From: Armatimonadota bacterium
Lineage (GTDB): Bacteria; Armatimonadota; Fimbriimonadia; Fimbriimonadales; Fimbriimonadaceae
DNA length: 38,713 nt
Assembly: GCA_018268335.1 (NCBI GenBank)
Contig: JAFDWT010000041.1
Location: forward strand, 1-38,713
Direction of reading: 5' to 3'
In this document: positions 1 through 38,713 of the stretch, one piece after another
Numbering within the stretch: position 1 is the first letter of the stretch
How the letters are laid out: every line of letters begins with the position of its first letter
Translations under genes and position numbers: made by a program
Notes under the pieces: generated by a model
Seen by the model: only the letters and a program-made list of their open reading frames with translations
Told to the model about the DNA's origin: nothing
Database searches by the model: none

Positions 1-1
1 A

Positions 2-649
2 GACACGACGATCATCGAAGGCGCTGGCACCAAGGCCGACGTCATGGGCCGCATCGCCCAGATCAAGGCGCAGATCGAGAACACCGAGAGCAACTACGAC
101 CGCGAGAAGCTCCAGGAGCGCCTGGCCAAGCTCAGCGGCGGCGTCGCTGTCATCAAGGTCGGCGCGTCCACCGAGACTGAGCTGAAGGAAAAGAAGCACC
201 GCTACGAGGACGCCCTGTCCGCGACGCGCGCTGCTGTCGAGGAAGGCATCGTCCCCGGCGGCGGCGTCACCCTCCTGCGGGCCGCTGCTGGCCTGGAGAA
301 GCTGAAGGTCGAAGGCGACGAACTGACCGGTGTCAACATCGTCAAGCGCGCCCTCGAGGCTCCGATCCGCCAGATCGCCGAGAACGCCGGCCACGAAGGC
401 AGCGTCATCGTCGAGCAGATCCGCAACGCGAAAGCTGGTATCGGCCTCAACGCCGCCACCGGTGAACTGGTCGACCTGGTCAAGGCCGGCATCGTCGACC
501 CCGCCAAGGTCACCCGCAGCACGATCCAGAACGCCGCGTCCATCGCCGGCCTGGTCCTGACCACAGAAGCCCTGGTCGTCGAAAAGCCCGAGCCCAAGAA
601 GGCCGCCCCCGCCCCGCACTCCCACGGCATGGACGGAATGGACTTCTAA
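2..649 (+). CDS. groEL: Chaperonin GroEL, C-terminal part (5' end outside window)
   Basis: This is the last ~215 residues of the 60-kDa chaperonin subunit, which forms the double-ring ATP-driven folding chamber in the cytoplasm. The open frame enters at base 2 reading [14 protein letters not shown], a hallmark GroEL segment, so the internal ATG at 44 is not the start. Further GroEL signatures follow: [16 protein letters not shown], the [18 protein letters not shown] nucleotide-contact segment and a C-terminal [13 protein letters not shown]. The tail ends [10 protein letters not shown] instead of the long GGM repeats of many GroELs. A hairpin terminator follows 28 bases downstream. Whether groES precedes it cannot be seen. 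Confidence 0.98.
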
Positions 650-677
650 TAAATCTAGTCGAGCTGCTGCTCAACAC

Positions 678-717
678 GGCCCCGTTGGAGTTTCCATCGG
701 GGCCGACTGCGCTTTTT
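678..717 (+). terminator. Rho-independent terminator of groEL
   Basis: GGCCCCG (678-684) pairs with CGGGGCC (698-704). After one T-T mismatch the inner TGGA/TCCA pairs extend the stem to a three-base loop. A run of five T follows at 713-717. It lies 28 bp after the groEL stop and before the next gene. Confidence 0.8.
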
Positions 718-764
718 GCCGAAGTACTCTATTACGTCCGCGCTACAGTAAACTCATTCCGGCT

Positions 765-1526
765 ATGGACGAGAAGCTTGCCTTAGTCCTGGTGGGATCC
801 CTTGCAACGATCATTGGCTCCGTTGTAACGCAGGTGCTTAGCTATGCCTTGCAACAACATCGACGATCCCAAGACGAAAGGCAGGAGAAGGTCAAAAGGC
901 AGGTTGCGCTTATTGAGATTCTAATAGCCGAAGTACTGTCGACGGAAGGAGAGATTCGCGCTGCTGCCGGCGCTCAGCTTGAAGCGATTATGGCCTCAAA
1001 AGACAGCGGTGACTTCCATCCCAGATTCATGGATTTCACTCGAAGGTTAGTCGAGGTTGAAGGCAGCAGACAAAGTGTTGACTTGATGATCGAAGCATTC
1101 AAGAACAGAAAATCTCAGATCGATGAGAAAGTCAATCGGTCACTTGAACTCTCCTTTCGAGCCTTTAGTCAAGCCCGCCAAGCGTGTTTTAAGCCGATCG
1201 CGACAGCGGCAAGGCTTGTCGGCGTAGAGAAACACTTCAACTCCTCTGAGAAACTCCATGCAATTGTGCAGAGAGTCCTTGAGGCAGAGTTAGCAGGTTG
1301 CGTGCTTGAAACTTCAAATGTGCAAAATATGATCCAGCTTCTGGTCGAAGACTTGACGACGCTCATGACACAGGTGCAAGAGGGTTCTTTTGACCAAAAA
1401 TCGGCAAATGGCGTCAATCCTCTACCGACAGGATTGTACACAATCCTGGATAGGTATGATGAATTGGTTATGAGCAAGTGGTTGGAGATCAAATTGTTTG
1501 CAAAGGGGCAGCAGGAGACTTCCTGA
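765..1526 (+). CDS. Hypothetical membrane-anchored helical protein
   Basis: I do not recognise the family. The 253-residue protein starts with a hydrophobic segment (about residues 5-28, LALVLVGSLATIIGSV) and a basic stretch QQHRRSQDERQEKVKRQ, as expected for one membrane anchor with the rest in the cytoplasm. The remainder is charged, predicted mostly helical and free of obvious catalytic motifs. Codons are richer in A and T (AAA, ATT, GAA, TTG) than in groEL, which suggests acquired DNA. The ATG at 765 has no clear Shine-Dalgarno sequence. It converges on the TOPRIM-like gene 2145-3779 across a 618-bp gap; a functional link is only a guess from shared composition. Confidence 0.7.
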   Translation: MDEKLALVLVGSLATIIGSVVTQVLSYALQQHRRSQDERQEKVKRQVALIEILIAEVLSTEGEIRAAAGAQLEAIMASKDSGDFHPRFMDFTRRLVEVEGSRQSVDLMIEAFKNRKSQIDEKVNRSLELSFRAFSQARQACFKPIATAARLVGVEKHFNSSEKLHAIVQRVLEAELAGCVLETSNVQNMIQLLVEDLTTLMTQVQEGSFDQKSANGVNPLPTGLYTILDRYDELVMSKWLEIKLFAKGQQETS

Positions 1527-2144
1527 TTCTCAGATTCTGACCCGAAGATCCAGAAAATATCGTAGCTAACCTGTGGCCAGGTAGTCCGACTGTACGGGTG
1601 GGTGCCGCTGGTGCTTACCGGTGCGATCACCGAGCAGTATGGACTTTGATCCAACAGGCTCCGACACAACAAGGCGGCCCCGGCGGAAACATTGCCGGGG
1701 CCTTTGCATGTTACAGCACAGCGAACGCTCTTAGCCACCTTAAGCGCGAGGCTTTGGGCGGGGCCACCCTCCCATAGCGCAAACGGGTCGCTTGCCGGGG
1801 AGACCAGGCAGCGTCGCGTTGCGGTCACCCGGCAGCCGACGTACGACCCCGGTACGGACAGATATGCGAACTTGGTCCGGGTAGTGCCCCCTCTGTCTGT
1901 CACCCTCTCTAGATCAAGCCACCTCCTGGCTACTTTCTTCCTTCGAGTGTCCTATTCATGCTTCCGCGCCGTCACCCGACTGATACATCTGTCCAAAAGA
2001 GGGTTTTCAGGCACCGGAGTCTGTAGGGACGTGAGTCACAAATGTGTAAGGTACACAATAGCAAGCGGTAATCGCATTCTTGCACCAGCGGCACCCATCC
2101 GGAGTCATTGCTCGATCCGGCTACCTGGCTCTCTGCCATCGATG
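1527..2144. other. 618-bp gap with no convincing gene
   Basis: Neither strand offers a protein with natural composition. The plus-strand frame 1692-2168 is low-complexity in character, rich in Arg, Ser and Cys, and overlaps the end of the TOPRIM-like gene. The stretch holds a strong hairpin (1676-1702) and a smaller one, CGGTG-CGAT-CACCG (1619-1632). I compared it by eye with tmRNA, RNase P RNA, SRP RNA and 5S rRNA signatures and found no match. An uncharacterised structured RNA or decayed DNA are both possible. Confidence 0.5.
1676..1705 (+). terminator. Strong GC hairpin, possible terminator
   Basis: GGCCCCGGC (1676-1684) and GCCGGGGCC (1694-1702) form a perfect 9-bp stem around a 9-base loop, followed by only TTT. 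It is 150 bp downstream of the 765-1526 gene and could end its transcript; the short T-run makes this weaker than the groEL terminator, whose stem is similar. Confidence 0.5.
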
Positions 2145-3779
2145 TTAGTCGCGTTTGACGATCCCTAGCGTTCCACTATCTATCCTGAACTGCTCCTGCT
2201 GATATCGGTATTCAACATCAGCGCTCATATAGGCTACTCGGATAGCGGCTATAACTGGTCTCTCACCGCCACCGGGTAAATCTAGATTCGCCTTTACTGT
2301 CTCCCACAGCGCCCGTCCCCAGGCCATGCCCTTTACCTCTCTTCGAGTGCCTTCATGTATCTCAATGTACTTTTGCTCAAAGTCGTGTCCGTTCCTAACG
2401 CCGGCAAACAAACTGACATCAAGAAGATTTGAGCTATCCGTCGGGTAGTCGTCTTCCTTGTCGTAGTAAATCGCAGCTGTCACTAACTCTTCAATAGTAA
2501 AATTGGCAAATTCAAAGTCAGGGTTATAGATTGGAATGTAACCTACAATTAAGTCATTAGAAACCATTCTTTTGATTGCTGCTATATTTGCAGAGACGTC
2601 CGCATCTGCCGAAACAAATGAAAACCTCTCGGCGGCCTTATCGCGCTTTAAGTCTTCAAACAACTCAACAAGGGCGTCTCCCGTGAACTTGCCTTTGCAA
2701 TCAACCACCTCAACTTGGCTGTCGCGTATTCCCCCTAGCGCAGCATTTAAGAATCCAACCTCGGTTGCACCTTCTACATACCACTTCACGCGAACGCTTA
2801 CATCCAACCCCATACGTTGGAGCAATTCCTTTCTGTAGTAGCTAGGATGGTCTAGTGCACGATCTGAGCCAAATGCGAGTTTGCGCCCGCTTTTGTGCCA
2901 CATTCCAAATGCGACATCTTCTTCTTCAAGTTGCACGTCGTGGGCTTCTTCGGTTCCCCGTCTTAAAACCTCCGCCATGTGCCTGATCCACATGGCAAGA
3001 CCCGTCTCGCCCTTAATATTATGCCTAGTTGCCCAGTTTGCAGAGCGAATCAATCGGTAGAGGTCAGTATTGTCCTCAAGCATTGCCGCTCTAATCCGCA
3101 ACAATTCATGAGCATGTTTCAGCCTTTCAAGTTCGATGCTTCGAACGAACTTAAGTGCTTCGTCGCGATATCCGTCGTGTATGCTGTCCAGTTCATCGTC
3201 TGCAGTCAGACTGCGGCCTCTAAATCGCGAGGTTATCCAGGGCCAATACACTGGCTCCAGTGCTATGGCGACATCGGCGACCCCGTTACATGTCTCCGCG
3301 AGAGGTACGAGATTGCCATCTGCGATTCCTTTCCACTTTTCCGCGGCCGCCTTTTCAATTGTCTTCGGGAAGTCTTCACACAATACGGATGAAACACTCC
3401 ATCCAAGTTTCAAGCCTTCGATAATCTGGAACAGAGGAAAGACCCGGAAGGGGTGAAACGACGGTACATGCTGCTCAGAATTGTCTCGCTGAGGCCAAAT
3501 CTCACCAATCTTACGGTCGTCAGATTGAAAACGTCGTACCTTGGCGCTCAATCGCTCTCTGTATTCTCTTGCTCTTATCTCATATTCCTCGCATCGCAAC
3601 CAACCTCGACGCCAAAAGTCGCCGATGTCTCCTTCGACGACCCCAGATACATTCACGTGAAGGCTTTTGCACCAGGACAGAAACCGACTCTCGTTCATGA
3701 GATCGCATTGCCGAACGCGCTCCAACAAGTCAATGTTGTTCGCGAGAAATCCATATGTTTCGTTGCTTGAGAGTCTCAT
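2145..3779 (-). CDS. TOPRIM-like protein, OLD-nuclease-type core, otherwise unknown
   Basis: The protein has 544 residues. Residues 331-440 look like a TOPRIM fold: beta strand plus glutamate motif WYVEGATEVGFL (VEGATE at 335-340), then SADAD (390-394, the DxD motif) and a PDFEFANF segment (420-427). This spacing resembles the C-terminal nuclease half of OLD-family proteins, which cleave or nick DNA using metal ions. The N-terminal 330 residues are rich in Trp, Arg and acidic residues and show no Walker A motif, so it is not a classical OLD ATPase-nuclease. Composition is less GC-rich than the flanks, suggesting transfer. A phage-defence or element-borne nuclease role is an inference. The start is the first ATG of the frame (MRLSSNETYG). 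Confidence 0.75.
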   Translation of the reverse strand: MRLSSNETYGFLANNIDLLERVRQCDLMNESRFLSWCKSLHVNVSGVVEGDIGDFWRRGWLRCEEYEIRAREYRERLSAKVRRFQSDDRKIGEIWPQRDNSEQHVPSFHPFRVFPLFQIIEGLKLGWSVSSVLCEDFPKTIEKAAAEKWKGIADGNLVPLAETCNGVADVAIALEPVYWPWITSRFRGRSLTADDELDSIHDGYRDEALKFVRSIELERLKHAHELLRIRAAMLEDNTDLYRLIRSANWATRHNIKGETGLAMWIRHMAEVLRRGTEEAHDVQLEEEDVAFGMWHKSGRKLAFGSDRALDHPSYYRKELLQRMGLDVSVRVKWYVEGATEVGFLNAALGGIRDSQVEVVDCKGKFTGDALVELFEDLKRDKAAERFSFVSADADVSANIAAIKRMVSNDLIVGYIPIYNPDFEFANFTIEELVTAAIYYDKEDDYPTDSSNLLDVSLFAGVRNGHDFEQKYIEIHEGTRREVKGMAWGRALWETVKANLDLPGGGERPVIAAIRVAYMSADVEYRYQQEQFRIDSGTLGIVKRD

Positions 3780-4046
3780 GCGAACTCCACTTGGCCATCC
3801 GTGGTGGGGGCGCCCGGTATCTAGTCGGAATCACGCGCCTATCGAGCGAGTAATCTGACCGTTGACCTACACCCCCATGGGGCAAGAGTCACCGTTTCGG
3901 GTGCGACCGAACAGCCACGACCGTCAATGTACCTGTAGAGAGGAACACCTCTCGTTGGTGAGACTTCGGAAAGCCGAATACTCTGAGGTTTCGACTACCA
4001 GGGTTTGTGAACTGGGTGAGTGGTTTCTGCCCGGTCGCGACTACCG
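3780..4046. other. Gene-free stretch upstream of the ATPase patch, possible folded RNA
   Basis: No credible ORF is present. Bases 3931-4005 contain nested complementary segments: CCTGTAG (3931-3937) can pair with CTACCAGG near 3998-4005 with one bulge, enclosing GAGAGG-AACA-CCTCTC (3938-3953) and TTCGG-AAAG-CCGAA (3965-3978). This could be an RNA element or coincidence. It lies between the divergent TOPRIM-like gene and the duplicated ATPase 5' end. Confidence 0.35.
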
Positions 4047-4047
4047 A

Positions 4048-4155
4048 AGTTGATCAACCGACCCGCGACGACCTACTAGGCAGTGCACCTCCCTACCCCT
4101 GCCAAACGCCTCGCCAAGGCCGAGCACCAAAAGCAAACCTGGCGACGCATCTTCA
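4048..4155 (+). pseudogene. Duplicated 5' end of the RepA-like ATPase gene
   Basis: This stretch repeats the leader and first ~27 codons of the gene at 4261. Shared landmarks in order are AAGTTGA.CAAC, ACGACCTA, AGTGCAC and then the reading frame, PAKRLAKAEHQKQTWRRIF against PAERLAQDEHQKQAWRRVF in the intact gene. Homology stops at about 4155, where a CTCTCCCTTGAAGGGGGAGG repeat takes over. It is therefore a broken copy and not a functional gene. Divergence is moderate, so the duplication is not recent. Confidence 0.8.
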
Positions 4156-4228
4156 ATGAGCCTCTCCCTTGAAGGGGGAGGTCGGTGAGTCTGCGAACCG
4201 GGTGGGGATTCTCCGGACCTGCTTCGGA
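4156..4228. repeat. GC-rich palindromic interspersed repeat
   Basis: The stretch begins CTCTCCCTTGAAGGGGGAGG, whose arms CTCTCCCTT and AAGGGGGAG are nearly complementary, and continues GTCGGTGAGTCTGCGAACC and GGGTGGGG. It separates the broken ATPase 5' copy from the intact one. The style matches the insertion inside the ATPase gene at 4930-5060. Membership of a genome-wide family is inferred. Confidence 0.5.
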
Positions 4229-4260
4229 TAAGTTGACCAACACAACTGCCACGACCTAGG

Positions 4261-5382
4261 TTGATAGTGCACTTCCTCACCCCCGCCGAACGCCTCGCCC
4301 AAGACGAACACCAAAAGCAAGCCTGGCGCCGAGTCTTCCTACCGCTCGAATCCCACTACCTCGGCCACCAACAGCCCTGGCTTGTCCAAGATTGGCTCCC
4401 CCTTGGCACCCTCGCCATTCTCGCCTCGCCGCCCAAACAAGGGAAGACCGCCCTCGCCACCGCTCTGGCCCTCGCCGTCGCCACCGGAACCCCCTTTGCC
4501 GGCATGAACACCGCCCAAGGCGGCGTCCTCTGGCTCGCGCAAGAGGAGTCCATGTGGGACCGCCTCCGCCTGCTCGAACAGTGCCCGTCCCTCGATCCCC
4601 TCGTCCCCCTCTTCACCGCCTACGACCACCTGCCCGTAGACCAGCCCGAGACTATGGAGTTCCTCTCCTTTTGGGTCCAAGAGACCGCCGCCAAGCTCAT
4701 CGTCGTCGACCCCCTCCACGGCGCGACCTCGGGTCGCTCCCTCGTCGACGGCTGGTCTGCCCGCCGCACCCTCGACCCCCTGCGCCAACTCTGCCAAAGC
4801 CACGGCGTCACCGCCCTCGTCCTCCACCACAGCAAACGCGCCGCCCACACCCAAGGCCGCCAACGCATAGCCGAATCCGACCAACTAGCCGCCACCTCCG
4901 GCATGAACATCGTCCTCTCAAGTCGAAGTCTCCGTACTCCCCCTCCAGCCCCTGGTGGAGGGGGCCGGGGGGAGGTCTCCTCCGATCCCCCCTCTTGCGA
5001 GCGTAGCGAGGAGGAGGGGGCTAGGGGGCGGTTCCGGTCTCCGGAGGCTCCAGCCTCCACCAGAATCGTCACCCTAGACTGCTCCGGCCGAGGCCCCTTC
5101 GCGAACCGCAGCCTCCGCCTCCTCAGCAACGGCCCCCTCGACTACCACCTCCAAGACCAGCTCCCCGCAGGCGACCCCACAGAAAGAGCCCACATCCCCT
5201 ACACCCGCCAAATCCTCGACCTCCTCGAAGCTCAAGGCCCCCTCTCCAGCGCCGCGATCATCGCCCACCTAGAGCTACCCGACAACTCAGCCCGAGTAGC
5301 CCTCTCCCGCCTCGTCAAGCAAGCCCACGTCACCTGGACATCACAAGAAGGCGAACGGATTTATCACCTCGCCCACCCATGA
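4261..5382 (+). CDS. AAA_25/RepA-like P-loop ATPase with inserted repeat
   Basis: This is a RecA-fold ATPase of the RepA/DnaB-like type found in plasmids, phages and integrated elements, usually acting as a replicative-helicase-like hexamer. It opens with a short leader, then PWLVQDWLPLGTLAILA and the Walker A variant SPPKQGKTA (56-64). A WLAQEES segment follows at 91-97, Walker B LIVVD at 146-150, and the sensor-like LVLHHSKR at 187-193. A C-terminal winged-helix-like domain (about 312-373) is predicted to bind DNA. Residues ~222-266 (PPPAPGGGGRGEV...) are alien, encoded by a palindromic repeat inserted in frame between two beta strands. The start is TTG 4261 or GTG 4267; the homologous 5' copy supports this region. 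The natural partners (primase, integrase) are absent. Confidence 0.8.
   Translation: MIVHFLTPAERLAQDEHQKQAWRRVFLPLESHYLGHQQPWLVQDWLPLGTLAILASPPKQGKTALATALALAVATGTPFAGMNTAQGGVLWLAQEESMWDRLRLLEQCPSLDPLVPLFTAYDHLPVDQPETMEFLSFWVQETAAKLIVVDPLHGATSGRSLVDGWSARRTLDPLRQLCQSHGVTALVLHHSKRAAHTQGRQRIAESDQLAATSGMNIVLSSRSLRTPPPAPGGGGRGEVSSDPPSCERSEEEGARGRFRSPEAPASTRIVTLDCSGRGPFANRSLRLLSNGPLDYHLQDQLPAGDPTERAHIPYTRQILDLLEAQGPLSSAAIIAHLELPDNSARVALSRLVKQAHVTWTSQEGERIYHLAHP
4930..5062. repeat. In-frame palindromic repeat inside the ATPase gene
   Basis: The stretch contains three hairpins: CCCCCTCCA/TGGAGGGGG (4939-4947 with 4956-4964), CCCCCTC/GAGGGGG (4988-4994 with 5014-5020) and GGAGGCT/AGCCTCC (5043-5049 with 5052-5058). 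It is translated as a Pro/Gly/Ser/Arg-rich loop with no resemblance to the ATPase family, and the reading frame is kept open across it. Confidence 0.7.
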
Positions 5383-5433
5383 AACATGTTAAATTGATAA
5401 TTTGATAATTCGGCCGAGTGGGTGCGCGTCTGA

Positions 5434-5740
5434 TCAGCCCCGACTCCCAGACGTCGGATCAATCACCACATGGCGGATACGCTCGCGGCGCCAGGTGTAG
5501 GTGACGTGGACAAGCCCGTCCCGGGTCTGGATGACGGCGGGGTAGGAGTACTCGCCCGGGCCGGACTCCAAGTCCATCACGGGGCTCCAATGTTCGGCGT
5601 CCGTGGAGACGGCGACGCTCAGGGGCGTCCGGGCCGTCGCCGAGCCGTCGTACATCATCAAGTGGCCCTGTCTGACAATGGGATTCCCGTTTGCCGGATC
5701 CCTTGCGGGAGTCTGTTGCTGACGGGGCTGCCCGCAACGC
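5434..5740 (-). pseudogene. Broken paralogue of the sialidase 3' end
   Basis: The minus-strand frame reads QGHLMMYDGSATARTPLSV and continues to VTYTWRRERIRHVVIDP, matching the last ~85 residues of the sialidase-like gene at 6580-7581. The N-terminal part of that enzyme, including its first Asp boxes, is missing, and the upstream residues (MSNMQQGALHIKTN) are unrelated. It is therefore a remnant. Its central 155 bp are almost identical to the intact gene while its ends are clearly diverged, which is discussed as a possible gene-conversion tract. Confidence 0.75.
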
Positions 5741-5871
5741 AGCAGGTACATTTGCGGGTTTGTCTTTATGTGCAATGCTCCCTGTTGCATGTTAGACAAT
5801 TGACACTGTCATAATTCAGGGGATTTGCTTTGGCGGAGAACGGTTCAAAGCGTGGTTCGGGAGGAAATTTG

Positions 5872-6573
5872 ATGCGGCGAAAACTCAATCTCTTGACGGG
5901 CACTATTGCGTGTTTATGCGTAAGCGGCATAGCCTCCGCGAACTTGCTTTTGAACGGTGGTTTTGAAACCGGGACCGTATCAGGCAATGGATTCGGAAGC
6001 GTTCCCGATCCTTGGATTGGAACGTTCTCGCTCGCCGACACCTATGACGACACGGGCGTGACGGCGATGTCCAAGATGGAAGGGTTTGGGCTTCCTGAGC
6101 TTATGGACGGAGTCACCGCCTTCGAGGGCCACCGATACCTTGGCGCCCATACGCCCTACAGCGGCTTTTCCCCAGATGGTTTCGCACAAGAACTCGCGTC
6201 ACCAATGACAATCGGGCAATCCTACACCGTGTCGGCGCATATGCTCGCCGACAACCGCGGGGCCTTTGGTGGAGTATTCTCCAACTTGGGGGCGATCGAT
6301 GTATCTGGCATTCTGGCCGGCGCCCGCACATTCCTTGGCCGCTTGGAAGCCAATTCGGTCGGCCTGACTTGGGAGCAACGAAGCGTCAGCTTCGTTGCCG
6401 ATCAGGAATACACCTACCTCGAGTTCAAAGGCAGTGAGGACAGCCCGTCATCCTATATCGGCGTCGATGCTGTTGAGCTTGCGGCAGTTCCTGAGCCTGG
6501 CACCTTGGCCGCGATGGGCGCCGGACTGCTCGCGCTAGCACGCCGGCGTTCGAAACAAGGTCCTGGAAACTGA
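5872..6573 (+). CDS. PEP-CTERM exported protein (NGGFETG type)
   Basis: This is a 233-residue exported protein. The start is taken at ATG 5872 (MRRKLNLLTG), because a good GGGAGGA ribosome site at about 5860 precedes it. The frame is open further upstream, to an alternative start at 5830. A signal peptide runs to about residue 25 (...GIASA). NLLLNGGFETG then begins a beta-rich domain typical of galactose-binding-like PEP-CTERM proteins. The C-terminus VPEPGTLAAMGAGLLALARRRSK is a PEP-CTERM sorting tail, which exosortase would cleave to release or anchor the protein at the surface. The gene lies between two sialidase copies. The exact role is unknown. Confidence 0.88.
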   Translation: MRRKLNLLTGTIACLCVSGIASANLLLNGGFETGTVSGNGFGSVPDPWIGTFSLADTYDDTGVTAMSKMEGFGLPELMDGVTAFEGHRYLGAHTPYSGFSPDGFAQELASPMTIGQSYTVSAHMLADNRGAFGGVFSNLGAIDVSGILAGARTFLGRLEANSVGLTWEQRSVSFVADQEYTYLEFKGSEDSPSSYIGVDAVELAAVPEPGTLAAMGAGLLALARRRSKQGPGN

Positions 6574-6579
6574 AGATGA

Positions 6580-7581
6580 TCAACCCCGACGCCCAGGCGA
6601 CGGGTCGATGACCACGTGCCGGATCCGCTCGCGCCGCCAGGTGTAGGTGACGTGGACGAGCCCGTCGCGGGTCTGGATGACGGCTGGGTAGGAGTACTCG
6701 CCCGGGCCGGACTCCAAGTCCATCACGGGGCTCCAATGTTCGGCGTCCGTGGAGACGGCGACGCTCAGAGGCGTCCTGGCCGTCGCCGAGTTGTTGTACA
6801 CCAGCAAGAAGCGCCCGTCTCGGAGCCGCACGGCGTCGGTCCCCGCATTGGGGTTCGGGAGGTCCAGCAAGTGGATCGGCCCCCATGTCCGGCCCTGGTC
6901 GGAGGAGTCGATGGCGAAGACTTTGCCCTGCTGCGTCCGCCCGACCGCCCGGAGCTTCGATCCGCCCAGCTGGAGCAGGGAAGGCTGGATCGCCCCGACC
7001 TCCGGCCCGTGGAGCGACGGCGTCCGCTGCCACGTCAGGCCCAAGTCCTTGCTTGTCTCCATGTGCAGAGACCACCGGGGTGACTCGTCGCTCGAGCCGC
7101 ACAGCAGAGTGCCGTCCCGCAGCTCGATCGGCTTGTTCTTGATCGGGCCCAGGATGCCCTCGGGCAGGCGGCCCGGCGTCTGCCACGTGACCCCGTCGTC
7201 CGCTGACCGGGTCATCATCCCCCACCAGGTCTGCGGCCCGGTACCCACTTTGTAGAAGAGCAGCAGCGGCCCCCGCCGGGGCTGGAAGAGCACCGGGTTA
7301 TAACACGCGTTCGGCCTACCGTCCTTGCCGACGCCCACCGCCACCTTCTCGGGCTTCGACCACCCCCCGCGCCCCCGCCGCGCCGCCCAGACCGCCACGT
7401 CCGGATTGCTCTCCGCCGTCCCGCCGAACCAGGCGCACATGAGCGTCCCCGCGCTCGTCTCGACCACCGTCGACGCATGGCAAGAAGCAAACGGCGCCGA
7501 CAGGAAAACGAACTCAGAGCTCACCACCTTCATGGTGGGCACCGGATGGGCCGCTAGCTGTGCAAACAGCATAAACCCCAT
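6580..7581 (-). CDS. Sialidase-like BNR/Asp-box protein, secreted
   Basis: This is a 333-residue beta-propeller of the exo-alpha-sialidase/BNR-repeat family, which hydrolyses terminal sialic acids or related sugars outside the cytoplasm. Asp boxes (SxDxGxxW) are visible as SADDGVTW (126-133), SKDLGLTW (177-184) and SSDQGRTW (226-233). Conserved segments FASCHASTVVE (31-41) and SDESPRWSLHME (164-175) carry the expected Arg, His and acidic residues. The start at 7581 (MGFMLFAQLAAH) gives a short hydrophobic leader. The frame is open to 7626, but that part overlaps an ATPase gene fragment and is rejected. Family members also act on other glycans, so the substrate is uncertain. Confidence 0.85.
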   Translation of the reverse strand: MGFMLFAQLAAHPVPTMKVVSSEFVFLSAPFASCHASTVVETSAGTLMCAWFGGTAESNPDVAVWAARRGRGGWSKPEKVAVGVGKDGRPNACYNPVLFQPRRGPLLLFYKVGTGPQTWWGMMTRSADDGVTWQTPGRLPEGILGPIKNKPIELRDGTLLCGSSDESPRWSLHMETSKDLGLTWQRTPSLHGPEVGAIQPSLLQLGGSKLRAVGRTQQGKVFAIDSSDQGRTWGPIHLLDLPNPNAGTDAVRLRDGRFLLVYNNSATARTPLSVAVSTDAEHWSPVMDLESGPGEYSYPAVIQTRDGLVHVTYTWRRERIRHVVIDPSPGRRG

Positions 7582-7587
7582 TGTGCC

Positions 7588-7770
7588 ACCCAGTGGCAAC
7601 AGCGCCTCATTCGCCGACAAGGACACAGCACGAGGCGGCGTCCTTTGGCTCAGTCAAGTGGAGTCCAGGAGGGATCGCATCTGCCTGCTTAGGCAGTATC
7701 CCGGCCTCGATGCCCACATTCTGTAGCTGTTTGACGGAATATTTTCCTCGCCCAGACTCAGTGCCGAAAG
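7588..7770 (+). pseudogene. Internal fragment of an ATPase paralogue
   Basis: The translated stretch FADKDTARGGVLWLSQVESR and RDRICLLRQYPGLDAHIL aligns with FAGMNTAQGGVLWLAQEESM and DRLRLLEQCPSLDPLV of the ATPase at 4261. A TAG at 7724 interrupts the frame, and weak similarity (LFDGIF against LFTAYD) continues beyond. Both ends of the gene are missing. It lies immediately upstream of the sialidase start, so remnants of the ATPase family bracket the whole patch. Confidence 0.75.
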
Positions 7771-7823
7771 ACACCGGGACCAAGCTGGACACTCGGTAGC
7801 GTCAAGAGGCAAGGGAGAGGACA

Positions 7824-8567
7824 ATGAATACCACTCGTCTCCTCCCCAAAGCGCATACCGTTTGGGGAGTTTCGTCGCTCCTCGCGTTGGCACCGGCCAT
7901 CGCGAACGCGCAGTTGTCATTCGATGACAAGGTCATGGAAACGTTCATGGCCTCCAACTTCTTCGTGGGTGTACTGGTAGGTGCCGAAGTCGGCACCGAT
8001 GAACATGCCGTGCTTCAGTTCGTTTCAAGCATCGGCAGTAACTACCCCGGATACTACGCCTACGACATGGTGACCTTCCAGCCATTTGCTGGTCAGGCAC
8101 TTCGCATTGGAGGGGACGGCAACCTCGACTCGTCCACTTTGCTTGGTTTCGATTCGATCCACTATGCCTGGGGAGCAGGTGATGAGTTCGGACATATCGA
8201 AGGAAGCATCCAATGGGATGTCGACCCGTTGTGCAAATACACGCTCTACAAGGGCGCGACCAAGAAATACACGCTCGACGGGACCCTGACCGTCCAGGAC
8301 GACGGCTCCGACAAGTTCAGCGGCACGTTGACCGACGAGTCCACGGGCAAGTCGGCACCAGCTAAAGGCGACTCCTTCAAAGACTCGCTCGGCCGCTGGC
8401 GGATCGACGGCTATGTACCGCCGAGTCTGGCCTCTCTGAATGGGATCCAAGTCCACAGCGAAGGGTCGAGCAGTACGTTCACACAAACGATCCATGCCGT
8501 CCCCGAGCCGACGACCATCGGACTGTTGTCCCTTGGTTTGCTCGCCCTCGCGCGCCGTCGCAGGTGA
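7824..8567 (+). CDS. PEP-CTERM exported protein
   Basis: This is a 247-residue exported protein of unknown role. The start ATG 7824 follows a strong purine-rich ribosome site (GGGAGAGGAC). A signal peptide ends near ANAQ (about residue 30). The middle is a predicted beta-rich domain with aromatic and charged segments (YTLYKGATKKYTLDGTLTV) and no catalytic motif. The tail VPEPTTIGLLSLGLLALARRRR is a standard PEP-CTERM sorting signal. A GC-rich hairpin follows directly and probably terminates transcription. Confidence 0.85.
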   Translation: MNTTRLLPKAHTVWGVSSLLALAPAIANAQLSFDDKVMETFMASNFFVGVLVGAEVGTDEHAVLQFVSSIGSNYPGYYAYDMVTFQPFAGQALRIGGDGNLDSSTLLGFDSIHYAWGAGDEFGHIEGSIQWDVDPLCKYTLYKGATKKYTLDGTLTVQDDGSDKFSGTLTDESTGKSAPAKGDSFKDSLGRWRIDGYVPPSLASLNGIQVHSEGSSSTFTQTIHAVPEPTTIGLLSLGLLALARRRR

Positions 8568-8578
8568 GTTACTGCTCC

Positions 8579-8603
8579 AGCCCGGGCCCAAGGTGCCCGG
8601 GCT
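8579..8603. terminator. Hairpin between convergent genes
   Basis: AGCCCGGGC (8579-8587) pairs with GCCCGGGCT (8595-8603). It lies between the PEP-CTERM gene and the converging hydrolase gene and may serve both; the T-run (ATTCTCTT) is weak. Confidence 0.6.
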
Positions 8604-8630
8604 GAATTCTCTTCATGCGAGGCAAGCAGG

Positions 8631-9542
8631 TCAGCCAGTGGGCTTCAAGAACTCACCCATCGCTTTCTTAAACGCCTCCGGTTGTTCGGTCCAAGGGTAG
8701 TGCCCGCACTGGTTCAGAAAGGCGATCTTCGACCCCGGGATGGTGTCCCTGATTTGCAGCGCAGTCAGGTCGCCGATTGGGTCCTGGTGGCCCTGGATGA
8801 TGAGTACGGGGCACTTGAGCTGCCTCAGCCCCGGCCGAGCGTCATAGCCCTTCGCCAGGTCGCCAAAGAGCAGCTCGTTCGTCCGAGCGTGAAAGGCCCC
8901 CTCCGGCACCGCCGCTGCCTTGGCCAGCCCCTTGGCCCGGTCGAAGAAGTAGGCCGGAGTCGTCGCCCGGACGCGCTCGTTGGCTGCCTTCTCGTGGTCC
9001 ACGCCGCGCTTCTCGGCTGCGTCCCAATAGGCGATCAGCCGCAGGTCCTCAGGCCGCTGGCGTGCGGCGAGATTGTCGAGAAACCAAGAGGCGAACTCCA
9101 ACGTCGGCCCACCCGGCCCGATCAGGATGAGCTGCCCCACCCGATCCGGATGCGCCGCCGCATAGGCCTGAGTCAGCAGCCCACCACCCGAGTGCGCCAC
9201 CAGGAACAGCTTCTCCTGCTTCAGCGCCACCCGCAGGGCCTCCATGTCTTCGATCCAGAGCTTGACCGAAACCGTCTTCTCCGTCAAGGTGGCAGGCATC
9301 GACCGCCCCGTCCCGCGTTGCTCGAGATAGACCTGTTGATATCCAGAAGGAAGGAACGCACCGACCTCCTTCATGTAGTCGACGTCAAACCCCGGCCCTC
9401 CGCTGACCATCACCACCGGCGTCCCGGTCCCCTCAGTCCGGTAGTGCAAATCAAACCCTTCGCGAGGGACGCGCCCGTCCTCCGCCCAGGCGACCAGACA
9501 CAAAGACGAAAGAGCAAGGGCGAGGCAAAACAAACGTTTCAT
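8631..9542 (-). CDS. Secreted alpha/beta hydrolase, prolyl-aminopeptidase-like
   Basis: This is a 303-residue alpha/beta-hydrolase with a signal peptide (MKRLFCLALALSSLCLVAWA). The oxyanion motif GGPG is at 48-51, followed by EQRGTGRS (74-81), the position of DQRGxGxS in proline iminopeptidases. The nucleophile elbow is AHSGGG (Ser118), with Asp254 in GHQDPIG and His281 in CGHYPW completing the triad. These features place it near prolyl aminopeptidases, which remove N-terminal residues from peptides, here after export. The start is taken at 9542, since upstream codons of the open frame precede the signal peptide and overlap the divergent gene at 9609. Confidence 0.85.
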   Translation of the reverse strand: MKRLFCLALALSSLCLVAWAEDGRVPREGFDLHYRTEGTGTPVVMVSGGPGFDVDYMKEVGAFLPSGYQQVYLEQRGTGRSMPATLTEKTVSVKLWIEDMEALRVALKQEKLFLVAHSGGGLLTQAYAAAHPDRVGQLILIGPGGPTLEFASWFLDNLAARQRPEDLRLIAYWDAAEKRGVDHEKAANERVRATTPAYFFDRAKGLAKAAAVPEGAFHARTNELLFGDLAKGYDARPGLRQLKCPVLIIQGHQDPIGDLTALQIRDTIPGSKIAFLNQCGHYPWTEQPEAFKKAMGEFLKPTG

Positions 9543-9608
9543 CGATTCGTAAATTTGGTACGAAACACACGCTCTCAAGCGTTCCCCGGAAAGCCAGCAT
9601 AATGGGCC

Positions 9609-10187
9609 ATGTACACGGCCAGCCAACGCGCGCTCCAGGACGCGAACGACTCACGCCGGCTGGCCGACCGCATCAACGAGCGCCTAGTCCAGGACGCCCT
9701 GGACGCCCAGGACAAGGACTTCATCGGTCGGCAGATCATGTTCTTCTTGGCGACTGTGGACGGTTCCGGACATCCCCAGTGCTCGTTCAAAGGCGGTGCG
9801 GCCGGGTTTGTGCGCGTGGTCGATGAAAAGACCCTAGCTTTCCCTGACTACGACGGCAACGGGATGTACCTCTCGCTGGGCAACGTCTTGGAAACGAGGC
9901 AGGTGGGCATGCTCTTTGTCGACTTTTTTAAGCCAAACCGCCTGCGGGTGAACGGCGAGGCCAGCTTCAGCGTGACTGATCCGCTCCTGTCTGAATATCC
10001 TGGAGCCCGCTCTATCGTCCGTGTCGCTGTCCGCGAAGTCTTTCCCAATTGCTCTCGCTACATTCCGCGGCTGGCTTTGGTCGAAGAGTCGAGGTTCGTC
10101 CCCAAGTTGGACGAACAAGCGCCGCAGCCAGATTGGAAGACGAGCGACTGGGCGTGCGATGTCCTTCCGCAAGAGCCAAGCCTATAG
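9609..10187 (+). CDS. Pyridoxamine-5'-phosphate-oxidase-family FMN-binding protein
   Basis: This is a 192-residue split-barrel flavoprotein. FIGRQIMFFLATVDGSGHPQ is the classic first strand pair of this family. DYDGNGMYLSLGNVLETRQV followed by GMLFVDF and RLRVNGEA marks the FMN-binding part. Such proteins reduce small substrates or bind FMN or haem; the specific reaction cannot be told. ATG 9609 starts the gene 66 bp from the divergent hydrolase start, so the two share a promoter region. It runs towards the SDR gene and the two converge at 10188-10199. Confidence 0.88.
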   Translation: MYTASQRALQDANDSRRLADRINERLVQDALDAQDKDFIGRQIMFFLATVDGSGHPQCSFKGGAAGFVRVVDEKTLAFPDYDGNGMYLSLGNVLETRQVGMLFVDFFKPNRLRVNGEASFSVTDPLLSEYPGARSIVRVAVREVFPNCSRYIPRLALVEESRFVPKLDEQAPQPDWKTSDWACDVLPQEPSL

Positions 10188-10199
10188 ACCGGCGACACG

Positions 10200-10925
10200 T
10201 CAAACCCATGGGCTAACCGCATTGGTGACAATCCATGGATTAGGAAGCTCAATGTTGCGTGGAGCCTCCAGCATCGACATGGCCAGGTCGGCCAATTGGC
10301 CGGGCGAGATCATCTTTTCCCGCACGTCCTTGTCCGCCCAAGTGTCAGTCCAGATGTCCGTGTCGATCGCTCCCGGGCAGAGGGCAAACGCCCGAATGCC
10401 GTGAACTTTTCCCTCTTCCTTCAGCACGAGGGTCAGTCCATTCATGGCCCACTTGGAGGAGCAATAAGCGCTCGCGCCGGCGTATCCCATGGTTCCTGCG
10501 ATGCTGCTGACATTGAGAATCTGGCCCCGGCTGGCGACCAGGTGCGGCCACGCGGCTTGGGTGACGACAAAGGAGCCCGTGAGGTTGGTCTCCATCACAT
10601 CGCGGAAAACCTCGGGTGTTGTTTCCAGGATGGGAGTCTCGAGAACTCCGATGCCGGCGTTGTTGACCAAAATATCGAGCCGACCGCCCCACTCGACGAC
10701 TTGGGCGACCGCCTGGCGGACTGCGTCGTCGTCCCGGACGTCCATCTGGACGGCGGTGCCGCTCGTCCCCAGGCCGGCCGCAGCCGGCCCAAGTGTCGCC
10801 ATCCGGCGGCCGGTCACTGCCACCCTGGCGCCACGGGCGGCCAAGGCCTTGGCCATTGCCAGTCCGATGCCCTGGCCACCACCGGTGACTAAGGCGACTT
10901 GGCCCGAAAGTGTCTGCTCGTTCAT
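10200..10925 (-). CDS. Short-chain dehydrogenase/reductase (SDR)
   Basis: This is a 241-residue classical SDR, an NAD(P)-dependent oxidoreductase of the cytoplasm. The Rossmann glycine motif TGGGQGIG is at 14-21 and the structural NNAG at 88-91. The catalytic residues are Asn114, Ser141, Tyr154 and Lys158 (YCSSK). The Arg at the end of the second strand (GRR, 40-41) favours NADP(H). PGAIDTDIW (184-192) matches the usual PGxxxT loop. The substrate is not evident and the neighbours are unrelated. Length and motif spacing are normal for the family. Confidence 0.93.
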   Translation of the reverse strand: MNEQTLSGQVALVTGGGQGIGLAMAKALAARGARVAVTGRRMATLGPAAAGLGTSGTAVQMDVRDDDAVRQAVAQVVEWGGRLDILVNNAGIGVLETPILETTPEVFRDVMETNLTGSFVVTQAAWPHLVASRGQILNVSSIAGTMGYAGASAYCSSKWAMNGLTLVLKEEGKVHGIRAFALCPGAIDTDIWTDTWADKDVREKMISPGQLADLAMSMLEAPRNIELPNPWIVTNAVSPWV

Positions 10926-11002
10926 GCCGGCGATTGTACAGGGCCCGGGGCAGTGTTGAGCGGCTGGATCCGGAGTTCAGCGCCCTTACAAGGTACCTAC
11001 AA

Positions 11003-11034
11003 GGAAAAGACGTGCGCCGATATTCCAGCGCACG
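11003..11034 (-). terminator. Terminator of the PEP-CTERM gene at 11060-11932
   Basis: On the minus strand a 7-bp stem (CGTGCGC 11011-11017 with GCGCACG 11028-11034) with a 10-base loop is followed by TCTTTTCCTTG. It begins 26 bp after the stop at 11060. Confidence 0.65.
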
Positions 11035-11059
11035 ACAATAGGCGGTTCAGGACAAGAGG

Positions 11060-11932
11060 TCAGCGTGCGGAAGAGCGACGCCGTGACCGACGGGCCAAAC
11101 CGATCAGGCCAATCCCAGCGACAGTCATGGTGGCTGGCTCTGGCACTGAACTCGGCGCGAAGGCCAAGCCGCCGTCGACGCCCATAGGCTCGACAGTGTT
11201 ACCGATCAGGCTCACCTGGGCCGAGAGAGGGTTGACCGAGAAGAGACCCGCATTGGCCGAGTCGACCGACCCCAGGCTGAACATCGTGCCGTCGCCAGCA
11301 AAGGCGATTCCGCTGTAGGCCATCGTCCGACCCAGGGTCAGGCCATGGCTGCCAATAAGGGTAGTCGCCCCGGTCACCGAGTTCACGGACAGGAGGTCGG
11401 ACGTACCCTTGGTGGAGTAGTCAAAGAATCCGTTTCCAAACATGGCTCCGTCGGACCGGAACCCGAGGCCATAGATGGCGGTGAACTGGCCGGACGCGTT
11501 GCCAATCTTGGTTGCCACGCCGGTCGATTTGTCGATCTCGAAGTAAGCCGAGCTCTGCTGGCCGTACATGGCGGTCGAGTAGAGCTTGCCGCTTGTGGGG
11601 TCGAGTGCCAGCGACTGCAACTGCAGCCCTGTGTCGGGATCGGCGTAGCCGATGCGCGTGATCGTCCCCGAGAACCGGTTGATCGAATAGAGCGCGCTCT
11701 TGCTCGTCGTGTCGTATCCGTTTGCGTACAGGAGGTCAGAGACCGGGTCGTAAACCAGACCACCGTTGTGCAGGTGGATGTCTTGCCCAGCGTAGTTGTA
11801 CAAGAGGGTCGCGGCACCAGTCCCTGTGTTTACGGTGTAGAGCCCTCCGACCCCAGTGGCATAGAGAGTGTCGGCGGCAAAGGTAAGCGAGAAAGTGCAA
11901 GCAAGAGCAAGCGTAGAGATCAGTCGTTTCAT
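11060..11932 (-). CDS. PEP-CTERM exported protein, propeller-like repeats
   Basis: This is a 290-residue exported protein. The start ATG 11932 is chosen for its AGGAGAG ribosome site and for the signal peptide MKRLISTLALACTFSLTFAA. The mature part is a string of short units such as TLYATGVGGLYTVNTGTGAA, LLYANGYDTTSKSALYSINR and KLYSTAMYGQQSSAYFEIDK. These resemble DUF4394/PQQ-type beta-propeller blades that report on 'time-series' style repeats. The tail VPEPATMTVAGIGLIGLARR is a PEP-CTERM signal. No catalytic residues are evident. A hairpin terminator follows. Confidence 0.85.
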   Translation of the reverse strand: MKRLISTLALACTFSLTFAADTLYATGVGGLYTVNTGTGAATLLYNYAGQDIHLHNGGLVYDPVSDLLYANGYDTTSKSALYSINRFSGTITRIGYADPDTGLQLQSLALDPTSGKLYSTAMYGQQSSAYFEIDKSTGVATKIGNASGQFTAIYGLGFRSDGAMFGNGFFDYSTKGTSDLLSVNSVTGATTLIGSHGLTLGRTMAYSGIAFAGDGTMFSLGSVDSANAGLFSVNPLSAQVSLIGNTVEPMGVDGGLAFAPSSVPEPATMTVAGIGLIGLARRSRRRSSAR

Positions 11933-12102
11933 CGTCTCTCCTGGCAAAGCGGGATTTGATCGGACACCCGACCAAGAAGCCCAGGTAGTCATTGTATCTC
12001 AATGACTATAGAGAAGAAGACATGAAGTTTCACTACATTTGACCGGATCGTCTCCGGCTAGGGACATCCTTGCTGGCTGGAAATGGACGGTAACCTGAGG
12101 CC

Positions 12103-12528
12103 ATGGCTGACTCTCAATCCGCCGAGACCGTCAAGAAGCTGTATGCATCGTTTGCCGTCGGTGATGTACCGGCTGTCCTGGCCGAGTTTCATCCTAACAT
12201 ACATTGGCTCGAGGCCGAAGGCAATCCCCTTGCGGCAGGCAACCCCTACACGGGGCCAGAGGCAGTCCTGCACGGTGTATTCCTCTATCTCGTCGAGCGA
12301 ATCGATAACTTCAGCGCCACACCGCAGAGGTTCGTCGATGGCGGCGACGTCGTGGTCGCCGAAGGGCGCTATACCGGCACGGTCAAAGCGAATGGTACTG
12401 CGCTCGACGCCCAGTTCGCCCATGTCTGGCGGTTTAGGGACAGCAAAGTCGCCGAGTTCCAGCAGTACACCGACACCGCTCAGTGGTCAGCGCTCTTGAA
12501 TGCGCATGCTGGCGGAGACTATGAGTAG
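12103..12528 (+). CDS. NTF2-like (SnoaL-type) protein
   Basis: This is a 141-residue alpha+beta cone-fold protein. ETVKKLYASFAVGDVPAVLA followed by EFHPNIHWLEAEGNP is the standard opening, and DGGDVVVAEGRYTG, FAHVWRFRDSKVAEFQQYTD is the standard end. Such proteins bind or isomerise small molecules, but the family is too broad to name a reaction. Its last codons overlap the start of the truncated haemoglobin gene (ATG 12521), which implies translational coupling. It heads a run of five close, same-strand genes reaching 14066. Confidence 0.88.
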   Translation: MADSQSAETVKKLYASFAVGDVPAVLAEFHPNIHWLEAEGNPLAAGNPYTGPEAVLHGVFLYLVERIDNFSATPQRFVDGGDVVVAEGRYTGTVKANGTALDAQFAHVWRFRDSKVAEFQQYTDTAQWSALLNAHAGGDYE

Positions 12529-12943
12529 TCTCTATGAGCGTGTCGGCGGGTTCGACGTGGTTTTGGCACTCTGTCGCAGGTGGCACGAGCTGTGCCTGGC
12601 CGATCCTGAGGCCGCCCACCCGTTCGAGCACATCACCCATCCCCAGCACGACGAACGCTTAGCAGCCTATTTGTCCGAAGCGCTAGGTGGCCCCAAGCTG
12701 TACACCGCCGGATACGGCGACGAGACGAGCGTCCAGCGAATGCACGCCTGCAACGGCGAACACGTCGAACTGGACGAAGCCTGCCTGAGAGCGTTCGACC
12801 AATCGCTAGCCGATGTCGGCGTCGCTGGCGAAACCGCTAGCCAGGTCTCATCGTATTTTCGAGACGCCACGGTCCGCCAGAGGGCGTATTCGACTGCGGA
12901 CAATCCTGTCCCTGACGACTTACCTTTCAACTACGCGCTTTAG
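12521..12943 (+). CDS. Group II-like truncated haemoglobin
   Basis: This is a 140-residue haem globin of the shortened 2-on-2 fold. It opens MSSLYERVGGFDVV, and RMHACNGEH contains the likely proximal ligand His75 (with His81 as alternative). FEHITHPQHDERLAAYLSEALGG corresponds to the CD-E region. These proteins bind O2, NO or peroxide in the cytoplasm. The start at 12521 lies 8 bp inside the preceding NTF2-like gene; the longer frame from 12500 is less like the family. A VOC gene follows after 15 bp. Confidence 0.85.
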   Translation: MSSLYERVGGFDVVLALCRRWHELCLADPEAAHPFEHITHPQHDERLAAYLSEALGGPKLYTAGYGDETSVQRMHACNGEHVELDEACLRAFDQSLADVGVAGETASQVSSYFRDATVRQRAYSTADNPVPDDLPFNYAL

Positions 12944-12958
12944 CTCCCTGGAACAACT

Positions 12959-13336
12959 ATGGTCACTACCAAATACCGCCTTGGCAGCGCCCACATCTTC
13001 GTCGACGACCTGCCGCTTGCCCGCGAGTTCTATTTTGGCAAGCTGGGAATGACTTTGACTTACGAAGAACAGGGGTTCCTCATCTTCGACACCGGCGAAT
13101 CGACACTGATGGTGTTTGACGGCAGCGGCGGCGGCGACCGGATCGGAGGCGGGACGGGTCTGCATTTCTCCGTCGACTCCATCGACGACCTGTATGCCGA
13201 ACTCGTGGCCAAGGGAGTCGAGATCCTCGGCACGCCACACACTCACGATTGGGGAGGCCGGATGGTCGGCTTCCGTGACCCCGCAGGGAATATCTCGCAC
13301 TTGGTCCAATATCCGGTCAATGGCAAGGCAACCTGA
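12959..13336 (+). CDS. VOC-family (glyoxalase/bleomycin-resistance fold) protein
   Basis: This is a 125-residue single-chain VOC protein with two babbb units: HIFVDDLPLAREFYFGKLGM (11-30) and LHFSVDSIDDLYAELVAKGV (68-87). RDPAGNISHLVQYP closes the fold. His11 and His68 and the C-terminal segment could provide metal ligands. VOC enzymes are lyases, dioxygenases or drug binders; the substrate is not evident. The gene is third in the run and is followed 9 bp later by the DUF1905 gene. Confidence 0.9.
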   Translation: MVTTKYRLGSAHIFVDDLPLAREFYFGKLGMTLTYEEQGFLIFDTGESTLMVFDGSGGGDRIGGGTGLHFSVDSIDDLYAELVAKGVEILGTPHTHDWGGRMVGFRDPAGNISHLVQYPVNGKAT

Positions 13337-13345
13337 AGAGAAGTC

Positions 13346-13660
13346 ATGGAGTTTGAATTCACCGGCGAAGTCTGGTACTGGCGAGGCCCGGCTCCGTTCT
13401 ACTTCGTTTCAGTGCCTGCGGAACAATCCGCAGAGATCAAGGCCGCGGCCAATCGCATCACATTTGGGTGGGGCATGATTCCCGTCAACGCCACCATCGG
13501 CGGCACGACTTGGTACACGGCGATGTTCGAGAAGAATGGTCTCTACGCCCTGCCCATCAAGGCAGACATCCGCAAGAAGGAAGGCGTCCAGGACGGTGAA
13601 CTGATTGCCGTGCACATCGAAATCACCAGATCACGGCACGCCTCTGAGGGCCCATACTGA
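13346..13660 (+). CDS. DUF1905 domain protein
   Basis: This is a 104-residue protein matching the DUF1905 layout: FTGEVWYWRGPAPFYFVSVP, then WGMIPVNATIGGTTWYTAMF and YALPIKADIRKKEGVQDGE. The fold is a small beta-barrel of unknown biochemical role, sometimes fused to a YdeI-type domain, which is absent here. It lies 9 bp after the VOC gene and its end is 4 bp before the next start, so it is likely co-transcribed. Confidence 0.88.
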   Translation: MEFEFTGEVWYWRGPAPFYFVSVPAEQSAEIKAAANRITFGWGMIPVNATIGGTTWYTAMFEKNGLYALPIKADIRKKEGVQDGELIAVHIEITRSRHASEGPY

Positions 13661-13664
13661 GACC

Positions 13665-14066
13665 ATGGCTGCCACCAGCACACCGGTTCAGATCCGCATC
13701 GTTGTCCGCGACGCTGTTCCCGGTGTGAGGGGCGGCGTCCAGACCGGCAGCGGCGCAGCGGCAAGGGTCGAGAAGTGGGAGCGCATGGCCGGTGGCGACC
13801 ACACCTTTGAACTGACAGCCAACACCACGAACGGCAGCTTGCCGCTCAAAGGGCCGAGCATCCAAAAGGACAGCAAAGGCCGGTTTGTCTACATCGTCTG
13901 GCGCAGTGACGACGGCGTGGTGAGTCGCCGAGCCAAGGTCTATCTTGAGCAATTTTCCGCCGAACACCTGGCGACCGGCAATCCGGTCACGGTCACGATT
14001 GCCGGAAGAGCCAAGGACGGCCTCCCATGCTGCGCCTCGGTCTATCCGCTCGACGTCAGCAGCTAG
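13665..14066 (+). CDS. DUF5990 family protein
   Basis: This is a 133-residue protein. TPVQIRIVVRDAVPGVRGGVQ followed by FELTANTTNGSLPLKGPSIQ and GRFVYIVWRSDD are typical of DUF5990. Its function is unknown. The start is ATG 13665, just after the DUF1905 stop; the open frame begins earlier (13605) but that would overlap the previous gene by 56 bp. It ends the plus-strand cluster and converges on the EEP gene, overlapping its end by 4 bp. Confidence 0.85.
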   Translation: MAATSTPVQIRIVVRDAVPGVRGGVQTGSGAAARVEKWERMAGGDHTFELTANTTNGSLPLKGPSIQKDSKGRFVYIVWRSDDGVVSRRAKVYLEQFSAEHLATGNPVTVTIAGRAKDGLPCCASVYPLDVSS

Positions 14067-14770
14067 TCGCGAAGCGTCGTCAGTAAAAGTGAATGGTCGG
14101 ACAGTCCGTTTGTCCTCACTGAGTGGTCATTCGAGCTGGCCACAACAGCAGGTGCCAAGCACGGCGAGACGTAGCAATGGTCGAGCCGGAACCCGTTTTG
14201 CTTGTGCGAGTACCAAGTGAACTCACGCGCCCCTAGGTTGCATTGCCGCCAAGCGTCTTTCCATCCCAAGTCTTCTAGAGCCCTAAAGTACACCGCGGCC
14301 CGAATGGGGTCGCCCTCGCAGTCTTCGTCATGCGCTGTGTTCAGATCTCCGAGAATGACCGCTCGGGACTCGGCATGGCGCTCGGCAAAGGCGACCAAAG
14401 AGTCCATGAAATCTGCCTTGTTCCAAGCCTCGCTCTCGTTGGGCACGTGGGCACCGAGGACCGACAGGTCGTGATCCGGCAGGCGGACGGCGAGCCACCG
14501 GTGGTGGCTGATCGGTATACGGGTCGACTCGAACTGTTCATGCGGCGAGCGAGTCAAGACGCAAGTGCAGTTGACGCCTGTTGGTCGGGGCGGGATGCCA
14601 ACGGTGGCTTGGTAATCCATCTGCGCTAGGAGCTCGAGAAGAGCCTGTCCGGGGCCCGGTCGGAACTCTGTAAGGACCAACACATCCGGCGCCATAGCCA
14701 AGATCGTTTCAGCAATTGCTGTTGTGCGCTTGCCGCCACCGGCTCTGATGTTCCACGTACAAAGACGCAC
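14063..14770 (-). CDS. Endonuclease/exonuclease/phosphatase (EEP) family protein
   Basis: This is a 235-residue metal-dependent phosphoesterase. All core motifs are present: TWNI (Asn7), LTEF (Glu35), GDLNT (Asp142, Asn144), RLDHCYVS (Asp197, His198) and SDHS (Asp225, His226). The family includes AP endonucleases (ExoIII), DNases, sphingomyelinases and phosphatases; the EEP fold alone does not settle the substrate. No signal peptide is seen, so a cytoplasmic role is likely. The start is GTG 14770, because the open frame further upstream runs through an intergenic hairpin. Confidence 0.88.
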   Translation of the reverse strand: MRLCTWNIRAGGGKRTTAIAETILAMAPDVLVLTEFRPGPGQALLELLAQMDYQATVGIPPRPTGVNCTCVLTRSPHEQFESTRIPISHHRWLAVRLPDHDLSVLGAHVPNESEAWNKADFMDSLVAFAERHAESRAVILGDLNTAHDEDCEGDPIRAAVYFRALEDLGWKDAWRQCNLGAREFTWYSHKQNGFRLDHCYVSPCLAPAVVASSNDHSVRTNGLSDHSLLLTTLRD

Positions 14771-14810
14771 ACCAGGATTGTGGCTGCTCGGCAGAAGGGC
14801 AAAGTGCCGT

Positions 14811-14841
14811 GTGCCCGCGTGCCAACCAGGCACGCGGGCAC
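14811..14841 (-). terminator. 13-bp hairpin between PEP-CTERM and EEP genes
   Basis: GTGCCCGCGTGCC (14811-14823) and GGCACGCGGGCAC (14829-14841) form a perfect 13-bp stem with a 5-base loop. It lies 22 bp after the PEP-CTERM stop. No long T-run follows, so it could be a terminator or an mRNA-stabilising/REP-type element. Confidence 0.6.
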
Positions 14842-14863
14842 ACAAACATTTACCGACGGCAGA

Positions 14864-15475
14864 CTAGCGAGCCCGCCGACGCGCAGCCACCAGGGCGCCC
14901 AAGCCGAGCACGGCCATGGTCGCGGGCTCCGGCACCGACTCGGTGTGGATACGAATCCGGTCGATGACGCCAACGTCCTGTGCGGCAATGTCGCCGACCC
15001 GCAATTTGTAAGAGCCGTTCAGGGCCGCATTGCCGCTGACCGAACTGTATGCCGTCGTCAAGAACGCAGTGCTGTGCGCATAAACCGTCCCCGAGGACTC
15101 ACTGTCGATAGCCGGGCTGGCACTCGTTCCCCAAAAATCGCAGTTGGCGCCAGCGTCGGCGAACCAGATGCTTTTCAGATGACGTGAACTGGCGCCAGAG
15201 TTGGCGACCGCGTTTCCTGGGTTCTCAAGCATGTCGACGTCGGTGCCGTCGGCAAAGGTCATGTCCATGTAGAGGTCACCAGAGAACGTGTGCTCGCGGC
15301 TGAACACGACGTCTATCTGTGTCAGCGTCCCTGACAAACCAGCGACGTTAAAGTTGAAAATTTGTTCGTTGTTGTCCGGGATCACCCAGTTAAGCCCAGA
15401 ACCAGAGTCCCAAACACCAGCGTGGGCAACGGCGCAAGCGGCGAGTGCAAATAGAGCAGTCGTATGTTTTAGCAT
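14864..15475 (-). CDS. PEP-CTERM exported protein with P-domain-like fold
   Basis: This is a 203-residue exported protein with signal peptide MLKHTTALFALAACAVAHAG. The mature part resembles the proprotein-convertase P domain, a beta sandwich found after subtilases: HTFSGDLYMDMTFADGTDV and GSYKLRVGDIAAQDVGVIDR match its two characteristic halves. No protease domain is present, so it stands alone. VPEPATMAVLGLGALVAARRR is the PEP-CTERM tail. The start at 15475 is favoured by an AGGAG site nine bases upstream; the ATG at 15484 would leave no room for it. Confidence 0.85.
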   Translation of the reverse strand: MLKHTTALFALAACAVAHAGVWDSGSGLNWVIPDNNEQIFNFNVAGLSGTLTQIDVVFSREHTFSGDLYMDMTFADGTDVDMLENPGNAVANSGASSRHLKSIWFADAGANCDFWGTSASPAIDSESSGTVYAHSTAFLTTAYSSVSGNAALNGSYKLRVGDIAAQDVGVIDRIRIHTESVPEPATMAVLGLGALVAARRRAR

Positions 15476-15521
15476 CCTATCCATCTCCTATCAAAGGCAA
15501 CAAAGGCCAGGCATTTAGCCT

Positions 15522-15541
15522 AGCACGTATTTATGCGTGCT
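15522..15541. promoter_or_regulatory. Palindrome upstream of the P-domain PEP-CTERM gene
   Basis: AGCACG (15522-15527) and CGTGCT (15536-15541) flank an A/T centre, about 47 bp upstream of the PEP-CTERM start. It could be an operator bound by a dimeric regulator; no binding protein is evident. Confidence 0.35.
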
Positions 15542-15691
15542 GGTAAAGATTCCGTAAAGAAACTAGTAGTTTAACGGGGTACTTAACTCCTCTAGCGAAG
15601 TGTGTGTGCTTAAGGCGTCATTCTCAACGAGAGAAGCTGACTATCATGCTTGCGGGTCGAATCCCGGTCGCCGATTCGGGCAAAATAGGGC

Positions 15692-16705
15692 ATGAAGCTC
15701 GTCTTCTTGGCAGCGGCCCTGGCGATCACCGTCCCACAACCTCCAGTTGAAGCTCCCATGACAAAGGCGGCCAAAGAGTTTCTTGAAACTCTCTCGCCAG
15801 AACTGCGCAAAAAGGCTCAGATGGCACTCGACTCCCCCGACAGGAGCAAGTGGACTTACGTTCCCGGCGACCGCCTGGGCGTCTCGTGGGGCGAGATGAG
15901 CGAAGCGCAGCGGGCCAAGGGCAGAGCCCTCCTCAAGTCGGCCCTCAGTGACAAAGGCGTCGCAAGGGTGGAGACCATCCGCCAACTCGAACTCGTCCTC
16001 CGCCAAATGGAAAACGGCAACACCGGTCGGGATCCGATGCGCTACTGGTTCATGTTCTTTGGCGAGCCAAGCAGCCAGAACCCCTGGGTGTGGCGGTACG
16101 AAGGGCACCATGTCTCGCTGACGTTCAGCTCACGTGGCGACACTTTGGTCGGCAGCACGCCCCAGTTCTTTGGATCCAACCCGGCCGAGGTGAAGATCGA
16201 TGTCCCCGACAAAGGCAAGCGGGCCCTGGCGCAGGAGCAAGACCTGGGATTCAAGCTCGCGGAATCATTGACGCCGTCACAACTCGCCGAAGCCGTCGTG
16301 GCCAAGACCGCTCCAAACGACATTGTCACCGCCAGCTCGCGCAAGGCGGGCATCGAGGGCCATGTCGGGCTCTCGTACGGGCACATGACCCCGGCCCAAC
16401 GAGGAACGGTCCGCGACCTGCTGCGTGTCTTCTCGGAAGTCCAGAAACCAGCCGAGCAAGACCGGCGACTGAAGAAGATCGCCAGCGAGGGCTACGACCA
16501 CCTCGTCTTCGCCTGGATGGGCCCGGTCAAGCGCGGCGGGCGGCACTACTATCGGATCCAGGGCGAGTCGTTTGTCATCGAATACGACAACACCCAGGAG
16601 GACGGCAACCACATCCACACCGTCTGGCGCGATTACAAAGGCGACTTTGGCGAGGACTTGCTGGCCGAGCACTACGAACACGACCATCACCATCACAATG
16701 ACTGA
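15692..16705 (+). CDS. DUF3500 family exported protein
   Basis: This is a 337-residue protein with a hydrophobic leader (MKLVFLAAALAI). It matches DUF3500: repeated SWGEMSEAQRAKGRALLKSA- and LSYGHMTPAQRGTVRDLL-type segments, then WRYEGHHVSLTFS and VGSTPQFFGSNPAEV, and late GRHYYRIQGESFVIEYDNTQ followed by HTVWRDYKGDFG. The His-rich end (EHDHHHHND) may bind metal. The molecular function of DUF3500 is not known; it is usually exported. The next gene follows after 28 bp on the same strand. Confidence 0.88.
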   Translation: MKLVFLAAALAITVPQPPVEAPMTKAAKEFLETLSPELRKKAQMALDSPDRSKWTYVPGDRLGVSWGEMSEAQRAKGRALLKSALSDKGVARVETIRQLELVLRQMENGNTGRDPMRYWFMFFGEPSSQNPWVWRYEGHHVSLTFSSRGDTLVGSTPQFFGSNPAEVKIDVPDKGKRALAQEQDLGFKLAESLTPSQLAEAVVAKTAPNDIVTASSRKAGIEGHVGLSYGHMTPAQRGTVRDLLRVFSEVQKPAEQDRRLKKIASEGYDHLVFAWMGPVKRGGRHYYRIQGESFVIEYDNTQEDGNHIHTVWRDYKGDFGEDLLAEHYEHDHHHHND

Positions 16706-16733
16706 CCAGGCCGTTTCGGCCATATACTGAGGC

Positions 16734-18002
16734 ATGTCGCCGAGGCTGAGGGGGTGGGGAATAGCAGGGCTGTGCGTCGGCCTCGCGCTTTTGGGCGTCT
16801 TCGCGACATCGCAGGTGAAGGCTTCCAAAGAGCAAAGCGAACTAGACCATGAGCTGGACCTGGCCCGCAAAGCCGGTCTGCCGACGACGCCTGAAGAGTT
16901 CGAGGCGACACTACCTGTCGCCAAGCTCGAGGACAACGCGGCTCCCGTTCTCGGCATCTTGGGCAGCAAGGCCGTCCCCCTCATCAAAGACCGCGAGGAA
17001 CTGGCCTACCGGCTGACCTTTGCACCCGACGACGCCACCAAGAAGACAGTGCGGGACGAACTAGCCAAGCAGGATTACTACCTGCGCCTCGGCGACGCCT
17101 GTTGCCAAAAGCTGACCTACCGGGCTCTGCGCGACTACTCCCTCGGTGCCGCCATACCGCTGCCGGATACCAGCCAATTGAAGAACATCGCGAACTTGTT
17201 TCTGTTGCGAGCAAGGTTGCAAGACGCGGAAGGCCACCCGGAAAGGGCGCTAGCCGACATCAGCCGGGCCCGGCGACTCGCGACATTTGCCACTAGCGAC
17301 TGCATGATGATCATGCGGGTTATCGGCGAGGGGATGGAGATGTCATCCCTGCAGACACTGGCGGAATTGACTTTCAAACATCGTGACAATGAGCAGTATC
17401 GCGAAGCGTTCCAACGAATTGCCGAAACGGTCGCAGTACTGGACGTCCGCGACGACTACCGGTTCGACCTAGTAGAGGTTTTGTCGCTCATCAGACTCTG
17501 TGAGACCGAACAAGGCCGCCGTCAGCTGGGGCTGACGGCAGAAGATTCGGCGATCCCGCCTGCCGGCCAGGCCCTGTCAAAACTACAATCGCCTTTGGTA
17601 GCCAAGGCCAAGATTGTCCGAGGTACCAGAATGAAGTGGGAAGCTTTGGCGGAAGAGGACGGTGCCAGATATGCTGCCGGTTTGCGTGAGATGTGGCAGG
17701 GAATGGTCTCCTTTCCCCTAGCGGCGAAAGTGATCGAGCCGATTGACAACGATGCGTCTGAGCCGGGCTTGCCAGAAATCCTCTATTCTCGTAGGGCCAA
17801 TGTGCTGAAGTGGCGAGCAGCGGCGCGCGCGCTGGCTGGCACCGTAGTGCCGCAACAAATCAAGACGGACGACTTGGTCTCGCCCTATGACTCCAAACCG
17901 ATCAGGTATGCCTTCGACGGGCACCAGATCGAAATCTCGACCGGCGGCGGCGGACAACTAATGATTCCCGATGTGCCCAAGTCGTTGGCCAAACGAGGCT
18001 GA
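16734..18002 (+). CDS. Hypothetical protein with N-terminal membrane anchor
   Basis: This is a 422-residue protein that I cannot assign. Residues 9-26 (GIAGLCVGLALLGVFATS) form a single membrane anchor, after which the chain is mostly helical. PTTPEEFEATLPVAKLEDNAAPV and LLRARLQDAEGHPERALADI resemble TPR-type helices in a family of periplasmic proteins seen in Armatimonadetes-like genomes. A conserved-looking end, SPYDSKPIRYAFDGHQIEIS, precedes a Gly-rich strand. No catalytic motif is evident. It sits between the DUF3500 gene and the Cys-motif gene on the same strand. Confidence 0.7.
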   Translation: MSPRLRGWGIAGLCVGLALLGVFATSQVKASKEQSELDHELDLARKAGLPTTPEEFEATLPVAKLEDNAAPVLGILGSKAVPLIKDREELAYRLTFAPDDATKKTVRDELAKQDYYLRLGDACCQKLTYRALRDYSLGAAIPLPDTSQLKNIANLFLLRARLQDAEGHPERALADISRARRLATFATSDCMMIMRVIGEGMEMSSLQTLAELTFKHRDNEQYREAFQRIAETVAVLDVRDDYRFDLVEVLSLIRLCETEQGRRQLGLTAEDSAIPPAGQALSKLQSPLVAKAKIVRGTRMKWEALAEEDGARYAAGLREMWQGMVSFPLAAKVIEPIDNDASEPGLPEILYSRRANVLKWRAAARALAGTVVPQQIKTDDLVSPYDSKPIRYAFDGHQIEISTGGGGQLMIPDVPKSLAKRG

Positions 18003-18057
18003 CTTCTTTTGCAGATTGTTTGAACGTAATGCGGCGGCAGGCGCACTCACAGAGACT

Positions 18058-18528
18058 ATGCCCCGATACGAGCACCTCACCAACCTGCATGTCGAGAAGC
18101 CCTGCCCCAAACAGTGGGAAGACATGTCCGGCGAGGACTGGAGCCGATTCTGTGAACACTGCCAAAAGAGCGTCCACAACTTGTCGGCGCTGACCAAGGC
18201 GGAGGCCGACCGAGTCTTGAAATCAGCGGACCGGGTCTGCGTCCGCTTCAGTCGGGACAAGAAGGGGAAGCCACTGTTTCGGCTGACCGGCCTGGCTGCT
18301 GTCTGGGCTGGCGTCGTGGCATTGGCGGGCTGCCAAGCGGGCTATCAACAGACGACTGGGGATGTGACCGTTCCCAAGCCGACACAGAACGATGACTCCG
18401 GCGCCACCGTCGGCAAAGTGGCTGTCCCCTTGGAGAAAGGTCGGACGATCCAGTCCCAAGCCTCGCCAGAGAAACCGGTGCAGGATGTCACCATCGGCTC
18501 GCCGCCCGTGCGACCTAGCGGCAAGTAG
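18058..18528 (+). CDS. Cys-motif protein with inner-membrane segment
   Basis: This is a 156-residue protein. The N-terminal ~65 residues carry KPCPKQW, FCEHCQKSVHNLSALT and VCVRF, a four-Cys module that I recall from the N-termini of Bacteroidetes proteins linked to TonB or carboxypeptidase-like domains (CxxxW...FCxxC..V.dfS). A zinc-ribbon-like or redox fold is possible. Residues ~77-95 (LTGLAAVWAGVVALAGCQA) are hydrophobic and could be a membrane segment; the C-terminal third is low-complexity. The start is ATG 18058 (MPRYEHLTNL) because the upstream extension overlaps the previous gene's end. Confidence 0.75.
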   Translation: MPRYEHLTNLHVEKPCPKQWEDMSGEDWSRFCEHCQKSVHNLSALTKAEADRVLKSADRVCVRFSRDKKGKPLFRLTGLAAVWAGVVALAGCQAGYQQTTGDVTVPKPTQNDDSGATVGKVAVPLEKGRTIQSQASPEKPVQDVTIGSPPVRPSGK

Positions 18529-18529
18529 C

Positions 18530-18943
18530 TCACCGCTTGCGCTTGGCCGCCAGCTGGGCGTCGATTTCGGCGGCCCGCAGGCTGGCCATGGCCCGAACGA
18601 CCGCCTCAGGCAGAGGCTGCTCTGGAGTGAACCGGACCGTACCAGTGGAGAGGCTGAAACCCTTGAGCTCCGGTGTCACCTTGACCACCACCCGGCCGCT
18701 ACAAGGGAAGTAGCTGAGGTGATTCTTGCACTCCAACAGGCAGACCAGCGCTTTGCCTCGGTAGAAGAAGGTCGGCATCGCATAAGAGACGCCTTGCGTC
18801 AACCCCTCTACTTCCTCGCGCACAAGCTCGACGACCCGTCCGAACGCCGCGCCTCGGACGGGCGGCAAGAGGCGGACATAGTCGTCGACCGGCGTCGGGC
18901 TAGCGGGATCGACGAGTTCGGTGAAGGAGTTGGAATAAGCCAT
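18530..18943 (-). CDS. DUF1801 domain protein
   Basis: This is a 137-residue YdhG/Fra-like DUF1801 protein, a small fold also known from iron-chaperone-type proteins. Landmarks are VDDYVRLLPPVRGAAFGRVV, GVSYAMPTFFYRGKALVCLL and TGTVRFTPEQPLPEAVVRAM. The start at 18943 (MAYSNSFTEL) is two bases after the VOC stop (18946), indicating an operon with it; the frame extends upstream through the VOC gene. It is the last gene of the three-gene minus-strand cluster and converges with the Cys-motif gene. Confidence 0.88.
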   Translation of the reverse strand: MAYSNSFTELVDPASPTPVDDYVRLLPPVRGAAFGRVVELVREEVEGLTQGVSYAMPTFFYRGKALVCLLECKNHLSYFPCSGRVVVKVTPELKGFSLSTGTVRFTPEQPLPEAVVRAMASLRAAEIDAQLAAKRKR

Positions 18944-18945
18944 GT

Positions 18946-19320
18946 TCAGTCGATCCGCCAAGGCGGATTGAGCCGGTTCTCGCCAGCCCAATACAGGCAA
19001 ATCTGGTTGCCGTCGGGGTCGCGCAAGCGAGCCTCGCGCCAGAGCCACCTTTCGTCTTGCGGCAGCTGGTCAAAGGCCACACCTGCAGACTGCAATTCCC
19101 CCACAACCACGTCCAACTCCTCCACTTCAAAATACACCACAGTCGTAGAAGAAACGACTCCATCAGGTGCCAGATGTACGGAAAACGTCGCCCCGCCGAC
19201 GGGGCAGGCAAACCGGGCATAGTGTGGCGAATCGACAATCTGCTGCAAGCCAAGCCTTTTGTAGAACGCAACGGACCGAGCCACGTCGCTACAGGCCACA
19301 GTGACCTGGTTCAGGTTCAT
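18946..19320 (-). CDS. VOC-family protein
   Basis: This is a 124-residue VOC-fold protein: MNLNQVTVACSDVARSVAFY followed by KRLGLQQIVDS, then FSVHLAPDG and VVYFEVEELDVVVGELQSAG, ending RLRDPDGNQICLYWAGENRL. The second half shows the usual Asp-Pro-Asp-Gly-Asn turn. The substrate is unknown. The start at 19320 overlaps the stop of the upstream gene in an ATGA arrangement (19317-19320), a sign of translational coupling; the longer frame to 19362 is rejected for this reason. Confidence 0.88.
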   Translation of the reverse strand: MNLNQVTVACSDVARSVAFYKRLGLQQIVDSPHYARFACPVGGATFSVHLAPDGVVSSTTVVYFEVEELDVVVGELQSAGVAFDQLPQDERWLWREARLRDPDGNQICLYWAGENRLNPPWRID

Positions 19321-19685
19321 GTCGTCACCGGGGAGCGGTGGAAGTGGACGTGCCACCAACATCCGTCGACCCGCTTCCAGACGCGGGTCTCCTCGAAGGC
19401 CCTCTCACCGTCCCTTGTCTGGATGACCCGCGTATAGGCGACCACCGCAGCGTCCGGCCCGAGGGCATGGACAACAGGCGAGCAAATCGTGCTCTGGACG
19501 CGCGCCTCACTCGCACCGTCAGCAAAGTAGAACTGGTGGAAGGGAAGCCCGGTCACCAACTGCCCACACGCCTCGGGCTCGAAACAGGTCAAGCCGGGGT
19601 CACATAGCTCCGTGTATGCCGCCCAGTCTCGGCGCGAAATGGCATCGAGCAATCGCTGGGTCAGGGCAAGCACTTCAGTTTCCAT
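19317..19685 (-). CDS. CaMKII-association-domain-like NTF2 protein
   Basis: This is a 122-residue small cone-fold protein. ETEVLALTQRLLDAISRRDW then AAYTELCDPGLTCFEPEACG and LPFHQFYF match the bacterial CaMKII-association/SnoaL-like group, and RVWKRVDGCWWHVHFHRS closes the fold. It probably binds a small ligand; no catalytic function can be claimed. The start is ATG 19685, with GTG 19691 as alternative (both are in frame). It leads the three-gene minus-strand cluster 18530-19685. Confidence 0.85.
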   Translation of the reverse strand: METEVLALTQRLLDAISRRDWAAYTELCDPGLTCFEPEACGQLVTGLPFHQFYFADGASEARVQSTICSPVVHALGPDAAVVAYTRVIQTRDGERAFEETRVWKRVDGCWWHVHFHRSPVTT

Positions 19686-19703
19686 GCCCACAAGAATACA
19701 GCC

Positions 19704-19731
19704 TGGCCACCGACGACGGGGGCGGTGGCCA
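19704..19731 (-). terminator. Hairpin between two minus-strand genes
   Basis: TGGCCACCG (19704-19712) and CGGTGGCCA (19723-19731) form a 9-bp stem 12 bp after the SRPBCC stop. The T-run is weak, so it may be an attenuator or a terminator. Confidence 0.5.
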
Positions 19732-19743
19732 GAACCGTGGGAG

Positions 19744-20442
19744 TCAAGCTGCTCGCAAACTACGTGCCCGCTTCTCGGCCAGTGCCTTGATCGTCAGCAT
19801 CATCTTGCGCTCCATGATGAAGTGGGCCGGTTCCACCACCGCCAGATCGCGGACCAGCTTGAGCCCGCCTTGATGGAGCGAACGGATGCGGATGACCAAC
19901 CGGGTCTTGCCGTTGCCCAAGTCACGGACGATAAACGCCCAGGTCCAGGGCTCCTCAGCATCTTCCGGCACGCCCAGCACCAAGTACTTGAGCGGCTCCA
20001 GCGCTACCACCGGCTGCGGCGGTACCGAAGGGTGGAACTTGACAGAGTCGCCGACCTTGAGGTTTTGCCACTCGGGGTGGATGACGTGCTCGTCCTTGAT
20101 GTCGCAGCCGACCAGGTTCTCCAGGAACGTGTAGCTATAGAAGCCAGATTTGTCGCGGCCGACTTGCAGCAGCCAGGGCCACACGTCTTCGACCGGGGCG
20201 TCGATGGTGATCGCGTGAGTGGCGGCGTTGAACCCGTCGGCGATGCATTCGTCGCCGGGCAAGTAGTCTTTCGATTCGGCGTCGGTCGCGCCCCACCGCA
20301 GATGGCGCGGCCTCATGAACAAGAAGTATCCCGCGGCCGCCAAGCCGCTGAACACAAGCCATCTGGCCAGAACCTTGCCTTCTTTCCGGCAAGTGTTCTC
20401 AAGCCGACGATGTCTGGGTTTGGGTTGTAAGCCAGTGTCCAT
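19744..20442 (-). CDS. SRPBCC-family protein with N-terminal membrane anchor
   Basis: This is a 232-residue protein. A hydrophobic segment at about residues 25-45 (LARWLVFSGLAAAGYFLFM) anchors it. The rest follows the SRPBCC (START/Bet v1-like) pattern: ATHAITIDAPVEDVWPWLLQ, KSGFYSYTFLENLVG, KVGDSVKFHPSVP and KTRLVIRIRS. Such domains bind hydrophobic ligands. ATG 20442 is the first start of the frame. It lies upstream of the CaMKII-type gene but is separated from it by a hairpin, so it may be a separate transcript. Confidence 0.85.
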   Translation of the reverse strand: MDTGLQPKPRHRRLENTCRKEGKVLARWLVFSGLAAAGYFLFMRPRHLRWGATDAESKDYLPGDECIADGFNAATHAITIDAPVEDVWPWLLQVGRDKSGFYSYTFLENLVGCDIKDEHVIHPEWQNLKVGDSVKFHPSVPPQPVVALEPLKYLVLGVPEDAEEPWTWAFIVRDLGNGKTRLVIRIRSLHQGGLKLVRDLAVVEPAHFIMERKMMLTIKALAEKRARSLRAA

Positions 20443-20687
20443 GCCTCAAGTATGTCGCTATGAAAAGCGTGCAGAAATGGCATAAGACCCTGGCACAATC
20501 TTACAAATTACGTGTTGATTTGTGGAGTTAATCTTGCGTCTATGTTTGGGTATCATCCCCAGCGGCGGCCAGCACGCCACTGGGTCCACGGGAAGGGTTT
20601 AACCCTGCTGAATATTGAATCTCGCTCGCGCACGAACGACCTTTGTGCTGCCTGGATGTGGACCACAGGCGAACGCATAGAGGAACC

Positions 20688-21746
20688 ATGGACAAACAAC
20701 TCCCGCCCAGGCCAAACCTGGACCACCTGCGCCGCCAAGCCAAGGCACTGCTCGCCGATCTCGCTGCTGGATCACCCGACGCTGCCCAGGCATTTGTCGA
20801 CCACCTTCCCGCCGCTGCAAGGATGACTCCTAACCAAGTCCAGGAGGCAGGATTCCGGCTGGCCGACGCCCACTCGGTCGTCGCCCGCTCGTCGGGCTTT
20901 GCCACCTGGCCCGCCCTGGCCAGGCACGTCGCCAGCCTCCGCTCGATGGAAGGGACGTGGGAGTTCGTGACCCTCGAGGTTGACGGCAACCAACTCCCCC
21001 CGTCCATGCTGAGCGGTTCTCGCATCCTGATGGACGGCGACCGGTTCCGCACCGAGTCGCCCGAGGCTGACTACGAAGGCGTGTTCACCATCGACGTCGA
21101 GGCTGATCCGGCGACCATCGACATCGAGTTCGTCGCCGGCCCCGAAGCGGGGAACTGGTCGTACGGAATCTTCGAGCTCGACGGTGACGACCTGCGCATT
21201 TGTCTGGGCCTGACCGGGGCAGTCCGTCCGACGGCTTTTGAGACCGCCGCCGGGCGTGCCCACGCCCTAGAGACCCTGCGGCGGTCAGACTCGTCACGGC
21301 CCGTCGGAGTGGACGGGGGAACCGCTCCCGTCGCCAAGCTGGTCCCGCTCGCTGACACCACACTGTTTGAAGGTGACCCCGAAGAAGAACTCCTTCCCCT
21401 TCAGGGCGAGTGGCAGGCAGTCCAGATCGTGCGGGACGGCATGGAATTGCCGAGCAAGATGCGGAAGGGGATGAGGAGGACCATGTCGGGAAGGGAAGTC
21501 ACCGTGACGATGAGTGGCCAGGTGATCGTCCACGCACTCGTCCGGGCTCTCTCCGCACAGAGTCCCGTTTGCCTGGACTACTGCCTTCTTGACGCCCCGG
21601 AAGCTGGCCAAAGCCAGCTGGGCATCATGGAGATGCGCGACGCTCAAGTGCGTTTTTGCTTCGGGCCAGTCGGTGGAGAGAGACCCGACGGATTTGAAGC
21701 CCCCAAAGGCAGTGGCAGGACTCTCAGTGTCTGGCGCCCGGCCTGA
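20688..21746 (+). CDS. Double TIGR03067-domain protein
   Basis: This is a 352-residue protein. An N-terminal helical stretch PRPNLDHLRRQAKALLADL precedes two TIGR03067 units. The first runs about 100-205 (MEGTWEFVTLEVDGNQLPPS to RICLGLTGAVRPTAFET) and the second about 245-350 (LQGEWQAVQIVRDGMELPSK to VRFCFGPVGGERPDGFE). The domain is common in Planctomycetes and related phyla; its function is unknown. The start is ATG 20688, with a GAGGA site upstream; the open frame runs back to 20643. Confidence 0.85.
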   Translation: MDKQLPPRPNLDHLRRQAKALLADLAAGSPDAAQAFVDHLPAAARMTPNQVQEAGFRLADAHSVVARSSGFATWPALARHVASLRSMEGTWEFVTLEVDGNQLPPSMLSGSRILMDGDRFRTESPEADYEGVFTIDVEADPATIDIEFVAGPEAGNWSYGIFELDGDDLRICLGLTGAVRPTAFETAAGRAHALETLRRSDSSRPVGVDGGTAPVAKLVPLADTTLFEGDPEEELLPLQGEWQAVQIVRDGMELPSKMRKGMRRTMSGREVTVTMSGQVIVHALVRALSAQSPVCLDYCLLDAPEAGQSQLGIMEMRDAQVRFCFGPVGGERPDGFEAPKGSGRTLSVWRPA

Positions 21747-21755
21747 AACCAGTCG

Positions 21756-22340
21756 TCACTTCTTGACCTTGGGCAAAACCCGGTAGACCATCACGGCTAC
21801 CGGGTCGCCCATTTTGAGACCTTGGTGGCACTTGAGGCACTCAGTCTTGCTGAGTCGGATTGGTCGCGCCTCCCAATAGACCCCACCCGGCGAGGCGACG
21901 TAAGGTTTGCCACCGTCCTGAGCCCACTGGGTCACAGCGTTCTTCACCAAGTCGATGTCGGGGACGATGCTCATAGCGAGCATTGAAGGGTCAACGACTC
22001 GTTCGCCGACGTGGACGGGCCCTGGAAGTCGGCGGTATCGCAGGCTGACGTCGGCGGGCTTGAGGGGCTTGCCATGGGCACCGTAGATTTGGACTGTCGT
22101 CTGGAACCCTTGTGGGTCATAGCCGGGGTCTCCGCCGTCGCGCGAGTGTGCGGCGATCTGGCTCGACTCGATCCGGGCCGTGCCAAACTTGCCGTCTTTG
22201 ACGCCTACCAAATTGTCAAACTGCTTCACGTAGTAGGCGTGCATCGAGTCGACGAGCTTGCTCTCGCCAGTAGGATCAGGAGCCGCAGCCACTAAGCAAG
22301 CAGCAGTCGTTACAAGTGGTAGAGCCCAAGACGGCTTCAT
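21756..22340 (-). CDS. Secreted c-type haem protein, DUF3365-like
   Basis: This is a 194-residue protein. A signal peptide (MKPSWALPLVTTAACLVAAA) targets it to the periplasm. A single CLKCH haem-c attachment motif is at 168-172, with the downstream GDPVAVMVYR. The rest, including RLPGPVHVGERVVDPSMLAM, resembles DUF3365 (Tll0287-type) sensor domains. It may carry electrons or sense small gases. The start at 22340 coincides with the leader; upstream codons would overlap the divergent channel gene region. Confidence 0.8.
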   Translation of the reverse strand: MKPSWALPLVTTAACLVAAAPDPTGESKLVDSMHAYYVKQFDNLVGVKDGKFGTARIESSQIAAHSRDGGDPGYDPQGFQTTVQIYGAHGKPLKPADVSLRYRRLPGPVHVGERVVDPSMLAMSIVPDIDLVKNAVTQWAQDGGKPYVASPGGVYWEARPIRLSKTECLKCHQGLKMGDPVAVMVYRVLPKVKK

Positions 22341-22394
22341 GTCTGAGGGACGACTCGCGGGTGGGCGCGTTACGCTGGGCAGCATAATCACACC

Positions 22395-23489
22395 GTGCGG
22401 ATCGACTACCTGGTGCTGGGGACGTTTCTCGTCCTGTTCACCCTGCGTGACGCCTTTGTGTCGATCCTCCTGCCGAGGACAGTCAAAGGCTCGAAGCGCC
22501 TGTCCAACAGGCTGACGACGGCCCTGTGGAAGTGCTTCTCGTTCCTGGTGAAACCAGGGACAAAGAACGAAGACCAGTGGCTCAGCATCTTCGGCCCGCT
22601 GAGCATCGTGGTGATGATCACCAGTTGGGCCCTTGTCCTGATCTTAGGATTCGGCGCGATTGTGTTGGGGACAGGAGTCACATTGCACGGAGAGCTGCCG
22701 ACATTTGGGGAAGCCGTCTACTTCAGCGGCGTCACCTTCCTGACACTGGGCTACGGCGACATGACCCTCGACGGTGGCCTTGGCCATTTCCTCAGCGTCC
22801 TCGAGGCTGGACTGGGCTTCGGGTTCCTCGCGATCCTCATCAGCTACGTGCCCGTGCTCTACCAGTCGTTCTCGCGCCGTGAGGTGCTGATCACCCTCAT
22901 GGACGCCCGGGCCGGTTCGCCGCCGAGCGGTGGCGAGATGCTCCTGCGCTTCGCGCGGCATGACGACTGGGACGGCCTGATGGACTGGCTCCAGCGCTGG
23001 GAGACCTGGGGAGCCGAACTGCTGGAGACCCACCTGAGCTACCCGACGCTGGTGATGTATCGTTCGCAGCACTCAGACACGAGTTGGCTGTGCGCCATGA
23101 CAGCGGTCCTGGACGCCTGTTCGCTGCTTTTGGCCGCGATTCCACCCGATCACTCCTGCTCACAAGCCCGACGCCAGGCTCACCTCACCTTCGCGATGTG
23201 CCGCCACGCCGTTGTCGACCTATCCCAAATCTTCGACGTCCGCCCCGACGAGCGGGACGGGCGCCTGAGCCGAGAAGAGTTTAGAGACTTTGTCGCCAGC
23301 ATGGGTGACAAGGGGATGGTCTTTAGCGACGGCGACAAAGCCTGGAAGACGCTGAGCGACAAGCGGGCCATGTACGAACCCTACGTCGCCGCGCTCTCCC
23401 AGCGGTTCCGGATGCGCCTGCCTGCCTGGACGCACGACCCCCGCGAGAAGGACAACTGGCAGACCAGCGCCTTTGACCGGCACGTCTGA
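22395..23489 (+). CDS. Two-transmembrane potassium channel
   Basis: This is a 364-residue channel subunit. There is an N-terminal hydrophobic segment (5-27). A membrane helix (67-93) and the pore loop follow, with selectivity filter TLGYGD (117-122) and a final membrane helix (131-157). The cytoplasmic C-terminus (~160-364) carries no RCK/TrkA nucleotide-binding motif that I can see and is mostly helical, so gating is unknown. Start GTG 22395 is the first codon of the frame. It is divergent from the c-haem gene, with 54 bp between starts. Confidence 0.9.
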   Translation: MRIDYLVLGTFLVLFTLRDAFVSILLPRTVKGSKRLSNRLTTALWKCFSFLVKPGTKNEDQWLSIFGPLSIVVMITSWALVLILGFGAIVLGTGVTLHGELPTFGEAVYFSGVTFLTLGYGDMTLDGGLGHFLSVLEAGLGFGFLAILISYVPVLYQSFSRREVLITLMDARAGSPPSGGEMLLRFARHDDWDGLMDWLQRWETWGAELLETHLSYPTLVMYRSQHSDTSWLCAMTAVLDACSLLLAAIPPDHSCSQARRQAHLTFAMCRHAVVDLSQIFDVRPDERDGRLSREEFRDFVASMGDKGMVFSDGDKAWKTLSDKRAMYEPYVAALSQRFRMRLPAWTHDPREKDNWQTSAFDRHV

Positions 23490-23537
23490 GCATTTATTGC
23501 CAGACAATCGCCGTATCAGCCGCCGTACACTCGTCCG

Positions 23538-23909
23538 ATGCCCAAAGTCGTCCACTTTGAGATACCCGCCATCGACGCCCCGCGAGCCATCGAGTTCTAC
23601 GCCCAGGCGTTTGGCTGGACGTCCACAGACTACGGCCCAGCACCATCCGGCTACTGGATTTGCGAATGTGGCACACCGGAGGAGCCCGGGGTGAACGGCG
23701 CGATCATGACCCGCATCGGCGAGGGCCAGCCGGTCGTCACAGTCCTCAAAGTCGACTCCATCGACGCGGCCATCGCCGCTGTCGAGGCTGCTGGAGGAGA
23801 GATCGTCGTCCCCAAGTTCGAGGTGCCCTTCGTCGGCTGGAAGGCGTTCTTCAAAGACACCGAAGGGAACATCATGGGCATGGCCGAGTTCTCCCAGGGC
23901 GACGTCTAA
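23538..23909 (+). CDS. VOC-family protein
   Basis: This is a 123-residue VOC-fold protein, the type often annotated glyoxalase-like: MPKVVHFEIPAIDAPRAIEF YAQAFGW, then VVTVLKVDSIDAAIAAVEAA and FFKDTEGNIMGMAEFSQ at the end. His7 and Glu/His-type metal ligands are only partly present, so catalytic activity is unclear. It is followed by an overlapping, oppositely oriented 50-codon gene. Confidence 0.88.
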   Translation: MPKVVHFEIPAIDAPRAIEFYAQAFGWTSTDYGPAPSGYWICECGTPEEPGVNGAIMTRIGEGQPVVTVLKVDSIDAAIAAVEAAGGEIVVPKFEVPFVGWKAFFKDTEGNIMGMAEFSQGDV

Positions 23910-24058
23910 ACGCCCTTCTTGCGGATCCTCTGGCTCGACTTCTTGTCGCTCAACTTGGCCGGCTTGTTGTCGGCCTGGGGCTTAGTCTCGCCGCCACCGC
24001 CGTCCGAGCGCAGTTTTTCCAGGGCTTCGCGAATTTGCTTTTTGGACGGCGGTTTCAT
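23906..24058 (-). CDS. Small basic Lys-rich protein (50 residues)
   Basis: On the minus strand, ATG 24058 to TAG 23906 encodes MKPPSKKQIREALEKLRSDG followed by GGGETKPQADNKPAK and LSDKKSSQRIRKKGV. Lys codons are nearly all AAG and third positions are GC-rich, as in the neighbours, which supports a real gene. The N-terminal helix IREALEKLRS is amphipathic, and the protein is strongly basic, so nucleic-acid or ribosome binding is possible. Its stop overlaps the VOC stop by a few bases (convergent). I do not recognise a named family. Confidence 0.6.
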   Translation of the reverse strand: MKPPSKKQIREALEKLRSDGGGGETKPQADNKPAKLSDKKSSQRIRKKGV

Positions 24059-24102
24059 TCCACGAGATTACTCTGCGTGCCACGTACAATGCAGTCTGAC
24101 TG

Positions 24103-24885
24103 ATGGATGATGTTGATGCGTTTGTGCCGGTCTCGGTTGAAGATGCTCGATCCAGGACACTGGCCGTCGCCCACTTCTTGGCCAGGCTCCTTTACTTGCC
24201 GCCACCGAGCATGCTGGATGAAATCAGACGGGAATCGACCGACGAGGAATGGCAGTCCATCCTTCAGGGATCGGCAGAGGCGACAAAGTACTTCTGTAAC
24301 GGACTGACAAAACATGGGCTATGGGACGCTTTGACTCCATCCGAGCGAGAGACCATGAGAACAGATCTTCTGCATATTTCAATGCGGATGTTCATCGACG
24401 CAAGCTGGCTTGCGGAGTCATTTACTGTCCTTATGTGGGCTCTAGACCAACTAGAGGCTTTGCCGCCTTACGACACACAAAGCGCAGGGTTGGAACTCGC
24501 TGAAGATGTCGCGGAAAACGTAAGAAAATTAGCGAACGCCTCGTTTCGACCGGAGGCGGAAATCAACCATGCGAGGAACATTGCAGAAGTTTGGCATTGG
24601 CGGAGTCGCACACGGCAATTACTAGAGGAGGGACGAACTGATATCTGCCCACCAGGGCGAACTTTCGATGCGATAGTGCGGAGTTGCGCTGCAACTTTGC
24701 AGTCTGACGGCGAGTTCCAAGCAATTGACGATGACTTTCCTGTCTTCGGCACTTCTTATCGGGCCATGAGTGATGCCCAGTGGTCCCAAGTCCGCTCTAT
24801 CACGATGGAGCGTCACCGCGCTTTGAACTGGTTGTGCGGCTTCGCACCTGAAAATAAGTGGGAGGAAACACCGACTGACACCTAA
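24103..24885 (+). CDS. DUF4272 domain protein
   Basis: This is a 260-residue protein. The DUF4272 signature is the middle part: ASWLAESFTVLMWALDQLEA followed by LPPYDTQS, and the ending RHRALNWLCGFAPENKWEET is also typical. The function is unknown; the family is usually cytoplasmic. Start ATG 24103 is the first of the frame; it lies 45 bp from the start of the divergent small basic gene. Codon use is less GC-rich than in the neighbours. An AraC-type gene follows 39 bp later on the same strand. Confidence 0.85.
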   Translation: MDDVDAFVPVSVEDARSRTLAVAHFLARLLYLPPPSMLDEIRRESTDEEWQSILQGSAEATKYFCNGLTKHGLWDALTPSERETMRTDLLHISMRMFIDASWLAESFTVLMWALDQLEALPPYDTQSAGLELAEDVAENVRKLANASFRPEAEINHARNIAEVWHWRSRTRQLLEEGRTDICPPGRTFDAIVRSCAATLQSDGEFQAIDDDFPVFGTSYRAMSDAQWSQVRSITMERHRALNWLCGFAPENKWEETPTDT

Positions 24886-24924
24886 CTCGTCGGCTCATAC
24901 ATCTGTGCACAGAGTTCTCGAATT

Positions 24925-25824
24925 ATGAAGGAATCAACCTACAAGGAGCACTGTCGCATGGTCGGCAAACTGACCAAGTTGATGCGCGAGCATCTGGACG
25001 ACGAAATGACCGTCGTCCAGATGGCAGATTCCTGTTGCTTGTCGCCCTACCATTTCCAGCGGGTATTCACCAAAGTCGCCGGTGAGGGGTGCGCGCGCAT
25101 GTACCGGCGGCTGCGCCTGGAGCGGGCGGCTTGGCAACTGCAAAACACGTCGATGTCGGTGTCCGACATCGCCTGCGCAGCCGGATTTGTCGGGCCTGAG
25201 CCATTTGCCCGCTCGTTCAAAATGGCGTACGCCTGCTCAGCAGGACAGTTCCGCCAGGCTGAGTGGACGGGCTACACGATGTTCGCCCCCAACCGGGTTC
25301 ACTTTTCACCAGACGGCGGCGGCGAGTTTGCACCGATGGAGCGCCATGGGTGCGGAATCCCGTTCCGCATCGAAGCTGTCGAACGGTTCTCGGTCATGGG
25401 CAGACGCCACATGGGCCCGCCAGGGCTGATGCACAAGACATGGAGCGCCTTTATTGAAGAGATGACCGGGCGCGGCTACGATGTCCGTCGACATCCCCTG
25501 GTCGGCTTTTCGCCAGGGCTGAGACGCTACCTACCCGCCGGCAAGGTGAGGAACCACGTCGCAGTGATGTTCGATCCTTCAATGGCCGCCGATCTGGTGG
25601 TCCAGGAGCTCGGCGGCTGCACGTGCGTCGTCAGCGAACACGTGGGATCGGGTAACAGCCTGGGCGACTTTTGGATGCGCATGTGGGCCGAGGTCATGCC
25701 GGCCGCCCGAATGCGGCAGTCCAAGGGTGTTCCGTTCCAGCTGGTCACTGCGTCCGGCGAGCCCGGCGTCTTTTGCGCCCGGCTCCATATTCCCGTTTTG
25801 ACGAACTCAGCATTTTTCGCCTGA
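24925..25824 (+). CDS. AraC-type transcriptional regulator with GyrI-like domain
   Basis: This is a 299-residue regulator. The first ~112 residues form the double helix-turn-helix of AraC/XylS (VVQMADSCCLSPYHFQRVFT and SVSDIACAAGFVGPEPFARS). The second half (about 140-299) has a GyrI/effector-binding layout: GYDVRRHPLVGFSP and DFWMRMWAEVMPAAR. The DNA-binding domain comes first, as in Rob/SoxS-like regulators. It is likely to respond to a small molecule. Target genes are unknown; DUF4272 and the TPR-like gene are its neighbours on the same strand. Confidence 0.9.
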   Translation: MKESTYKEHCRMVGKLTKLMREHLDDEMTVVQMADSCCLSPYHFQRVFTKVAGEGCARMYRRLRLERAAWQLQNTSMSVSDIACAAGFVGPEPFARSFKMAYACSAGQFRQAEWTGYTMFAPNRVHFSPDGGGEFAPMERHGCGIPFRIEAVERFSVMGRRHMGPPGLMHKTWSAFIEEMTGRGYDVRRHPLVGFSPGLRRYLPAGKVRNHVAVMFDPSMAADLVVQELGGCTCVVSEHVGSGNSLGDFWMRMWAEVMPAARMRQSKGVPFQLVTASGEPGVFCARLHIPVLTNSAFFA

Positions 25825-25858
25825 AACCAGGGGCCAAGTGTGCCTTACAATCGGCACC

Positions 25859-26662
25859 ATGCTTACGGCAACTTGTGCTCTGGCGGTCTTGGCAAGCGTT
25901 GCGCCGCCTGATCGGACCGCCGACATCGTCCGGTTCAAAGAGAAAGTGATGCGGGCCGACTACGCCGGTGACTTGACCGCACTCGACGACCTGTACCGAC
26001 AAGGTTCGGTCTATCTAGACGACCAGGCAAACGCGTCGAGGACTCGATACTGGATCGGGTACGCCAAGTGGCGTCGCGCGATCAACGGGTTCAACGAAAC
26101 ACCGACGCCGAAGTGGCTACAAGCAGACATCGAATCAGCATTCAAAGAGTTCCAAGCATCACTGGAGATTGATTCGACATATGTCGAGTCCAAAATTGCC
26201 GCCGTCTCGTGCGTCGGGTTGACTTACTTCTTTTCGGGTGGTAAGGCAACCACGAAAGAGGGGCAGGACGACTTGGCTAAGAAGGCAGAGTATGCACGCA
26301 AGCTCGTGCCCGACATCCGCAAGGACGACCCCGACAACCCGCGCTGGGCGTGGATCTGGGCACAACAGCTTTCGGTTTCTCCGAGTGACAAAGGTGGAGG
26401 GCGTGACGCCGCGATCAACCTATGCCTGAAGTCGCTTGAGCAGATGGAAAAGCGTCGGGCTCCGAAGTCCCCTCTCGAGCCCACCTGGGGCAAGCCGGAG
26501 CTGATGATGAACGTCGCCTACTACTATGCCAACATGCCGCCTCTCGACCTTCCGAAGGCAAAGGATTATGCGGTCCAGGCTCTCAAGATCGTGCCGTACT
26601 GGCACTACATGAAGGACATATTGCTGGTCCAGATCGAAACGAAGATCAAGAAGGGAACTTGA
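25859..26662 (+). CDS. Hypothetical exported TPR-like protein
   Basis: This is a 267-residue protein with a hydrophobic leader (MLTATCALAVLASVAPP). The body is helical, with repeats that look TPR-like: TRYWIGYAKWRRAINGFNET, IESAFKEFQASLEIDSTYVE and DLAKKAEYARKLVPDIRKDD. No catalytic motif is visible. The start ATG 25859 is preferred over the open frame's 25838 because the leader begins there. A strong hairpin terminator follows nine bases after the stop. Confidence 0.75.
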   Translation: MLTATCALAVLASVAPPDRTADIVRFKEKVMRADYAGDLTALDDLYRQGSVYLDDQANASRTRYWIGYAKWRRAINGFNETPTPKWLQADIESAFKEFQASLEIDSTYVESKIAAVSCVGLTYFFSGGKATTKEGQDDLAKKAEYARKLVPDIRKDDPDNPRWAWIWAQQLSVSPSDKGGGRDAAINLCLKSLEQMEKRRAPKSPLEPTWGKPELMMNVAYYYANMPPLDLPKAKDYAVQALKIVPYWHYMKDILLVQIETKIKKGT

Positions 26663-26670
26663 AAGCAAAT

Positions 26671-26700
26671 CGGGAGGACGCCAGATTTGGCGTCCTCCCG
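26671..26700. terminator. Strong hairpin between convergent genes
   Basis: CGGGAGGACGCC (26671-26682) and GGCGTCCTCCCG (26689-26700) form a perfect 12-bp stem with a six-base loop. It separates the TPR-like gene from the converging EXORDIUM-like gene and probably serves both. Confidence 0.8.
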
Positions 26701-26720
26701 ACTTGGCTCAACTTGGCCGT

Positions 26721-27758
26721 TTATAGGTGCATGGCACAGAAGCCCGTGCCTGCATTGACCCAGTTTTGTTGGACAAGGTAGTTCTTGCCACCGAACGTCA
26801 CGTTATATTTGCCGCCGGAAGCTCCGCTAGTCGTACCAAACGTCCAGGCACACTTATCGGCGTTCTCCGCGCCCGACGCGTCGTACCAGGCGTTCAGATC
26901 GGGGTCAGTCGCCGCCTCTTCGACTTCGTGGGCGATGATCGACACCATGCCGTCGGCGCCGACGCTACCGTTCGGGCCAGGGCTCTGCGCCGCGCAGGAG
27001 CTGGGGCACTTCACTGGGTTGCCGACAAACGAATACTTGATATCGAACCCGTTGATCGAAGCGCGAGTGTGCCAACCGCAATATTGGGTGCAGAAGCCCG
27101 ACTTCGTCACGTTGCTTCCTGTCAACACCAGATAGATGCCGTTGCTGTCATATGGAAACTTGCCCGTGGAAAGCGCCGACTTGACGATGTTCAGAATTTT
27201 GGTGTCTGTCAGGCTCTTTGTTCCTTGGCTGCCTGTGTCCACCGTAGTTCCAGCCAATGTCAGCTGACCAGAGACGTCGCCTGTATTGTCGCCATACGTC
27301 GTGTTGATGTTGAAGTAGGCGGAGCCACCCAGGTTCGAGATGAAGTTCGAAACGAGGGATTGGTCACTAGCCGTCCAGGCGCCGTACCAGATCACGTAAG
27401 CGTGGATCGTGCCGGTCATAACCGGGCCGTTATGGTAGTTGATGCCATGGCCGGTGCTGACACCCATAATCCCATTGCCTGGTTTAAGCCGAGCCATCGG
27501 CGAGAGCTTGCCGCCCTTGATCGGCATCACGGACTTGAACGGGACGACCCCGTCCTCCGACACAAACGTTTCGTTCTCGGCCGAATACATCGAGTTGGCA
27601 AGCGATAGATTGCGTTCGGCCGAAATTTTCCCGCCGAGCTTCCCGTCGGATTTGGCCTGGGCCAAGATCGGCGACGTGACATAAGCAACGGCCAAGAACG
27701 CGCCGACGGTCGCCAGGACCTCGGTGATCGTCAGTTTTGAGTTCAATCGAGACTTCAT
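26721..27758 (-). CDS. EXORDIUM/phosphate-induced-protein-1-like exported protein
   Basis: This is a 345-residue exported protein. The start is ATG 27758, with a GGAGTG site; the frame is open upstream. Residues 9-33 form a hydrophobic leader (LTITEVLATVGAFLAVAYVT SPIL) followed by AQAK, reminiscent of DUF1559-type pseudopilin leaders. The body matches plant EXORDIUM (PHI-1) proteins: NYHNGPVMTGTIHAYVIWYG (107-126), YCGWHTR (226-232), VGNPVKCPSSCAAQ (245-258), VGADGMVSIIAHEVEEAATD (266-285) and NAWYDASG (289-296). HEVEE (277-281) could bind metal. The molecular function is unknown even in plants. Confidence 0.85.
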   Translation of the reverse strand: MKSRLNSKLTITEVLATVGAFLAVAYVTSPILAQAKSDGKLGGKISAERNLSLANSMYSAENETFVSEDGVVPFKSVMPIKGGKLSPMARLKPGNGIMGVSTGHGINYHNGPVMTGTIHAYVIWYGAWTASDQSLVSNFISNLGGSAYFNINTTYGDNTGDVSGQLTLAGTTVDTGSQGTKSLTDTKILNIVKSALSTGKFPYDSNGIYLVLTGSNVTKSGFCTQYCGWHTRASINGFDIKYSFVGNPVKCPSSCAAQSPGPNGSVGADGMVSIIAHEVEEAATDPDLNAWYDASGAENADKCAWTFGTTSGASGGKYNVTFGGKNYLVQQNWVNAGTGFCAMHL

Positions 27759-27924
27759 TTTCACTCCACAACTAGCAGCCACGGGGACAACGATCCCCGC
27801 ATGAGGTGCTCCAGAAGTTCTGGACACCTATAGATGACACGGGCATTGTAGGGCAAAAAGAGCGCGGGCAGACAAAAACTTTATGAAAGGTTGAGCTACC
27901 TGCTCCGGTAAAACAGGTGGCGTT

Positions 27925-29313
27925 GTGTTGAAACGGTCTCTCATCCTCGTTTTCGCAGCCTCGCTGGCCGCATCCGCGCTGGCGCAAGGCTCACCAGAAA
28001 CTGTCAGCAAGATCATCGCCGAAGGCAAGGGCGCGAACAAGACTCGCTACACCCTCGAGCGCATCACCGGCGAATTTGGCGCTCGCCTGACCTCGTCGAC
28101 CCATCTGGCCGACGCCCAAAAGTGGGCGATGGAGCAGTTCAAGTCGTTCGGCTGCACCAATGTGCACTTGGAGAAGTGGGGCGAGTGGCCAGTCGGATTC
28201 GACCGCGCCAAGACCGGCCACGTCGGCCGGATGACAGCCCCGTTCAGCCGAGACTTTGAATTCACGACCGCCAGCTGGACGCCCGGCACCAACGGCCTCA
28301 AAAAAGGGCCGGCTGTCATGGAGCCCAAGACGATGGCCGACCTGGACAAGATCAAGGGCAAGCTTAAAGGCGCCTGGTTGATCAAGCTGGCCACTCCTGA
28401 TGCAAAACCAGAAGACCGCGCAAAAATCTTGGAAGCCGCCCACAAGGCCGGCATCCTGGGCGAAGTGACCGGCTCACGCAGCGAACTGGTGCTGACCGGA
28501 GGCCGCTACAACATCGAGTGGGGCAAGCTGCCGACCGCCGTGCAGATCACCATCCGCAAGAGCGACTTCGACGCCGTCACCGCCGAAATGCCAAAGGGCA
28601 AAGTCGAACTGGAGTTCGATCTCAAGCAGACGATGCGCAAGGGCCCGGTGCCCAACTACAACGTGGTCGCCGAGATCAAAGGCACGGAGAAACCCGACGA
28701 GGTGGTCATCGTCAGCGGCCATTACGACAGCTGGGACGGCCCCATGAGCCAGGGTGCCTTGGACAACGGCACTGGTTCGAGCGTCACGCTAGAAGCGGCT
28801 CGCCTCCTGAACCTGGTCGGTGCGAAGCCGAAGCGGACGATCCGTTTCATCCTGTGGAGCGGCGAGGAGCAAGGCCTGTTCGGCTCCCGCGCCTATGTCA
28901 AAGACCACGCCGCCGAGATGGACAAGATCAGCACCTGCCTGGTCGACGACGGCGGCACGAACTATTGGGGTGGCTTTGTCGGCCTCGAGACTCAACGCTC
29001 GTTCTTCCAGTCCAGCATCGACGCCCTGAATGCGGCGTTCCCAGACTTGCCCATGAAGTTCAACGCGGTGGCCAAGATGCCAAGAGGCGGCGGCAGCGAC
29101 CATGCGAGCTTCAACGCCGTCGGTGTTCCTGGCTTCTTCACGATGGAGACTGGTGTGAGTGACTACAACTACGTCCATCACACGCAGCACGACAGGATCG
29201 AAGCGGCGATCAACGCCTATCTGGTGCAGTCCAGCACGGCAGCTGCGGTCACCGCCTACAACTTGGCCTGCGCCGACACGATGTTGCCGCGCGAGCCGAA
29301 GACTGGCAATTAG
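27925..29313 (+). CDS. M28-family zinc aminopeptidase, exported
   Basis: This is a 462-residue metallopeptidase with a signal peptide (MLKRSLILVFAASLAASALA). The zinc-site residues are in place: SGHYDSW (His266), ALDNGTG (Asp280), SGEEQGLFGS (Glu314, Glu315), LVDDGG (Asp341/342) and VHHTQHD (His419). A long inserted domain (about 80-240) resembles the PA/apical insertion found in this family. It removes N-terminal residues from peptides in the periplasm or outside. The start is GTG 27925, with TTG 27928 as alternative, following an AGGTGG site. It is divergent from the EXORDIUM-like gene. Confidence 0.92.
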   Translation: MLKRSLILVFAASLAASALAQGSPETVSKIIAEGKGANKTRYTLERITGEFGARLTSSTHLADAQKWAMEQFKSFGCTNVHLEKWGEWPVGFDRAKTGHVGRMTAPFSRDFEFTTASWTPGTNGLKKGPAVMEPKTMADLDKIKGKLKGAWLIKLATPDAKPEDRAKILEAAHKAGILGEVTGSRSELVLTGGRYNIEWGKLPTAVQITIRKSDFDAVTAEMPKGKVELEFDLKQTMRKGPVPNYNVVAEIKGTEKPDEVVIVSGHYDSWDGPMSQGALDNGTGSSVTLEAARLLNLVGAKPKRTIRFILWSGEEQGLFGSRAYVKDHAAEMDKISTCLVDDGGTNYWGGFVGLETQRSFFQSSIDALNAAFPDLPMKFNAVAKMPRGGGSDHASFNAVGVPGFFTMETGVSDYNYVHHTQHDRIEAAINAYLVQSSTAAAVTAYNLACADTMLPREPKTGN

Positions 29314-29366
29314 GGTTGGAGCTATGGTGCGGCGGCTAGCCTAACAAGGCACCGCCGCATGGCTCT

Positions 29367-30239
29367 TTACGCTGCGCCGTCGATCCTGATGGAGTTGCGT
29401 TGAGCAGAGCAATACGTCTCCGCCAAGGTATGCCGCAAATTGTGGCTGTAGGCGCCGACTGTGCATTGGACGCCGTGCTGTCGCAAGTAAAGTTCGAGGG
29501 ACCGCGAGGAGAACCCGAGTTGATCCTTGGTGCAGTTGACGAGGAGGATTCCCAGCTCGTCTTTACCGACTCGGCCCAGCACATCGGGGAATTCGATGAT
29601 TTCTTGGATTACCTTGGCAGCCTTGACGATTTCAGCTTCTGGCATTTTGATCGAACAGACTCCGAGGGATGTTGCGTGCCGGAGCGCATCTCGTTCTTCA
29701 AATCGTAGCCATCGAGCCCAATCGTCTGCAAGCAGGGCACCAGTCTCAGGGTCAGTCGATGTCACGATCGCTGCATAATCGAGTGCTCTCTGGTCAGTGA
29801 CAGTTGAGACTTCGACCTCAAACAGCTTGGAGAGTTTGTCAGCGTAGTCTTGGACGACCGCCAGAGACGTGCAAACCTCTTCAGACACCGGAGCTGGGTC
29901 GATGGCGCACAGAGAGCCCATCGCCTTGCCGTTTGACCACTTCAAAGGGACGCCAAGAAAGGCCCTAATGGGCAGGACTTGACGCAGTGGCGCTTCACGA
30001 TATTCTTGGATCGAGTCTGAGTCTGGAGCAACCTGTGGTGCCTCGCCTTTGATCATGCGATAACAAAACGAGTCAGGCCAAAAATAGACGTCGCCGTCGT
30101 TGATGGGAAAGTCCTCGCCGACGCTGCTGACAATGACGTAGTCGTCTTGTTCTAGGCATGTGACCATCCAAAACTTGAAACCGACTTCCTTTTGGAGTTC
30201 GGCTAAGACATGGCGCGACTCTTCAGCGAACGTGTACAT
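29367..30239 (-). CDS. GAF-domain protein with degenerate GGDEF domain
   Basis: This is a 290-residue soluble protein. Residues 1-140 form a GAF domain (MVTCLEQDDYVIVSS, SFCYRMIKGEAPQVAPD, LGVPLKWSNGKAMGSLCAID). Residues 155-285 have a GGDEF-like layout, but the active-site motif reads GKDEL (225-229, in RVGKDELGILL) and DPLTGLPNR is reduced to DPETGALLADDW. It is therefore probably inactive as a diguanylate cyclase and may bind GTP or act as a sensor. The ATG is at 30239. The gene runs in the same direction as the RRM gene upstream, with 157 bp between. Confidence 0.88.
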   Translation of the reverse strand: MYTFAEESRHVLAELQKEVGFKFWMVTCLEQDDYVIVSSVGEDFPINDGDVYFWPDSFCYRMIKGEAPQVAPDSDSIQEYREAPLRQVLPIRAFLGVPLKWSNGKAMGSLCAIDPAPVSEEVCTSLAVVQDYADKLSKLFEVEVSTVTDQRALDYAAIVTSTDPETGALLADDWARWLRFEERDALRHATSLGVCSIKMPEAEIVKAAKVIQEIIEFPDVLGRVGKDELGILLVNCTKDQLGFSSRSLELYLRQHGVQCTVGAYSHNLRHTLAETYCSAQRNSIRIDGAA

Positions 30240-30337
30240 CCGTGCAGGACTGCTTCGAAGGCAGTGACCATATCATCTGGCAGTTCTGACTGGAACAACA
30301 TGCACAAATCAAGATAATTATAGAAAATCAATGGAAA

Positions 30338-30366
30338 TGGCGCTAGACCGGTCAGGTCTAGCGCCA
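30338..30366 (-). terminator. Terminator of the RRM gene
   Basis: TGGCGCTAGACC (30338-30349) pairs perfectly with GGTCTAGCGCCA (30355-30366) around a 5-base loop. On the minus strand the stem is followed by a T-rich segment. It lies 30 bp after the stop of the RRM gene. Confidence 0.8.
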
Positions 30367-30396
30367 CATTGTTAGTCAGATCGGATGCTGGAAGGC

Positions 30397-30738
30397 TTAC
30401 CAGCGGCCGCCGCGACCGCCGCCGTAGCCACCGCCACCGCTGCGACCACCGCCACCACCGCCGCCGTAGCCGCCTCGGCCACCGCCACCACCACCGCCGC
30501 CGCTGCGCTCTTCGCGCGGGCGAGCTTCGTTCACGGTGATCGTGCGACCACTCCACTCGGAGTTGTGCTTGTCGGCGACGGCAGCTTCAAAATTGTCGGA
30601 ATCGACGTCGACGAATCCAAAGCCCCGACCTTCGATAACACGGGGGTTGGTGGCGCCATAAGCGCTGAAATGAGAGGCGAGCTGTTGCTCGTTCACCGAA
30701 TACGGCAGATTGCCGACGTACAGAGTTTTGGTTGCCAT
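30397..30738 (-). CDS. Glycine-rich RRM RNA-binding protein
   Basis: This is a 113-residue RNA-binding protein: one RRM (about 4-75) with RNP2 LYVGNL (6-11) and RNP1 RGFGFVDV (38-45), plus a long Gly/Arg/Tyr tail (79-113). This type is common in Cyanobacteria and some other phyla, where it is often cold-induced; its tail promotes RNA annealing or clustering. The protein acts in the cytoplasm on RNA. The start ATG 30738 has a hairpin immediately upstream that overlaps its likely ribosome site. Confidence 0.93.
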   Translation of the reverse strand: MATKTLYVGNLPYSVNEQQLASHFSAYGATNPRVIEGRGFGFVDVDSDNFEAAVADKHNSEWSGRTITVNEARPREERSGGGGGGGGRGGYGGGGGGGRSGGGGYGGGRGGRW

Positions 30739-30749
30739 TGCTTTTGTGC

Positions 30750-30768
30750 CTTCTCCGCCTTGGAGAAG
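30750..30768 (-). promoter_or_regulatory. Leader hairpin masking the RRM ribosome site
   Basis: In the mRNA, CTTCTCC pairs with GGAGAAG (plus-strand 30762-30768 and 30750-30756) with a 5-base loop. The second arm, GGAGAAG, is the purine-rich stretch 11 bases before the ATG, so the hairpin would hide the Shine-Dalgarno site. This is a candidate RNA thermometer or binding site for autoregulation, inferred from sequence only. Confidence 0.45.
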
Positions 30769-30946
30769 CGTTGCGTATCTCTAAGCCAGGGGAATCGACT
30801 GTGGGAACGGCCTAGAAGACTGTGTAGACAGGAAGACACCGGGTGCGGAGGCGTAACACCGTCATTATGGCCAGGAAACCAAAGAAGTCCAAAATAGTCC
30901 CGAAAGGTGATGTTGGTGGGCTCCGCATATAGAGGGTCTTCTGTGG

Positions 30947-31558
30947 CTAGTGCGAGATCGGCTGGTGGAGACCCCAGACGTCGATGTCCTCTACCTGTGC
31001 ATGCCCGACGACACCAAATCCCAGCTTTTGGTATAGGTCGACATTGCTCTGCGACTCAGTGTCCAGACAAAGCCCTTTGCAGCCGGGAATTGAGCGCGCA
31101 GCTGTAGCTGCCGCTTCGATTAGCGACCGCCCCACGCCCTTGCCCTGCCAGCCCGGCTCGACGCCGATCATGGATACGTACAGGTTAGGCTTTGGGAACG
31201 GAATGCTGTCCACGGCCGCTGAGAAGGCGTCGAAGAACTGGACTGCCTCTGGGCCAATTTCGTCGAGCAACCGCTGCCAAATGGCGACTGCCTCCGGCGG
31301 ACGCTCCACGCCTTCAATATCGCATACAGCAGCGCCGATGGGAATGCCTTCCGACTCGGCGACAAAGACCGGGACACCGCAAAGGATTCGTCGGACAATG
31401 GCCTCGCGCATCATCCTGTCCACCCAATGTTCAATGCCGCCGGGAGCATGTGCAAAGGCCCGCTGGGGCACGACATAGTTGTAAAAGGCCCTTGACATTG
31501 GGGCACCGACGAAGGCTGCATCGTCAGCGGAGGTGACTGGGCGGACGGTGAATCCCAT
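30947..31558 (-). CDS. GNAT N-acetyltransferase
   Basis: This is a 203-residue acetyl-CoA-dependent acetyltransferase. The acetyl-CoA-binding loop is QGKGVG (138-143) in the segment VSMIGVEPGWQGKGVGRSLI; the C-terminal DTESQSNVDLYQKLGFGVV motif is also typical. The substrate is unknown. The start at 31558 (MGFTVRPVTS) is chosen because the upstream open frame would extend into the divergent glycosyltransferase gene. The two genes start 52 bp apart. Confidence 0.9.
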   Translation of the reverse strand: MGFTVRPVTSADDAAFVGAPMSRAFYNYVVPQRAFAHAPGGIEHWVDRMMREAIVRRILCGVPVFVAESEGIPIGAAVCDIEGVERPPEAVAIWQRLLDEIGPEAVQFFDAFSAAVDSIPFPKPNLYVSMIGVEPGWQGKGVGRSLIEAAATAARSIPGCKGLCLDTESQSNVDLYQKLGFGVVGHAQVEDIDVWGLHQPISH

Positions 31559-31610
31559 TGGTCGGCCAATGGTACTTGACGCCCATCTGGCCGCGAGGTA
31601 GCTTCGGCCC

Positions 31611-33293
31611 GTGCCTGTCCGGATCAGCGTCGTCGCCCACACCCTGCGCCATTTGTCGGGCGATGCCGGAGGCATGGAACTGCACGGCGCAAACCTGGCG
31701 ATCAAGTCGTATCTGAAGGCGTTTTTATCCGACGAGAGGACGGAGGCGCTCGAGGTCTTTCTCGAACCTGTCGACTACATGGACAAGGCTGCCCTCGCCG
31801 AGGCCGCGCAAGCGGCCCTGCCAGAGTGGCGGCGCGGCCAGGGCGCGCTGCGGTTCTATCCATCGCACCACCTGCCCGACGTTTTCGCCGACGGCACCGA
31901 GCGGATCATGTGGTGCATCGACCCCGCCTACATGGCCAGGGAGCGGGCCGTCCGCGACCGCTTCGCCACCGCCCCGACACCGTTGGTCGTCGACACCCAC
32001 GGCCTGGGCCACCACTCGTTGTGGCGAGAACTGGCCCCTCTCGCCCGAGCCGAGCCTGTGCCGTTCGACACTCTCCTCTGTCTGAGCCAAGCCATCAAAA
32101 CCGGCTTCGAAGCGGCGTTCGACGGATTCCTCGGCGGCTCGCGCCCATGCGGCATAGATGTCGTCCCGAGGGCTGTGGACACCAAAGTGTTCGCTCCGGC
32201 GAGCCCAGAGTGGAAAGCCAAAGCCAGACAACTCCTCAAGGTGCCGGCTTCGGTCGACAACATCGTCCTTTACTTAGGCAGGCTGACACCCAACCACAAG
32301 GCCGACCTGGTGCCGCTGCTGTCGGCTTTCACTTCAGCCGCCGGACCAAAGGACTTCCTGCTCGTCGTCGGACCCGAGAATGCTCCTGGCTATCGAGACT
32401 CTCTGGTCAAGGAGGCCGAGCGCCTCGGCCTGTCGGGCCGTGCGATGTTCCGAAGCGAGCTCGACCCCGACTTCCGCTCTATCGCCTACGCCGCCTCCGA
32501 CATCTTCGTGTTTCCCGGCGACACTGTCCAGGAGGCTTTAGGCAACACGGTCTGCGAGGCGATGGCCGCCGGTTTGCCTGTCCTCTGTTCGGACTGGGAC
32601 GGTTTCAAGGACCTCGTCGTCGATGGCGAGACCGGCTACTTGGTTCCGACTTACTGGATCCCCGGCACCCGTCGGAGCGAGGAAGTGTCCCCCCTGAGCG
32701 AGTTGGTCTCCCACTACCTGATGCTGGCCCAGAGTGTCTGGATCGACACGGAGGCCATGACTGCGCGCCTGCACGATCTCCTCGCATCTCCTGGACTCAG
32801 GCAACGCCTCGGCGCCAATGGCCGCGCCAGGGCGGAACGGATGCTCGCTCCAGAGGTGGTGATGGGACAAAAGTTCGACTTGTTTGAAGACCTGATAGAA
32901 GCAGCAAGGGCCGAATCGCCAGAAGCAAAGGCACGGCGGGCGGGGAACAGTGGACTAGGCATGATCTGCCCGCGAAGTGTCTTCGCCAGCTATGCGACAG
33001 GCGACTTGGCCACTGTCGCCGCCCAGGTCCGCATCAGCCAGAAGGGCAAAGAAGTCTTGCAGGGCAAAGCGGGCGTCGCCCTTTATGACGAGGTACTGGC
33101 CGTCACACATCCGGCACTTTACGATGCTGTCTTGCACGGGCTGGCCGAAGCCGATAGACCGCAAATGGCACAGACCCTTGTCGAGGAATGCTCACGAAAA
33201 CTTGGCGTTGACACCGACGACATTTGGTTCCATTTAGGAGTGCTGGCCAAAAGAGGCTATGTGAACCTAAAGCCGATGAAGCATTCAAGGTAA
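31611..33293 (+). CDS. GT4 glycosyltransferase with extra C-terminal domain
   Basis: This is a 560-residue enzyme. A GT-B fold is supported by LYLGRLTPNHKADLVPLLSA (220-239), LVVGPENAPGYRDSL (251-265) and the C-terminal EALGNTVCEAMAAGLPVLCS (308-327), where E308 and E316 form the EX7E motif. Such enzymes transfer a sugar from a nucleotide donor to a glycan, lipid or protein. Residues ~445-560 form an added module (SVFASYATGDLATVAAQV then winged-helix-like EECSRKLGVDTDDIWFHLGV LAKRGYVNL). No glycan-synthesis neighbours are present. The GTG at 31611 is the first start of the frame. Confidence 0.88.
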   Translation: MPVRISVVAHTLRHLSGDAGGMELHGANLAIKSYLKAFLSDERTEALEVFLEPVDYMDKAALAEAAQAALPEWRRGQGALRFYPSHHLPDVFADGTERIMWCIDPAYMARERAVRDRFATAPTPLVVDTHGLGHHSLWRELAPLARAEPVPFDTLLCLSQAIKTGFEAAFDGFLGGSRPCGIDVVPRAVDTKVFAPASPEWKAKARQLLKVPASVDNIVLYLGRLTPNHKADLVPLLSAFTSAAGPKDFLLVVGPENAPGYRDSLVKEAERLGLSGRAMFRSELDPDFRSIAYAASDIFVFPGDTVQEALGNTVCEAMAAGLPVLCSDWDGFKDLVVDGETGYLVPTYWIPGTRRSEEVSPLSELVSHYLMLAQSVWIDTEAMTARLHDLLASPGLRQRLGANGRARAERMLAPEVVMGQKFDLFEDLIEAARAESPEAKARRAGNSGLGMICPRSVFASYATGDLATVAAQVRISQKGKEVLQGKAGVALYDEVLAVTHPALYDAVLHGLAEADRPQMAQTLVEECSRKLGVDTDDIWFHLGVLAKRGYVNLKPMKHSR

Positions 33294-33320
33294 TATAGCG
33301 AGCCTAAGAGGGACTGCAAC

Positions 33321-33902
33321 ATGAAATTCGCTCTCAAGACTATGACCGCTGCTCCCATGGTGGCTCTGTTGGCCACCACCGCCTTGGCAGCCGACAAACA
33401 GAACCCGTTCTCAGTCCGCGGTGGACTCTTCTACCCGACCTCGAGCGACACGCGCGACAACACCAAGAACACCGGTTTTGGCCTGGGCCTGAGCTACGAA
33501 CTGCCCAGCTACAGCATCCAGGGACTGAACGGCGCCGTCCTCAACCTGGAATTGGACGGCACCTGGGTCGGCAGCAGCGGCAACAAACTGGAAGCGTTTG
33601 ACCTGATGGTCACCGGCCGCTGGTACGGCACGGGCATGAAGGCCGGTTCGCAGTCCATCTACTACGGCTTCGGTGTCGGTCTGACCCGTCAGAAGGGTGA
33701 GACGACCACGACGGTCAGCAATGGAAGCGGTGGCACGACCACAACTGTCAACAGCGAAACGAAGACCAGCATCGCCGCCAAGGTCTTGGTCGGCACCGCG
33801 ATCAGCAAGCAGGCGTTCATTGAGCTCGGCTTCCGGTTCGCTCCCAGCGTCAACAGCCTGAATGCCAACGGCCTCTCGCTGCAACTCGGCGTCAAGTTCT
33901 AA
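33321..33902 (+). CDS. Outer-membrane beta-barrel protein
   Basis: This is a 193-residue exported protein. The signal peptide ends near ALAAD (about residue 23). The rest alternates hydrophobic and polar residues as in beta strands (FSVRGGLFYPTSS, GFGLGLSYEL, AVLNLELDGTWVG, SIYYGFGVGLT) and the last residue is Phe, the usual BAM-recognition end. It is short, about 8 strands, similar to OmpW/OmpA-like barrels. The ribosome site AGAGGGA precedes ATG 33321. It supports a diderm host. Confidence 0.88.
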   Translation: MKFALKTMTAAPMVALLATTALAADKQNPFSVRGGLFYPTSSDTRDNTKNTGFGLGLSYELPSYSIQGLNGAVLNLELDGTWVGSSGNKLEAFDLMVTGRWYGTGMKAGSQSIYYGFGVGLTRQKGETTTTVSNGSGGTTTTVNSETKTSIAAKVLVGTAISKQAFIELGFRFAPSVNSLNANGLSLQLGVKF

Positions 33903-33926
33903 GTCAATAACTGACTAGCAACAACC

Positions 33927-33963
33927 AAGCGGCCAGGGTCACGACCCTGGCCGCTTCATTTTG
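33927..33963 (+). terminator. Terminator of the beta-barrel gene
   Basis: AAGCGGCCAGGG (33927-33938) and CCCTGGCCGCTT (33945-33956) form a 12-bp stem with a short loop, followed by CATTTTG. It lies 25 bp after the stop. Confidence 0.8.
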
Positions 33964-34013
33964 CCACTCCGTACCTGGTAAACCTGGCAGGACAGCACAG
34001 GGGCTGATGAAAC

Positions 34014-35210
34014 ATGTTGACAGGCGCAGTTCTCACGGCGGCCATTGGAAGAGCAATGGTTGACGGCACTTTTGGCGACGACGTCGCTTTTCTCAAACAA
34101 CACGCCGACCCGGTCGTGCTCCGCCGCGGCACAGGAGCGGTGATTGTCGTACCCAAGTATCAAGGAAGGGTCATGACCAGTTCGTCCAACGGCGACGCCG
34201 GCACGGGATACGGCTGGATCAACCATGAACTGATCGAAAGCGGCGAAGTGAAGAAGAACTTCAACCCGCTCGGGGGAGAAGAACGCTTTTGGCTTGGACC
34301 CGAGGGCGGCCAGTTCTCTCTGTACTTCAAGAAGGGCGACCCGTTCGAATTCGACAAATGGCAGGTGCCCGCCGCCATTGATACGGAGCCGTACAAGGTC
34401 GTCAGCAAATCGGCTTCCTCGATCACATTGGCGCACACCGCGACGTTCACCAACTATTCTGGCAACCAGTTGAAAGTCGGGATCAAACGCAGCGTCAAGT
34501 TGCTTGGTCCGACAGCCTTGAAGTCACGTTTGGGAATCGACGTGCCATCGGGTGTCAAGAGCGTTGCTTACGACGCCACGAGCACGGTGAAGAACGTCGG
34601 CTCAAAGGCGTGGAGCAAGACTACCGGCGCACCAAGCATTTGGGTTCTGTCCATGTTCAAACCTGGAGACGAAACCAACGTCGTCGTGCCATACAACACC
34701 AAGGCGAAGGGAACAGTACTTGTCGACAACTATTTTGGCAAGGTGCCAGCTGAGCGCCTGAAGATCGGCAAGTCAGCGGCCTACTTCCGCTGCGACGGCA
34801 CCATGCGCACGAAGATTGGCCTACCGCCCGCCCGGGTGAAACCTTATCGGGACGGCGCCGCCATCGGCAGCTTTGACGCTGCACATAACGTCTTGACGAT
34901 TCTGCACTTCAGCTACGAGCCAGGCGTCAAGGACTACGTCAATTCCTTGTGGCAGATGCAAAAGGAGCCGTTCCGCGGCGACGTGGCCAACAGCTATAAC
35001 GACGGCCCACCTGCCCCAGGCGTCAAACCGATGGGGCCGTTCTATGAGCTCGAGTCATCCTCGCCTGCTCTGTTCCTCAAGCCCGGAGTAAGCCGATCCC
35101 ACAGCCACATGATCGCACACTTCGAGGGATCACGCGAGAAGCTCGACGGCATCGCCCGTAAGGTCCTTGGCGTCGGTCTCGACGAAGTCTCGAAGGCCTT
35201 CTCCGGCTAG
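34014..35210 (+). CDS. DUF6786 family protein
   Basis: This is a 398-residue protein. It matches the DUF6786 layout seen in Planctomycetes and related groups: FGDDVAFLKQHADPVVL, YQGRVMTSSSNGDAGTGYGW, GGEERFWLGPEGGQFSLYF and late FELESSSPALFL-like YELESSSPALFLKPGVSRSH. The fold resembles galactose-mutarotase-type beta-sandwiches; a sugar-related role is a guess. A short hydrophobic leader (MLTGAVLTAAIG) is possible. The acetylxylan-esterase-like gene follows 24 bp later on the same strand, suggesting co-transcription. Confidence 0.83.
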   Translation: MLTGAVLTAAIGRAMVDGTFGDDVAFLKQHADPVVLRRGTGAVIVVPKYQGRVMTSSSNGDAGTGYGWINHELIESGEVKKNFNPLGGEERFWLGPEGGQFSLYFKKGDPFEFDKWQVPAAIDTEPYKVVSKSASSITLAHTATFTNYSGNQLKVGIKRSVKLLGPTALKSRLGIDVPSGVKSVAYDATSTVKNVGSKAWSKTTGAPSIWVLSMFKPGDETNVVVPYNTKAKGTVLVDNYFGKVPAERLKIGKSAAYFRCDGTMRTKIGLPPARVKPYRDGAAIGSFDAAHNVLTILHFSYEPGVKDYVNSLWQMQKEPFRGDVANSYNDGPPAPGVKPMGPFYELESSSPALFLKPGVSRSHSHMIAHFEGSREKLDGIARKVLGVGLDEVSKAFSG

Positions 35211-35234
35211 ATTCGTGGTACCTTGGGCGGCGAG

Positions 35235-36494
35235 ATGAGCATTCTTCTCGCCGCCCTTTCGCTGTTTCCCGGGCAGACGGCGCAGCTCAAGGCCGTGCCC
35301 TTCCACGCCAGCGGCCTCTATCATGTCGGCGAGAAGGTCGGCTGGAAGCTCACAGGCCTGGCCCCAGGTCAATACAGCTGTGTCATCCGGCGCAACAACA
35401 AGATTGAACTGGCCGAGAGCGTGCGCTCGGGGAACGCCGGCAGCTTCGAAATCTCTTGGCCCGCCGACGAGCCGTCGATGATTTATGCCGAAGTCACGCC
35501 GCCAGGCGGCGGTAAGCCGGTCGCCCTTGGAGCGGCCATCGAGCCGACGAGAATCACCCCCTCCGAAGCCAGGCCGAAGGACTTCAAACAGTTCTGGGAC
35601 GCGAAAATCGCCGCGCTGCGCCGCGTGCCCGAGAACGCTCATGTGACCGAAAAGCCAACCGACCAACAAGACATCACCTACGGCACCGTCGTGATGGACC
35701 ACGTCGGCGGGGAACACGTCTACGGCCAATTGGCACGGCCCAAAGCCCCCGGCAAGCACCCAGCCCTCCTGCAACTGCAGTGGGCCAGCCCGCCCTATCC
35801 GCTGGACAAGTGGTGGGTCATGGGCTACGCTAAACAGGGGTTCATCGCCCTGAACATCGAGCCCCACGACGTGCCCACCGACGCCCCGGCCAGCTTCTAC
35901 CAAGGCCTGCCGAACTCGATCAAGAACTACAACGCCATCGGCCAGGGCGACCGGGACAAAAACTACTTCGTCAACATGTACCTGCGCGGCGTCCGGGCCT
36001 TGGATTATCTAGCCAAAGACCCCGACTGGGATGGCAAAACTCTGGTCGTCATCGGCACGAGCATGGGCGGGCAGCAAAGTCTGTGCCTGGCCGGACTGCA
36101 CCCCAAGGTCACCCACCTGATCGTCAACGTCCCCGCCGGATGCGACATCAACGCCGACCTGCACGGGCGGCAGGGCGGCTATCCAAACTTTAATGTGAAA
36201 GACCCCAAAGTCGCCGCTACCGCGCCCTACGTCGACGCCGTCAACTTCGCGCCCGACATCAAGGCCACCTGCCTGGTGGCTATGGGCTTCATAGACACCG
36301 TCTCGCCGCCTTGCGGGATATGGGCCGCGTTCAACCAGATCAAGGGCCCCAAAGAAGTGGCGCCGATGCCGGAGTCGCCGCACAACCACTTGGCGACACC
36401 TGCCCAACTGAAGCCCTACACAGACCGCTCCGCCGTCTGGCTCACGGCGTTAGGCAAGTCGCAACCAGTCGTAGTGCAAGGAGTTAAGTACTGA
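35235..36494 (+). CDS. Acetylxylan-esterase-like alpha/beta hydrolase
   Basis: This is a 419-residue exported hydrolase resembling AXE1/cephalosporin-C deacetylases, which deacetylate xylan oligosaccharides or antibiotics. The start ATG 35235 gives the leader MSILLAALSLFPGQTAQLKA. An N-terminal beta domain (to ~105) precedes the hydrolase. The triad is Ser276 in GTSMGG, Asp354 in GFIDTVSPP and His383 in SPHNH. DFKQFWDAKIAALRRVP (116-132) is the family's characteristic linker. The DUF1801 gene begins one base after its stop. Confidence 0.88.
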   Translation: MSILLAALSLFPGQTAQLKAVPFHASGLYHVGEKVGWKLTGLAPGQYSCVIRRNNKIELAESVRSGNAGSFEISWPADEPSMIYAEVTPPGGGKPVALGAAIEPTRITPSEARPKDFKQFWDAKIAALRRVPENAHVTEKPTDQQDITYGTVVMDHVGGEHVYGQLARPKAPGKHPALLQLQWASPPYPLDKWWVMGYAKQGFIALNIEPHDVPTDAPASFYQGLPNSIKNYNAIGQGDRDKNYFVNMYLRGVRALDYLAKDPDWDGKTLVVIGTSMGGQQSLCLAGLHPKVTHLIVNVPAGCDINADLHGRQGGYPNFNVKDPKVAATAPYVDAVNFAPDIKATCLVAMGFIDTVSPPCGIWAAFNQIKGPKEVAPMPESPHNHLATPAQLKPYTDRSAVWLTALGKSQPVVVQGVKY

Positions 36495-36495
36495 T

Positions 36496-36948
36496 ATGGA
36501 CAGCCTCAAGCCCTTTGTCGACAAGCTGGACCCAGACCGGGCTGCCGCCGTGCTTGAACTCCGCAAGACGATCCTCTCCCAACTCGACGACGCGGTGGAA
36601 GAGAGGGTGAGTGAAGCGGGCATCGACTACGTCATCCCCCACAGCGTCTATCCCGCTGGCTACCACTGCAACCCCAAGCAGCCCCTCAGCTACGCGGCGG
36701 TGCGTGCCGGCAAGACCGGCCTCACACTCCACTTCCTGCCCATGTACATGCACGAAGGTGAAGACGTCTGGGTGAAGTCCGCGTTTGCCGAGGCCGGCGT
36801 CAAGCTCGACATGGGCATGGGATGCCTCAGGTTCAAAAAGCCCGGCGAGATCCCCTACGCAATCATCGCCCAACTACTCGGCCGGACACCGGGCCGGGCG
36901 TTCCTGGACCGGTATTCCAAGTTTATGGATACCCGCAACAAGAAGTAG
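36496..36948 (+). CDS. DUF1801 domain protein
   Basis: This is a 150-residue YdhG-like protein, longer than the one at 18530. VDKLDPDRAAAVLELRKTIL, the aromatic stretch DYVIPHSVYPAGYHCNP and FLPMYMHEGEDVWVKSAFAE match the family. The role is unclear; iron-chaperone or nucleotide binding is suggested for relatives. It begins one base after the acetylxylan-esterase-like stop and is followed 13 bp later by a small gene, so it probably belongs to an operon. Confidence 0.88.
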   Translation: MDSLKPFVDKLDPDRAAAVLELRKTILSQLDDAVEERVSEAGIDYVIPHSVYPAGYHCNPKQPLSYAAVRAGKTGLTLHFLPMYMHEGEDVWVKSAFAEAGVKLDMGMGCLRFKKPGEIPYAIIAQLLGRTPGRAFLDRYSKFMDTRNKK

Positions 36949-36961
36949 GTAGAGTCCAGCC

Positions 36962-37255
36962 ATGTTCGTTGTCGTTTCCAAGTGGGAGTTCGACCCCATG
37001 CGCGAAGAAGCCGCTATGGCCACTGGCGGCAAGATGATGGAAGCGATCTCAACCTGGGACGGCGTGGAAGAAGCGTTCAACATCCGGACTGGACCCGGTC
37101 ACGTCCTCGCAGTCATCAAGTACACCGACGAGGCGACCTACGAGCGGCTGATCAACGCCAAAGACAACCCGTTTGACCGGTTGGCGGCGGAGTACGGGAT
37201 GGACGAGTCGGCCACCTGGCTCTGGTCCGAGCGTGGCCATATCGTCCACGGCTGA
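36962..37255 (+). CDS. Small ferredoxin-fold-like (ABM-type) protein
   Basis: This is a 97-residue protein. FVVVSKWEFDPM, EAFNIRTGPGHVLAVIKYTD and DRLAAEYGMDESATWLWSER resemble the dimeric alpha+beta barrel of antibiotic-biosynthesis-monooxygenase/GYD-type proteins. The activity is unknown. The start ATG 36962 is 13 bp after the DUF1801 gene. It converges with the GDSL gene. Confidence 0.78.
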   Translation: MFVVVSKWEFDPMREEAAMATGGKMMEAISTWDGVEEAFNIRTGPGHVLAVIKYTDEATYERLINAKDNPFDRLAAEYGMDESATWLWSERGHIVHG

Positions 37256-37263
37256 TCCTCGCC

Positions 37264-37944
37264 TCAGAGAGCGCCCAAGATGTGCGGCCTCAGCGACTCG
37301 GCCCACATGTCGTAAGCCTCGGGCGTCAGGTGCAAGAAGTCGGGCATCAACTCCACCGGAATAGTCCCGTCGGGCCTGAGGAACAGGTGGCTGTTGTCCA
37401 TCAGGCTGACGTTCGGCCCAAACCCGTACTCCCGCACCAACCGGTTAGCCAGCTCGACCTCTGTCCGCATCGGGTCGTCCGGATGCTCTGCACGAGGCAA
37501 TATTTCGTGAAGAAGCACTCTTGCCACCGGCGCGATGTCGGACAAGGCCTGGACCACGGCGACGATGCCCGCCGCGGTCTGCTGGCCGTCACAGATGCCC
37601 CAGCCGATGTTGTTCGTGCCGATCAGCAAAACGAACACGTCAGGCTGATAACCGCGGACCTCGCCGTTGGCAAATCGCCAGAGCAGATTGTAAGTGCCGT
37701 CGCCGCCGATGCCGAAGTTGGCCGAGGGGATTGGAGCAAAGTGCGCGTCCCACGCTTGTCGTCCCGTTGACTCCCAGCCTTCGGTGATCGAGTCGCCAAT
37801 AAACGCCACCCGGTAGCCGCCGCGAATGGTCTGCCCGACGTACGCTTCGTGCCGCTCCCTCCATCCGAGGTCGGCCAGGCGGTGGACCGGGATCGTGGCG
37901 GCGTCAGGGAACTGGTGCAGGGTCTCCATGGTCGGCAAGGACAT
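37264..37944 (-). CDS. SGNH/GDSL hydrolase
   Basis: This is a 226-residue serine hydrolase. The blocks are in order: FIGDSITEG (Ser52), FGIGGDG (Gly79/81), IGTNNIGWG (Asn111) and PDFLHLT (Asp202, His205). Platelet-activating-factor acetylhydrolase-like members act on ester bonds of acetylated sugars or lipids. No clear signal peptide is seen. The start at 37944 (MSLPTMETLH) is chosen; 37929 is an alternative. The frame remains open to 38229, which would overlap the M14 gene and is rejected. Confidence 0.92.
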   Translation of the reverse strand: MSLPTMETLHQFPDAATIPVHRLADLGWRERHEAYVGQTIRGGYRVAFIGDSITEGWESTGRQAWDAHFAPIPSANFGIGGDGTYNLLWRFANGEVRGYQPDVFVLLIGTNNIGWGICDGQQTAAGIVAVVQALSDIAPVARVLLHEILPRAEHPDDPMRTEVELANRLVREYGFGPNVSLMDNSHLFLRPDGTIPVELMPDFLHLTPEAYDMWAESLRPHILGAL

Positions 37945-37997
37945 GCCCGACGTTCTACCCTCAGCAAGGACCTCGCCGGACCGCACAGAATAGCGAA

Positions 37998-38713
37998 ATG
38001 GTCGCCAGCCTGATCGCCTTTGCCGCACTGACCCAGCGCGCTTTTGACCTCTACTCCTACGGGCCGTACGAGAGCCGAGTGCCCCGGCCCGAGTCGGTGC
38101 TGGGCTACGAGATCGGCACCAAACACTCGACCTTCCGCGACCAGGAGCGGTACATCCAAGCGGCCGTCGCCGCTGCGCCAGACCGCGTGCAGATCCGTGA
38201 ATACGGCACAAGCACCGAAGGTCGGCCACTCAAGGTGCTGATCATCGGCAGCAAGGCCAACATGGCCCGCTTGACCGAGATCGAGAAGCAACACGAGGCC
38301 CTGGCGGCAGGGAAGGGCGACCCCAAGAACACCGTCCCCATTCTGTGGATCAACGAATGCATCCACGGCGACGAAACGGCGAGCTTCGAGGCTGGCATGG
38401 TTTCGCTCTACACCCTTCTGGCCAGCGAGAACCCGGCGATCAAAGAGGCGCTGGACAAGTGCTTGGTCATCCTCAACCCGGTCTACAACCCTGACGGCCA
38501 CGAGCGATATGTCGTCTACTACAACGCCGTCGCCGTCGGCTCGCCCGAGCCCGAGGCCTTCGAGCGCGGAGGCCCCAACGTGATGTATGGACGCGTCAAC
38601 CACTACCGGTTCGACATGAACCGCGACCGGGTGGCTTTCAGCCAAAAGGAGACGCAGGCCGAGTACCCGACGATGCTTAAATGGGCGCCGCAGGTCTACA
38701 TCGACCAGCACGG
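37998..38713 (+). CDS. M14 zinc carboxypeptidase, N-terminal part (3' end outside window)
   Basis: This is an open frame from ATG 37998 to the window edge (238 codons). It begins MVASLIAFAALTQRAFDLYS (a likely leader) and shows the zinc signature NECIHGDETAS with HxxE, then ILNPVYNPDGHERY, HYRFDMNRDR and DQHG at the edge (third zinc ligand). Such enzymes release C-terminal residues from peptides outside the cell. It starts 54 bp from the divergent GDSL gene. Confidence 0.93.
   Translation, partial: MVASLIAFAALTQRAFDLYSYGPYESRVPRPESVLGYEIGTKHSTFRDQERYIQAAVAAAPDRVQIREYGTSTEGRPLKVLIIGSKANMARLTEIEKQHEALAAGKGDPKNTVPILWINECIHGDETASFEAGMVSLYTLLASENPAIKEALDKCLVILNPVYNPDGHERYVVYYNAVAVGSPEPEAFERGGPNVMYGRVNHYRFDMNRDRVAFSQKETQAEYPTMLKWAPQVYIDQH

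Follow-up and report, generated by a model that had tools for sequence, protein, structure and literature searches.

Control of OLD nucleases is ascribed to their ABC ATPase. TOPRIM-containing effectors that have no ATPase of their own are also known, as in JetD/MksG of Wadjet and MksBEFG, which come from SMC-type operons. The metal ligands and catalytic lysine of BpOLD are E400, E404, D455, D457, T506, E508, and K562 (PMC6755086), with the counterparts E398, E402, D453, D455, D541, E543, and K550 in P2 OLD (PMC7049728). The window analyzed here, a stretch of 38,713 nucleotides, is a contig of a 3.09-Mb draft genome whose closest relatives with named records belong to the Fimbriimonadaceae/Armatimonadetes. 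It encodes a 544-aa protein that we consider fairly probable to be an OLD-type two-metal TOPRIM nuclease lacking an ATPase, representing an undescribed family, carried as a mobile single gene and serving most likely as an anti-phage or anti-mobile-element effector. The open-access literature searched, which covers OLD classes 1 to 4 and AriB, describes no ATPase-less family of this architecture.

The TOPRIM gene and its convergent neighbor

The TOPRIM gene faces a second open reading frame across 618 bp, and fragments of other genes lie beside the pair:

765..1526, plus strand: 253-aa single-anchor protein, judged to be outside the system; zero homologs found
1675..1877, minus strand: remnant of a native gene found 3' of groEL in a same-genus genome (L127:3563-3767; 70.4% identity, E 2.3e-19)
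2145..3779, minus strand: gene for the 544-aa OLD-type TOPRIM protein without ATPase, with GGAG a few nucleotides before the ATG
4082-4338; 4490-4600 / 7605-7715; 5431-5662 / 6577-6808: repeated fragments, AAA_25 (RepA-like) / sialidase-like

The first-pass annotation had described two convergent, AT-rich genes of foreign origin, and the coordinates and base composition agree with that description. Both genes have a GC content of 49% and a GC3 of 0.51 to 0.53 (GC/GC3 of 0.486/0.531 for 765-1526 and 0.490/0.505 for 2145-3779), compared with 0.667 and 0.888 for the neighboring groEL and a GC content of 0.58 to 0.66 for the genes that come after. For the TOPRIM gene, a foreign origin is supported by composition together with the neighborhood and evolutionary evidence given below. 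The partial gene duplications beside this islet, consisting of the AAA_25 (RepA-like) and sialidase-like fragments, are 74 to 91% identical.

Adjacency and shared AT richness would suit a two-gene membrane-effector system, as had been proposed, in which the TOPRIM protein works with the convergent single-anchor protein, and the lone hydrophobic stretch of the 253-aa protein (residues 7 to 25) is consistent with the single membrane anchor ascribed to it. However, the genes are convergent rather than operonic, and the presumed partner has zero homologs in the 291 phylum genomes, 72,556 plasmids, and viral contigs searched. It is also missing from all other loci of the TOPRIM family, and no co-occurrence of the two protein families was found in any of these sets. 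The gap between the genes, moreover, is not gene free as had been thought. In the same-genus genome G117, the groEL DNA is 92% identical to that of the window, with similarity stopping at the groEL stop codon, and 203 bases of the gap (1675-1877) match the G117 gene downstream of groEL (70%, E 2e-19); on account of this similarity, the stretch is read as a decayed native gene. Because this native remnant lies between the two AT-rich genes, they are best taken as separate acquisitions. A two-gene system is thus scarcely credible, and the gene for the membrane protein adjoins the TOPRIM gene but is unrelated to it.

TOPRIM core and catalytic residues

The 544-aa protein is a genuine OLD-type TOPRIM protein, as had been suspected from its motifs, and hhalign, Foldseek, and the catalytic residues bear on the following features:

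2490..2798, minus strand: TOPRIM core, about residues 328-430 (hhalign to OLD TOPRIM; Foldseek to DnaG TOPRIM)
2760..2777, minus strand: motif 1, VEGATE, residues 335-340; E336 and E340 correspond to BpOLD E400 and E404; invariant in 13 members
2598..2612, minus strand: motif 2, SADAD, residues 390-394; D392 and D394 correspond to BpOLD D455 and D457; invariant in 13 members
2511..2525, minus strand: motif 3, NPDFE, residues 419-423; D421 and E423 correspond to BpOLD T506 and E508 and to P2 OLD D541 and E543; invariant in 13 members
2331..2333, minus strand: K483, invariant in the 12 full-length members and located within the C-terminal helical region; candidate counterpart of BpOLD K562
2148..2489, minus strand: C-terminal helical region, residues 431-544 (AlphaFold2 model; Foldseek to 6njx)

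Comparison by hhalign of the C-terminal halves of the family with a profile built from 14 OLD-type TOPRIM proteins of the phylum gave a match at 96.2% (E 2e-9, score 62.7); the best control scores were 18.5 in 60 column shuffles and 10.4 with the profile reversed. The Pfam OLD-like_TOPRIM model reached 13.9 bits in the window protein, below its cut-off of 23.2, and, at a threshold as loose as E 0.1, matched just 1 of 13 core members, but it directly matched five of nine more distant members (best E value, 4.8e-5). The full-length AlphaFold2 model (pLDDT 83.6, pTM 0.67) has the strand-helix order of TOPRIM, and Foldseek recovered the fold with a DnaG TOPRIM match (probability 1.00, rmsd 2.6 Å over 94 columns) and an RloB-like match (probability 0.98). 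Among the PDB matches listed, the highest target TM values belonged to the OLD C-terminal regions 6njx and 6njw (0.52 and 0.51, E about 1), the alignment to 6njx spanning 226 columns. No full-length Foldseek search gave an E value below 0.001, and a direct sequence search of the PDB returned nothing.

The first two motifs stand in the translation where the first-pass annotation had placed them. In the 13-member alignment, the invariant positions are H109-P110, E175-P176, E336, G337, E340, D392, D394, P420, D421, E423, and W487, and each of the seven catalytic residues of OLD has an invariant equivalent in the family (E336, E340, D392, D394, D421, E423, and K483), their order being that of BpOLD and P2 OLD. 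The early spacings are nearly equal (4 and 52 residues in the family versus 4 and 51 in BpOLD), and those further along are unequal (27 and 60 versus 49 and 54), so that D421/E423, and especially K483, are equated by order and conservation rather than by superposition. The DxD motif is not fully kept in the most distant members, which have S or E at the position of its second aspartate.

A conserved N-terminal domain without an ATPase

The remainder of the protein is a single further feature:

2814..3779, minus strand: N-terminal domain, residues 1-322; conserved, with a possible winged-helix-like start followed by a helical body

The lack of a Walker A motif, and with it of the usual ATPase half, had been noted for the window protein and extends to the whole family. 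The motif (GxxxxGK[ST]) was found in 0 of 23 family proteins, comprising the window protein and 22 relatives. By contrast, of the full-length OLD proteins examined from the same phylum, nearly all contain it. A domain of approximately 320 residues stands in place of the ABC ATPase. The alignment of the family has H109-P110 as invariant and F111-R112 as near-invariant positions within this domain, and AlphaFold2 modeled residues 1 to 322 with a pLDDT of 81.0 and a pTM of 0.84. The fold search that had been proposed for the N-terminal part, run with Foldseek on these residues against the PDB, gave no match (best E value, 1.9) and no ATPase fold. Judging from the order of helices and strands alone, the start of the domain is possibly winged-helix-like.

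A tRNA-like sequence upstream of the gene

The region just upstream of the TOPRIM gene contains a feature that had been overlooked:

3802..3876, minus strand: degenerate tRNA-like sequence with encoded CCA (RF00005, 28.9 bits; gathering threshold, 29)

A spacer of 22 nt separates this sequence from the TOPRIM start codon, and the nearest homolog, at locus L019, has an intact tRNA-Val in the equivalent position, 55 nt upstream; both are on the strand of the TOPRIM gene. This shared arrangement, and the finding that AriB, an OLD-related TOPRIM protein, cleaves tRNA (PMC12409363), would fit a tRNA-targeting nuclease for which the adjacent sequence is functional as a decoy, guard, or substrate. 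Such a role is highly improbable, as no other relative checked has a tRNA at that position and the two tRNAs are of different kinds. Furthermore, in the genus of L019, DNA similarity breaks off at the 3' end of the tRNA or no more than a few bases away, regardless of whether the TOPRIM gene is present, which is the usual mark of an integration site. The tRNA-like sequence in the window is probably the remnant of such a site and not a working part. No att-type direct repeats were found around it or around the tRNA of L019. The tRNA-like sequence does not appear to be a recent copy of a host tRNA: the best match among 40 tRNAs compared agrees at just 51 of 75 positions.

Three small membrane proteins are encoded upstream of cysS at L019:1921-3855 and, in reverse complement, at L170:5190-7253, and they recur in the genus. 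They were considered as partners of the L019 TOPRIM protein and rejected; similar proteins precede cysS in genome G153, which has no TOPRIM gene there, and they are therefore part of the cysS locus.

Distribution and evolution of the family

Relatives were gathered from the 291 phylum genomes and a set of 84,980 species genomes; the family is rare, with members scattered across seven or more phyla. Members occur in Armatimonadota, Gemmatimonadota, Bacteroidales, Moraxellaceae, Pseudoalteromonas, Acidobacteria, Desulfuromonadales, and Chloroflexi, with a further copy on an Ideonella plasmid. The family is present in 8 of the 291 phylum genomes and, in three other sampled groups, in 1 of 297, 1 of 247, and 7 of 251 genomes (the center genome being counted). 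None of 50,697 phage records carried a copy, and a phage or viral origin of the gene was rejected, there being no relatives in IMG/VR or among GenBank phages. The sole plasmid copy, in Ideonella (L010:497-11257), is truncated and adjoins an IS3 element; a diversity-generating retroelement (Avd and reverse transcriptases) lies approximately 6 kb from it. The copy in G110 (L014:9476-11063) is split across two reading frames and is thus frameshifted or decayed.

The family is horizontally transferred as a single gene and evolves under purifying selection yet fast. In two Pseudoalteromonas species, the TOPRIM genes differ with a dS of 0.006 compared with 0.33 for a nearby gene, indicating recent transfer. 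In a Chloroflexi pair, the TOPRIM proteins are 68.8% identical (dN 0.19, dS 0.77) between flanks that are 94.7 to 99.2% identical; here, the gene is either constrained but fast evolving or has been swapped for a divergent allele.

This pattern bears on whether the protein could be a housekeeping DNA repair or RNA processing enzyme, similar to RecR, DnaG, or RNase M5, that has been kept by chance in a few genomes. TOPRIM domains are common in such enzymes, and DnaG TOPRIM is the structural match with a probability of 1.00. The sparse occurrence within the phylum and the scatter over other phyla, the foreign composition, a divergence far faster than that of the flanks, and the presence of the OLD-specific third motif and lysine all speak against a housekeeping role, which we judge clearly improbable in comparison with a mobile defense effector.

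Gene neighborhoods

No constant partner gene was found across the loci of the TOPRIM family. The gene stands alone between pheS-like and sucC-like genes at L028, within near-identical flanks at L042 and L043, and adjoining a tRNA at L019, and several other loci lie amid ordinary genes with no defense gene in view. Defense neighbors were found at approximately 8 of approximately 20 independent loci, a raw count with no matched background that is suggestive rather than statistical. At L025, an N6/N4-methylase fused to Mrr_cat ends 8 bp before the TOPRIM ATG, and at L048:359-6835, Type I restriction genes HsdS-HsdR are followed by the TOPRIM gene in overlapping reading frames. Genes near the TOPRIM gene at other loci include HsdR with DUF4268 (L021), an MmeI-type gene (L015), DarTG (L023), AbiEii (L030), nSTAND3 (L046), and an HKD/SNF2 helicase (L045). 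The methylase-Mrr_cat and TOPRIM genes of L025, together with one for a 284-aa protein without a Pfam match, form a compact operon (L025:5011-9452) that is a candidate restriction-like system. A caspase-domain protein is encoded near the Desulfuromonadales copy (L027:7192-8193).

Some loci carry signs of mobility: L023/L024 have an integrase-like gene downstream, and the Ideonella region contains an arm-type integrase. Together with integration next to a tRNA at L019 and the recent transfer between Pseudoalteromonas species, these could mean that the nuclease belongs to a mobile element or addiction module and that the gene promotes its own spread or maintenance (as a toxin-like, homing, or integration-helper function) rather than defending the host. 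We regard this as unlikely, since many copies are single genes flanked by housekeeping genes with no recombinase, no antitoxin-like partner is constant, and neither tRNA is flanked by direct repeats.

Proposed function

The TOPRIM gene is probably linked to defense, whether as a stand-alone or an auxiliary component. Of the stand-alone or two-gene system suggested in the first-pass annotation, the stand-alone part is supported by profile, structure, residues, neighborhood, and evolution, and the two-gene part is not. We infer the nuclease activity, the defense role, sensing by the N-terminal domain, and the substrate of the protein. In the proposed mechanism, the N-terminal residues (approximately 320) would sense an infection cue or bind nucleic acid and would then release the TOPRIM center, which, once freed, might cut DNA, by analogy with OLD, or possibly tRNA, as AriB does. 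In some genomes, the protein may be coupled to a restriction-modification operon as a backup effector. A more specific form of this proposal, which we advance tentatively, is a one-gene immune system in which a novel non-ATPase sensor domain controls an OLD-type nuclease and which, in some bacteria, is wired into restriction-modification operons (N6/N4-methylase-Mrr and HsdS-HsdR) as a backup killer.

Comparison with known systems

Current catalogs do not recognize the family. None of the 13 core members matched NCBIfam or PHROG models at E 0.01, no Pfam model of any kind gave a match above weak background, and no PADLOC model reached an E value below 0.015.

Like the TOPRIM family, JetD/MksG are TOPRIM effectors without their own ATPase, but none of the 13 members matched the JetD/MksG family models, and SMC-type operons were not seen at the TOPRIM loci. 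RloB-like and AbiL-type TOPRIM proteins show a weak likeness (Foldseek probability of 0.98 for the RloB-like match; E 0.016 to AbiLii in one member). The RloB-like match, of 213 residues, is without the N-terminal domain of the family, and the family is without a constant ATPase partner.

AriB of PARIS (the so-called Class 4 OLD) resembles the family in having a TOPRIM nuclease separate from the ATPase. The TOPRIM family proteins are larger, with a different N-terminal domain and no constant ATPase neighbor, and the 13 members gave no match to the AriB DUF4435 at E 0.1 and no PADLOC match to PARIS. An AriA-type arrangement was looked for among the neighbors; a P-loop ATPase directly precedes the TOPRIM gene at L030 alone, and PADLOC does not recognize it. 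With respect to Gabija (GajA), no UvrD/PcrA/Rep-like helicase was recognized among the TOPRIM neighbors that were examined or scanned with Pfam.

With the Class 1 and Class 2 OLD nucleases (P2 OLD, TsOLD, BpOLD, and GajA of Gabija), the family has in common an OLD-type TOPRIM in which E, E/D, DxD, [T/S/D]xE, and K succeed one another in that order, and a helical region after it. The genes of class 1 OLD proteins are, in addition, solitary like the TOPRIM gene. The family differs from them in having neither an ABC ATPase nor a Walker A motif, in its conserved N-terminal domain, and in core members that fall below the Pfam OLD-like_TOPRIM cut-off. It would thus show another way of controlling an OLD-type nuclease, and it would add an unannotated anti-phage candidate to those that current defense catalogs contain.
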